A stretch of DNA of 42,809 nt from a virus: positions 1 through 42,809 of IMG/VR virus record IMGVR_UViG_3300037488_000189, one strand, 5' to 3'. The position numbers were made by a program, and so were the translations under genes. The notes below the pieces were generated by a model. The model did not search any database and was not told where the DNA came from. It saw only the letters and a list, made by a program, of their open reading frames with translations. This document shows positions 1-42,809 of the stretch, one piece after another (the stretch's first letter is position 1; each line of letters starts with the position of its first letter).

Positions 1-1084
1 ACTGAACCCACAACGTGCACGTGCAAACAACTCGGCCATCCTAAAGCGTGATAGTGTATCTAAAGAGGAGTTCCTTGGTCTATGGAAAAAAATTGAGCTG
101 AGCAATTCTGGTGAGCCCGGATTTTACTTCAGCGATAACGAGACCATGGGCACCAACCCATGCGCTGAGATTGCGTTGAACCCATTCCAGTTCTGTAACT
201 TGGTAGAGGTAAACGCTTCTGACATCAAGGACCAAGACGATCTTAACGATCGTGTTTACTGGGCCTCTGTTATTGGCACCTTGCAGGCAAGCTACACAGA
301 CTTCCATTACCTGCGTCCCATCTGGAAAGAGACCACAGAGCGTGAGGCATTGTTAGGCATCGGGATGACCGGTATTGCTAGCGGTCCGGTGATGAAGATG
401 AACCTTCAACTTGCCGTTAACCAAGCGATATACGCAAACATATCTGTGTCTGAGATGATTGGAATCAACCCGGCAGCTCGTATCACATGCGTTAAGCCAT
501 CTGGGACCTCTTCCTTGGTCTTGGGGACTTCATCTGGTATCCATGCATGGCACGATGAGTATTACGTCCGTAGAATGCGTATTGGGAAGAACGAGGCTAT
601 GTACACGTACCTATCGATCTACCACCCTGAGATGTTGGAGGACGATGTGTTCAAGCCACAGCAACAAGCTGTTGTGTCTGTTCCTCAGTCTGCGCCGGTT
701 GGCGCCATCACTAGGAATGACGAGAACGCTATTCAGTTCTTGGATCGTGTCAAGTACTTCCACGAGTACTGGATCACACCGGGTCACGTGCGTGGAGACA
801 ATACACACAACGTGAGCGCTACGGTGAGCATGGGTCAGTCCGAGTGGCCGGCAGTGGGTGAGTGGTTATGGGAGAACAAGCAGTTCTTCAACGGACTTTC
901 TTTCTTGCCTAAGGACCTTGGGACGTACGTTCAGACTCCTTTCGAGACCATCACTAAGGAGAAGTACGAGCAACTCGTTACAAATCTTAACGCTTTGGAT
1001 GTCGCAAAAATCGTAGAGATTAGCGACAAGACGAACCTAATGGACCAAGCTGCCTGTGCTGGCGGGGCGTGCGAGGTGTCGTAA
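1..1084 (+). CDS. nrdJ: Class II (adenosylcobalamin-dependent) ribonucleotide reductase, 3' part
   Basis: Reduces ribonucleotides to deoxyribonucleotides for phage DNA synthesis. The frame is open from base 2 to the stop at 1082-1084 (about 360 residues), so the gene begins outside the window; the first ATG at 146 is internal. Visible signatures, in order: RARANNSAIL, SGEPGFYF, the active-site loop NPCAEI whose Cys would be the thiyl-radical residue, FCNLVEVNAS, the TCVKPSGT loop followed by SGIH and YYVRRMRI, and a C-terminal CAGGACEVS with the CxxxxC pair that passes electrons from thioredoxin or glutaredoxin. NPCAEI and the VKPSGT segment fit class II better than class Ia (NLCCEI). It lies on the plus strand with the nucleic-acid enzymes, opposite the structural genes. 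Class assignment is from motifs only; an unusual class I enzyme is the alternative. Confidence 0.85.
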   Translation, partial: LNPQRARANNSAILKRDSVSKEEFLGLWKKIELSNSGEPGFYFSDNETMGTNPCAEIALNPFQFCNLVEVNASDIKDQDDLNDRVYWASVIGTLQASYTDFHYLRPIWKETTEREALLGIGMTGIASGPVMKMNLQLAVNQAIYANISVSEMIGINPAARITCVKPSGTSSLVLGTSSGIHAWHDEYYVRRMRIGKNEAMYTYLSIYHPEMLEDDVFKPQQQAVVSVPQSAPVGAITRNDENAIQFLDRVKYFHEYWITPGHVRGDNTHNVSATVSMGQSEWPAVGEWLWENKQFFNGLSFLPKDLGTYVQTPFETITKEKYEQLVTNLNALDVAKIVEISDKTNLMDQAACAGGACEVS

Positions 1085-1112
1085 GTCCAGTTTTTATGTA
1101 AATAAACTGGAC
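1085..1112 (+). terminator. Stem-loop directly after the RNR stop codon
   Basis: A perfect 9-bp stem, GTCCAGTTT (1085-1093) with AAACTGGAC (1104-1112), and a 10-nt AT-rich loop begins at the base after the stop codon. No U-tract follows on the plus strand, so this is either a factor-assisted terminator or a 3'-end stabilising hairpin. Confidence 0.5.
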
Positions 1113-1137
1113 ACTACTCGGGGATTTTCCGAATAAC

Positions 1138-1172
1138 CCGCCATTGCTTGACAAAAAAACGAGTAATGGCGG
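1138..1172. repeat. 11-bp inverted repeat / hairpin
   Basis: CCGCCATTGCT (1138-1148) pairs with AGTAATGGCGG (1162-1172) through 10 Watson-Crick pairs and one G-U; the 13-nt loop contains a run of seven A. It is the second strong hairpin within 90 bases of the RNR stop. It could be a backup terminator, a processing site or a protein-binding cruciform. No U-tract on either side supports a classical intrinsic terminator. Confidence 0.5.
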
Positions 1173-1189
1173 AATAACTGGTCATATAG

Positions 1190-1372
1190 CGCACAAATTA
1201 ATACCCTTTTGGGTGTTTTAATGCACATTAATTGCATGAGTTGCACATTTAAATGGTTAAAATGTGTAAAAACAACACAAATTACCACTTATATTGTGAA
1301 AAAGTCACAAAAATAACCAATAAAATGGTTAAAAGTGACCAAAACAGGGGTAAATAACCATTATAATGTGCA
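1190..1372. promoter_or_regulatory. AT-rich block of alternating TGCACA and TGGTTA motifs
   Basis: No credible gene. TGCACA occurs at 1222-1227 and 1242-1247 (exactly 20 bp apart) and inverted (TGTGCA) at 1367-1372. TGGTTA occurs at 1254-1259 and 1326-1331, and its complement TAACCA at 1314-1319 and 1355-1360; both TGGTTA copies sit in the same 11-mer, AATGGTTAAAA. TTGCACATTT (1241-1250) pairs with AAATGTGTAA (1260-1269). GTCAC-TAACCA (1304-1319) faces TGGTTA-GTGAC (1326-1339) as a nested inverted repeat. The layout resembles operator arrays or origin iterons; which of these it is cannot be decided from sequence alone. Confidence 0.5.
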
Positions 1373-1425
1373 TTTTGAGCAAATAAGGATTTTGCAAAAG
1401 GTATTACTTTTCGATACTTTATGCA

Positions 1426-1433
1426 TATATTTG
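1426..1433 (+). promoter_or_regulatory. TATATTTG -7 promoter box
   Basis: Matches the Bacteroidota -7 consensus TAnnTTTG. No convincing -33 TTTG is seen at the usual 19-21 nt spacing. The expected start near 1437-1440 lies directly before a terminator, so if active it makes a very short RNA. Confidence 0.4.
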
Positions 1434-1437
1434 CTAC

Positions 1438-1490
1438 CGAAAGTCCCCGCCTGCATACCGTCAGATCTGCTTGTGGGGCTTTTTCTTTTT
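1438..1490 (+). ncRNA. Candidate ~50-nt RNA between a promoter box and a terminator
   Basis: The interval begins just after the TATATTTG box and ends at the U-rich tail of a terminator. Most of it would fold into the terminator hairpin, with an exposed loop containing the palindrome CAGATCTG (1462-1469). No known family is recognised. Existence is inferred only from the flanking signals. Confidence 0.25.
1441..1490 (+). terminator. Intrinsic terminator
   Basis: AAG(T)CCCC (1441-1448, T bulged) pairs with GGGGCTT (about 1475-1481), and a nearly pure U-tract follows (TTTTTCTTTTT, 1480-1490). The loop is long (about 26 nt). Orientation is plus strand. It would stop read-through from RNR into the phosphoesterase unit. 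Confidence 0.65.
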
Positions 1491-1524
1491 ACACCAAACT
1501 ATAAGTCGGCAGAATTACTAATAA

Positions 1525-1550
1525 TTGCCAGTAAATAGAAATAGTGGCAA
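1525..1550. promoter_or_regulatory. TTGCCA-N14-TGGCAA operator-like inverted repeat
   Basis: TTGCCA (1525-1530) and TGGCAA (1545-1550) are inverted with starts 20 bp apart, i.e. two helical turns, about 60-85 bp upstream of the expected start of the 1600 promoter. This is the usual geometry for a dimeric regulator; no regulator gene is identified in the window. Confidence 0.35.
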
Positions 1551-1555
1551 ATGTT

Positions 1556-1580
1556 TGCACAAAAATGCACAAATTGCACA
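1556..1580. repeat. Three helically phased TGCACA repeats
   Basis: TGCACA at 1556-1561, 1566-1571 and 1575-1580, starts 10 and 9 bp apart, immediately upstream of the TATATTTG box. All copies are on one face of the helix, over the -55 to -30 region. The same hexamer recurs upstream at 1222, 1242 and (inverted) 1367. Confidence 0.5.
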
Positions 1581-1599
1581 ATTTATTTAATAAAAACAT

Positions 1600-1607
1600 T
1601 ATATTTG
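1600..1607 (+). promoter_or_regulatory. TATATTTG promoter for the phosphoesterase unit
   Basis: Consensus TAnnTTTG box with an ATTG (1573-1576) about 23 nt upstream as a possible weak -33 element. Predicted start is near 1611-1615, giving a leader of about 65 nt before the ATG at 1678, unlike the near-zero leaders of the minus-strand late genes. Confidence 0.6.
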
Positions 1608-1629
1608 CATTGTTCATATCTCGTTGGGT

Positions 1630-1668
1630 AACATTGGGGTTTGGAATTTTCCAGCCCCATTGTTTTTT
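1630..1668 (+). terminator. Hairpin with U-tract in the leader (possible attenuator)
   Basis: AACATTGGGG (1630-1639) pairs with CCCCATTGTT (1655-1664) with one mismatch; the inner part extends as TGGAA/TTCCA around a TT loop, and six U follow (1663-1668). It has the form of an intrinsic terminator, yet it lies after the promoter and 10 bases before the start codon. It may attenuate expression or insulate the unit. Confidence 0.55.
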
Positions 1669-1677
1669 AAAACAATT

Positions 1678-1863
1678 ATGAAACCAGAAAATAAGAATAT
1701 ATCTAACTACGTCAACTCGGTTATGGATGAGTTGAATACCCTGTCTACCGATCTCTACGAGGCAATGATGGACCAGGAGAACAAGGAAGTGAAGAAGATC
1801 GTTGAGGCTATGATACCCTTGCTAAAGGATATTCAAGCGACCCACACAAATGAAATCATATAA
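1678..1863 (+). CDS. Small acidic helical protein, 61 aa
   Basis: Unrecognised family. The ATG at 1678 is chosen because the only upstream in-frame start is a TTG at 1624 that would place coding through the leader hairpin. The protein is charged and helical (MDELNTLSTDLYEAMMDQE; EVKKIVEAMIPLLKD), with heptad-like leucine and isoleucine spacing and no membrane segment. Its end overlaps the start of the phosphoesterase by 14 bases, so the two are probably translationally coupled. It could be a regulator or partner of that enzyme. The gene call is fairly safe; no function is assigned. Confidence 0.7.
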   Translation: MKPENKNISNYVNSVMDELNTLSTDLYEAMMDQENKEVKKIVEAMIPLLKDIQATHTNEII

Positions 1864-2962
1864 ACAAGAGGCTGTTGAGCTATTTGCCGAAGGTAAACTC
1901 AATAAGACCCAGATTGCAAAGTCCCTAAAGGACAAGTACAATCTGCCAATGTCTGAAGAGACAGTAAGGAAAGAAGTATGCAGACAGATCACCAAGCACA
2001 GGGCCCTAGTGGAAGAGTGCAACGTAATTGGTGTCCCCGTTGATAAGGTAAAGTATTACTGGCACAAGGGAAAGAACTTCTCTATGAACGTTAAGGGCGA
2101 CGCCGCCCCGTCTTACGAGGAGATCAGAGACGATATCATCGATCAGATGAAGTCTTACGCACCACTGTATCAGCATATCCACAGAAGCCATAGCAAGGAC
2201 GGACACCTACTGGTGATCGATCCGGCAGACATTCACATTGGAAAGCTGGCTAGTTCTTTTGAGACCGGCGAGGATTACAATAATCAGATCGCTGTCCAAA
2301 GAGTCAGAGAGGGTGTCAAGGGAATCCTAGACAAGACCGCAGGGTTCAATATTGACAAGATCTTATTTATTGCTGGAAACGATATCCTGCACATCGATAC
2401 ACCAAGGAGGACCACTACATCCGGTACTTTCCAGGACACCGATGGAATGTGGTACGACAACTTCTTGATTGCCAAGCAGCTTTACATTGAGATTTTGGAG
2501 ATGCTGGTTACGGTTGCAGATGTACACTTCTGCTTCAATCCGTCTAACCACGACTACACAAATGGATTCTTTTTGGCCGACACAATTCAGTCATGGTTCT
2601 CAAAGTGCGATAATATTACCTTCGACTGCTCTATAGCACACAGAAAGTATTACACGTACGGGATTAATATGATTGGATCTACACATGGAGATGGTGCCAA
2701 GGCACAGGACTTGCCATTGCTTATGGCTCAAGAGTCGCCGCTGTCATGGTCACAGACCAAGCATCGCTATGTGTATACACACCACGTGCACCACAAGACG
2801 TCTAAGGACTACATTGGTGTCACTGTGGAGAGCCTTCGCTCACCGTCTGGTACAGACAGCTGGCACCATAGAAATGGTTACACTGGATCACCCAAGGCGG
2901 TGGAGGGTTTTCTCCACCACCCGGAGCACGGACAGGTAGCAAGGATCACTCACTTGTTCTAG
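1850..2962 (+). CDS. Calcineurin-like metallophosphoesterase with N-terminal helix-turn-helix
   Basis: Two parts. Residues 1-50 look like a DNA-binding HTH (LNKTQIAKSLKDKYNLPMSEETVRKEV). Residues about 120-370 contain the full set of two-metal phosphoesterase motifs: DPADIHIG (D127, H129), AGNDI (N177, D178), SNHD (N233, H234), STHGDG (H279) and THHVHH (H311-H315). The family hydrolyses phosphomono- or diesters and includes SbcD/Mre11 nucleases. With an HTH attached, a nucleic-acid substrate is plausible but not proven. It follows the 61-aa gene with a 14-base overlap and shares the RNR strand. Its TAG stop lies in the CTAG shared with the opposing giant gene. Confidence 0.85.
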   Translation: MKSYKQEAVELFAEGKLNKTQIAKSLKDKYNLPMSEETVRKEVCRQITKHRALVEECNVIGVPVDKVKYYWHKGKNFSMNVKGDAAPSYEEIRDDIIDQMKSYAPLYQHIHRSHSKDGHLLVIDPADIHIGKLASSFETGEDYNNQIAVQRVREGVKGILDKTAGFNIDKILFIAGNDILHIDTPRRTTTSGTFQDTDGMWYDNFLIAKQLYIEILEMLVTVADVHFCFNPSNHDYTNGFFLADTIQSWFSKCDNITFDCSIAHRKYYTYGINMIGSTHGDGAKAQDLPLLMAQESPLSWSQTKHRYVYTHHVHHKTSKDYIGVTVESLRSPSGTDSWHHRNGYTGSPKAVEGFLHHPEHGQVARITHLF

Positions 2963-5900
2963 TCCTCGTCTACCTGCTCAGCTCTCTTCTGAATCTTCTT
3001 GTTCATTATGTTGACGATGTTAGCCATATCTGATGGCAACAATCCTCCATAATAAGCAGTCATAATAACAGCGTTCATTCTAGCTATATCAAGGTCCTCT
3101 TCCATGAGGGCCTTTTTTACTTTATTGCCGTTGTACTCTTTGGTGAACTCACCATCGATAGCAGCGTCATAGTAGTCGATTAGCTCAAGGCCCTTCTCTG
3201 CTGCGATACCCTGCGTTCCTAGCATGTCCAAGTAACCTTGGTTCATCTTGTCATACAATCTGAACTTCTGCTCCTCGTCCTCGATACCGTACCACTTGTA
3301 AGGCAACTCATCAGACAGTCCGGTCTCGTCAAGAAGGTAATTGATACCCTTGCTAGCCGCAATGTCCATCCCGGGGATCGGTGGCAAGAAGAAGTCCTTC
3401 ATGAATGCCTGAGCAGTGGATTGAGCCTGTCTCATCTTTCTGATTTTCTTCTGCTCTTCATCCTCGTCCTCTCCCATGATGGCAGCTGCAACTACGTTGT
3501 AAAGCTCCTTGAATGCAAGGACAATTCCTTGGAATGCCACCAACTCGACAAGTGCACCAGACAATGACTTTGCCGCCTCTCTCTTGTCGTCTTTTGAAGA
3601 TACATCATTTGAAAGAGTTCTTACGTCTGACCATATACGAGTCTTTTGGTTCAAGGTGAAAGTCATCAATGGAAGGATAGCACGTCTCAAGAACACGGTA
3701 GCTGGCTGCTTGCTAGCGAAGATCTCTCCCTGCATGTCAGTGTCACTGATGTTCTGCTGAGAGTCGACCATCGCCTGTGCGTAGTCAGCCGCGGCCTTGT
3801 TTAGCTCATGATTTTTAAAGTCTATTCCAGAGATGTTTACGCCATCCTTCTTTAATTTACTCAAGTAGAAAGAAAGCCAAGATGCACGTGCGGCAAAAAT
3901 ATCCGGATTCTTAAGTGTAATTTCAAGGGCCTTGTTGCTAAATTCAGCAACACCATCTAACCCACGCATGGCCAAATTCTTCTCGGCCTCTACCAACTGT
4001 CTGTTGATAGACTTAAGTTCACCCTGAGACGCAACACCGCGATTAGCAATAGGATAACCAGAGCTGTCAATAAAGGTCATTCCGCCCCCATAAAGCAACT
4101 TGTTTAAGTCAAATCTTCCTGTCTGAACAAAAGTATTTATCATTGGAGGGAAGAACTGTTTGAATGGCTGAGACACACTGAACAATGCCTTAGCAACACC
4201 AAATGATGCGATGGTATTGATAATACGGTTTGCCTTGGCAAGTTCGTTCTGGTCTATATAAGATCCACCCTTTGCTCGGTTCACGTACTTGATCAGTCTC
4301 TTCTTGTAAAGGTTCTTATCTTCTTTATTAGAGAAAAGCTTTGAGAAGTTTTTAGATGTAACAAAACCCTTCATCTGCATTACTGAGCTAGCGGTCTCTA
4401 CGTCTACCATTGCATTCGTAAATGCGTTAACATTGTTCACGTCAAAGTCAAGGTTCACTATACGGGTCTTTACTCCGTTCTTGTCCTTTGGAAGATTAGC
4501 GATACGGTTATTTTTTCTAAGTGAGCCTGACTTAGATGTGTCCACGTACTCAAAGTTTCCGAAGAAACCAGAGTCGAAGTCTTCCTCGGTAGCTGTTGGT
4601 GCCTCTTTTAGTTGGTACCTGTCCGGGGTAAAGTCAATGTCTCTAGATAGCTGTGTGTTGTACACGTTCCTAGAAACCTCGTCCAGTCTGTCAAAGTTCT
4701 CAGACCATTTGTTTATCCACCAGTTAACAGCGTCTTGGTTGATCTGACTTACATTTTTCTTTACGTCATCAATATTCTTGGCGTCTTTCAAGACCTTGTC
4801 GTACACCTTTTGGATGACTTCGCCCTTCTTGATTTCAGCGTCAGTGTTATTGTCTACGTCAGTTAGCGCCTGGATTGTCTCCTCAATCAGTGATTTGCGC
4901 CTATTAAATTCGTCTTGCGCCTGGAATTCATCTCCGATCACGTTTCTTGACATGAATGCAAATACACCACGCTCAACAACATTCTCGCTTGCCAAGAAGT
5001 CCTTGACCTTTGAGAATTGCTTTACGTACTGTTTAACAGCCGTGTCAACCATCTTGAGCGCCTTGGCCTTACCATTTGACACTCCGTTTATTCCAGCCTT
5101 TTCAGAGACCGTTATAGCACGTCTAGTATTGCCCCATAGCAACTTGTTCAGCATTGGAAGAGTTGCGAATCCTTCGCCCCAAACCTTACCAACGAACTTA
5201 GAGAAGTACTTGCTCAGTGGGATAGACTTGATACCATCATCAACTAGATCTCCAGCGTTCAAGTCGCCTTGGTAAAGGCTTACCATTCCGTCGATACCAG
5301 ATGTGATTCCATTGGCAACAAAGTTATTGGCATACTCAAGTACCTGTATAGCGCTTGACAATGAAAGGTTATCGGTGTCCATATTTGCCAATGCAACCAA
5401 TGACCTCTTCTCGTCCTGCGTAAGTGTAATAGGCTCGCCAGTAAACGGATCCTCTCCTGTCTTAACGATCTGTAGGATCAGAGGAGATACCTCTTCCATC
5501 ATCTCCTTGACGGCGGCCCTAGCCTTTTCTTCCTTGGCCACAGCCTCGTTGTCATTCTCTTCGATAGCAGCAACGACCTTCTTGATCTCGTTGATGGTCA
5601 TGTCGCTTGACAATACACCAGCGTCTACCAATTCCTTGTACTTATCGAGTAGCTCGTTCTTGATCTGCTCTACCTGTAAATCGATCTCTGTCTCAATGTA
5701 AGACGCCATATCGGCAGCGTTAACAAGGCTACGCATCAATGGGTCTCCAGTCTTTCTAGCCACTGCGTTCAGCATCTGTGTTGCGTTATTGATATAGTCG
5801 TCAATGTTCTCTACACGAGATGGATCGATGTCTCCAAAGTCCTTGGCAAGCTTAGCTATCTCTGCTTGGTTTGCCGCTGACTTCATGTTCTTCTTGATAG

Positions 5901-8900
5901 AAGCCCTTAGCTTTGACGCTTCCTTGATCTTGTCCATATACTCAGCGCTCTGGAATACCCTAGACATGTAGTCAACGAAACGGTCACGCATTACTGGGTT
6001 CAAGATATTCATCTTGTCGTAGCGAGAGATGATGGCAGTTGCCTGTCTTGCAGACATCATACCACGGCCCACCATAGACTTTAATCTACCAGAGATATCC
6101 ATGCGGAGCTGCTTCACGAAGGCTGCAGAGTCCCTAGCGGCCTTGGCCTCTAACTTGATCTGATCCTTCAGTGCTGTGCTCTCTTTTACGGTTATCTTCT
6201 TGACGTCCTCGATCTGGCCTAGTATTTTAGCTACAGATGGAGCTACCTTAAACTTCTCTCCTCTTATCTTTTTGAAGTCACGGATGATCTGCTCACGCTG
6301 AGAATCATCTGCCCTTTCGTACGATGCTGACTTTTGTATGTAATTAATTGCGTTAGCGCTTGCTTGATTGTAAGAACCGCCTCTGTTTATGGTCTTGTCC
6401 ATGATGCCCTCAACCTCGTTCATCATTCTGTCGTAACCAGGGATGGTCTTTACCTCTACCTTTTGAGAGCGAGTTGTTACAGAAGGCTTAGCCTTCTCGA
6501 TCATTGTGATCTTGTAACTTGTATATGGTGACAACGTGAACTTACCAGTATCAAACCTTCCAAAGGCGTTAGGGGATTCATACGTGAGGACGTCTCCATC
6601 AACGGCTACAATAGTAGCATATCTTCCATACAAGGATATCTCATCTCCAACTTCGAAAACTACGGGCTCTGGAATTTTAAATCCAGTGTACTCTGCCTCT
6701 GGCTTTAATGCTTTGGTAGTCTGTGCACGATAACTCTTAGGTCCTCCCCAGTTGGTAACTAGCATGTCGTAACCATTCTCAGCGGCAACCTTAGTCACCC
6801 AAGCGGCTGAGTTGTTTGCGTCAAACGCATACTTTGTTGGTCTGTCCTCGTTACCACGGTTCCTGTATGCTTGGAATCTTTGTCTTGCCTCTTCCTCAAA
6901 CCCTTCTGGGTCATGAGATACTGTTCCCTTTTCTGTGCTTCCGTAGAAGTATACCTTGTCCTTTGGAACTAGAACTGTGTGTGGAACATCTCCAACACCG
7001 CTCTCTTTCTGACCGGCCTTTGTGTAGTACATAGCAACGCCACCTACTGCTGATATCGCAGATACCTCTTCACGGCTTGTGAAGTTACTATTAGAGCCAG
7101 ACATAGGCTTAATCACGTCACGATTAGCCCTTGAGTAGTGAACGAATAGGTAGTTACCCTTGCCGTCATCGGTAAGAACCTCGTCTACCACCGGTGGTAC
7201 GTTCTTCTGTGAGCGTGACTTTCTTTTTGCCCAGAATGCTTTTACTTCCGGAGTCTGTTCTTTACTCTCGACTATTTTGCCAATAGCTTTTTCTGCTAAA
7301 TTATAAATAGCAGTCATTACCCCCTTGCGTTGCAAACTTTTATTTGTTTCGCTTTGCATAGAGTACCAAGCCCCGTCTTTGTTTTGTCTAAAGTTGGCAA
7401 ATGCAATGTTCTCCCCTTTGTTACTCCAAGCGATGACAGGTTTTACGGAAGCATTTTCAGGAAATTCTATCGCTTGTATATAAACGTCTTTTCCATCAAC
7501 AGTAATCTTACTTGAACCTATGGCATTACCTTCTTGTTTTGCCAATTCACTATTAGGATAATTCTTGGCTATGTCATCAATTGCTTTCTGTGAGCGTGAC
7601 GTTACCTTTGGCTTTTCAATTACGACGCCTTGATCTTCAATGACATTAGGTGCTGGAATGACTTCCTTTGCTTGACTTTTGAGATAGTCGAAGTACTTTT
7701 GTTTGTCAACTCCCGGCTGGTCGTACCAGGCATTGTCGATTTTTTCTGTTTTTCTTTTAATGATGTTTCCATTTTCGTCCTTTAATATAAATCTATCGGA
7801 ATCGTTTCCGTAGTTCTTTTTTTGGTTTTGATTTGATATTTCTTCATAGATAGGAGCAATATCGTCAAACTCGTAAACGCTTCCATCTTCGTCTGTAAAC
7901 TCATACATGAATGGCTTTCCTGCCCTTTTCCTGTATGCAAAGTTGAAATCCCAAGCACCATACTTTCCTTGTCTAATTCCAGCATCTGTAATTTCTCCAG
8001 AAGCTTTTCTTTGAACAATGGCATCTATAGATCCGTGAGATACTTCTTGTGAAGACGCAGCTACCCATGTTTCCCAGTGGAATCTTCCAACATCTGGACT
8101 ATCCTTTACTCCTATTTTCTGATAAGCCTCCTTAACAACTGGTTGCATGGTTCTGTTAGCCAATTCGGCAAATACAAGACCAGGGACATCAGAGAGCATT
8201 TTGCTGTATCCGGCCCCGGTAGTTTTACCAAAAGACAATTCGCTACCATCGTATATAGACGTTGTTGGCTTTAATCCAGAATCTTTCTTTAACTTGTCAG
8301 AGTCCCAAAAATGTTCTGTCCTAACCCTGTCTATTACAAACAAATCGCTTCTTCCTGTAGTCAATAAGATAAAGTCAAAAATCTTATTGTTAAAAGACAT
8401 TCCAGAAAGGTTAGACAACCACTTTCTTCTAAGTTCATTAGTAGGTGTTGTCCTGTCTGACAATATCTTATGCAAGGATTCCATTTTGGTCAACCCTTTA
8501 AACTCTCCGGTTTCTATTTTTGTAGAAGCTTTTGATAAAAATGCAGACCCAAAAGATCTTAGGTTTGCTTTTGAACCAGACCCTGCAACACCCTTTGGAA
8601 GAGTTTGATCAACCCAATCATAATAATCAGCCAATCCACTGTCTATTTTTTCTCCCTTATAATCAATTTCTTTTCCAGACAAAAACTTACCCTCTGCTGA
8701 TTTCTTTATAAATGAATCAACTCCATTTTCTACGGCTCTCAAAAATCCTGCCTCTTGTGGATATGGGCTAATGCCAATTGACATAATATTCCATAAGAAA
8801 TAAAGACCAGTATCTGTCTCATCCATCTTCCCCTCTTTGTATAACTTTCCTATTTCCTTGGTACCTTCAAGTCCGCTTGACGCCAACTCCCTCTGCTTGT

Positions 8901-11900
8901 CAGAAACCTTTGAAAGTTCTTTCAAAACCTCATCTACGCTATTCGACATTCTAGATAAGGCTTCTGGGAACTTTGGTATCATCACCTCTCCATTTGGTCC
9001 CTTGTAAGAAAATACCCTAGACATCAATTCTTTCCATTGATTCCTATCTTTTAATGCATTTGGATATTTGTCAAGAAGGGCATCAATTTGTTTCATAACA
9101 TCACCTTCTTTTGAAGGATTGATTTTTGCCGAAAGCTTTTCATTTTTAGGCACTTCAATTCCTGGCTCAGATAATCTCTGATCTATTTGACTCTTCGATG
9201 TCACGCCCTCCTTAGCCTTAGCCTTCTCGCCTTTCCTAAAGAAGCTTGCAACGTCCTCACCTTTGGCAACCTTCTCAGAGATTGTAACCATGAAACCAAG
9301 GATGTCCTCTGGTGTGGCCTGATCTAAAAACTGCTTTTTGCCGGTGAATAGCTCAGCAAACTTGTTGACGATGTCACCGATCTTCTGTAGTAATGTCTTT
9401 TGTTGAGCCGTTAGTGGTCCCTTTCCGAAACCGGATTCTACCAACATACCTCCAAGCTCAGCCATGTACTCCGAGTATTTTACGGCCTCGTAGCCTTTCT
9501 GGCTAGCAAATGCGTCCAAGGCGTCAGCGATATCACCAAAGCCTTGAGCCCTTAGTTGAGAGTCGATGCCTACTGTAAACTCCTTGAATCTAGCTTGGTC
9601 ATTACCGAACGCATCGTTCAGCATTGCCTCCCACGCCTCGTGACCAATTGTACGGCTATCTGCAGTGGACTTGTCAAATACAAGAGCAACTGGCTTTCCG
9701 TCTACAAAGATTGTCTGTCCCTTGGTTCCTGTAGCAAATTCTTCAGCTGTCTGTACAGCCTGTCTCTCACCAACCAATGGCGCCAAGACCTCTACAATTT
9801 GGTTCTGTACATCGTCAATGTTCTCTCCCACTATCATCCTCAACCCCGGTGCCACTACGTTAAGCGACTGCGCTGAATTAGCTAAAGCTTGATCGAAGTT
9901 TGAAACCACCTCAGTGATCTGAGAGAACTCTTCTGGCATAAGAGCCATCTTCTGAGGAGCAAACTTCCTGTCTTGTGGAGATAGGTAACCTTGGTCACCC
10001 TTCTTCATTAATGATCCCTCAGCGTTTCTCATCTGTGGGCCAAAGTTCACCCAAGAGTTCTGACCTCTGGTCTCAGTGGTCATCGCTCTTCTAGCCTTTG
10101 GTGTATACATTCTTGCATGCACGTCCCAAGCATTCTCTTCTCCTACCGGTCCAAATCCGTTACCTCTCTCTGTGTGACCAAAGAAGTCGTGAACAAATCT
10201 GAACAAGTCGTTGTAAAGAAGTGGCTTGCCTGTCTTATCTTTGAAGCCAGACTCTTGAAGCAATTTGTTTTGCTTTCTTTGCTCTTCTGTAATTGGAGCG
10301 TCTCCAAAACCTTGCTCGGTAGAGTAGATGAACATGTGCTTATTGTTCTTCACATCGTCAATCATCTCCTGTGCGTTGGCGTATGGCTCGCCCTCTCCTT
10401 GCCAGATCTCTACCTCGTAACCAGCGTCTACAATGTCCTGATGCTGCTTCGCAGTCTCGTCGGCCATGGCGTTGTAAGCGTCTTGTACCTCTGGGTCATT
10501 GGGAGTGTCTTGTAGGGCCTCGTATGCGTCTGCAATCTTTGATGCATTATCTACGTCTACAGCCTCAATCTTAACGCCCTCTGGCTCAACAATATTATTC
10601 TTCTCCTTGTAGGTCTTGGATATCTCTACAGTCTCTGGGTTTGGTTCGTTGAATAACCGCTTTCCAGCAGGTATTGCTACTTTTTCTTTACCTTCTTCGG
10701 TAACGACTTCAGGTTCTGGTTGGGGTTTTCCTTCGACCACTTCTTCGCCAACTCTGGCTTCTGACTGTACAGGTACTTCACTTGTTGTTTGCTCTTGAAC
10801 GGCATTTGATATATCTATTAGTTCGTTATCAATAGTTGCTATACGCTTCTTTTGTTTGTTTACCAATGAAGGATCTTTTCCTTCGATTTGTTGTGTTAAC
10901 TTTCTTTTTTCTGATAATAGGGAAAATGCGTCAAATTGTTGTTTTTTACCTAGACCCTCTGGCATCATTTTCAATGTAGATAAGAAATCAGACATATCAC
11001 TCTTTTTCTTTTCACCCTCCTCTTTTGTCATTTTACCAGATAGAACTGCGGTGTTTATATTTGCCAGGTACAACTTTGACATCACTGGGTCAGAGGCAAA
11101 CTTTACAGATTTTTCAAATTTGTTTATACCACGTTGATACTGCGCCTCAGATACGAAATTGGTGGCACCACCGAGAATAAATCCTCCAGCACCTTCCATT
11201 GCGGCGCTGTACGACATTTTGTCAATGAACTCCTTACTTCCCCAATCTTCATTCTTGAATATATCCTTACCCTTTATTTCGTTTACGATGTCTTCAATGG
11301 CAATGTCTGAGGCATATTGAATCGCCCCGGTTTCCGCCTCTGACAATACGGACCCAGCTGTTCTGCCTAGGTATCGGCCTGCTACGTTGTTTATTTCAAG
11401 AGTTACTAACTTCTTAACCCCCTCGTACCCCTGCTTTGGTAGAACCTTTTTCAGAACGTTAAATGTCACCGTGTTTACTATGTTTCCCCCTTTGACAACG
11501 GCGTTTGAAAAACCAAGCTTCTCTAATAATGCCTGAGCATATGACGCAGTCCATACGTAGGCATATTTTTCGTTTTCTGACATATCCTTTGCCATTGGAG
11601 AGGAATCCACTTTCTCTTTATAGGACGGGGCCATTGAAAACGTTAATGCCAATTCGCTAACAGGTGCCAACAGGGCAGGAAGGGTTTCTGCAACAGAAAG
11701 ACCCGCTTGACCTAGGAATGGCAAGTCCTCAATATACTCAGGTGATACATCACCAAGATATTCTTTCAGGTTCTGCTTTCCGTATTCTTGAAGGCCCTTT
11801 AAAAAACCCACAGATGTATAATCCTGTGACGCTGTAGCGCCAGTAATGAGTGCCTCTAGGGCACCAACAATGATATTTGACCCACCCTTTAACAGGGCGT

Positions 11901-13101
11901 TTTTTACGGCATCCAAGGCTCCCCCCTCATCTTTTGACAGCTTTGCCCTTTCGGCTGCGGCCATTTTTAGTGCACCACTTGTAAGGTCCATGGACTTTAC
12001 AATTGCACCTTTTTTTAACTCAAACTGATTCGATAAGTCTTCTAGTTCTAACACAATTGCGTCATGCCTAGCCCTTTCGTCCGCTGTAATTGCGGTGCTC
12101 TGAGATTTTATCGATATTTTATTTGCCTCCTCTGATAGTTTTTTTCTTGCGTCATTTATAACGTTTAGCTCATTACTTCCAATTGCTACATTTTTGTTTG
12201 CCTGCTTGACTATGTATTCACCAATTTGGTTATCATACATCCTTCTAAACTGCTGCTCCTCTTCCGGGGCTAATCCCCCCTCCATTAGTTGCAAGAACCT
12301 TTCTGGGGTAAACTTTTTCTCTTTACCCTTAGACCTATCATACATAAACTGCTGCAGAGGGACTGCATATAATGGGTTTTCAAGTTGATCGGATGGGAAT
12401 TCCTGCTTGTCCCCCTCGTCAGATATAACCTCTATATTATCAGCTAAACCAAGTCCGCTGCCTTTTTTCTTAAATGTAAAACCTAGCGATCCGTATTGGT
12501 CGTTTAAAAAATCTATTCTTTGATTATTTGGAATCTCAGATATCTTCTCTGTGTCTACGGCTGCTTTTAAGAAAAATGATGGGTCTCTAGCGTCTATGAA
12601 TGCTTGAAGATTCCTTTTTGCCCTTTCCTCACTTGTCTCTGCCTTTAACTTACCGAGTTCTGAGGACTTGAATAGGCTGGCCTCTACGTTTTTCATGACC
12701 TCCTTCTTCTTTTCCTCACTACCTGGAAGATCTAGAAACGAGCTATACCCTGCTTCTTGTGGAGATGCAGGTTGTTTTACATTTGGAATAATCTCCGGAG
12801 AGGTAATGTCATAACTTTTTCTTACAGAAGGCGCCGAAGGCCCAGCTTTCGGCGTCTCTCCAGAAACCGAAAAAATATCTTTTTGAGCCCCTTGAGAAAG
12901 AGACTCCGTACTTTTTTTTTTAAATCCGTATGCCTCGTCAAAGTCGTCAATAGACTTAACGTCATACTCAGGTGCGATTACTTCCTTAAAGAACAATTGC
13001 CTCTTCTTAGGGTCGGCCAAATATTTCTTAAAGTCGTCAATCGAACCTACTTCGTATGACTTGGATACTTCTGAGTAAAGAGCGTCTATTTTATTTGGCA
13101 T
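2959..13101 (-). CDS. Giant 3380-aa polyvalent virion protein (putative ejected effector)
   Basis: Largest gene, last in the late block. Visible order: N-terminal tandem motif (YEVGSIDDF, then YDVKSIDDF; residues 15-60); hydrophobic stretch about 455-490; glycine-rich patch near 635-650; a domain about 890-1056 with HDFFGH (near 970) and GPVGEENAW; a protease-like domain with HEAWE (H1154, E1155) and AEL (E1215); a module with an HhH-GPD-like segment ending at D1591; a GNAT-like segment with QRKG (Q1924); an ADP-ribosyltransferase-like segment (HYSRAN, H1988; YYT near 2025); a long helical region about 2200-2700; and a hydrophobic C-terminal stretch near 3184-3207. SRSQK-like seams occur near 1300, 1834, 1961 and 2208. 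The architecture matches phage polyvalent proteins thought to enter the host with the DNA. Individual domain names are inferred. No RNA polymerase catalytic motif was found. Confidence 0.85.
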   Translation of the reverse strand: MPNKIDALYSEVSKSYEVGSIDDFKKYLADPKKRQLFFKEVIAPEYDVKSIDDFDEAYGFKKKSTESLSQGAQKDIFSVSGETPKAGPSAPSVRKSYDITSPEIIPNVKQPASPQEAGYSSFLDLPGSEEKKKEVMKNVEASLFKSSELGKLKAETSEERAKRNLQAFIDARDPSFFLKAAVDTEKISEIPNNQRIDFLNDQYGSLGFTFKKKGSGLGLADNIEVISDEGDKQEFPSDQLENPLYAVPLQQFMYDRSKGKEKKFTPERFLQLMEGGLAPEEEQQFRRMYDNQIGEYIVKQANKNVAIGSNELNVINDARKKLSEEANKISIKSQSTAITADERARHDAIVLELEDLSNQFELKKGAIVKSMDLTSGALKMAAAERAKLSKDEGGALDAVKNALLKGGSNIIVGALEALITGATASQDYTSVGFLKGLQEYGKQNLKEYLGDVSPEYIEDLPFLGQAGLSVAETLPALLAPVSELALTFSMAPSYKEKVDSSPMAKDMSENEKYAYVWTASYAQALLEKLGFSNAVVKGGNIVNTVTFNVLKKVLPKQGYEGVKKLVTLEINNVAGRYLGRTAGSVLSEAETGAIQYASDIAIEDIVNEIKGKDIFKNEDWGSKEFIDKMSYSAAMEGAGGFILGGATNFVSEAQYQRGINKFEKSVKFASDPVMSKLYLANINTAVLSGKMTKEEGEKKKSDMSDFLSTLKMMPEGLGKKQQFDAFSLLSEKRKLTQQIEGKDPSLVNKQKKRIATIDNELIDISNAVQEQTTSEVPVQSEARVGEEVVEGKPQPEPEVVTEEGKEKVAIPAGKRLFNEPNPETVEISKTYKEKNNIVEPEGVKIEAVDVDNASKIADAYEALQDTPNDPEVQDAYNAMADETAKQHQDIVDAGYEVEIWQGEGEPYANAQEMIDDVKNNKHMFIYSTEQGFGDAPITEEQRKQNKLLQESGFKDKTGKPLLYNDLFRFVHDFFGHTERGNGFGPVGEENAWDVHARMYTPKARRAMTTETRGQNSWVNFGPQMRNAEGSLMKKGDQGYLSPQDRKFAPQKMALMPEEFSQITEVVSNFDQALANSAQSLNVVAPGLRMIVGENIDDVQNQIVEVLAPLVGERQAVQTAEEFATGTKGQTIFVDGKPVALVFDKSTADSRTIGHEAWEAMLNDAFGNDQARFKEFTVGIDSQLRAQGFGDIADALDAFASQKGYEAVKYSEYMAELGGMLVESGFGKGPLTAQQKTLLQKIGDIVNKFAELFTGKKQFLDQATPEDILGFMVTISEKVAKGEDVASFFRKGEKAKAKEGVTSKSQIDQRLSEPGIEVPKNEKLSAKINPSKEGDVMKQIDALLDKYPNALKDRNQWKELMSRVFSYKGPNGEVMIPKFPEALSRMSNSVDEVLKELSKVSDKQRELASSGLEGTKEIGKLYKEGKMDETDTGLYFLWNIMSIGISPYPQEAGFLRAVENGVDSFIKKSAEGKFLSGKEIDYKGEKIDSGLADYYDWVDQTLPKGVAGSGSKANLRSFGSAFLSKASTKIETGEFKGLTKMESLHKILSDRTTPTNELRRKWLSNLSGMSFNNKIFDFILLTTGRSDLFVIDRVRTEHFWDSDKLKKDSGLKPTTSIYDGSELSFGKTTGAGYSKMLSDVPGLVFAELANRTMQPVVKEAYQKIGVKDSPDVGRFHWETWVAASSQEVSHGSIDAIVQRKASGEITDAGIRQGKYGAWDFNFAYRKRAGKPFMYEFTDEDGSVYEFDDIAPIYEEISNQNQKKNYGNDSDRFILKDENGNIIKRKTEKIDNAWYDQPGVDKQKYFDYLKSQAKEVIPAPNVIEDQGVVIEKPKVTSRSQKAIDDIAKNYPNSELAKQEGNAIGSSKITVDGKDVYIQAIEFPENASVKPVIAWSNKGENIAFANFRQNKDGAWYSMQSETNKSLQRKGVMTAIYNLAEKAIGKIVESKEQTPEVKAFWAKRKSRSQKNVPPVVDEVLTDDGKGNYLFVHYSRANRDVIKPMSGSNSNFTSREEVSAISAVGGVAMYYTKAGQKESGVGDVPHTVLVPKDKVYFYGSTEKGTVSHDPEGFEEEARQRFQAYRNRGNEDRPTKYAFDANNSAAWVTKVAAENGYDMLVTNWGGPKSYRAQTTKALKPEAEYTGFKIPEPVVFEVGDEISLYGRYATIVAVDGDVLTYESPNAFGRFDTGKFTLSPYTSYKITMIEKAKPSVTTRSQKVEVKTIPGYDRMMNEVEGIMDKTINRGGSYNQASANAINYIQKSASYERADDSQREQIIRDFKKIRGEKFKVAPSVAKILGQIEDVKKITVKESTALKDQIKLEAKAARDSAAFVKQLRMDISGRLKSMVGRGMMSARQATAIISRYDKMNILNPVMRDRFVDYMSRVFQSAEYMDKIKEASKLRASIKKNMKSAANQAEIAKLAKDFGDIDPSRVENIDDYINNATQMLNAVARKTGDPLMRSLVNAADMASYIETEIDLQVEQIKNELLDKYKELVDAGVLSSDMTINEIKKVVAAIEENDNEAVAKEEKARAAVKEMMEEVSPLILQIVKTGEDPFTGEPITLTQDEKRSLVALANMDTDNLSLSSAIQVLEYANNFVANGITSGIDGMVSLYQGDLNAGDLVDDGIKSIPLSKYFSKFVGKVWGEGFATLPMLNKLLWGNTRRAITVSEKAGINGVSNGKAKALKMVDTAVKQYVKQFSKVKDFLASENVVERGVFAFMSRNVIGDEFQAQDEFNRRKSLIEETIQALTDVDNNTDAEIKKGEVIQKVYDKVLKDAKNIDDVKKNVSQINQDAVNWWINKWSENFDRLDEVSRNVYNTQLSRDIDFTPDRYQLKEAPTATEEDFDSGFFGNFEYVDTSKSGSLRKNNRIANLPKDKNGVKTRIVNLDFDVNNVNAFTNAMVDVETASSVMQMKGFVTSKNFSKLFSNKEDKNLYKKRLIKYVNRAKGGSYIDQNELAKANRIINTIASFGVAKALFSVSQPFKQFFPPMINTFVQTGRFDLNKLLYGGGMTFIDSSGYPIANRGVASQGELKSINRQLVEAEKNLAMRGLDGVAEFSNKALEITLKNPDIFAARASWLSFYLSKLKKDGVNISGIDFKNHELNKAAADYAQAMVDSQQNISDTDMQGEIFASKQPATVFLRRAILPLMTFTLNQKTRIWSDVRTLSNDVSSKDDKREAAKSLSGALVELVAFQGIVLAFKELYNVVAAAIMGEDEDEEQKKIRKMRQAQSTAQAFMKDFFLPPIPGMDIAASKGINYLLDETGLSDELPYKWYGIEDEEQKFRLYDKMNQGYLDMLGTQGIAAEKGLELIDYYDAAIDGEFTKEYNGNKVKKALMEEDLDIARMNAVIMTAYYGGLLPSDMANIVNIMNKKIQKRAEQVDED

Positions 13102-13103
13102 GT

Positions 13104-14531
13104 TTATGTTCCTGGTAATTTTTTCTTTTGAGTTGTACTTGTATTAGGCCTATAAGATTGACCCGATCTAACATAACTTTGGTTATAGTCCTGTGGTAAT
13201 ATACCTTGGTTCCATGCCTCGTTCTTATCTACAGACTGTGATTTTGCAAGTATGTCAGCAAATACACTTCTAATTTGAGATGCATTTACAGTTCTAGTAA
13301 CAACAGCTTTACTTGGCCTTGGACGTTCTCCCGCTGCCTTCTGTTTTTCAGTAGGCTCGGAGTATCCATAAGTATAAAATCTGTATTTACCATCACTGCC
13401 CCGTTCTACTTTTTCTACAAAAGAGTTCGGCTCTCCAGGGAGCGCTCTAGACTTTAATATAGCGTTTGCAAAAACTGGATCTTCTGCAGCAAACGATGCG
13501 TAATCCATTATCAAGTTAGGAGTTTTAGCCCCTCCACTTCCTCCATCTCCGCCGCTACCACTAGCTGCTTTAATAGGTTCTGGCTGTTCTCTGAGCTTTT
13601 CTACCTCTGCATCAACCTGTCTTTCAACTACAGTCTGAGCGGCCTTTAACTGCTCTGGAGTTAGCTTAGGAGTAGCGATACCATTTGGCCCCATGACCAA
13701 CTGAATACCCTTTCCTGCAGGGATATTCTTCTTCTGTTGCTCAGTCTCGTAGAACTCGTAATCTCCAACGTAGTCAGACAATATACTTGCTGCTGATCTT
13801 GGATTCTTTAACAAAGAAGCTGCAAAGTTTTCTTTTGCCTTTGTGTATGCAGGGTTCAACTGAGCAGACTTGGTCCAGAAGTTTTTGTACCTAGGGTCGC
13901 TTGGATCGTATCCCGTAACTGCACCTAGGTTCTTTGTAAAGCCAGCAACCTGACCCAACAAGTCCACCTTCTCTGGTGTCTGATTCTCTGGGTTAAGCAT
14001 AGACATAAAGTCAACAACCATTCCGGTGTTTGGATCAGACAAAACTATTGAGCCACTTTGGTCTACTACAAAGTTCTTGCCTGACAGGTCTGATAAACCT
14101 GCCTGTTTTTCAAGCATGTATGCCCCAAGAGCTGACGCCTTTGGGTCGTTCAAGTACTCTGTATTTTTAGTTATAATATCGTTGTAAGACTTAGCGAAGT
14201 CGCCTACTAGCTTCCAGTCACCAGACATCTTTCCAACACGGGCCTTGTACTCGGTAGGAGTAATCCTTCCGGCCATCAATTCCTTCTTGAGGTCTAACGT
14301 ATTAGCCCTTACACGGTCAGCGCCCTGTAGAATCTTCTCGTTAAATACGTTTGACTGCCCGGGTTTGTACTGCTTTGATGCAGATACTAGATCATCAGCA
14401 GACTTCTCAAGAGACGCACGCTGTTCCTCACGATCTTTTTGTATCGTATTGTATCCAGTAATAGCCTTGTCAGCTATTCCCGCCCAATCAATGGCATCGG
14501 CTCTTCCTTGATAACCTAAGTATTCTGCCAT
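13104..14531 (-). CDS. Putative internal virion (ejection) protein, 475 aa
   Basis: Soluble, charged, mostly helical. The N-terminus (MAEYLGYQGRADAIDWAGIA) is followed by a helical stretch rich in K, E and Q up to about residue 110. A glycine-serine linker (SGSGGDGGSGGA, about 327-338) separates a C-terminal domain, and the tail is basic (QKKKLPGT). No catalytic motif or membrane segment is seen. It sits 3 bases from its neighbours on both sides, between the 246-aa and giant proteins, a position typical of internal core or ejection proteins of short-tailed phages. Function is inferred from position only. Confidence 0.65.
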   Translation of the reverse strand: MAEYLGYQGRADAIDWAGIADKAITGYNTIQKDREEQRASLEKSADDLVSASKQYKPGQSNVFNEKILQGADRVRANTLDLKKELMAGRITPTEYKARVGKMSGDWKLVGDFAKSYNDIITKNTEYLNDPKASALGAYMLEKQAGLSDLSGKNFVVDQSGSIVLSDPNTGMVVDFMSMLNPENQTPEKVDLLGQVAGFTKNLGAVTGYDPSDPRYKNFWTKSAQLNPAYTKAKENFAASLLKNPRSAASILSDYVGDYEFYETEQQKKNIPAGKGIQLVMGPNGIATPKLTPEQLKAAQTVVERQVDAEVEKLREQPEPIKAASGSGGDGGSGGAKTPNLIMDYASFAAEDPVFANAILKSRALPGEPNSFVEKVERGSDGKYRFYTYGYSEPTEKQKAAGERPRPSKAVVTRTVNASQIRSVFADILAKSQSVDKNEAWNQGILPQDYNQSYVRSGQSYRPNTSTTQKKKLPGT

Positions 14532-14533
14532 GG

Positions 14534-15274
14534 TTAATCTATAAAGCTAAAAGTTCCGTCTGAATTCATTCTCATATTTGCTGGGTTAACTCTTCTAGAC
14601 CCTCCCATTACTCCCGCTGGATATGACAATCCAGGGGCTGGAGTATAAGGCGCTTTGGGGACTACCGTCTTTGCTGTGCTTATGCCCATTGGTTTGATTG
14701 CGCTCAAGTCTGGAGCCTTTTTTTGCTCAGAATACAACGCTTGGTTTTCTGCAATAGACTCACCCATTGAAGTTAGTCCAGCGAATGCTCCAGAAATACC
14801 TTGGTTTACCTGTTGCTTATTTTGAAGTGCAGACATTTGGGCTCCATACAATTCGGAATCTCCCAAGTCAAACTCTCTCTCCATTCTTCGGCCCTCAATA
14901 CCCTGTCTGTTCTGTGAACGGTAAAGGTCTCTGTTATACTCAGCCTGTTGAAGGTCAGCGGATAGCTCTTGGTTTGCTTGATTGCCAGCCTGTACCATTG
15001 ATGGCACACCTCCGAGAACCCCAGCGGCTCCAGTCTCTTGCAAGGCCTGTAGTCCAGAGGCTGCTTGCTGTTGAATACCCTGCTGTGCCAAGTCGTATCC
15101 CATTGTTGGGACTTGAAGACCAGCCGAGTAATCGGTCTCTGTTAAACCACGAAGACGTGACGCTGCTTCTTTAGCCGCTGCCTCGTCTTTCTTTCTTCTT
15201 TGGTTGGCAGAAATTGCCTGTCCAGCGCTTGCTGCGGCTCCTGCTGCTGCTATGATTGATGTTACTGCGGGCAT
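14534..15274 (-). CDS. Alanine/glutamine-rich internal virion protein, 246 aa
   Basis: The N-terminus is strikingly small-residue rich (IIAAAGAAASAGQAIS), then basic (NQRRKKDEAA). The centre is full of Q, A and G with periodic helical patterns (QQGIQQQAASGLQALQ). This is the style of podovirus DNA-ejection proteins, whose Ala/Gly-rich helices insert into or cross membranes. It precedes the 475-aa and 3380-aa genes with 1-2-base gaps, so the three may form one ejectosome set. There is no enzyme motif. Confidence 0.65.
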   Translation of the reverse strand: MPAVTSIIAAAGAAASAGQAISANQRRKKDEAAAKEAASRLRGLTETDYSAGLQVPTMGYDLAQQGIQQQAASGLQALQETGAAGVLGGVPSMVQAGNQANQELSADLQQAEYNRDLYRSQNRQGIEGRRMEREFDLGDSELYGAQMSALQNKQQVNQGISGAFAGLTSMGESIAENQALYSEQKKAPDLSAIKPMGISTAKTVVPKAPYTPAPGLSYPAGVMGGSRRVNPANMRMNSDGTFSFID

Positions 15275-15275
15275 T

Positions 15276-15683
15276 TTATAATGTTTTTATGAGCTCAGTA
15301 CAACCAACGCTGCCCTGTTGAAAGCCACACTCAATAAACTTATTGATCAGTGGCTGGCTCTTCAAAGAAACATAAGCATACCTCGCTCCGTTTAGTTTCG
15401 CATATTCAGTCAATGTGTCAACTAAGAACATAATAGCTTGCTTCCTATCCTTGTCCTTGTAGTTGATGTTAGATACCACAAACTCTACCCACACTGCTTT
15501 AGAATTGGTAAAGTAAAGATACCCAGCGCAGATGTCAACACCGTCTTTTGATACGATAATGCCACCATTGCCATTGTCTGGCAAGAAGTCTTTGGCGGGA
15601 GGAGTCCATCTCCAATCATTCCACCACCCACAAAGGATGTTGTCATAATCGTCTTCTGAAAGAAACCTTGCCTGAAAACCCAT
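15276..15683 (-). CDS. GNAT-like N-acetyltransferase, 135 aa
   Basis: Short single-domain protein beginning MGFQARFLSEDDYDNILCGWWNDW, with a GIIVSKDGVDICAGYLYF strand pair, WVEFVVSN, a helix (QAIMFLVDTLTEYAKLNGA) and a C-terminal LINKFIECGFQQG that matches the end of the GNAT fold (xxFYxxxGF). The acyl-CoA loop is poorly conserved, so it may be a degenerate or structural version. It is the first gene after its own TATCTTTG box and leads directly into the internal-protein genes, suggesting it is made with them and could modify a virion or host protein. Confidence 0.65.
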   Translation of the reverse strand: MGFQARFLSEDDYDNILCGWWNDWRWTPPAKDFLPDNGNGGIIVSKDGVDICAGYLYFTNSKAVWVEFVVSNINYKDKDRKQAIMFLVDTLTEYAKLNGARYAYVSLKSQPLINKFIECGFQQGSVGCTELIKTL

Positions 15684-15690
15684 TGCTACG

Positions 15691-15698
15691 CAAAGATA
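15691..15698 (-). promoter_or_regulatory. TATCTTTG promoter box, 7 nt before the GNAT start
   Basis: On the minus strand TATCTTTG is followed by seven bases (CGTAGCA) and the ATG at 15683. It lies in the 21-base gap after the 270-aa gene and would restart transcription for GNAT, the two internal proteins and the giant gene. No clear -33 element. Confidence 0.6.
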
Positions 15699-15704
15699 GC
15701 GAAG

Positions 15705-16517
15705 TTATGGGTAACTTTTAAATATCTGTGAAGAAATTGCAAATAATTCAACCGCATCTGAATCAGTGTTTGTCAGAGTGGTTTCCATGTAGTATCCCCT
15801 AGCTCCGTAAGACTCAGCAACGGCATTTTTAATTACATAGGCAAAGTCGTTAATATTTACAGCGTTTGCTGGAATATTGACAACTATCCTGTTTCCGATA
15901 CTTGGGTCATTGATGATATCATCAACATTCCCGACCAACTTAATGACGCTGGTAATTGCATCTACAATGTACAATACGTCACCTCCACTTGGCGGGGACA
16001 CTGTCGGGTCAAACACGCTTATTGAGTTTGGTATTTCAAAGTTGAAGTACACGCTAAGGTATCCTGTTCCGGGAGCAATTGTAGCCAGAGCTACTTTACC
16101 AATTCCCTGCGTAGATAGAGCCTTGAAGTCAATGGTGTTGGGGTTTCGCCTTACGTATGTAAAGTAACCACCCTCCTTCTCCTCGAAGTAGCTACTGGCC
16201 ATTGACCCGGCGCTTAGATCCGTGATTACCGAAGCGCTCCACCTATGGTCAGAGTCATAAGACAGGGTCTTGAACATCTTGGTCTCAGCCGGAGCATCGT
16301 TCAATATAACGGTAATAGTCGATGGATCTGGAGACGAGGGTAGCAAAGGGTCCTTGTACCAGTTGTTTCTACGTGTGTTGGTATTGTGTTTCCACATCTC
16401 TCCGTTTTTGAACGTGTACATGAAGCTGTTCATGTGTTCCATCCACTCTGGGAAGTATGAGTGGAACGATGTCCACCCTTCGAGAGCCGGTGAGTATGTA
16501 AGAGTATAGTTAGCCAT
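15705..16517 (-). CDS. Tail/virion structural protein of crAss-like style, 270 aa
   Basis: The N-terminus reads TLTYSPALEGWTSFHSYFPE, then WMEHMNSFMYTFKNGEMWKHN and a TRRNNWY patch. This layout (SFHSYxPxxM...MNxxxYTFxxGxxxxHN) recurs in virion proteins of crAss-like and related Bacteroidota podoviruses and marks a beta-rich tail component. The C-terminal half (residues about 170-260) has ISVFDP, VGNVDDIINDPSIGNRI and alternating beta strands. It follows the 1970-aa tail protein and has its own promoter box, so it is probably assembled next to it. Exact location in the tail is unknown. Confidence 0.7.
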   Translation of the reverse strand: MANYTLTYSPALEGWTSFHSYFPEWMEHMNSFMYTFKNGEMWKHNTNTRRNNWYKDPLLPSSPDPSTITVILNDAPAETKMFKTLSYDSDHRWSASVITDLSAGSMASSYFEEKEGGYFTYVRRNPNTIDFKALSTQGIGKVALATIAPGTGYLSVYFNFEIPNSISVFDPTVSPPSGGDVLYIVDAITSVIKLVGNVDDIINDPSIGNRIVVNIPANAVNINDFAYVIKNAVAESYGARGYYMETTLTNTDSDAVELFAISSQIFKSYP

Positions 16518-16521
16518 TATG

Positions 16522-16529
16522 CAAAGTTA
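16522..16529 (-). promoter_or_regulatory. TAACTTTG promoter box, 4 nt before the ATG
   Basis: TAACTTTG, then CATA, then ATG (16517) on the minus strand. One of six boxes with exactly 4 nt between box and start codon; it lies in a 17-base intergenic gap. Confidence 0.6.
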
Positions 16530-16534
16530 CGATA

Positions 16535-19500
16535 TTAGCAGGCCTCTGTCAGCGTCCAAGCAGTTCCATTCCAGTAGTGTGCATTTGTCGGATCAGCCTG
16601 GTTCTTGTAATATCCAGATGGTGCCACGACAGTGCCAGAAGAGTTCATGTACAATGTTCCGCTAGTTCCTACAGTACCATTAGTCCAGTAAGAGTAGTAG
16701 TTAGGAGAAGCACAAACACCAGCCTTACTACCTGCGTCGGTCAAGAATACCTCTGTGAGAGCGGGCACCGTACCAGTACACGTTGCACAGCTTGCGAATG
16801 TCACGATAGTTGTTGGTATGTTGAAGCTAGTTGCTATTGGAAGAACGGCAGCTCCTACAGTCCAGCAGTTACCATCAGTGGTCTTTAGCTTGGTTCCAGA
16901 AGCAACAACACGAACTACAGCATCGTAAAGGACGGCGCTGTATGTACTATTACATAGAACAGAGGTGTAGTAGTTTCCGGCTGGAGGTGTCGGAGGTGTT
17001 GGAGGCGTTGAGCCGCAGTTGAATACCGCAGTGACAACCCCGTCATCGCTGATCTGAATTGCCTGATTATTATTGATAGCATACCATAAGTTATTTCCGT
17101 CAAAAGTATTTCCGCCTCTGGACTGTATGTAAACCGTATCACCAAGTATTGGGTACGTGTAGTATCCATTGTGGTAAAGGGTCACCCAAACTTCTGGAAC
17201 CAGTGCACATGCAGCAGCGGCAGTAGCCTGATCGTCTACATTGATTTGGAATGCAGTTGCCGGAACATCTATCTGAACAGCCGAAATGTTAATTGTAGTG
17301 TTAGGTCCAGTTCCAAAACAGTTCGTAGCATTAAATGTAGCCTTGTACTGTCCCTGTCCTTCTGTAATTCCAGACAATACCCCACTTGTGCTATCGAATG
17401 TAATGCCAAATGGTAAAGACGTTTCGCCACAAGACCCATTGGCCTCGAGCGTAGCATCGGCAGATCCAGACAACTTTGTTACAGTTCCAGCTGTAAAGCA
17501 CCTTGAACTTGTCTCGTATGCAGACACAGGGAATGTCTCGTAGTATCCGGTCTCGCAGTTTGATCCGTAGAACACAGCGCCATCAATACCACCATAGAAT
17601 GTAAAGCTTGTGCATGTGGTAATTAAGCCGTAGCTTGTCGGATTGTTTGTAGCGGAAACCTTGATAGATACAGAAGAACCTATTCCAATCTCAATGTCAG
17701 ACATTGTAACGATTGGAGAGAATGTCTCAGCGCAAATACAAGACCCAACCTCTGTGATGACACCAGACGATGTGATGAATGCGTAAGACGTGCCAAACTT
17801 GTGATATGCATTTCCTCCGTTGTAAACAGTTGTTCCGGTAGACTCGTTGTAAACTACAACACCAACCGTAGGAGTAGCCGAAGGCCCGTTGTGATACTTA
17901 ACAGTGGCCGGCGTCTGAGCACAAACATTAGCCAATGTGCCATTGGCAGTGTCGATTGTTACGGTATTCAAACTCGCACACGCAGTAACAACGCTCCATC
18001 CATTTGATGATAGTGGAGAGTAAACGGTCAGTGTTGGGTTACCGGCTTGAGTCTTGGTAAACTTCAAAGTCCCTGTGCTATTGTTTACAAGGCCATCATA
18101 TGGAGACACCAACTTAATGTCGCTAGCAGCAACGCCAGCCGCTATCAGTGCATTATAGTTAGCAGAACTATTAAGTCCAACATATCCACTATCTGCAACT
18201 ACGCCACCATTCAATGTGACAACAAACCGGTCAGGTGTAGACTGAGCGTCATAGTTAAATGTAATATTTCCATTTGCTGAGCTAGTTGTTACTATGGTCT
18301 CAGAGGTCAATGCAGTTCCAGAATAAGATGCGGTAGCTCCGCACGCTATAGTGTTCCTATAGTCCCAAAGCAAGTACAAGTACTGCTCATTAGATGGTGT
18401 AAGATACGTGAACGTTCCGCTATACTCAGAACCAGCAAGTGTCATTGTGACGGGAGTCGCAAGAGACAGCATTGTCAAGTAGTCTGCATTTGTGTACTGT
18501 GTATTAGACACCAAGTAGTAAGCCTTGTTTCCAAGTCCCGGTAGGAATGGGGTTGCCGGAATTCCAGATGGACTAGTAGTGGTGGTATATGCATACAATG
18601 TCACTGTATCTCCAGGGTTTGGAACGCCGTCGGTCCCTCCAGGGGCTCCAAAGGTATTAAACAAGCTGACCGGGGCCGGAGTGAATGACGTATCGGTAAA
18701 CTCGTACCCAAGTGTACCAGAGCTGCTGTAGTTGTACTTCTGTGTGCTGACAGTACCACTGTCTCCGCTTCCGCCAATAACTACGCTTCCTCTTCTTACA
18801 AGTTGCTTCCCTGTCTGAATTATAGTAAACGTAACTACATTTCCACATGAGGCGGTAATTGTAAGAACGGCGCTCCTTGTTACTAATGTATTGTTTGTGG
18901 CTATGTCTGCCATCACGTCTTGATCCCCTGTTCCACTTGATGGAGACACGGTCATCCATACAGGCATCCCAGTGATAACCCATCCTGAGTTAGACTGGAT
19001 ATCAAATATGTTTACGGGGTTTGTGAGTACCTCATTTGGTACAGTTACCGATAGGGGAGATATGGATAATTGACAAGGACTAGATGTAACATCGTTTGAG
19101 GTTAGCACGTACATCTGACTGTACGGATCTAGAACTCCGATCTTTTGTTTGTTGGTTCCGGAAATAAATAAATCTCTGAACCAGTCCTTCATCCCCTGGA
19201 TGGAAATCTCTCCTAGGTCGTTTCCAGATATGGTCAAAACAACTCCACGCCTTGCATCGGTAAAGAACATGTCATTACCCCAAGTAGCGAAGCTCTCTGG
19301 GTTTAGACTGATGCCATACTCACCAACGAAGGAGATCTGCGTTCCTAATACCTCTGGTATGCTAGCGATAGCTCCACCACCAGTAGAGTCGCTTAGCAAG
19401 TTCTTTCCGTAAAGAACGGTAGATATCTTGTCCTCTTGGAATACGATCAAGTTTGTGTCACGAGCGTACAGCTTTTGGATGCTTCCAAAGAACCGGTCAA

Positions 19501-22447
19501 CGTACTTGAAGTTGGCCGTGGACAGGTTAAACTCGTTCAATCTATTTGTGCCCGTGTCCTGTCTGAACACACCACTGTAAGTTAGTCCGTGTGGAACACG
19601 CTCCTGCTCATAATTCTCAATCGTAGAAGAAACACGTGGACTGTAATGCATGTACGATCCGTTAAAGTCATCACGAATACGATCGCTCTCAACACCATTT
19701 CTAAAGCAGTATGCATTATATACATTTACCAAGTCTACTACTGCAGGTTTACGTATGGTTCCCGCTGTGTCTCTAGATTGGTTTTGACCATTTGTTCCAG
19801 AGTGTAGCCCATTGGTAACCGCGAATGTCTCTGTCTCGTGGTATATGTCAATGTCAGTATTCTTTGGCTGTGTCTCAATTATTGTTTTGTTCTTTGTTTG
19901 AGTAATAGTACAATCAACAGTCAGTACAGCTCTAAGACACTTGGGAAAGTTACCGTTTTTAAATTCATCGCTATTTGCATCTGCATGACCACGAATAAAC
20001 ATCCTAATGTCCCCATTGTCTGTTTGAGTCACTACGGTTAAACTTTGGCCGCCAGACTGAAGAAAACCATAACTACTACATCTCCTAAAAAATACAGTTG
20101 TCGGCCCTTGGTTTTGATTTCGAGCTGTCATCACGAACTTTTCGTAGATAGCATCTTCAAAGAACCACTCCTCTATATTTATGTAATCCCTTGAAGATAT
20201 AAATATTTGCTCTGGCTGCCCTTCGCCTCCAGAAACTTTTGTCTCGTTTATTTTAATCGTAATGACAGCTCCACCATTGATTTCAGTTGGAGTTCTAGGC
20301 ACAATGGCAACTCCACCAAATCCATCACTAGCCCCTGCAAACACCAATGGACCTCCAAATACGGTTTGACCATTAGAGTCGCCCCATCTAGCCCTTTGAT
20401 TTATTCTCCAGGAGTCCCCGATAGTGTGCCCGGTACTCTTGTCAAATCTTATTGTACAAATATTTACTATTGGGTTTGAAGTTGACAGGACTTGGTTTGC
20501 CGCTGTTATTGGTACATTCTGAGCAATTACGCCACTGGGTATGTCCTTTGATAAAACGTAGAACTTAAAGGTATCTATACCCGCTGCTGTCCTTCCGTCT
20601 ATTTCAATGTATATACGCCTGTCGTGTGGAACTGTAGTAGACTTTAAAACAGTAGCTAATCCATTGTATCCAGTCCCATAAAATATAGGGTCTTCAGAAA
20701 AAGAATGTGAAGAAATAATTGGGTCTATCGTCCCGGCACTCGTAATACAGTCATTACCATTAAAGTACTTAGACGTTCTGGCAGAGTTGGCACCAAAGCT
20801 TGTTGTCTTGTTTATTAATAAATTTGTTGGAGAAAAAGCAACATTACCATCTGTCTTAACCTTCATGTACACACCAGATATCTGAGTCTTTTTGTTATTT
20901 AAAAAGTCCTTTTCTTTTACACTTACATCAAGTACTTTAAACTCTGTATTGCTATACGTAATTCCATTTGGATTAACCTTGAATACGATATAGTCATTGG
21001 CGTGAACCTTGTCCACGTCAGACTCGTTAATCATAAAGTATGTGTATATTCCGTCAGTATAAAAAATGTTTGGGAATATAGTGTAGTACTGTCCCTTTGC
21101 TTGCTTTACAAATACCCTATACTTGGTGGCAAATGCGGGGGCCTCACTTATTATGTTAACCTTTAAGTAATTGCTTGTATCTGAGTTTACCGATGAAATG
21201 CTTGCCGTGTTTGTAGTAGATGTCAATACGGTGCTCATTCTACCGTAGTCGTCCATGTAGGATATGCCAACCTCGTAGTCCCTATCAGAGTGAAGTGTTT
21301 TAATTGGCTTATTGACATTGTCGGCAATCCTAGCCTCGCTAACAACACTTACAGAATAATTTGGTATAATTCCCTTTCCAGTTATGGATACAATGTTGTA
21401 GAACTGAGTATAGTTTCCGTAGATAATGCGGCTTCCGATTAGCTCTTGTGCCTTTGCCTTTAATGGAACGTTGTCAAATAGTCTTGTTAATTGGTTCGAA
21501 GGTAATACGCCATATACTTTGTTGTTTGAAAACCCAGAAAATGTAGCAGTGGTTCCAGAGAATGAAACTCCTTGGATATTGTTCAATACCAAGTCAGCCC
21601 TTACCAAGTTCTCAATTACGTTAACATTAGTGCTAGATGCGTCCTTGAATAACAACTGTATCTCTTTGATATTTGACCCGCCAATAGAAAAAGAAATATC
21701 TACAAGGTTATACGTGTTCTGCATTGACTTATTGACACCGGTTCCATAGTCAAATGTGAATATACTTGGCTCAAATCCAACTACAGAGAACGGAGAGAAA
21801 GAAGAGTACTCGTTGTTCATGTACTTGTACCTGTATGCAAAGTACAAGAACTTGTCCTTGATGTTGTTTGATGCGTTAGAATCAATTCTAAGGCCCAATG
21901 TAGGTGCTTCCAGTGGTGGCTTTACAATTACATTGATAGCTTCTTCTGTAAAGTTGTTATAAGCGTAGAACGCCTTGGTGTCAACTCTCCTCGGTGGGTT
22001 TAAGTTGTCTGTCCAAAATAACAGATCACTGATGTAGTTTACGCCTGTGATCAGGTAGTCTGCATTGAAGTTCAATACGTTATTAGAACCAGCCCTAGTG
22101 TCCATTGCAATAATGGATGTAAGACCTGTCTGTGAGTTATACGATGCAATGATATTGCCCGTTACGGCCTTTACAAACCAGAATATCAAGAATTCAGCAG
22201 GCACTGCTATAGAACCAATTGTCTTTGCTCCGGCCAAACTGAAAGCACTTCCAGAGAAGGTTGTTGCAGCGGCAGCTAGACCACTCACCTGTGTATTACC
22301 TAGCTCGTTAGCCACGGCGCCCACACCGGCATCCTCAGAGGTTCCTACGGTTACGTTCAGAGCGTCACGGTACTGCCCGTTTGGAACTAGACGTTCGTCT
22401 AGATCCTTGTTCATTATTCCAGATACTAGGCTTCTTGTTATTTGCAT
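16535..22447 (-). CDS. 1970-aa tail protein: propeller-type stabilisation/nozzle region fused to BACON and Ig-like adhesive domains
   Basis: The N-terminus contains MNKDLDERLVPNG (residues 12-24), a signature of the large beta-rich tail protein below the ring proteins in crAss-like phages. Residues to about 1100 are repeated beta strands consistent with propeller and Ig folds. About 1123-1217 is a BACON-like domain (NSGWVITGMPVWMTVSPSSG, then VLTITASCGN and FTIIQTG). After it come Thr/Ser/Asn-rich repeats, an Ig/putative-cadherin-like unit (LPFGITFDSTSGVLSG, near 1690), a Pro-Thr linker (PPTPPTPP) and a C-terminal module with CWTVG and FASCATC. BACON domains are thought to bind mucin or other glycans, so the C-terminal half may be an adhesin exposed at the tail tip. 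It overlaps the upstream gene by one base (TAATG). Confidence 0.8.
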   Translation of the reverse strand: MQITRSLVSGIMNKDLDERLVPNGQYRDALNVTVGTSEDAGVGAVANELGNTQVSGLAAAATTFSGSAFSLAGAKTIGSIAVPAEFLIFWFVKAVTGNIIASYNSQTGLTSIIAMDTRAGSNNVLNFNADYLITGVNYISDLLFWTDNLNPPRRVDTKAFYAYNNFTEEAINVIVKPPLEAPTLGLRIDSNASNNIKDKFLYFAYRYKYMNNEYSSFSPFSVVGFEPSIFTFDYGTGVNKSMQNTYNLVDISFSIGGSNIKEIQLLFKDASSTNVNVIENLVRADLVLNNIQGVSFSGTTATFSGFSNNKVYGVLPSNQLTRLFDNVPLKAKAQELIGSRIIYGNYTQFYNIVSITGKGIIPNYSVSVVSEARIADNVNKPIKTLHSDRDYEVGISYMDDYGRMSTVLTSTTNTASISSVNSDTSNYLKVNIISEAPAFATKYRVFVKQAKGQYYTIFPNIFYTDGIYTYFMINESDVDKVHANDYIVFKVNPNGITYSNTEFKVLDVSVKEKDFLNNKKTQISGVYMKVKTDGNVAFSPTNLLINKTTSFGANSARTSKYFNGNDCITSAGTIDPIISSHSFSEDPIFYGTGYNGLATVLKSTTVPHDRRIYIEIDGRTAAGIDTFKFYVLSKDIPSGVIAQNVPITAANQVLSTSNPIVNICTIRFDKSTGHTIGDSWRINQRARWGDSNGQTVFGGPLVFAGASDGFGGVAIVPRTPTEINGGAVITIKINETKVSGGEGQPEQIFISSRDYINIEEWFFEDAIYEKFVMTARNQNQGPTTVFFRRCSSYGFLQSGGQSLTVVTQTDNGDIRMFIRGHADANSDEFKNGNFPKCLRAVLTVDCTITQTKNKTIIETQPKNTDIDIYHETETFAVTNGLHSGTNGQNQSRDTAGTIRKPAVVDLVNVYNAYCFRNGVESDRIRDDFNGSYMHYSPRVSSTIENYEQERVPHGLTYSGVFRQDTGTNRLNEFNLSTANFKYVDRFFGSIQKLYARDTNLIVFQEDKISTVLYGKNLLSDSTGGGAIASIPEVLGTQISFVGEYGISLNPESFATWGNDMFFTDARRGVVLTISGNDLGEISIQGMKDWFRDLFISGTNKQKIGVLDPYSQMYVLTSNDVTSSPCQLSISPLSVTVPNEVLTNPVNIFDIQSNSGWVITGMPVWMTVSPSSGTGDQDVMADIATNNTLVTRSAVLTITASCGNVVTFTIIQTGKQLVRRGSVVIGGSGDSGTVSTQKYNYSSSGTLGYEFTDTSFTPAPVSLFNTFGAPGGTDGVPNPGDTVTLYAYTTTTSPSGIPATPFLPGLGNKAYYLVSNTQYTNADYLTMLSLATPVTMTLAGSEYSGTFTYLTPSNEQYLYLLWDYRNTIACGATASYSGTALTSETIVTTSSANGNITFNYDAQSTPDRFVVTLNGGVVADSGYVGLNSSANYNALIAAGVAASDIKLVSPYDGLVNNSTGTLKFTKTQAGNPTLTVYSPLSSNGWSVVTACASLNTVTIDTANGTLANVCAQTPATVKYHNGPSATPTVGVVVYNESTGTTVYNGGNAYHKFGTSYAFITSSGVITEVGSCICAETFSPIVTMSDIEIGIGSSVSIKVSATNNPTSYGLITTCTSFTFYGGIDGAVFYGSNCETGYYETFPVSAYETSSRCFTAGTVTKLSGSADATLEANGSCGETSLPFGITFDSTSGVLSGITEGQGQYKATFNATNCFGTGPNTTINISAVQIDVPATAFQINVDDQATAAAACALVPEVWVTLYHNGYYTYPILGDTVYIQSRGGNTFDGNNLWYAINNNQAIQISDDGVVTAVFNCGSTPPTPPTPPAGNYYTSVLCNSTYSAVLYDAVVRVVASGTKLKTTDGNCWTVGAAVLPIATSFNIPTTIVTFASCATCTGTVPALTEVFLTDAGSKAGVCASPNYYSYWTNGTVGTSGTLYMNSSGTVVAPSGYYKNQADPTNAHYWNGTAWTLTEAC

Positions 22448-23346
22448 TATTTAATCCAGTTAGATTGATTCCGTAATACCATCAATAATCTTCCAGAGTG
22501 CAAGTTGCTCATTCTGATCTTGGCGTTACGAAGGAGGGCTGACTTTTCTTCTCTTGCTCTACGAATAACATACTCCTGCACACCAACACGGTTGTTCAAT
22601 ATAGCCCACTTAATATAACTGTACATGAAGTCCTCGGCAAACTTGTTCACCCTAACTAAAGAGTCGTCACCGTTCTCAAGACCATCGGAGATGTACTCCA
22701 TCACCAATAACTGGTCAGACATCTGAGAACTGAAGTTGATCACGCCAGACCCTTGATCGATTCTGAAGTTAGGATTAGCGTTAGCTGTCTCTCCGTTCAG
22801 ACCAAAGTATCCGCCCAAGTCGTAGTTGAAGTACCAATAACCATCTACATACCATCCCCATCTGCCATTGGCCCAAGCGTCTCCGCTGAACAATGCCCTT
22901 GGGTAGCCTTGGATTCTCTTCATGTCAAGCTCAGACGTGCCTGTAATCACCTCTCCGTTCATGTCGTAAAGGATATTGTCAGATGAGTCTCTTAGATATG
23001 TCTGTGCGTAGTTCACAGCCTTGCTCTCAAATAATGGGAATAGAACCCCTTCGCTCTCTAGTGAGATACGAACATAGTTTACGTAGTCTGGAGGTAGTAT
23101 CAACTTAAGGTCCGGGCCAATTCTAAACTCTAGCACACGCACATTTCTGGCCGCATCATAGTTCAACTCCTGGATCGCACGCTTGGCGTAGAATAACACA
23201 TTGTACCTTTTCACGGTACCGATCAGCTTGTCGTCACCAACATACATTAGCATGAAGTTATTCACTACATCAGCTAGGCTGACATACTGGTACTCCCCGT
23301 TGTTGTTGGGGTCTGAGTAGTATTGTTGGTTACTTATGTATGCCAT
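22447..23346 (-). CDS. Head-tail connector / tail tubular (ring) protein, 299 aa
   Basis: Contains RYNVLFYAKRAIQELNYDAA (residues about 47-66) followed by VRVLEFRIGPDLKLILPPDY, the typical core of ring/adaptor proteins (T7 gp11-like in role) below the portal of crAss-like phages. An aromatic-rich central insert (GRWGWYVDGYWYFNYDLGG, near 160-178) is probably surface exposed. The basic helical C-terminus (YVIRRAREEKSALLRNA) fits portal contacts. It overlaps both neighbours by one base in TAATG junctions, so it is translated as a set with the 230-aa and 1970-aa proteins. Confidence 0.75.
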   Translation of the reverse strand: MAYISNQQYYSDPNNNGEYQYVSLADVVNNFMLMYVGDDKLIGTVKRYNVLFYAKRAIQELNYDAARNVRVLEFRIGPDLKLILPPDYVNYVRISLESEGVLFPLFESKAVNYAQTYLRDSSDNILYDMNGEVITGTSELDMKRIQGYPRALFSGDAWANGRWGWYVDGYWYFNYDLGGYFGLNGETANANPNFRIDQGSGVINFSSQMSDQLLVMEYISDGLENGDDSLVRVNKFAEDFMYSYIKWAILNNRVGVQEYVIRRAREEKSALLRNAKIRMSNLHSGRLLMVLRNQSNWIK

Positions 23347-24038
23347 TATGATTGCTTAGTTTGTTCTGTGTTTTCCCCGGCCATGGCAAATTGAACTACA
23401 TCGTTCTCACGGATATTTACACCAGCGTATGAAAGGATCTTGAAAACTAGGTCGTTTTGTGCGCTTTGCGGAAGCTCAAAGTCTTGATAATCACCAGCTG
23501 ACTGGTTGAATATAGGCGACCCTGACACGACAGAGTATGTCCACTTAGGATCAACAGGATAGCGAACGTACAAAGTACTGACATTGGTTTGGATTGTGGT
23601 CGGATATACATAAAAGAATTGTTCCTTTGTATAGTACGCCGGGTACGATACGTTTGGAGTCGTCAAGTTTGACGAGATAAGGTTCATGATTTTTGTCTGA
23701 GCCACGTACTCAATCTCTTTGTTACCGTAAAGTAGCACGTTAACAAAATAAGAATCAGCAGGTGCAGGAAAAGCGCCGGCACCAGAATTATACGTAAGAG
23801 TCGCCTGATCACTAAAGGTGTCAATGGTCTCTGAGATTTGTTTTTGTATGTCTGAGTATCCATCGTTCGCTAGTCTAGAGTTTCTTTTATTAACCCAGTT
23901 TGTATAATCGTAAAAGTATTGTTCAAATATCTCTAGTTGAGCCTGCTTGGCAAACAAGTTGAACTCATCCGGTGTAATATAACCGTTGTTATCCTTGTTT
24001 ATGATAGCCATAACAGTATTTCTAACCGTGTTAATCAT
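23346..24038 (-). CDS. Connector/adaptor structural protein, 230 aa
   Basis: The start is placed at MINTVRNTVMAIINKDNNGY (24038). An in-frame ATG 30 bases upstream (24068) lies inside the terminator stem and before the promoter box, so it cannot be used if that box is the promoter. The N-terminal helices (DEFNLFAKQAQLEIFEQYFY) are characteristic of the connector gene next to the ring proteins in crAss-like and related podoviruses; the rest is beta-rich (FFYVYPTTIQTNVSTLYVRY). The C-terminus is polar. Role is by family resemblance and position between capsid and ring genes. Confidence 0.75.
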   Translation of the reverse strand: MINTVRNTVMAIINKDNNGYITPDEFNLFAKQAQLEIFEQYFYDYTNWVNKRNSRLANDGYSDIQKQISETIDTFSDQATLTYNSGAGAFPAPADSYFVNVLLYGNKEIEYVAQTKIMNLISSNLTTPNVSYPAYYTKEQFFYVYPTTIQTNVSTLYVRYPVDPKWTYSVVSGSPIFNQSAGDYQDFELPQSAQNDLVFKILSYAGVNIRENDVVQFAMAGENTEQTKQS

Positions 24039-24045
24039 GTTCTCA

Positions 24046-24053
24046 CAAAGATA
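24046..24053 (-). promoter_or_regulatory. TATCTTTG promoter box, 7 nt before the connector start
   Basis: TATCTTTG followed by TGAGAAC and the ATG at 24038. It directly follows the U-tract of a terminator, so termination and re-initiation occur within about 40 bases. Confidence 0.6.
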
Positions 24054-24054
24054 A

Positions 24055-24086
24055 CAAAAAAAGGCCACCCCTCTCGAGATGGCCTT
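24055..24086 (-). terminator. Intrinsic terminator after the 93-aa gene
   Basis: Minus-strand RNA AAGGCCATCTC pairs with GGGGTGGCCTT (11 bp including two G-U pairs) around a GAGA tetraloop, followed by a run of U. The G-U pairs make it stronger on the minus strand, fixing the direction. Confidence 0.85.
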
Positions 24087-24107
24087 AGTTTTAAATAGTC
24101 TTAATGT

Positions 24108-24389
24108 TTACGCTACAGCAATTCCACTAACTGCGTATGGAAGGCTTGATACAGTGTATGCAACATAAGTCCAAGAAGTCTGCAAAGCTTCAACTACGGC
24201 CCTTTGAATTGCGTCACGCTGTGTTTCGTCTCCTGCACCAGCAGTAGCATGTGTAAGTGTAACCACTTTACCGCCACCATAAGTGACAGTAACTGTAGTT
24301 GTAGAGGCTTGTTCAATCAAAATGATTCCTGTAGCCTGAACTAGCTGATTTTGTTCGCTAGTAACTGGGATGCTTAAAAATTTTTCCAT
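24108..24389 (-). CDS. Small virion protein, 93 aa (possible head decoration)
   Basis: Begins MEKFLSIPVTSEQNQLVQAT, then GIILIEQASTTTVTVTYGGG, a long Thr/Val beta segment, and an amphipathic helix (TQRDAIQRAVVEAL) before a beta C-terminus. No enzyme motif or membrane segment. It is its own transcription unit: a TATATTTG box 4 nt upstream and a strong terminator downstream. Such isolation between capsid and connector genes suggests a protein needed in a distinct, possibly high, copy number, such as a capsid decoration or cement protein. That role is inference. Confidence 0.65.
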   Translation of the reverse strand: MEKFLSIPVTSEQNQLVQATGIILIEQASTTTVTVTYGGGKVVTLTHATAGAGDETQRDAIQRAVVEALQTSWTYVAYTVSSLPYAVSGIAVA

Positions 24390-24393
24390 ACAA

Positions 24394-24401
24394 CAAATAT
24401 A
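24394..24401 (-). promoter_or_regulatory. TATATTTG promoter box, 4 nt before the ATG
   Basis: TATATTTG, then TTGT, then ATG (24389) on the minus strand, in the 19-base gap after the 247-aa gene. No -33 TTTG is obvious. Confidence 0.6.
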
Positions 24402-24408
24402 CGTATAA

Positions 24409-25152
24409 TTACGATAACTTAGATTTCACCATTTCCAATACCTCTTTTCCTTCGGCAGACTCTAAGTATGCAGTAAGAACATACACAGCGTCTTCACCCT
24501 GCTGCACATTCATCAACTTACGCTTGTTTCCGGTCATATTAAACCAGATCTCACGGTTATTGTTACGCATACCAAATAAGCCCTCAGAAAGTGCCTTGGA
24601 GGCCAAAGCTGTCTCGGTCAAAGATGGGTCGTTCAACATCTCTAGTAACTGAGTAGGATACTCTCTTGCATATAACAAGATGTCTCTCTTTAACTCTGGA
24701 GTGGTCATCGTGTCAACAACGGGGCCCCAAACCAATCTAGCTACAGCTAACATGGTATCTAGGTCCATATTTCTAGCAGCGATCTGAGCGTCTAGCTCTA
24801 CATTCATGTCCTCAATGTCCATCATAGCCTCTTTCTCTGGATTCAACTCCATAAAGATCTGTCCCTTCAATGGATGGATATCCAAGAACTGTGACAATAG
24901 AGGGTTGTTTGCTGGAACCATTAATACTCCATCCTCGAAGATAACTGGCTCAACAATTGCGTTGTCGTCCTGTTCATCTTCAAATACAGACTTTTGGTTT
25001 CTTGCGTAGCGTAGTGCACGGTTAGTCTTTCCATCAAAGTGGAGCAGTGCGAACCTTCTGGTGTTGCGTGATGGCAACACATAGGTTAATGGAGTTGTGT
25101 CGGAGGTAAGGACAAATATCCTGTCCTTAAGCTCATTTGTAGATTTTATCAT
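24409..25152 (-). CDS. Virion-associated protein downstream of the capsid gene, 247 aa
   Basis: Unrecognised family. The ATG at 25152 (MIKSTNELKDRIF) is chosen; an in-frame TTG at 25176 is part of the promoter box itself. The N-terminal region is beta-rich (RIFVLTSDTTPLTYVLPSRN, then RRFALLHFDG). An acidic helical middle (ELNPEKEAMMDIEDMNVELD) and a helical C-terminus ending EVLEMVKSKLS follow. Placed between capsid and connector genes with its own terminator-promoter junction, it is probably a head or head-completion protein. Confidence 0.65.
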   Translation of the reverse strand: MIKSTNELKDRIFVLTSDTTPLTYVLPSRNTRRFALLHFDGKTNRALRYARNQKSVFEDEQDDNAIVEPVIFEDGVLMVPANNPLLSQFLDIHPLKGQIFMELNPEKEAMMDIEDMNVELDAQIAARNMDLDTMLAVARLVWGPVVDTMTTPELKRDILLYAREYPTQLLEMLNDPSLTETALASKALSEGLFGMRNNNREIWFNMTGNKRKLMNVQQGEDAVYVLTAYLESAEGKEVLEMVKSKLS

Positions 25153-25173
25153 AAGTAGATTTAATTGTTGGTA

Positions 25174-25181
25174 CAAATATA
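25174..25181 (-). promoter_or_regulatory. TATATTTG promoter box after the capsid terminator
   Basis: TATATTTG lies 21 nt before the ATG at 25152 and begins 2 bases after the terminator U-tract ends (TTTTTGTTTATATTTG on the minus strand). Confidence 0.6.
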
Positions 25182-25183
25182 AA

Positions 25184-25212
25184 CAAAAAGGGTGAGTACA
25201 TTGTACCCACCC
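25184..25212 (-). terminator. Intrinsic terminator after the major capsid gene
   Basis: Minus-strand RNA GGGTGGGTA pairs with TACTCACCC around a CAATG loop (9 bp, one G-U) and is followed by UUUUUG. On the plus strand the G-U would be an A-C mismatch, so direction is minus. Confidence 0.85.
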
Positions 25213-25237
25213 CTTATGTGTGATAACCTATTTAAGA

Positions 25238-26662
25238 TTAGGCAGTCTTGAACAAGAAGAAGTTGTTCGCTCCCAAGGTGCACAATGCACGCTCAGACAA
25301 GAAACTAACTTTCATTGCATCCAAGTCACTAGTAGCAGCGCCACCAGCAGAACCTGTAACCCAAGTCTTGTATCTGCGATTCTCAGTTTCGCTAGCACGG
25401 TAGCGAACGTGCAAGAATGGACGCTTAGCGTTCTTACCCATAACTTGATCGTAAACAGTAGTTGAACCAGCAGGTACTAATACACCGTTGATTTCACCAC
25501 CAGTGATACCACCACGAAGAGCAGCATCGTTTAAGTATTTCCAATCAGTCTTGTAGAACTCATATCCACGCTTAAATCCAGAGAAACCTAAAGTCAAGGC
25601 CATTTTCTCATCGTTATTGAACAAACCGTAGCTAGTTCCACCAGCACCGTAGCTGTTTTGAGCAGCCAACATATCATCGATATCGAAGCTGAAGTTACGG
25701 TTCAAGAACAATACGTTCTCTTGGATAGCACCTTGCTTATCCAAACGTTGGATGATAGCATCGAAGTCAGCCAAAGTACTTGGGTTTCCACCAGCCCAAA
25801 CGTTTCCACGTTGGTTAACTGTGTAGAACAAACCTTTTGTACCAGCTGCAGTAGTACCTGGAGGGTTAGGAGACAAGTAGCTAAGAGCACCAGAAGATGC
25901 TTCAGCAGGAACACCTTCTACCATGGCCATTTCCATGTAGTCTTCGAAACGCAAACGAGTTTCGTGCTCAGACTTGATGTACCACAAGTAACCAGTAGCA
26001 CCATTTTCAGTAGAAACTTCTACCCATCCGATCTGAGCCATGTCAGAACCAGATACTTCGTAGTTGTCCTTGATGATGATAGGCTTGTTGTCAAAGAAAG
26101 TATCTTGAGCTTCCAAAGAACCTTCCATACCAGCGCTACCTTTTCTGAATTCAGAACCGTAAACGAATGCAGTAGATGCAGTAGAAATAGCAATTGTCTG
26201 ACCACCAGTAGCGTAGTAAGCTACAGCGAATGTCAACGGAGCGCTACCGCCCACGTTTACTGCAGTGATGATAGCCTTGTCGCTAGCAGTACCAGAGTTG
26301 TTAGACAAGAATACAGTTTGACCAACACGGAAGTTACATGCGGTAATACCAGCATCAGCAACAGTCCATGTAGCAGTGCTTGAACCTGCGGCAGCACCAG
26401 AAGTACAGCTTGCATACTTAGTGTGCAAACGACCTTGTTCTGCCCATTTGATAAGGTCAGAGTTAGAAGGCATCTCAGCTCCTACTTGACGTAAGAAAGA
26501 TGCGATAGAGCGATTACCATAACGCTCGAATTCTTTCTCGTAGGTATCAGGAAGATACTGGTTTAAGAAATCGAAGTTGGTAATGTAGTTAGAAGGCAAT
26601 GTTGCCTTAACGGATGAGGGGGTTATAGCAAACCCGGGACTCACTTGAACTGATCCAGCCAT
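25238..26662 (-). CDS. Major capsid protein, 474 aa
   Basis: The HK97-fold shell subunit by position and composition. It follows a scaffold gene and has the usual length. It starts MAGSVQVSPGFAITPSS, has helical IASFLRQVGAEMPSNSDLIKWAE (split here as about residues 54-76), an inserted beta domain at about 85-165 (TATWTVADAGITACNFRVGQ), then YEVSGSDMAQIGWVEV and SEHETRLRFEDYMEMAM. The C-terminus is VSFLSERALCTLGANNFFLF. Codons are unusually uniform and third-position choice more biased than neighbours (many GTA, GCA, AAC), fitting high expression. A strong terminator ends the unit just downstream. Confidence 0.85.
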   Translation of the reverse strand: MAGSVQVSPGFAITPSSVKATLPSNYITNFDFLNQYLPDTYEKEFERYGNRSIASFLRQVGAEMPSNSDLIKWAEQGRLHTKYASCTSGAAAGSSTATWTVADAGITACNFRVGQTVFLSNNSGTASDKAIITAVNVGGSAPLTFAVAYYATGGQTIAISTASTAFVYGSEFRKGSAGMEGSLEAQDTFFDNKPIIIKDNYEVSGSDMAQIGWVEVSTENGATGYLWYIKSEHETRLRFEDYMEMAMVEGVPAEASSGALSYLSPNPPGTTAAGTKGLFYTVNQRGNVWAGGNPSTLADFDAIIQRLDKQGAIQENVLFLNRNFSFDIDDMLAAQNSYGAGGTSYGLFNNDEKMALTLGFSGFKRGYEFYKTDWKYLNDAALRGGITGGEINGVLVPAGSTTVYDQVMGKNAKRPFLHVRYRASETENRRYKTWVTGSAGGAATSDLDAMKVSFLSERALCTLGANNFFLFKTA

Positions 26663-26687
26663 AGTTTTGTTTGTTTAGTTTTTTTGT

Positions 26688-27815
26688 TTAGTTACGTGTT
26701 TTTATGCGTAGTCCAGAACCGTGGTCATTGTCAAGTGCTGTTACTTTGAATCCACCTGTCGCTGTAGGCTGCGGCGTCTGTCTGATATCCATCTGGATAT
26801 TCTTGGACTCCTTGCTTACTTGATCGATGGCAGAAGCTTTCCCTTGTTCATAAAAGAACTTGGCGAAGCTATCTGGGTTCATTGCAACGGCAATTGCTTT
26901 GTGGTATGCTTCAGCATTTTTAATGAATCCATTCTCATCTAAGAACGAACCAATAAACTGGCTGACATCAGACTGAGCTTTCTTCATTTGTTCTGAGTTG
27001 CTAGGTTTGAAAGATACATCACCCTCACCGACATTGAATTCAAAACCTTTGAACTTGTCGTTGAAAACTTCTTCTGTCTTCTTTGCAAAGAACTCTGAGC
27101 GCTCCATCTGTTGCTTTTGCATTTCCTCGGTCTCTTTGGAATACTTCTTGAAAGCCTCGTAGTTACCTTTTTCATTTTCCGGAACAAAGCCTTCTCTTGA
27201 CTCAAGAGGAATCTTGTACTGTTCTTTCTGTTTATTAAAGTACTCTTTGGCCTTGGCAAGATCTTTTTTCATTGCGATCTGTTTTGACTTCACCTCTTTG
27301 GCGTCGTCGTAGTCTTCGTTGTAAGCGTACCTGCTCTCGACCTCGAACTTGATGTCCTCATCGTCTAGGTCAGGATTGGTCTGCTTAAGATACTCGACTA
27401 ACAAATCATTGGCGGGAATTTTATCGTAGTCCTTGTTAATTTGAACAAAGTCTTCGAATCCACGGCCTGTATCCTTCTTGAACTTCAAGAATGCGGACAC
27501 GTCCTCTGGCAATTCCTCGGCCTCTTTTCTTGCGGAAAACAACTCATCTACAGAGTTGATCTCCTTGTTGTACCGATTTTTAAGATATGTAAGAACGTCT
27601 GTGTCTTCCAATTCTCTTGAGGTTTCCCCCGGAGTCTCTTCGACACTTTCTTTTTCAATCGTACCATCCGATCCCACCACTGTGGTCTCTACTGGCTTTT
27701 CTTCTGAAGAGATGCCTTGCTTCTCTTCGTGTTCTTTTAGCAGTTGTGCCTCGATTTCTTGAACGGATTTCTCCTCATCGAAAGAGACAGAACGCACTTT
27801 AAATTCGTTTGTCAT
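26688..27815 (-). CDS. Capsid scaffolding protein, 375 aa
   Basis: Very acidic and lysine-rich with long predicted coiled coils: EKSVQEIEAQLLKEHEEKQ at the N-terminus, AMKKDLAKAKEYFNKQKEQY and FKKYSKETEEMQKQQMERSE in the middle. The C-terminal part (KAIAVAMNPDSFAKFFYEQG, then a basic tail ending SGLRIKTRN) resembles the capsid-binding helix-turn-helix end of phage scaffolds. It lies directly upstream of the capsid gene, the canonical location. No protease active site is visible, so capsid maturation cleavage is not predicted from this gene. It is the first gene after an operator-like promoter. Confidence 0.75.
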   Translation of the reverse strand: MTNEFKVRSVSFDEEKSVQEIEAQLLKEHEEKQGISSEEKPVETTVVGSDGTIEKESVEETPGETSRELEDTDVLTYLKNRYNKEINSVDELFSARKEAEELPEDVSAFLKFKKDTGRGFEDFVQINKDYDKIPANDLLVEYLKQTNPDLDDEDIKFEVESRYAYNEDYDDAKEVKSKQIAMKKDLAKAKEYFNKQKEQYKIPLESREGFVPENEKGNYEAFKKYSKETEEMQKQQMERSEFFAKKTEEVFNDKFKGFEFNVGEGDVSFKPSNSEQMKKAQSDVSQFIGSFLDENGFIKNAEAYHKAIAVAMNPDSFAKFFYEQGKASAIDQVSKESKNIQMDIRQTPQPTATGGFKVTALDNDHGSGLRIKTRN

Positions 27816-27833
27816 ATTAGATTTAATTATTTG

Positions 27834-27859
27834 GTCACAAATTTACGAATAAATGTGAC
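27834..27859 (-). promoter_or_regulatory. TAAATTTG promoter box inside a GTCACA...TGTGAC inverted repeat
   Basis: The -7 box TAAATTTG (27838-27845) is embedded in an inverted repeat on the minus strand: GTCACA-TTTA-TTCG-TAAA-TT-TGTGAC. It drives the scaffold and capsid genes; the start codon is 22 nt downstream. The repeat could be an operator that occludes RNA polymerase or a 5'-end hairpin. It lies in the 47-base gap after the portal gene. Confidence 0.55.
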
Positions 27860-27862
27860 ACA

Positions 27863-30292
27863 CTATTTTGGCTCAAATGACGCTAGGTCAAATCCATCAA
27901 GGGTGTCCTCATTACTCTCGAAGTCTACCGGTGGCAAGTTGTTTTTTCTTTGCTCGATCAACTTCGATTGCTGTGTATTTTGAAGAGAGACTCGTTTGTC
28001 CTTGGCCTCTTCCTTCATCTTGTCTTTCTCGGTCATCATCTGTGTGTCGACGCCCTTGAGCTGCATGTTCATCTGGAACTCTTGCTGCATAAGGCTTAAC
28101 TTGATCTGTGCCTCTTGCTGCATTTTTTCTACGTCGAACTGAACCTCTGCTCTCTTGATCTCGATCTTGGACTGAGTCTCTGCTTGAATCTGCTGCATCT
28201 TGGCCTGAGCTGTAGCGTTAGCCGCCTCGATGTTAGCCTGTGACTGGAACTGAGAGATCTGCTGCTGCTTCTCCATCTCCTTCTTTTCTTTCTCCTTGCG
28301 CTTAACTTTAAGCAGTTGGTTAGCGAGCTTCAAGTTCTTAATCTCACGGATATCGATTGCATCCTCAAGACCGATCTGGTCTCTAGATAATGCCATCTGG
28401 ATATTAGCCTCAAGCTGTTGCTTCTCTTCCTCGTCTGGAGATACTTCGATAAAGATACCAAAGTCATGCAAGTAAAGGTCCTTAATGCTCTCTAGGATCT
28501 GCACGTTATACTTTCCGATCTGGTTTGCGAACTCCTCACGGAAGTCAGCGTACTCTAAGATGTCGGATACACGTCCAGATACACAGGTAGACAACCTTCT
28601 TGTGATGAATAGAGCAGCGTCAAGGATGTGCCTAGTCGCAGTGTTTGAGTTAGCGGCAGCCAATTTCTGAACGCCAACTAGTGCATCAGATGATGGCATA
28701 GAACCGTCACGGGCCTCGTTGAGTCCTGTAACGTCCCTGATCATAGAAAGGTAATGGTTATATGTACCGATCAAGCTAGAAATCTTAGCCTGACCAGAAT
28801 TAGAATTTAGTTCTTGAATTGGGACACGTGCATTGTTGAACTCACCGTCAGATGTGTAGCTTCTACCGATAACACTACCGGTCTGGAAGTACATGCGTAG
28901 AGCGTCCTCTGGGTTGTAAGCGGCACCATTGCCTAGGTCAACGTCAGTAAGTCCGTCAGCGTCGATGAATACACCATCTGGAACAATCTTAGTAAGTACC
29001 TGCTGAAGCTTAAGGTGAGTCATCTGAATCAGGTCAGCGAATGATATCATCCTGCGTACCAATGACTCAACAACGCCCTTGTACAAGCGTGGTGCACACA
29101 TAACGTAGTTGGAGTATGCGTACTGAGACGCAGACTTTGGTCTTACCATGTTCTTGGAAAGCTCCCACTTGATCAGGTAGTTCGATCCCATCACAAGGAT
29201 ACCCTCGTACCAAACGTCGATCCTCTTCTCTACCTTCTCGAATCTGTCCTCTGGAGTTGATTCTGGGTTAAAGCTCTCGTCCTTGCGGATAACACGCTCT
29301 CCTCCATTGTCCAAGAACTTCTTCTTGTATACGAATTTCTTGTCTGTCTTGTAGTTGAAATAAAGTAGCGTAACATTATCCTTGGCAAATATATCGTCTC
29401 TGTATGGACGCATGATACCATAGTAGTTGTACCAAGCTGAACCTAGATTAGAAATCTCGTTCATCTCTTCCTTGGTAATGTCAGGCTTAATCTTGATCAG
29501 CTCAGTAATCGGTACCTGCTTTACCTCACCATAGTAAAAGCAATCGTCAAATGTTGGTGACTCGGTGTAACTGTATACCAAGTTTGCCGGGTCAACGTAC
29601 TCGACCTTAACACCTGCCCCGGGCAAAAAGCTGTGCTTTGCCCCACCCACACCCAGGACTGCCAAGTCGTAGTTGATTCGTTTTTTAGTGTCTGCATAGT
29701 TGTTCTGCTCTAGGATCGTGTTGATCGCCTCTTCTTCGGCAATCTCAATGCTAGGCTTGTAGTTTAATTGCATATAAAGCTGCAACTCCTCGTCGGTAGA
29801 TGGCAAGTTCTCAACGTCAGTGTTGAAAGCGTCCACACCAAACTGCTCCTTTGTCTGGAGCAAGAAGTCCTTTGCAACCATGTCGCCCTCAATCATATCC
29901 TGGAACTGAGACCTCTTTTCAGCGGCCATCGCGTCCTGCGCAACGGCCTTTACGCTGAAGTTTCTGTCTGCCATCCCGTTAACAACTATGTCAACGAACT
30001 TGGGTATGATTGGGACCGGGGTCCAAGATAAGTTTAAGTACGATAGGTCTCCGTCGAATGACATCTCCTTCTTGTACTTCTCGACAGACTGCTCGCCACG
30101 AGCGTACAAACGCAGGCGGTGGAACTCTGTCCACTGGTTATAGAAACGACAAGAACCCGCATCTCTGCGAAACCATTCGTACTGGATAGCACTTCCTATC
30201 TTTAGGCCATACTCTTTTGAGGCCTTTTCGGCATCAGTGGCCAACTGAGTTGGGAAACTGCTTGGGCTTATTGCAATGGTTGGTTCTGTCAT
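27863..30292 (-). CDS. Portal protein, 809 aa
   Basis: Forms the dodecameric DNA gate of the head. Recognised by position (terminase-portal-scaffold-capsid), length near 800 aa as in crAss-like portals, and segments such as LSWTPVPIIPKFVDIVVNGM (near 78-97), KVEYVDPANLVYSYTESPTF, LIKWELSKNMVRPKS and VVESLVRRMISFADLIQMTH, followed by MIRDVTGLNEARDG. Residues about 630-760 are an exceptionally long Q/E/K coiled coil (EKEKKEMEKQQQISQFQSQA) forming the crown or barrel that projects into the head. ATG overlaps the terminase stop by one base (TAATG). Confidence 0.85.
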   Translation of the reverse strand: MTEPTIAISPSSFPTQLATDAEKASKEYGLKIGSAIQYEWFRRDAGSCRFYNQWTEFHRLRLYARGEQSVEKYKKEMSFDGDLSYLNLSWTPVPIIPKFVDIVVNGMADRNFSVKAVAQDAMAAEKRSQFQDMIEGDMVAKDFLLQTKEQFGVDAFNTDVENLPSTDEELQLYMQLNYKPSIEIAEEEAINTILEQNNYADTKKRINYDLAVLGVGGAKHSFLPGAGVKVEYVDPANLVYSYTESPTFDDCFYYGEVKQVPITELIKIKPDITKEEMNEISNLGSAWYNYYGIMRPYRDDIFAKDNVTLLYFNYKTDKKFVYKKKFLDNGGERVIRKDESFNPESTPEDRFEKVEKRIDVWYEGILVMGSNYLIKWELSKNMVRPKSASQYAYSNYVMCAPRLYKGVVESLVRRMISFADLIQMTHLKLQQVLTKIVPDGVFIDADGLTDVDLGNGAAYNPEDALRMYFQTGSVIGRSYTSDGEFNNARVPIQELNSNSGQAKISSLIGTYNHYLSMIRDVTGLNEARDGSMPSSDALVGVQKLAAANSNTATRHILDAALFITRRLSTCVSGRVSDILEYADFREEFANQIGKYNVQILESIKDLYLHDFGIFIEVSPDEEEKQQLEANIQMALSRDQIGLEDAIDIREIKNLKLANQLLKVKRKEKEKKEMEKQQQISQFQSQANIEAANATAQAKMQQIQAETQSKIEIKRAEVQFDVEKMQQEAQIKLSLMQQEFQMNMQLKGVDTQMMTEKDKMKEEAKDKRVSLQNTQQSKLIEQRKNNLPPVDFESNEDTLDGFDLASFEPK

Positions 30293-32496
30293 TATCTTAT
30301 CAACTGGCTTTCGGAGCCTTTGTTATCGTATTGTGCAAATTTAACGCTTATTTTCGACTTCTGTACGGGCTTTAAATATAAGTGTTTTTGGTTAGCCATA
30401 ATTGCAAGACCGGAACTGATAGAAGCATCGTGCTTTGTACGGTTATTGATGTCGAATCGAGCCCAGTCCTCAAGAGTTCTCGTGAACGGCATCACGCCCA
30501 TCTCGTCCGACGGACGGTAAGTGCCCTCCATGTCGATACCAACGTGCTGCTCGATGTGACTCTCGATAGCCGATGCGTGAGCCTGCTTAATGTCCTCAGA
30601 CGTGTTGGGTATCCCACCGATCTCTATCTCTGTCTTAGAGAGCTTGCTAGTGGCCTTGTCGGGCCTGTTCATTGCGAACGATCTGTATCCTCTGTTCTTA
30701 AAGTGGTAAAGTAGTCTTGGCTTGTTATTCTCCGCCAGCACCGGCATCCCGTAGAACACGCACGCCATCAGAACGTCCTCGAAGAATATCTCCGCCGTCT
30801 GTGGCCTTGCGATGTACTCTAGGAAGAATTGCATGCTAGGCCCGCTGTCCATGTGGAACTTGGTCATGCCGTGCAGTGACCCGTTAGATCCCCCACCGCC
30901 TACAGTACCAGAGATATCATAAGGATCGCATCCAAATGTTCCCATGTGCTCGTTGCCCGGTTTCTTCCTCCCGTTGATTTCGATGACATTGTTAGGCTTG
31001 TCAGGGAACCAAGCGATGTAGAACCTGCCGGTATTCTCCGGCGTCCACACAACCTCGCTGTCCTTCTCTCCGTTCTTCCAATGAAAGTTGCCACGGGTGA
31101 TCATCTGGCCCTTTACCATAGAGTCATTGTAGTCGATCTGCTGGTATATCTTGGTCAGGTTGAATAATGACTGCTTACTCTCGTCACGGAATGCGTGTGA
31201 CTCTGTGCGTGGGAACTGACGATAGAATTCGTTCAGTGCGTCTGCGTCAGACTTCAATGACTGTACCTCGTTGTCCCAGTAGTCCACAACGCTGTTAGAT
31301 ATCCATCCACCGTCTATCCCTCTGATCGGCTCTGCCGGCTTCTCAAGTACAGGCCATCCATGCTCGTCTATAAATCCCTCGAAGTTCCACTCCATTGGTA
31401 TGAACAGCGAGTAAAGCCCACTCTTGGTCTGACCGTTCTGGCTTCGCTTCCTTGGGTCTGAGTCGTAGTATATGTCCTTGAAATTAGAACCACCCTTGTC
31501 GAGTGCGTTCGAGGTAGAACCCATCATGCACTTTCCAATGATCCTAGATCCAAGGCGTAGACATGTCTTTGTTACACGCCAGTTATTCTCAATATTATTT
31601 GGCGGCAACCATTTACCGCTCTCGTCATGAACTAGCAGCTTAAGCTTCTCTCCATCGTACGAGTTGTCTGCCGTGTTCTTCCAGTCAATAGACGTGTCAA
31701 GTCCCTCAATATCCTCCTCGTTCTTGTCCATGTTCTTGCGGGTGATCTTGGACGCCGGCACACGGAAACCTAGCTCCGTCTTTGGCTTGTCCATACCATC
31801 TTGCACGGGCTTGAAGAAGAATGGGTAGTTGTTGGATATAGGAACTACCTTCTCCGTGAACATCACCTTGGCATCGTTACCTGTCTTAGATAGTATACCT
31901 AGTCTTGCGTTCTTTGTGATGGTACCCATATTCACCAGCTCGGAAGAGCTCATAAAAGAGAATCCAGAGCGTCTGTTCTTGAGGTAGCACATGCCGAAGC
32001 ATCGTGTGTCTGCCTTGCAGGCCTCCCAGAATATGAAGAATATGCGGTTAGACTCACGGAACTCTGGCAGACCGATATCGATCTTTGTCCACTGGAGGTA
32101 CATGTAGTGTGTTCCGGTAATGTATGTCTTTTGCTTCTTGTTGAAGAACCAGTACCCGTTCTCTCTCCTGTCAAACTCGGTCTCGATGTAGTCGACCCAC
32201 TTGCCCTTGAACTGGTTGTCGTACTTATTCCAGTCGAATATCGTCTTTAACTTAGACAGCTCCTTTGGGTACTCCTGCGGAGCCCACTTGCCGCCACGGT
32301 CGTCTATCTCCTTTGGGAATGGTAATGCTATCTTCAGGCCATTAATCTCGTAGACAGGGCCAATAGTCCCGTCCCTAGAGATAACAATGACATCATACTT
32401 TGGGTTGTACCCATACTCCCACGAGCCGGCCTTGTTCCCCTTTGCTACAACGTCCTTTGATATCGGATCCTTTATGACCTCGTACAGCCTGCTCAT
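30292..32496 (-). CDS. terL: Terminase large subunit, 734 aa
   Basis: Packages DNA into the prohead. The N-terminal ATPase has a lambda-type deviant Walker A: KNRRSGFSFM with K173 before the loop rather than a canonical GKT. The Walker B is LLVHDE (D291, catalytic E292). The C-terminal RNase H-like nuclease begins at TFGCDPYDIS with metal-ligand candidate D524, followed by D527. Aromatic-rich sequence before the ATPase (ENGYWFFNKKQKTYITGTHY) is typical of this terminase type in Bacteroidota phages. It starts in an ATGA overlap with the small upstream gene. Confidence 0.9.
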   Translation of the reverse strand: MSRLYEVIKDPISKDVVAKGNKAGSWEYGYNPKYDVIVISRDGTIGPVYEINGLKIALPFPKEIDDRGGKWAPQEYPKELSKLKTIFDWNKYDNQFKGKWVDYIETEFDRRENGYWFFNKKQKTYITGTHYMYLQWTKIDIGLPEFRESNRIFFIFWEACKADTRCFGMCYLKNRRSGFSFMSSSELVNMGTITKNARLGILSKTGNDAKVMFTEKVVPISNNYPFFFKPVQDGMDKPKTELGFRVPASKITRKNMDKNEEDIEGLDTSIDWKNTADNSYDGEKLKLLVHDESGKWLPPNNIENNWRVTKTCLRLGSRIIGKCMMGSTSNALDKGGSNFKDIYYDSDPRKRSQNGQTKSGLYSLFIPMEWNFEGFIDEHGWPVLEKPAEPIRGIDGGWISNSVVDYWDNEVQSLKSDADALNEFYRQFPRTESHAFRDESKQSLFNLTKIYQQIDYNDSMVKGQMITRGNFHWKNGEKDSEVVWTPENTGRFYIAWFPDKPNNVIEINGRKKPGNEHMGTFGCDPYDISGTVGGGGSNGSLHGMTKFHMDSGPSMQFFLEYIARPQTAEIFFEDVLMACVFYGMPVLAENNKPRLLYHFKNRGYRSFAMNRPDKATSKLSKTEIEIGGIPNTSEDIKQAHASAIESHIEQHVGIDMEGTYRPSDEMGVMPFTRTLEDWARFDINNRTKHDASISSGLAIMANQKHLYLKPVQKSKISVKFAQYDNKGSESQLIR

Positions 32497-32777
32497 TTAG
32501 AGAATCTTTCTGCAAATCCTTTCTTGTTGTCGACAGATGCAGATACCTTGGCCTCCGGAGTCTCGATCATGGCACGCTCCTCCTGTATCCTCTTGAGGAT
32601 ATCGAATGCGTCCATAATGGCCAGCTTCTTGGTAGCCGCAGCGTTCTTCAGCTTGTCGGCAGACAGGTCCGTCTCAGAGTTGTTATTCAGTATCGGCTCC
32701 TTGGCCACGGCAATAAGCTCGTGTATCGCCTTCTCTGCGGCATCTATAATCTTCTCTTTGAATTCTTTCTCGGTCAT
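32493..32777 (-). CDS. Putative terminase small subunit, 94 aa
   Basis: Short, fully helical and charged: MTEKEFKEKIIDAAEKAIHE, then LAIMDAFDILKRIQEERAMI. The ATG at 32777 is chosen because it forms an ATGA overlap with the stop of the upstream gene; an ATG four codons earlier is in frame but lies deeper in that gene. It ends in another ATGA overlap with terL. Position and size suggest the DNA-recognition subunit (TerS), but no clear HTH is visible; it may instead be a terminase accessory protein. Confidence 0.65.
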   Translation of the reverse strand: MTEKEFKEKIIDAAEKAIHELIAVAKEPILNNNSETDLSADKLKNAAATKKLAIMDAFDILKRIQEERAMIETPEAKVSASVDNKKGFAERFSK

Positions 32778-33331
32778 AGCGCTACGCATATGTTTTTGCT
32801 AAACATCCGGTACAGCTTCTCTCCGTCCACTGTGAACGGGTACTCACTCTCCGGCTGGAAACTGATCGTGTCACCGTCCTTAAGTCCCTTAGAGTAAAGG
32901 TACTCGTTTCCGTACTTGAGGATCCCAACCAGCGGTTTCTCCATGTCAGTACTCTTGATGATAGTGGAGTTGTCATTCTCCAATGGCTTTACCATGCAGT
33001 ACGGGTGAGGCGCCTTCCAGACATCCTCGTGCTTGTACAGGAAGAACTGGTCGAAGTCGATGAAGAAGGTCTTGTCCCTAAAATGTGAGGGTCCGTACTT
33101 CTCCTTTCCACGTACATCGAAGTACTTTCTGAAAACGTTATGGTGCACCATGAGTGTGTCACCGGGAACGATCTCCCCGATGTAACCGATCGGAGTGGCG
33201 ATGACCGTAGCAAATCGATTGGTTGCCGTGTGGTCCTCCTTTGATGAGCTCAGTATGAGCCCGTAATCTGTTGTGCTGTCGTAAAGCTTGTCGCCAACAG
33301 GCTCTACCACAAAGTAGAGCGGTGATTTCAT
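32774..33331 (-). CDS. GroES-like co-chaperonin, internally duplicated, 185 aa
   Basis: Two tandem regions each resemble the GroES fold. The first (residues about 5-100) reads VVEPVGDKLYDSTTDYGLIL, ATVIATPIGYIGEIVPGDTL, then FIDFDQFFLY. The second (about 110-185) reads CMVKPLENDNS, PLVGILKYGNEYL, GLKDGDTISFQPES, then VDGEKLYRM. In GroES the pattern is vxPxxDRv...Gi/l..., then G...VGD.v.f..., then ...y.i. Phage co-chaperonins such as T4 gp31 pair with host GroEL to fold the capsid protein, and this gene is four places upstream of the capsid gene in the packaging cluster. The fusion of two copies is unusual. Fold assignment is by eye. Confidence 0.65.
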   Translation of the reverse strand: MKSPLYFVVEPVGDKLYDSTTDYGLILSSSKEDHTATNRFATVIATPIGYIGEIVPGDTLMVHHNVFRKYFDVRGKEKYGPSHFRDKTFFIDFDQFFLYKHEDVWKAPHPYCMVKPLENDNSTIIKSTDMEKPLVGILKYGNEYLYSKGLKDGDTISFQPESEYPFTVDGEKLYRMFSKNICVAL

Positions 33332-33336
33332 TTTAT

Positions 33337-33558
33337 TTAAAAGTCTATATCGTATTCAATTGAGATCGGCATGTTGCTGTTGAAACTCTTCCAAAGCATC
33401 ATACCAGAGGCATTCTTGATCCAGACGTGAACAGTGCCATCGTCCTTTAATAGCATGAGAGATATCTTGTACTCGCCACGCAATACGTCCTGACCAAGCA
33501 CGTAGTGCATGGCATCTGACTTATAGTCCTGGCCTATAGATACCTTCCTTACGATCAT
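33337..33558 (-). CDS. Conserved-type small phage protein, 73 aa
   Basis: MIVRKVSIGQDYKSDAMHYV opens the protein, followed by LRGEYKISLMLLKDDGTVHV and IKNASGMMLWKSFN. It is a small mixed alpha-beta protein with no enzyme motif, signal or membrane segment. It lies five bases before the co-chaperonin gene and overlaps the fibre-like gene upstream by ATGA. It may be a head or packaging accessory; the function is unknown. Confidence 0.65.
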   Translation of the reverse strand: MIVRKVSIGQDYKSDAMHYVLGQDVLRGEYKISLMLLKDDGTVHVWIKNASGMMLWKSFNSNMPISIEYDIDF

Positions 33559-33818
33559 AGAGCTACCCAGCCCGTAGACTTGTACTGGTAAGTACCTTCG
33601 GTCCCGTCTGTCTGATAAACTAGGCGTCCCAGTGCCGGAGATACAATAGCAAGTCTCTGTGCCTGCGTAACTTGAGGCGCACCTACCCCAAACGAGTAAA
33701 TTGATACTGCGCTTACGGTCGTGTTATTTGTCACATCACCAGCGGGTGTGTTAGACATTAAAAGTTTCTCAGTGCCCACCAGTGCGGTGTCTACTGGATA
33801 AGTATTAATATTGGCCAT
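33555..33818 (-). CDS. Small fibre/collar-type protein, 87 aa
   Basis: Begins MANINTYPVDTALVGTEKLL and ends LVYQTDGTEGTYQYKSTGWV. The pattern QxxAIxxPxxGxLVYQTDGTEGxxxYKSTGW is the recurrent end module of aquatic phage fibres, a small beta domain. Here it stands as an independent 87-aa protein, so it may be a head-fibre or collar subunit. It overlaps the coiled-coil gene upstream by 14 bases and the 73-aa gene by ATGA. Confidence 0.6.
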   Translation of the reverse strand: MANINTYPVDTALVGTEKLLMSNTPAGDVTNNTTVSAVSIYSFGVGAPQVTQAQRLAIVSPALGRLVYQTDGTEGTYQYKSTGWVAL

Positions 33819-34053
33819 CTTTTATTTCTCCTGTGTTTAGATCGATAACAACGTTACCGTACTTCTCTTGCAACTCGTTCTGCAACTTTGTCAACTCATC
33901 AGCAGCGTTCTCGATGTCAAAAATCACCATAGGCTTCTTGTTGTTCAAGCGAGACAAGTTTACTTCAATGTCAGCGATCTCTTCTTTCAGGTTCTTTACC
34001 CTTGAGCTTAAAGATCTGAGGTCTTCTAATTCTTGTGTTTCTAACGATTTCAT
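33805..34053 (-). CDS. Coiled-coil protein, 82 aa
   Basis: Nearly all heptad coiled coil: LEDLRSLSSRVKNLKEEIAD, then VNLSRLNNKKPMVIFD and AADELTKLQNELQEKYGN. No signal peptide or membrane segment. It overlaps the spanin-like gene by ATGA and has a TAGATTTG box 7 nt before its ATG, within the end of that gene. It may pair with the next fibre-like protein as a trimerising stalk; function unproven. Confidence 0.6.
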   Translation of the reverse strand: MKSLETQELEDLRSLSSRVKNLKEEIADIEVNLSRLNNKKPMVIFDIENAADELTKLQNELQEKYGNVVIDLNTGEIKDGQY

Positions 34054-34460
34054 TTAAGTACAAATCTAATGATAATAATTAACAATAACAAGGTACCGAA
34101 GGCAATTGCCAAAGATTTCCAGAACGGATCGTTCTTGTATGAGATAGTCGCCGGTAACTTGAAAGGGATCTTCGTAGTGATACGGACTGTGTCAGACTTA
34201 CACTTGGTGTACACCTTGATGACATTGTCATGACGGATCACCTTGGTGTAGACAAAGCTGTCCTCCATCACAATCGTGTCGTAGCACGTGGTAAAGAAGC
34301 TATCTGTTAGCATCCTTTCCTTTGTTACAAACTGGGTATCATGAACTAGAACCGTGTCCCTACTCAAGAGTAGAGATGGGTCTTTCTTTATCGCACGCTT
34401 AAGGTGCCAATTGGCACTGCATGATGTTAAAAGAAGGATGGCGATAGCGTACTTAAGCAT
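34050..34460 (-). CDS. Putative unimolecular spanin (lipoprotein with C-terminal membrane anchor), 136 aa
   Basis: The N-terminus MLKYAIAILLLTSC is a lipoprotein signal with lipobox LTSC, so Cys14 would be lipidated and held in the outer membrane. The middle (about 20-110) is beta-prone (DTVLVHDTQFVTKERM; DSFVYTKVIRHDNVIKVY). Residues about 113-136 form a strong transmembrane helix (SLAIAFGTLLLLIIIIRFVL). Lipobox plus C-terminal helix in one protein is the defining plan of u-spanins, which join inner and outer membranes in the last lysis step; u-spanins are reported in crAss-like phages. Neighbouring holin candidates support a lysis role. Confidence 0.7.
   Translation of the reverse strand: MLKYAIAILLLTSCSANWHLKRAIKKDPSLLLSRDTVLVHDTQFVTKERMLTDSFFTTCYDTIVMEDSFVYTKVIRHDNVIKVYTKCKSDTVRITTKIPFKLPATISYKNDPFWKSLAIAFGTLLLLIIIIRFVLK
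34061..34068 (-). promoter_or_regulatory. TAGATTTG promoter box, 7 nt before the coiled-coil gene
   Basis: TAGATTTG, then TACTTAA, then ATG (34053). It lies inside the 3' end of the spanin-like gene, so an internal promoter may boost the packaging block below. Weaker case than intergenic boxes. Confidence 0.4.
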
Positions 34461-34603
34461 TACTTTTTCTTTTTCATTTTGGCAAACATCATCTTCTCTT
34501 TCGATTCGACTTTCTTGCCTTCTTTCTTTTCGTGCTTCATTTCAGCCTTCTTAGAGGTGTACTTTTCCATTCCACCGTACTCTGATATAGTTTTCTTTTT
34601 CAT
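34460..34603 (-). CDS. Small lysine-rich phage protein, 47 aa
   Basis: MKKKTISEYGGMEKYTSKKA begins a 47-residue basic protein that ends in KMKKKK. The pattern YGGxExYxSKKAxMKHEKxE recurs among small proteins of Bacteroidota podoviruses. One quarter or more of the residues are lysine, so nucleic-acid or membrane contact is possible. The stop joins the spanin-like gene in a TAATG junction, which supports translation. No function is assigned. Confidence 0.65.
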   Translation of the reverse strand: MKKKTISEYGGMEKYTSKKAEMKHEKKEGKKVESKEKMMFAKMKKKK

Positions 34604-34607
34604 AGTC

Positions 34608-34898
34608 TTAACATTTCCATCTTTTACGTGCCTGTCTTAGGCGTGAGTTCGGGTCTGCAGCTGCCTTTGGGAAGTCTGCCATCTGACCAGCGCTACGAGC
34701 ACAGAACGACTTGCGTCTTGCTGCGTCCTTGCTACCTGCTTTAACCTTTCCCGTTACAGCTGTCTTTAGCTTGCTTCCTGGGTTGGCCTTGCGATACGCC
34801 GCTACTCCCTTGGCGGTCATGCCTGCACCCTTGCTTGTTGGCAAGTAGTTGGCACCCTTTCCGGTGGTCGTCTTTGGTATTGGCTTATCCTTCGGCAT
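34608..34898 (-). CDS. Conserved basic phage protein, 96 aa
   Basis: Start at MPKDKPIPKTTTGKGANYLP (34898), where the ATG overlaps the holin-like stop by 14 bases; a TTG/ATG further upstream would overlap much more. Core motifs are GAGMTAKGVAAYRKANPGSK, then LKTAVTGK, RRKSFCARSAGQM, and a terminal DPNSRLRQARKRWKC. This Arg/Lys-rich block with SFCARS and RKRWKC recurs in many aquatic phages as a small protein of unknown function. The Cys residues and basic charge suggest nucleic-acid or capsid binding, but this is inference. Confidence 0.7.
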   Translation of the reverse strand: MPKDKPIPKTTTGKGANYLPTSKGAGMTAKGVAAYRKANPGSKLKTAVTGKVKAGSKDAARRKSFCARSAGQMADFPKAAADPNSRLRQARKRWKC

Positions 34899-35118
34899 TG
34901 TCTTTGTTAGCAAATTTATCGATGCTTGTAAATCCAAGGCACGCGATCACCACAAACTCGACAGCGGCTACTAGGTCCTTGCTAGGAGCAATGTCCTGCG
35001 GGCTCAAGCTGTTGTGTGCCATAGTTGCAAACAATACAAGTGCACCCACAATACCCACTACACGCTTAGACGAAATCTCGCCCTTGTCTCCCTTGAACAT
35101 CTCCATCATCTTTTTCAT
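34885..35118 (-). CDS. Holin-like two-helix membrane protein, 77 aa
   Basis: A charged N-terminus (MKKMMEMFKGDKGEISSKR) leads into a membrane helix (VVGIVGALVLFATMAH, about 20-35) and, after a short polar loop (SLSPQDIAPSKD), a second helix (AAVEFVVIACLGFTSIDKF, about 50-68). Size and topology fit class II holins, and the SSKR-VGI...IAxLGxTSxDKF form is common in Bacteroidota phages. A TAAATTTG box stands 4 nt before the ATG. A second holin candidate lies at 36922-37098, so one may be an antiholin or control partner. Confidence 0.7.
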   Translation of the reverse strand: MKKMMEMFKGDKGEISSKRVVGIVGALVLFATMAHNSLSPQDIAPSKDLVAAVEFVVIACLGFTSIDKFANKDNAEG

Positions 35119-35122
35119 GTGG

Positions 35123-35130
35123 CAAATTTA
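35123..35130 (-). promoter_or_regulatory. TAAATTTG promoter box, 4 nt before the holin-like gene
   Basis: TAAATTTG, then CCAC, then ATG (35118), directly after the stop of the 227-aa gene. Confidence 0.6.
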
Positions 35131-35131
35131 A

Positions 35132-35815
35132 TTAATAAATACGATACAGATTGAAAAGGTCGCTGTGTATTGTGTTTGCCGGATTTACGGTAAGCCACTG
35201 TACGTTCACTTGCAGTGTGTTGCTAATCGTTGTATTAAATGTTGTGTTATTTTGGCTAAAGAATCCAACACTCTCTGGAGCATTACTAGCATTCTTGTTG
35301 AAGAAGAACGTGCCTGCGGTTGCAATTGACGCTGTTCCCGCAGAGCCAATAGCCCTGATGGTGAACGTAATGTACAGCTCCCAGTTTTTATTTGTTGTTG
35401 CAGGAAGAGTTATAGTTCCACTTGCTGCTAGGGTTACAGCCCCTGCCATTATCGTTATCGATATCTGCTCGTGATTGGCAGATGTTATTTGGCCAGACAA
35501 GTATGCATTAAAAGAGTCTCCAACTTGAAATCCATTTGCGGGGACTGTCAGAGTTCCTACACCGCCATCAATCAAGCTACCAGATGTTGTTACGGGTACG
35601 CTCTGCTCTGTCTGTGAGTAAAGACCTCCAGCATGTAGCAACGAGGTATTTACGCTTACCGTCACGTCTCCTGTGCCAGAGGCGGGAGATACTGTTATGT
35701 ACGTCCCTGCGATGATCTTGTCGACCTTCGGCTTTCTTAGCATCTTTAGGATGTAGTCAATAGACTTGAGTACGTCCTGTAGATATTCGGAGTATTTGGT
35801 TGGCGGCCTAAACAT
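35132..35815 (-). CDS. Beta-rich fibre-type structural protein, 227 aa
   Basis: Residues 1-35 are helical and basic (YLQDVLKSIDYILKMLRKPK), a likely attachment or trimerisation stalk. The remainder is a Thr/Ser/Gly beta domain: GTYITVSPASGTGDVTVSVN, GSLIDGGVGTLTVPANGF, then EQISITIMAGAVTLAASG and a terminal VNVQWLTVNPANTIHSDLFN. This resembles jelly-roll head or tail fibre heads of Bacteroidota phages. It begins in a TAATG junction with the 89-aa gene. Location on the virion is unknown. Confidence 0.65.
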   Translation of the reverse strand: MFRPPTKYSEYLQDVLKSIDYILKMLRKPKVDKIIAGTYITVSPASGTGDVTVSVNTSLLHAGGLYSQTEQSVPVTTSGSLIDGGVGTLTVPANGFQVGDSFNAYLSGQITSANHEQISITIMAGAVTLAASGTITLPATTNKNWELYITFTIRAIGSAGTASIATAGTFFFNKNASNAPESVGFFSQNNTTFNTTISNTLQVNVQWLTVNPANTIHSDLFNLYRIY

Positions 35816-36084
35816 TACTTCTTGGTTGACTTACCGTTTGAGCCTTGTCTTGCTCTGTTCTTCGACTTAGATTCTAACGTCATGCCCCCGTCCTTCTTGT
35901 GAGAAAGATCTTTCGAGATGGCTGACCGTTTACCGTAGATGCCTCGCTCACGGGCCTCAGCGTTCAGCTCAGCCCTGTACTTATTGCGTTCAGGTGTAGA
36001 CTGGTACGCCTTCTCCTTGGAATAATCTCGGCCAGTAACTTTGTTACTACCCGGTCTAGTGTTTTTCCCTGTAATCTTTGCCAT
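35815..36084 (-). CDS. Conserved basic small phage protein, 89 aa
   Basis: MAKITGKNTRPGSNKVTGRD begins a highly charged protein; the middle reads STPERNKYRAELNAEARERG and the C-terminal half has IYGKRSAISKDLSHKKDGG, then NRARQGSNGKSTKK. The combination IYGK...KDxSHxxxG...NRARxGxNGKSTKK is shared by small proteins of many aquatic podoviruses. No Cys cluster or membrane segment. Function is not known; nucleic-acid association is plausible from charge. Confidence 0.7.
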   Translation of the reverse strand: MAKITGKNTRPGSNKVTGRDYSKEKAYQSTPERNKYRAELNAEARERGIYGKRSAISKDLSHKKDGGMTLESKSKNRARQGSNGKSTKK

Positions 36085-36163
36085 CTAAGTACTCTCCTAT
36101 AACGTATGAAATTCCAATTGTAAAGGTAATGAATAATAACCCGAACAAGAATCCCTGTATCAT
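36056..36163 (-). CDS. Single-helix membrane mini-protein, 35 aa
   Basis: MIQGFLFGLLFITFTIGISY, then VIGEYLDGKDYREKH. One membrane helix at residues 3-22 with a charged C-terminal tail. The ATG is in an ATGA overlap with the stop of the 40-aa gene, and the last 29 bases overlap the start of the 89-aa gene in another frame. The coupled overlap and the clean helix-plus-charged-tail layout support a real gene; possible pinholin or lysis regulator, unproven. Confidence 0.5.
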   Translation of the reverse strand: MIQGFLFGLLFITFTIGISYVIGEYLDGKDYREKH

Positions 36164-36282
36164 CCTTGTCTGTTATAAGGTTTTGAGCTCTTGTGCTTGT
36201 TAGCATGCTTGGTGTGCCGGCGTAGTTTCCTGCGAGGCTTAGATCTAAACGTAGAGACGTTGCTCTTTACTTTTGCTGCCAT
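36160..36282 (-). CDS. Small Arg/Lys/His-rich protein, 40 aa
   Basis: MAAKVKSNVSTFRSKPRRKL, then RRHTKHANKHKSSKPYNRQG. Eighteen of forty residues are Lys, Arg or His. The FRSKPRRK...H.KH.K.SKPY.xQG pattern recurs in tiny proteins of aquatic T7-like and related phages. Its 5' end overlaps the 134-aa gene by 16 bases, and its stop is coupled by ATGA to the next mini-gene. Probably nucleic-acid binding; function unknown. Confidence 0.6.
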   Translation of the reverse strand: MAAKVKSNVSTFRSKPRRKLRRHTKHANKHKSSKPYNRQG

Positions 36283-36671
36283 AGGTACATTCTAAAATAG
36301 TCAAACTCTTCTTTTCCGCCCTCTTCAATATAATTGAGGTAAGCGTCATATGCTGGACCGGTCATTGGAACTTCTACGGTTGTCGTGTCTATACCGTTAG
36401 CGATCATCTTAGCTGCAAACATCTCAGATTTTTGCTCAGCTGCAACTACGGCCTCCTTCAGATCTGCCTTCTCCTGCTGCTTTTGTGCAACAAGTGCTGC
36501 ACTTTTAGACTGTGCCATCTGTGTTACCTGTGATGCCATGCGAAGATTGTCTTGGATCTTGGCCATCATCATCTCGATATCGTCTACAGGAGGTCGATTT
36601 ATCGCACCGACTGGAAACGCAATCTCGATAGCAATAACAAACGCAAATAAGGCGATTACAACGTACTTCAT
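36267..36671 (-). CDS. Membrane-anchored or exported coiled-coil protein, 134 aa
   Basis: The N-terminus MKYVVIALFAFVIAIEIAFP is a signal anchor or signal peptide (possible cleavage near VGA-IN at residues 21-25). Residues about 30-95 are an Ala/Gln/Lys coiled coil (AQKQQEKADLKEAVVAAEQK). A C-terminal acidic, aromatic segment follows (YIEEGGKEEFDYFRMYLW). This topology fits an inner-membrane spanin or an exported lysis factor. ATGA overlap with the upstream 85-aa gene. Confidence 0.6.
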   Translation of the reverse strand: MKYVVIALFAFVIAIEIAFPVGAINRPPVDDIEMMMAKIQDNLRMASQVTQMAQSKSAALVAQKQQEKADLKEAVVAAEQKSEMFAAKMIANGIDTTTVEVPMTGPAYDAYLNYIEEGGKEEFDYFRMYLWQQK

Positions 36672-36925
36672 AGCTTTTTGACAGTATTTATAATCCTAAG
36701 CTCTGTTATTGCAGCAGATAGCGCTGAATCGCTTCTCTTGAGGGCGTAGGCCATCTTGTCTACCTTGATCTCCATAGCGTCGATCTTCTTGTTGGCCTTC
36801 TCGATCTGCTCTGTGTCACCAGATCTGAGGTCCACGTAAAGGTAACCGACTACTAGGAGCATGCAGAAAGCGACTGCAGCGATTGGATTCTTCTGAAATT
36901 CTGCGAAGCTTACTGGTAGTTTCAT
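36668..36925 (-). CDS. Membrane-anchored coiled-coil protein, 85 aa
   Basis: An N-terminal hydrophobic helix (IAAVAFCMLLVVGYLYVDL, about 15-33) is followed by a coiled coil (EQIEKANKKIDAMEIKVDKM) up to the C-terminus. Single N-terminal membrane helix plus periplasmic coil is the i-spanin plan, but small phage membrane proteins of other roles look alike. ATGA-coupled to genes on both sides, between the 58-aa holin-like and the 134-aa proteins. Confidence 0.6.
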   Translation of the reverse strand: MKLPVSFAEFQKNPIAAVAFCMLLVVGYLYVDLRSGDTEQIEKANKKIDAMEIKVDKMAYALKRSDSALSAAITELRIINTVKKL

Positions 36926-37098
36926 TTCTTTACAATTCCTTTCACATAGTATATGCTAGCGAGGATACCGGATACTATACCGATCAGCCCAACGATCATT
37001 GAGATGATGGGCTGCCATGCGGTTGCGAATGTGGCTACCGCCGATATTCCAGATATTGTGGCAAGTGTGTTAGCCGCTGAGTCAGTTTGATGGACCAT
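36922..37098 (-). CDS. Holin-like small membrane protein, 58 aa
   Basis: MVHQTDSAANTLATISGISA starts the protein; hydrophobic helices are about 12-28 (LATISGISAVATFATAW) and 30-50 (PIISMIVGLIGIVSGILASI), and the tail is basic (YYVKGIVKK). Two helices and a short basic C-terminus are the form of T7-type class II holins. The ATG overlaps the end of the 127-aa gene by 17 bases and the stop is ATGA-coupled to the 85-aa gene. This fills an otherwise empty 156-base gap. Confidence 0.7.
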   Translation of the reverse strand: MVHQTDSAANTLATISGISAVATFATAWQPIISMIVGLIGIVSGILASIYYVKGIVKK

Positions 37099-37465
37099 TG
37101 CTTATTACACAGTAAGGTGACTCTGGAAACTTGGCACAATAGCCCTTAAGGTATAGGCTGTCATCACCCGAAAAAGTATGAATCCCCATCGGGTCGGGCC
37201 ACACCTCAAACGGGGTAAACTCTGCGGGGGGTTCTGAATAAAACAAAATATCAACCGCCCACTTATCGCTTAAAACTGCGGGGGTTACTACCTCCATATC
37301 TTTGATGACTGCGGGGGTAATTGGTAAAAATCCTATCTCTACCACTGCACAATCAACCCAACTGGTGACTTCGTCTCCTGTTGGAGTTAGAGTGGTTTGT
37401 TCTATAAGTTTGCGAAGTGTTGCCCATTTTGTTGGGGTGAACTCGAATTTTGCGAAGGTTTTCAT
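37082..37465 (-). CDS. Uncharacterised protein after the lectin-type fibre, 127 aa
   Basis: MKTFAKFEFTPTKWATLRKL opens an alpha-beta protein with WVDCAVVEIGFLPI, then KWAVDILFYSEPPAEFTPFE, WPDPMGIHTFSGDDSLYL and PYCVISNG near the end. Cys at three positions. It follows the 575-aa fibre with no gap, a location where fibre chaperones are often found; GC and codon use (GGGG and CCC codons) match that fibre more than the lysis genes downstream. Chaperone function is a guess. Confidence 0.6.
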   Translation of the reverse strand: MKTFAKFEFTPTKWATLRKLIEQTTLTPTGDEVTSWVDCAVVEIGFLPITPAVIKDMEVVTPAVLSDKWAVDILFYSEPPAEFTPFEVWPDPMGIHTFSGDDSLYLKGYCAKFPESPYCVISNGPSN

Positions 37466-39193
37466 TTAGATAGTTGTTAAGGATGCAAGTTCTGCGTTGG
37501 TTAGGCGGGTTGGGAATAAAACGGCTTGGTTGACTTGACCTGATGTATTGACAGCCCCCGTAATTAATGCCCCCGAATATCCAAAATTTATACCAGTCAA
37601 ACTATTAAGAGTAAAAGTTGCCGAACTTGTAAAAATTTGCACCCCATCCACATAGCCAACAATAGAACCACTTTGATATCCAATAGCCAACTTGTGCCTT
37701 CCCAAAGAAATTGCTGGGTATTCATCAACTACGGTTGTGCTTGAAGCCCTAACATAAAACCTTCCTAAAGTTGCATCCGTACCCATAAATATCCAATTGT
37801 TTGAAGAATTATCGCTAATGTTTATCCAAAAAGAATCAGTTGCCGTTGATTGTGTTCGTACAATTTCAGCAAAAATAGTTCCTTGCGTCTGCCCTATCAA
37901 ACTACTAATACCCGTTTTGAAACAAGCATCCGCCACCCTTGTTGCGCTTGATGATGTGGTCTGAATTAGCGATGTGGCATAACTTGACGCTTCGATTTGA
38001 AATCCCCAAGCCAAAAAATCTGCGGTTAATGATGTTGCTGCAACTGCTTGATAAAGTAGAAAATTGGCTTCAATAGATGTGCCAGTAGTTGTAACTTGCA
38101 AATCGTATCTCGCCCATTCGGTTGTGAGCGTTACTGTATGATTATACCCCGTGCCATCGTAGGCAATTCCAATTGTGGGTGTCCCACTCAATGACTTTAA
38201 CCAAACACTCCAAGTATATGTTTGTCCACTTGTAGCCCCAAGTGTTTGATAAACAATACTATAACTATTTGCAGTAGTAGTTCGTGCTAATTGTATACGG
38301 TCTGCGTTTTGTGTTCCATCAGGTGAAATACCATAATTTGCCGTTACAACGGGGACAGTTCCTCCAGAAGCATTTGCTTTTGTCCAAACCGCATTGTCAA
38401 ACTGCTCCGAATAAGTCACCAAATTCGTACTCTGCTTTTCCAACAACAAACTAGGACACCCCCCGCCCCCATTTTGATAAGTAAGGCGTGGAACATTTAG
38501 GCGGTCGGTAGTGGGGAAATAAGGTTTTGCGGTGGAGCCGATGTTTAGTTGTGCGCCGTAAGCAAATACCCCGCTCGTTCCATCACCCGTGTACTGGGTT
38601 CCCGTGCCATCATTCATTTGTAAATTTCCGTAAATATATCCCGTGGTTGTGTTTAGGCGGTAAATTGAACACCTATACCATCCATTACCAACGCTTTCAA
38701 TTGCAACTCCACCCAAGCCCGAAATTGATGCAGTCCCATTAATCAAATCAAATGTCCCTATGCTTACATCTGGTGTTTGTAAAGCAAGTGAAATTTTAGT
38801 CCTTTCACTCGCTTTTGCATAACAACTAAAAGTATAATCTTGACCTACTACGCTACCACTTGCAAAAATTTCTTGATAAACTTGATGGTACCCATTGCTT
38901 GTATTTTCAGTGATTTTTTCTGCGGTACTTGTCCCATTGGGGGCGGTTGTTGCATTGGTTGTTATTGTGGTATTTGCCAAAACCCACGGACTTACTCCGA
39001 TTGTTTCCGATTGTTGCAACAAATTCCACGGACATACCTCTACCAACCCCGCAGAATTTACACGGGTTCCGTTGCTACTGCGCGTAAACGCCATATCAGC
39101 GCTTCCGTCAAGTGGTATTTCTGAATATACAATATCCTCTTTATATCCGCTCGGGATAAGGACCAAACTTGCTTTCTCTAATAGGTTACTCAT
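37466..39193 (-). CDS. Lectin-type receptor-binding fibre, 575 aa
   Basis: Start at MSNLLEKASLVLIPSGYKED (39193), whose ATG lies in the final codons of the HNH gene; an ATG 10 codons upstream is less likely. The N-terminal attachment region (about 1-60) has FTRSSNGTRVNSAGLVE. Two beta-sandwich carbohydrate-binding-module-like repeats follow (YTFSCYAKASERTKISLALQ near 125; YTWSVWLKSLSGTPTIGIAY near 320), then a concanavalin A/LamG-like C-terminal domain (about 430-575: GTIFAEIVRTQ, RHKLAIGYQSGSIVGYVDG). This is a common fibre plan in phages of Bacteroidota and probably recognises surface glycans. Confidence 0.75.
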   Translation of the reverse strand: MSNLLEKASLVLIPSGYKEDIVYSEIPLDGSADMAFTRSSNGTRVNSAGLVEVCPWNLLQQSETIGVSPWVLANTTITTNATTAPNGTSTAEKITENTSNGYHQVYQEIFASGSVVGQDYTFSCYAKASERTKISLALQTPDVSIGTFDLINGTASISGLGGVAIESVGNGWYRCSIYRLNTTTGYIYGNLQMNDGTGTQYTGDGTSGVFAYGAQLNIGSTAKPYFPTTDRLNVPRLTYQNGGGGCPSLLLEKQSTNLVTYSEQFDNAVWTKANASGGTVPVVTANYGISPDGTQNADRIQLARTTTANSYSIVYQTLGATSGQTYTWSVWLKSLSGTPTIGIAYDGTGYNHTVTLTTEWARYDLQVTTTGTSIEANFLLYQAVAATSLTADFLAWGFQIEASSYATSLIQTTSSSATRVADACFKTGISSLIGQTQGTIFAEIVRTQSTATDSFWINISDNSSNNWIFMGTDATLGRFYVRASSTTVVDEYPAISLGRHKLAIGYQSGSIVGYVDGVQIFTSSATFTLNSLTGINFGYSGALITGAVNTSGQVNQAVLFPTRLTNAELASLTTI

Positions 39194-39902
39194 TCTTGTC
39201 TCTTTTGATGTTTCTATTAACATGGCTGCACAGTGGGCGCAGATTTGTATAGTGATTCAAAGATAACACTTCTTCTGGACTTTTTGCCGTGCACAGTGGT
39301 ACAATATGATCTATGTCCCATCCGTAGTTAAAGTCGCCATTGTACAGGCCCTTGTTGCCCCAATTCATCCAATTCTCGAACTGATCCTCGATGTATTCCT
39401 TAAATTCTGAGTAGCTGCAACCGAGTATCTCCTCTGTCTTCTTGCTCTTTGTGGTCCCATTCAGTGCCTTGATCAGTACCTTTCTCATCTGCACCTTTAA
39501 CCTGTACACCGGGTCGATTTTAGCCCTGTCCTTCCCGTACTGGTTCCACTTTTCTTTATTGAGTTGGAAGTACTCTTTATTTCTTTGCCTAATAGATTCC
39601 GCATTGTCTATTACATATTGCTTCGTCTTGGCTATTATAGAGTCCCTGTTCAGAATGTAGTATTTTTTCGACTTTTCCGAAGACTTTCCTGGGTTATTTG
39701 CTCTGTCAAACTTACCCATCATGGCCTTGCATCCCCTGCAAATTTCTTGAATTCCACTAGCCCTAGTGGAGTGCACTCCAAAATTAGACAAGTCCTTAGC
39801 CTTACCGCACTTGGTGCATATCCTCAATAAATCTGTCGCTACATGACCGAAGTCATCGTACAGGTTTACAACGAAAGTTGTTGAATTGCTCGTGTGCTGC
39901 AT
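39186..39902 (-). CDS. HNH homing endonuclease, 238 aa
   Basis: A zinc-ribbon-like N-terminal part (CTKCGKAKDLSNF...CRGCKAM, about 34-61), a basic helical middle (IIAKTKQYVIDNAESIRQRN), and a C-terminal HNH nuclease: WDIDHIVPL (D and H near 194-198), then NLRPLCSHVNRNIK. DH...N...N/H is the HNH metal site. It lies between an 82-aa structural gene and the 575-aa fibre, overlapping them by 37 and 8 bases. Such freestanding nucleases spread by cutting unoccupied alleles. The true start may be downstream of 39902, since the first 28 residues do not belong to the recognised domain. Confidence 0.8.
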   Translation of the reverse strand: MQHTSNSTTFVVNLYDDFGHVATDLLRICTKCGKAKDLSNFGVHSTRASGIQEICRGCKAMMGKFDRANNPGKSSEKSKKYYILNRDSIIAKTKQYVIDNAESIRQRNKEYFQLNKEKWNQYGKDRAKIDPVYRLKVQMRKVLIKALNGTTKSKKTEEILGCSYSEFKEYIEDQFENWMNWGNKGLYNGDFNYGWDIDHIVPLCTAKSPEEVLSLNHYTNLRPLCSHVNRNIKRDKNE

Positions 39903-40114
39903 GCAGAAGCTTCCTGGTAACCACCAGAGGCTGTGACACGTGATGAATATTGTGATGAAAGGTCGTAACCTGATAATTTGTTCAATGCACAGCCGACACC
40001 CTCTAGGTATCCACCCGCCGCTGTCACTCTTGACACGTAAAGGTTCATAATGTAGTTTGCCCCGTTGTAGCGAGGGTACATCGAACCGATAACGTTAGAG
40101 ATGCTTATTTGCAT
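39866..40114 (-). CDS. Small structural protein with internal repeat, 82 aa
   Basis: MQISISNVIGSMYPRYNGAN, then two copies of SRVTAxGGYxE: SRVTAAGGYLEGVGCALNKL and SRVTASGGYQEASACSTRAI. Each is followed by a Cys, giving a beta-hairpin repeat. It follows the spike-base-like protein with a 1-base gap and is followed by the HNH gene, whose ATG it overlaps. It could be complete or truncated by HNH insertion. No enzymatic motif. Confidence 0.6.
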   Translation of the reverse strand: MQISISNVIGSMYPRYNGANYIMNLYVSRVTAAGGYLEGVGCALNKLSGYDLSSQYSSRVTASGGYQEASACSTRAIQQLSL

Positions 40115-40115
40115 T

Positions 40116-40373
40116 TTACCAGAGAGCTATGATTCCAGTTGCAGTAGTGCCAGTAGAGTATACCATTGTCACCTGTACAGGGAAAAATGTTCCACCGTTC
40201 ACTCCTACGAATGTAATAAGATCACCGCCCACGGTCAATACCTTGAGGTCTCCAAAACCGCCAATGTATAGCACGCATCCGTTGTTGCTAGTTCCACCGG
40301 TAACGGATGGGATCTCTACGGTATCTGATGGGCTGACCGCTGCCGCTCTGCCCGCATTGAGTTTTAAATACAT
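40116..40373 (-). CDS. Spike-base-like protein, 85 aa
   Basis: MYLKLNAGRAAAVSPSDTVE, then CVLYIGGFGDLKVLTVGGDL, ITFVGVNGGTFFPVQVTMVY and TGTTATGIIAL. This sequence pattern (PSDTV...GxxLYxGxxGDLxVxxxxG...F..v..G.f.PV.v.rV..TGTTA..I.aL) is shared with the small spike-base family known from gene transfer agents and aquatic phages. A TATCTTTG box 4 nt before the ATG and a perfect terminator before that box isolate it from the upstream genes. It probably seats the adjoining fibres. Confidence 0.7.
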   Translation of the reverse strand: MYLKLNAGRAAAVSPSDTVEIPSVTGGTSNNGCVLYIGGFGDLKVLTVGGDLITFVGVNGGTFFPVQVTMVYSTGTTATGIIALW

Positions 40374-40377
40374 ATCA

Positions 40378-40385
40378 CAAAGATA
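40378..40385 (-). promoter_or_regulatory. TATCTTTG promoter box, 4 nt before the spike-base gene
   Basis: TATCTTTG, then TGAT, then ATG (40373) on the minus strand. It starts one base after the TTTTTGTT tail of the preceding terminator. Confidence 0.65.
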
Positions 40386-40386
40386 A

Positions 40387-40417
40387 ACAAAAATACCAGT
40401 CCTTTGGGGACTGGTAT
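40387..40417 (-). terminator. Intrinsic terminator before the spike-base gene
   Basis: Perfect 10-bp stem ATACCAGTCC (40408-40417 on the minus strand) with GGACTGGTAT (40393-40402), loop CCAAA, then UUUUG. No U-tract on the plus strand. Confidence 0.9.
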
Positions 40418-40438
40418 CTGTTCTTGAATAATCTTTTT

Positions 40439-40600
40439 TTACTTACCTTCAGTGATCTCACCAAACTCAATGTCGTTGAGGTTGTTGATCACCTCAAGTG
40501 CCTTTACTAGGTTCTGCACCTCTAATAGTCCGTAGCAACCTTTTGCGATTGCGATGTGTAACGCCTCGGCGATTACTTGTTTTGCTGTATTTGATTCCAT
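40439..40600 (-). CDS. Small helical protein, 53 aa
   Basis: The ATG at 40600 (MESNTAKQVIAEALHIAIAK) is preferred because it begins five bases after the upstream stop; the ATG 27 bases earlier would overlap that gene. Two amphipathic helices (AKQVIAEALHIAIAKG; VQNLVKALEVINNL) and an acidic tail. No membrane segment. It lies between the 112-aa protein and the terminator, ending its short unit. Possible fibre-assembly partner; unrecognised. Confidence 0.6.
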   Translation of the reverse strand: MESNTAKQVIAEALHIAIAKGCYGLLEVQNLVKALEVINNLNDIEFGEITEGK

Positions 40601-40605
40601 AAGTT

Positions 40606-40944
40606 TTATGCTTCTGCTGGTGCCCAAGGCAATGGGGCTGATACTGGGCTAACCGGAGGGTTTGCTTGTGAATCAATCTGACCTTGAATACAAGCCTCTA
40701 GGTTTGATACTCCGTCAACGCCCAATCCTTCTTGAATCCAACCGATAACGATGTCATTGGTTAAGTCCTCATAAGGAACGAAAGGAGATACTGACTCCGT
40801 ATTAAAACGGGCGATGTTAGAAAGGGATGCAGAATAAGTTGAGTCAACGCCTACTACTTCATAGTTGGCAATAACCACATAGTTTTGTTCCCCTGCGATT
40901 GTTTCTGTGTAAAGGGCAGTTACCGCCCAAGTGTAAGTTGTCAT
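40606..40944 (-). CDS. DUF7936-type small phage protein, 112 aa
   Basis: MTTYTWAVTALYTETIAGEQ, NYVVIANYEVVGVDSTYSAS, VPYEDLTNDIVIGWIQEGLG, NLEACIQGQIDSQANPPVSP and a Trp-Pro end. The pattern (TYxWxVxxxY...YVV...Y.V.GVD..Y.aS...F..y..Lt.d.viGWvqe.LG...leacvqgqIdsQ.nPPvSP) matches a very widespread small protein of aquatic phages, in my recollection named DUF7936; its role is not known. Located after the repeat fibre with a TAAATTCG box 4 nt upstream. Confidence 0.7.
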   Translation of the reverse strand: MTTYTWAVTALYTETIAGEQNYVVIANYEVVGVDSTYSASLSNIARFNTESVSPFVPYEDLTNDIVIGWIQEGLGVDGVSNLEACIQGQIDSQANPPVSPVSAPLPWAPAEA

Positions 40945-40948
40945 ATTG

Positions 40949-40956
40949 CGAATTTA
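40949..40956 (-). promoter_or_regulatory. TAAATTCG promoter box, 4 nt before the 112-aa gene
   Basis: One mismatch to TAnnTTTG. The tail CGCAATATG resembles TTTGCAATATG before the repeat fibre at 42771, supporting a shared element. Confidence 0.45.
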
Positions 40957-40962
40957 GTTATT

Positions 40963-42771
40963 TTATGCCTTAAGTAAAATTTTGTATGCAGTGCCATTAA
41001 TACGAACACTCCAAGTTGTATCCGATACGACTACTTCGGTTGTTACTGCACCTGCATTAGTTCCCGCACTACCAAAAACGGCTTGGTTGTTTCCTGTGGC
41101 TACTGCATTGTAACCTAAAATTAGTGAGCCACTAAAATTGCTTGTACTTGTATTCCAACCAACCGATGTGTTATCATTACCAGTTGTTTGGTCTGTACCC
41201 GCATCACCACTATTATTATATCCTACAAATGTATTCCCCGCACCCGTTGTATTCTTGTAACCCGCGTAGTTTCCTATAAATGTGTTTTGATTTCCCGTTG
41301 ATAATTTACCCGCTTGATAACCAAAAGCAGAAATATCGGAACTCGTATTACTAAACCCCGCCTCAAAACCTACGGCTGTGTTGCTGGAGGCGGTGTTGAA
41401 GGCTAAGGCACTCCTACCGATTGCGGTATTATTACTTCCGCTTATGTTATTAAATAACGCACTACGACCTAAAGCAGTATTATCACTACCCGTTGTATTT
41501 AGAACGGCAGAATTTAATCCTAAAGCAGTATTATTACTACCCGTTATATTTGCATTTAATGATTGATAACCTACTGCAGTATTATCTGTACCCGTTGTGT
41601 TTGACCTTAACGCTACATAACCTATTGCAACTAATCCATCACCACTCGTATTGATTAACCCCGCCTCGTAACCTACGGCGGTATTGTTGGAGGCGGTATT
41701 GTTGAATAGAGAATTTCTACCTATTGATGTATTATTTGAACCTGTCGAATTATTTAACAAAGAACCACGACCCAAAGCAACATTACCCGAACCCGTTGTA
41801 TTGTAAATCATAGATTGAGAACCAATAGCGGTATTACCTTCACCCGTTGTATTGGCACTTAAAGTAATATATCCAAAAGCATCATTTTTATCACCCGTAC
41901 TTAATCTTAACGCTTGGTAACCAACTGCGGTAACTTCCACCCCACTCGTATTACTAAACCCCGCCTCAAAACCTACGGCTGTGTTGTTGGAGGCGGTGTT
42001 GTTGCGTAGTGAACTCATACCAACTGCGGTATTATTAGCACCCGACACGTTACTACTTAATGCACTACGACCTAAACCCGTATTGTTATCACCATTGATA
42101 TTTGAAAGCATAGAGAATAAACCTATTGCAGTATTATCAACTCCCGTTGTAGTTGACGACATACTTTGATAACCAACAGCAGTATTATCGTTGGCTGTGG
42201 TATTTGCTATTAACGCATCTACACCTACTGCGGTGTTCAAACTTCCGCTTGTATTTGCCCTTAACGAACGATAACCCAATGCGGTGTTATTGCTATTGGT
42301 GTTGTTTTCAAGTGATAAATACCCTACGCCTGTGTTATTAGTGCCTGTTGAGTTTAAGCGTAACGCCAAAGCGCCTAAGCCTGTGTTACCTGTACCGGTA
42401 CTATTAAACCTATTGGCATGCTTACCTAGAGCTGTATTAAAAGATCCAGTACTATTGGTAAACAAAGCATCATGTCCTATACCGGTATTACTAGCCCCGG
42501 TCGTGTTGGCCGTTAAAGCTGAAGCACCAAAAGCCGCGCTATCTGATCCGGTAGTATTACTATCTAAAGCGCCATCACCAAACGCTGTATTACTGGTGAT
42601 CGCTCCAGCGCCATAGTTGGTGATTGCGGTTGTAGATACCAACAAAGGCAGGTCATTGCCGTTGCCATCAGATAGTCGCTTTAGTGTACCGCTCAGTGGT
42701 AGGTTGTCGCCAATTTTTATCAGCGAAGGGTACGTGTTCTGAGGGGTGGTATTAAATAAGGTTGATCCCAT
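40963..42771 (-). CDS. Repeat-rich long tail fibre, 602 aa (YadA-head-like repeats)
   Basis: The N-terminal attachment domain (about 1-55) is followed by about 24 tandem units of roughly 19-21 residues with consensus NTAxGxxALxxNTTGxx (for example SDNTALGRSALFNNISGSNN), ending in a capped C-terminal domain (about 560-602: VVVSDTTWSVRINGTAYKIL). These NTAxG turns resemble the left-handed beta-roll head repeats of YadA-type trimeric adhesins. The result would be a stiff, probably trimeric shaft or head that exposes Thr/Asn/Ser loops. Higher-order ~100-residue periodicity is also visible. First gene after the TATCTTTG box near the window edge. Confidence 0.75.
   Translation of the reverse strand: MGSTLFNTTPQNTYPSLIKIGDNLPLSGTLKRLSDGNGNDLPLLVSTTAITNYGAGAITSNTAFGDGALDSNTTGSDSAAFGASALTANTTGASNTGIGHDALFTNSTGSFNTALGKHANRFNSTGTGNTGLGALALRLNSTGTNNTGVGYLSLENNTNSNNTALGYRSLRANTSGSLNTAVGVDALIANTTANDNTAVGYQSMSSTTTGVDNTAIGLFSMLSNINGDNNTGLGRSALSSNVSGANNTAVGMSSLRNNTASNNTAVGFEAGFSNTSGVEVTAVGYQALRLSTGDKNDAFGYITLSANTTGEGNTAIGSQSMIYNTTGSGNVALGRGSLLNNSTGSNNTSIGRNSLFNNTASNNTAVGYEAGLINTSGDGLVAIGYVALRSNTTGTDNTAVGYQSLNANITGSNNTALGLNSAVLNTTGSDNTALGRSALFNNISGSNNTAIGRSALAFNTASSNTAVGFEAGFSNTSSDISAFGYQAGKLSTGNQNTFIGNYAGYKNTTGAGNTFVGYNNSGDAGTDQTTGNDNTSVGWNTSTSNFSGSLILGYNAVATGNNQAVFGSAGTNAGAVTTEVVVSDTTWSVRINGTAYKILLKA
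41341..42000 (-). repeat. ~300-bp superrepeats in the fibre gene
   Basis: A block containing AACCCCGCCTC, then ACCTACGGC and TTGGAGGCGGT, occurs three times, with CCCC at 41356, 41659 and 41959 (303 and 300 bp apart). Copies one and three agree almost base for base over about 55 nt. Each encodes ASNNTAVGFEAG-like residues, marking a five-unit superrepeat of the protein. Confidence 0.75.
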
Positions 42772-42775
42772 ATTG

Positions 42776-42783
42776 CAAAGATA
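42776..42783 (-). promoter_or_regulatory. TATCTTTG promoter box, 4 nt before the fibre gene
   Basis: TATCTTTG, then CAAT, then ATG (42771). A TTTG lies 14 nt upstream of the box (ACTTTGTCAC on the minus strand), closer than the normal -33 spacing. Confidence 0.65.
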
Positions 42784-42809
42784 AGAATATTATGTGACAA
42801 AGTAACATA

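Follow-up and report, generated by a model that had tools for sequence, protein, structure and literature searches.

Three copies of the hexamer TGCACA stand close together ahead of a promoter box in a phage genome, and an earlier note on this DNA had taken their phasing as a sign of cooperative binding by a phage regulator or an origin-binding protein. What does the region that carries them do? It lies in a virus record of IMG/VR (IMGVR_UViG_3300037488_000189), a linear fragment of 42.8 kb that was analysed over its full length of 42,809 nucleotides (the window). The left part of the window contains the 3' portion of a ribonucleotide reductase gene, then an A/T-rich gap (33% G+C), an ORF of 61 aa (1678-1863, + strand) to which no function is assigned, and a gene for an SbcD/Mre11-like exonuclease of 370 aa (1850-2962, + strand; phrog_704 DNA repair exonuclease, E 3e-73), while the virion and packaging genes follow beyond the exonuclease gene on the opposite strand. 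Ten relatives that share this gene order served as the comparison set; protein identity to the window genes is 97-99% in three of them and 79-89% in the others. The 61-aa ORF product shares 79-97% identity with its counterparts in the ten close relatives, and a version of it can also be detected in distant ones. The DNA comes from a tailed phage that probably has a host among the Bacteroidota, as suggested by the promoter type and the hairpin RNA described below.

Results

The TGCACA copies

The triple (TTGCACA AAAA TGCACA AAT TGCACA, 1555-1580, + strand) consists of copies that start at 1556, 1566 and 1575. Their positions (1556-1561, 1566-1571 and 1575-1580, + strand) ahead of the box TATATTTG at 1600-1607 were confirmed in the sequence, as were the further copies at 1222 and 1242 (+ strand) and at 1367 (- strand). 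The intergenic region 1085-1679 is enriched in the hexamer, with six copies versus 0.68 expected, a number reached by 0.04% of 5000 first-order Markov sequences. Three copies of any hexamer within 25 bp occur in 0.7% of Markov sequences, and the full 26-bp string of the triple is found once, versus none in 100 shuffles with up to three mismatches allowed. A search for such clusters over the whole window, in line with the check that the earlier note had proposed, returned a background frequency (23 copies found, 28.4 expected) and the triple as the sole cluster. A genome-wide TGCACA regulon was therefore rejected, on the grounds of this frequency and of the lack of TGCACA clusters at other intergenic regions or promoters of the phage or its relatives. 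The six copies in the gap do not form one array, because those at 1242 and 1367 are parts of an 18-bp repeat, TGCACATTATAATGGTTA, which is present at 1242-1259 and 1355-1372 in opposite orientations. In the relatives L002-L004 this repeat was seen as two direct copies, 41 bp apart.

Promoter P2 and its surroundings

Promoters of the Bacteroidota sigma-A type have the consensus TTG-N17-23-TAnnTTTG. The third TGCACA copy lies in a matching arrangement, P2 (1574-1607, + strand), in which the TTG of TTG(CACAATT) at 1574-1576 is followed by a spacer of 23 nt and by the -7 box TATATTTG at 1600-1607. The promoter that had been claimed downstream of the triple is supported: all ten relatives have TAnnTTTG at this place, the variants in the alignment being TATATTTG, TATCTTTG or TAACTTTG, and in all of them it is accompanied by the leader TTGTTCATATCTCGTT. 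At the position of the third copy (TTGCACAATT), or shifted from it by no more than about one base, GTTRATAACT or GTTTACAACT is found in other alleles and TTGAACAATT or TTGAAGAATT in distant relatives. Because these are -33-like sequences, the third copy, a TTGCACA at the proper distance, is read as the -33 region. P2 is best read, on the basis of its sequence, as a Bacteroidota-type promoter (TTG-N23-TAnnTTTG) serving the 61-aa ORF and the exonuclease gene. The relatives share the box TAnnTTTG, which recurs at many of the chromosomal abi hairpins as well as at a second promoter of the window, P1; what sets P2 apart from the consensus arrangement is a further pair of TGCACA copies that precede the -33 region. 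Promoters of the E. coli sigma-70 type were also considered and were dismissed, as their matches were not in excess.

Two inverted repeats upstream of P2 are possible operators, namely GGCAGAATTACTAATAATTGCC at 1508-1529, which is present in nine of the ten relatives and absent from L087, and TTGCCA-N14-TGGCAA at 1525-1550, which is present in the seven relatives that retain AAATGTTTGC. Downstream of P2, the 5' leader (1608-1677, + strand) contains the conserved TTGTTCATATCTCGTT and a terminator-like hairpin (1631-1662) that is followed by T6 just ahead of the start codon, the whole spanning 1631-1668. The leader is conserved in all ten relatives, it has a folding energy of -20.7 kcal/mol (z -3.1), and matches to its string are confined to records of the window's own phage family. 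The conserved hairpin before the start codon suggests attenuation or a second short RNA. In three more distant relatives (L008, L010 and L139) a hairpin of the GGGG...CCCC type was noticed at the place of the leader hairpin.

The block upstream of the -7 box exists in three alleles among the aligned relatives, of which the triple is one. It is present in four of the ten relatives (L006, L007, L086 and L090), with one additional A, so that the spacing is 11+9 instead of the 10+9 of the window. The phasing, the conservation of which in relatives the earlier note had listed as a check, is thus shifted by 1 bp. In the remaining six (L002-L005, L087 and L088) the triple is replaced, and the promoter is nonetheless kept. 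This group includes L002-L004, which are closest to the window by coding sequence, so recombination has probably swapped the upstream block. We also rejected the idea that three TGCACA copies ahead of TAnnTTTG are a motif of phages in general: a scan of viral DNA gave at least 119 stretches, but among the matches listed the promoter position 19 nt beyond copy 3 was flagged only for close relatives.

A second promoter and a hairpin RNA

P1 and the hairpin RNA that follows it lie 85 bp upstream of the triple, in the gap shared with P2. P1 (1390-1433, + strand) has the box TATATTTG at 1426-1433 and an inverted repeat upstream of it, and this arrangement of 44 bp is common to nine aligned records. 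The inverted repeat reads TGCACAA...TTGTGCA in L002-L004 and TGCGAAA...TTTCGCA in L005 and L088, and it is imperfect in the window (TGCAAAA...TTTATGCA). The spacing from the box TATATTTG to the RNA core is 27 nt, compared with 26-27 nt in chromosomal abi units.

The AbiF-type hairpin RNA (1443-1490, + strand) has a length of about 45 nt and is composed of a stem-loop (1443-1479), which contains the 18-nt core GCATACCGTMAGATCTGC at 1453-1470, and a U-rich tract (1480-1490). The hairpin folds with -17.7 kcal/mol (z -3.1). A covariance model, R1, scored 61.9 bits on the window (E 1e-16 to 1e-17), the window being among the sequences from which R1 was built. In an alignment of 71 phage and bacterial copies, which excluded those with an extended 3' arm, 88.5% of the stem cells are paired, versus 33-41% with slid partners, and 104 double changes are seen in the stem, versus 38 in shuffles. 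The RNA is absent from the close relatives L004 and L087, and therefore it is accessory cargo and not part of the core genome.

Several side observations concern the same region. In L004 (1330-1830) about 500 bp that appear to be coding on the opposite strand take the place of the hairpin, and a similar stretch adjoins the hairpin of L219. Between the hairpin and P2, tRNA-like sequences were noticed in L002 and L003 (5545-5660 in both), L005 (5378-5680) and L088 (7380-7495); their ends and T-arm are readable and they have long inserts in the region of the D-arm, and ARAGORN and Rfam made no call.

Most bacterial copies precede Abi_2 toxin genes

The exact core GCATACCGTMAGATCTGC was found in 75 stretches of GTDB genomes, mostly of Bacteroidota, compared with an estimated 15 or so by chance; in the few matches outside Bacteroidota the stem is mostly missing. 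As the core was collected by exact match, the loop is conserved in this sample partly by design. A relative of Abi_2 is encoded nearby at 54 of the 76 bacterial places, and at about 50 of the 76 an Abi_2 (AbiD/AbiF) gene begins 38-47 nt downstream of the hairpin; the downstream genes were identified as Abi_2 by Pfam and as AbiD by PADLOC. Some of the remaining copies have no Abi_2 gene downstream, and in four Bacteroidota genomes (L411, L449, L456 and L468) the core precedes, by eye, a gene for a type I restriction subunit instead. Because of these copies, including the four before restriction-like genes, the hairpin could also be a plain terminator or leader element.

Other Abi_2 genes of Bacteroidota are preceded by related hairpins, the loops of which differ (GCUUCCCGUMAGAACAGC, among others); a genuine RF03085 RNA precedes one of these genes in the same layout. 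Judged from these loci, the type of RNA tracks the subfamily of the Abi_2 toxin. A search of the phylum with R1, which is specific to one subfamily, matched two of 296 genomes under strict filters. The nearest solved structure to Abi_2 is 8vz6, whose RNxxxxH motif includes R210 and H215. The residues of PbAbiF named in a study of AbiF (PMC12373285) fit R210 and H215 of 8vz6, which we infer to be the PbAbiF structure.

The Rfam abiF model RF03085 did not match the region in the window, even at E values up to 5, or the chromosomal copies tested, while a positive control from the same phylum (L499) was matched; known Rfam RNAs in the gap gave matches at chance level only. As the Rfam abiF model gives no match, we regard the hairpin as a type of its own among the abiF-like RNAs. 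In RF03085, AbiFr and RCd22, which are RNA antitoxins of Abi_2 HEPN RNases, the same elements are found: an outer covarying stem, an inner helix of 3 bp, a loop of 11-12 nt, a terminator-like end and a promoter of their own, and the bacterial copies likewise lie directly before the Abi_2 gene (PMC12373285). The hairpin described here differs from RF03085 in that the core GCATACCGTMAGATCTGC replaces the consensus and in that the phage copy has no toxin gene. Of the hallmarks of the RNA antitoxin class of Abi_2 systems in the wider sense, a conserved hairpin with a covarying stem is present, and the position directly upstream of Abi_2 is occupied in bacteria (about 50 of 76), whereas the phage copy is an orphan.

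Nearly all phage copies are orphans

The exact core GCATACCGTMAGATCTGC occurs in at least 119 stretches of viral contigs, versus only a few by chance (estimate), and the viral loci with the hairpin fall into 19 clusters of DNA similarity. Of the loci fetched around 136 viral places, 135 lack an Abi_2 gene; in the remaining one, L250, an abi gene lies directly downstream, as it does in chromosomes. None of 55 whole phage records (12 to 160 kb, many of them fragments, and the window included) contained an Abi_2 gene. In 28 of 96 cases a tRNA or tmRNA gene is found no more than 300 nt from the phage hairpin, compared with 8% at random positions.

BLAST searches for named phages with four versions of the hairpin gave matches of chance length only, apart from a shared 5' scaffold of the crAss-like phage cr6_1, and R1 did not match crAss001, DAC15 or phi14:2. 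Phage cr6_1 has a looser version, the inner module of which resembles, by eye, those of other Abi_2 leaders. A longer RNA scaffold, GCCCTAAGTACACGGGATCG...AATCGTnAGTAGGC, was seen in cr6_1 (L503, 3000-3140) and also in L162, L171, L200, L005 and L088, and the AbiF-type inner module that it carries varies from phage to phage.

Discussion

The reading that we favour, and that we consider fairly probable, is that the gap from 1085 to 1677 is a two-promoter region, in which a host-type promoter, P2, carries the triple, and P1 drives an orphan anti-Abi_2 decoy RNA. P2, with the third TGCACA as its -33 element, would transcribe the 61-aa ORF and the exonuclease gene. P1 would transcribe the hairpin RNA of about 45 nt, which would end in its own terminator. 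The RNA belongs to a family that accompanies the Abi_2 (AbiD/AbiF) toxin genes of Bacteroidota, the toxin gene being missing here, and the orphan RNA of the phage would bind and neutralise a host Abi_2 RNase of the matching subfamily in trans, like RNA antitoxins. The analysis shows the sequences, the conservation of the promoters, the RNA family with its covarying stem, the linkage to the toxin gene in bacteria and the lack of that gene in phages, whereas the transcription of the RNA, its binding to Abi_2 and its role against the defence are what we infer.

It should be noted that the local clustering of TGCACA is significant, which speaks for a regulator, while the absence of the triple from six of ten relatives, the shift of the phasing and the lack of clusters at other promoters speak against it. 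Cooperative binding of a phage regulator at the triple is possible. One form of it would be an operator, at which a dimeric regulator of the phage or the host recognises TGCACAA half-sites in the P1 inverted repeat and the P2 triple and times both units. We regard this as a minor possibility. TGCACAA does form half of the P1 inverted repeat in several relatives, which keeps an operator in consideration, and in L005 and L088 the TGCGAAA half has a matching change in the opposite half. However, P1 of the relatives has only single half-sites, and six of the ten relatives have the P2 promoter but not the triple, the spacing being 11/9 in the other four. Four relatives with coding DNA that is for the most part roughly 70-90% identical have the triple in almost unchanged form, but this near-identity of the block may reflect recent recombination, as the relatives nearest by coding sequence lack it. 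It is likewise a minor possibility that the triple arose by chance or slippage in A/T-rich DNA and has no function apart from that of the third copy. The A-runs between the copies differ in length among the relatives, and among the matches listed there are many unrelated phages with TGCACA triples, the surroundings of which vary; on the other hand, the low frequency of such clusters in sequences of this composition and the persistence of the triple in five records do not fit well with this explanation. That the gap is a replication origin with TGCACA as an iteron, so that the copies would attract an origin-binding protein, is very improbable. The gap is A/T-rich and contains inverted and direct repeats, but a switch of the G/C skew is absent, repeat content and spacing vary among the relatives, the copies at 1242 and 1367 are parts of a separate repeat, and the gap of L087 is only 263 bp long, most of it being missing. 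In our reading as a two-promoter region, the first and second copies would either be neutral or have no larger role than that of an optional operator or a tuning element. Taken alone, the triple is a modest and ordinary, if curious, feature of a promoter, and the orphan AbiF-type RNA matters more.

Alternatively, the hairpin at 1443-1479 might do no more than terminate transcription, and its loop might owe its conservation to some other role, such as that of a processing signal in the tRNA/tmRNA operons of phages. The U-tract at its end and its location between tRNA genes or beside a tmRNA gene in many phages would agree with this, which we nevertheless regard as unlikely, as the 18-nt core lies directly before Abi_2 genes at some 50 bacterial loci, the type of RNA tracks the toxin subfamily, and a fixed loop of 12 nt would be superfluous for a terminator. 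For the decoy, related cases exist. The pseudo-ToxI of phage PhiTE is an antitoxin mimic directed against a type III toxin-antitoxin system. The TifA protein of T4-like phages also mimics an antitoxin against a type III system (PMC10853763). These cases and the present proposal have in common that abortive infection based on an RNase is neutralised by a product of the phage, here proposed to be an RNA; the differences are that the toxin family is HEPN Abi_2 instead of ToxN and that the present case is proposed from sequence. The abiF RNA of C. difficile binds its Abi_2 toxin directly and neutralises it also in trans (PMC12373285), and, according to its entry in the reference list of PMC12737573, a study of the year 2000 deals with a DNA region of the lactococcal phage sk1 that protects another phage from AbiF. 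An abiF-type RNA carried by a phage has a parallel in cyanophage S-CREM1, which has an orphan RF03085 abiF sRNA gene in a genome that is also rich in tRNA genes; the accessible part of that report offers no decoy role (PMC9964418). The RNA of S-CREM1 differs in sequence class from the present hairpin, which is spread over at least 119 viral stretches. The present phage RNA may be a decoy that blocks the Abi_2/AbiF defence.

An 18-nt signature thus ties about a hundred distinct loci of uncultured phages to one bacterial defence family, and it defines a class of Abi_2 RNAs in Bacteroidota that is missed by the current Rfam abiF model. A decoy role would explain why toxin-free copies are found beside the tRNA genes of phages. 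Whether a large group of Bacteroidota phages uses free-standing Abi_2/AbiF antitoxin RNAs, often placed among tRNA/tmRNA genes, as decoys is, in our estimation, evenly balanced. AbiF has been reported to be the ancestor of Cas13 (PMC12373285, PMC12737573), and, if the proposal is true, these phages would possess an RNA-only counter-defence against the family from which Cas13 arose.
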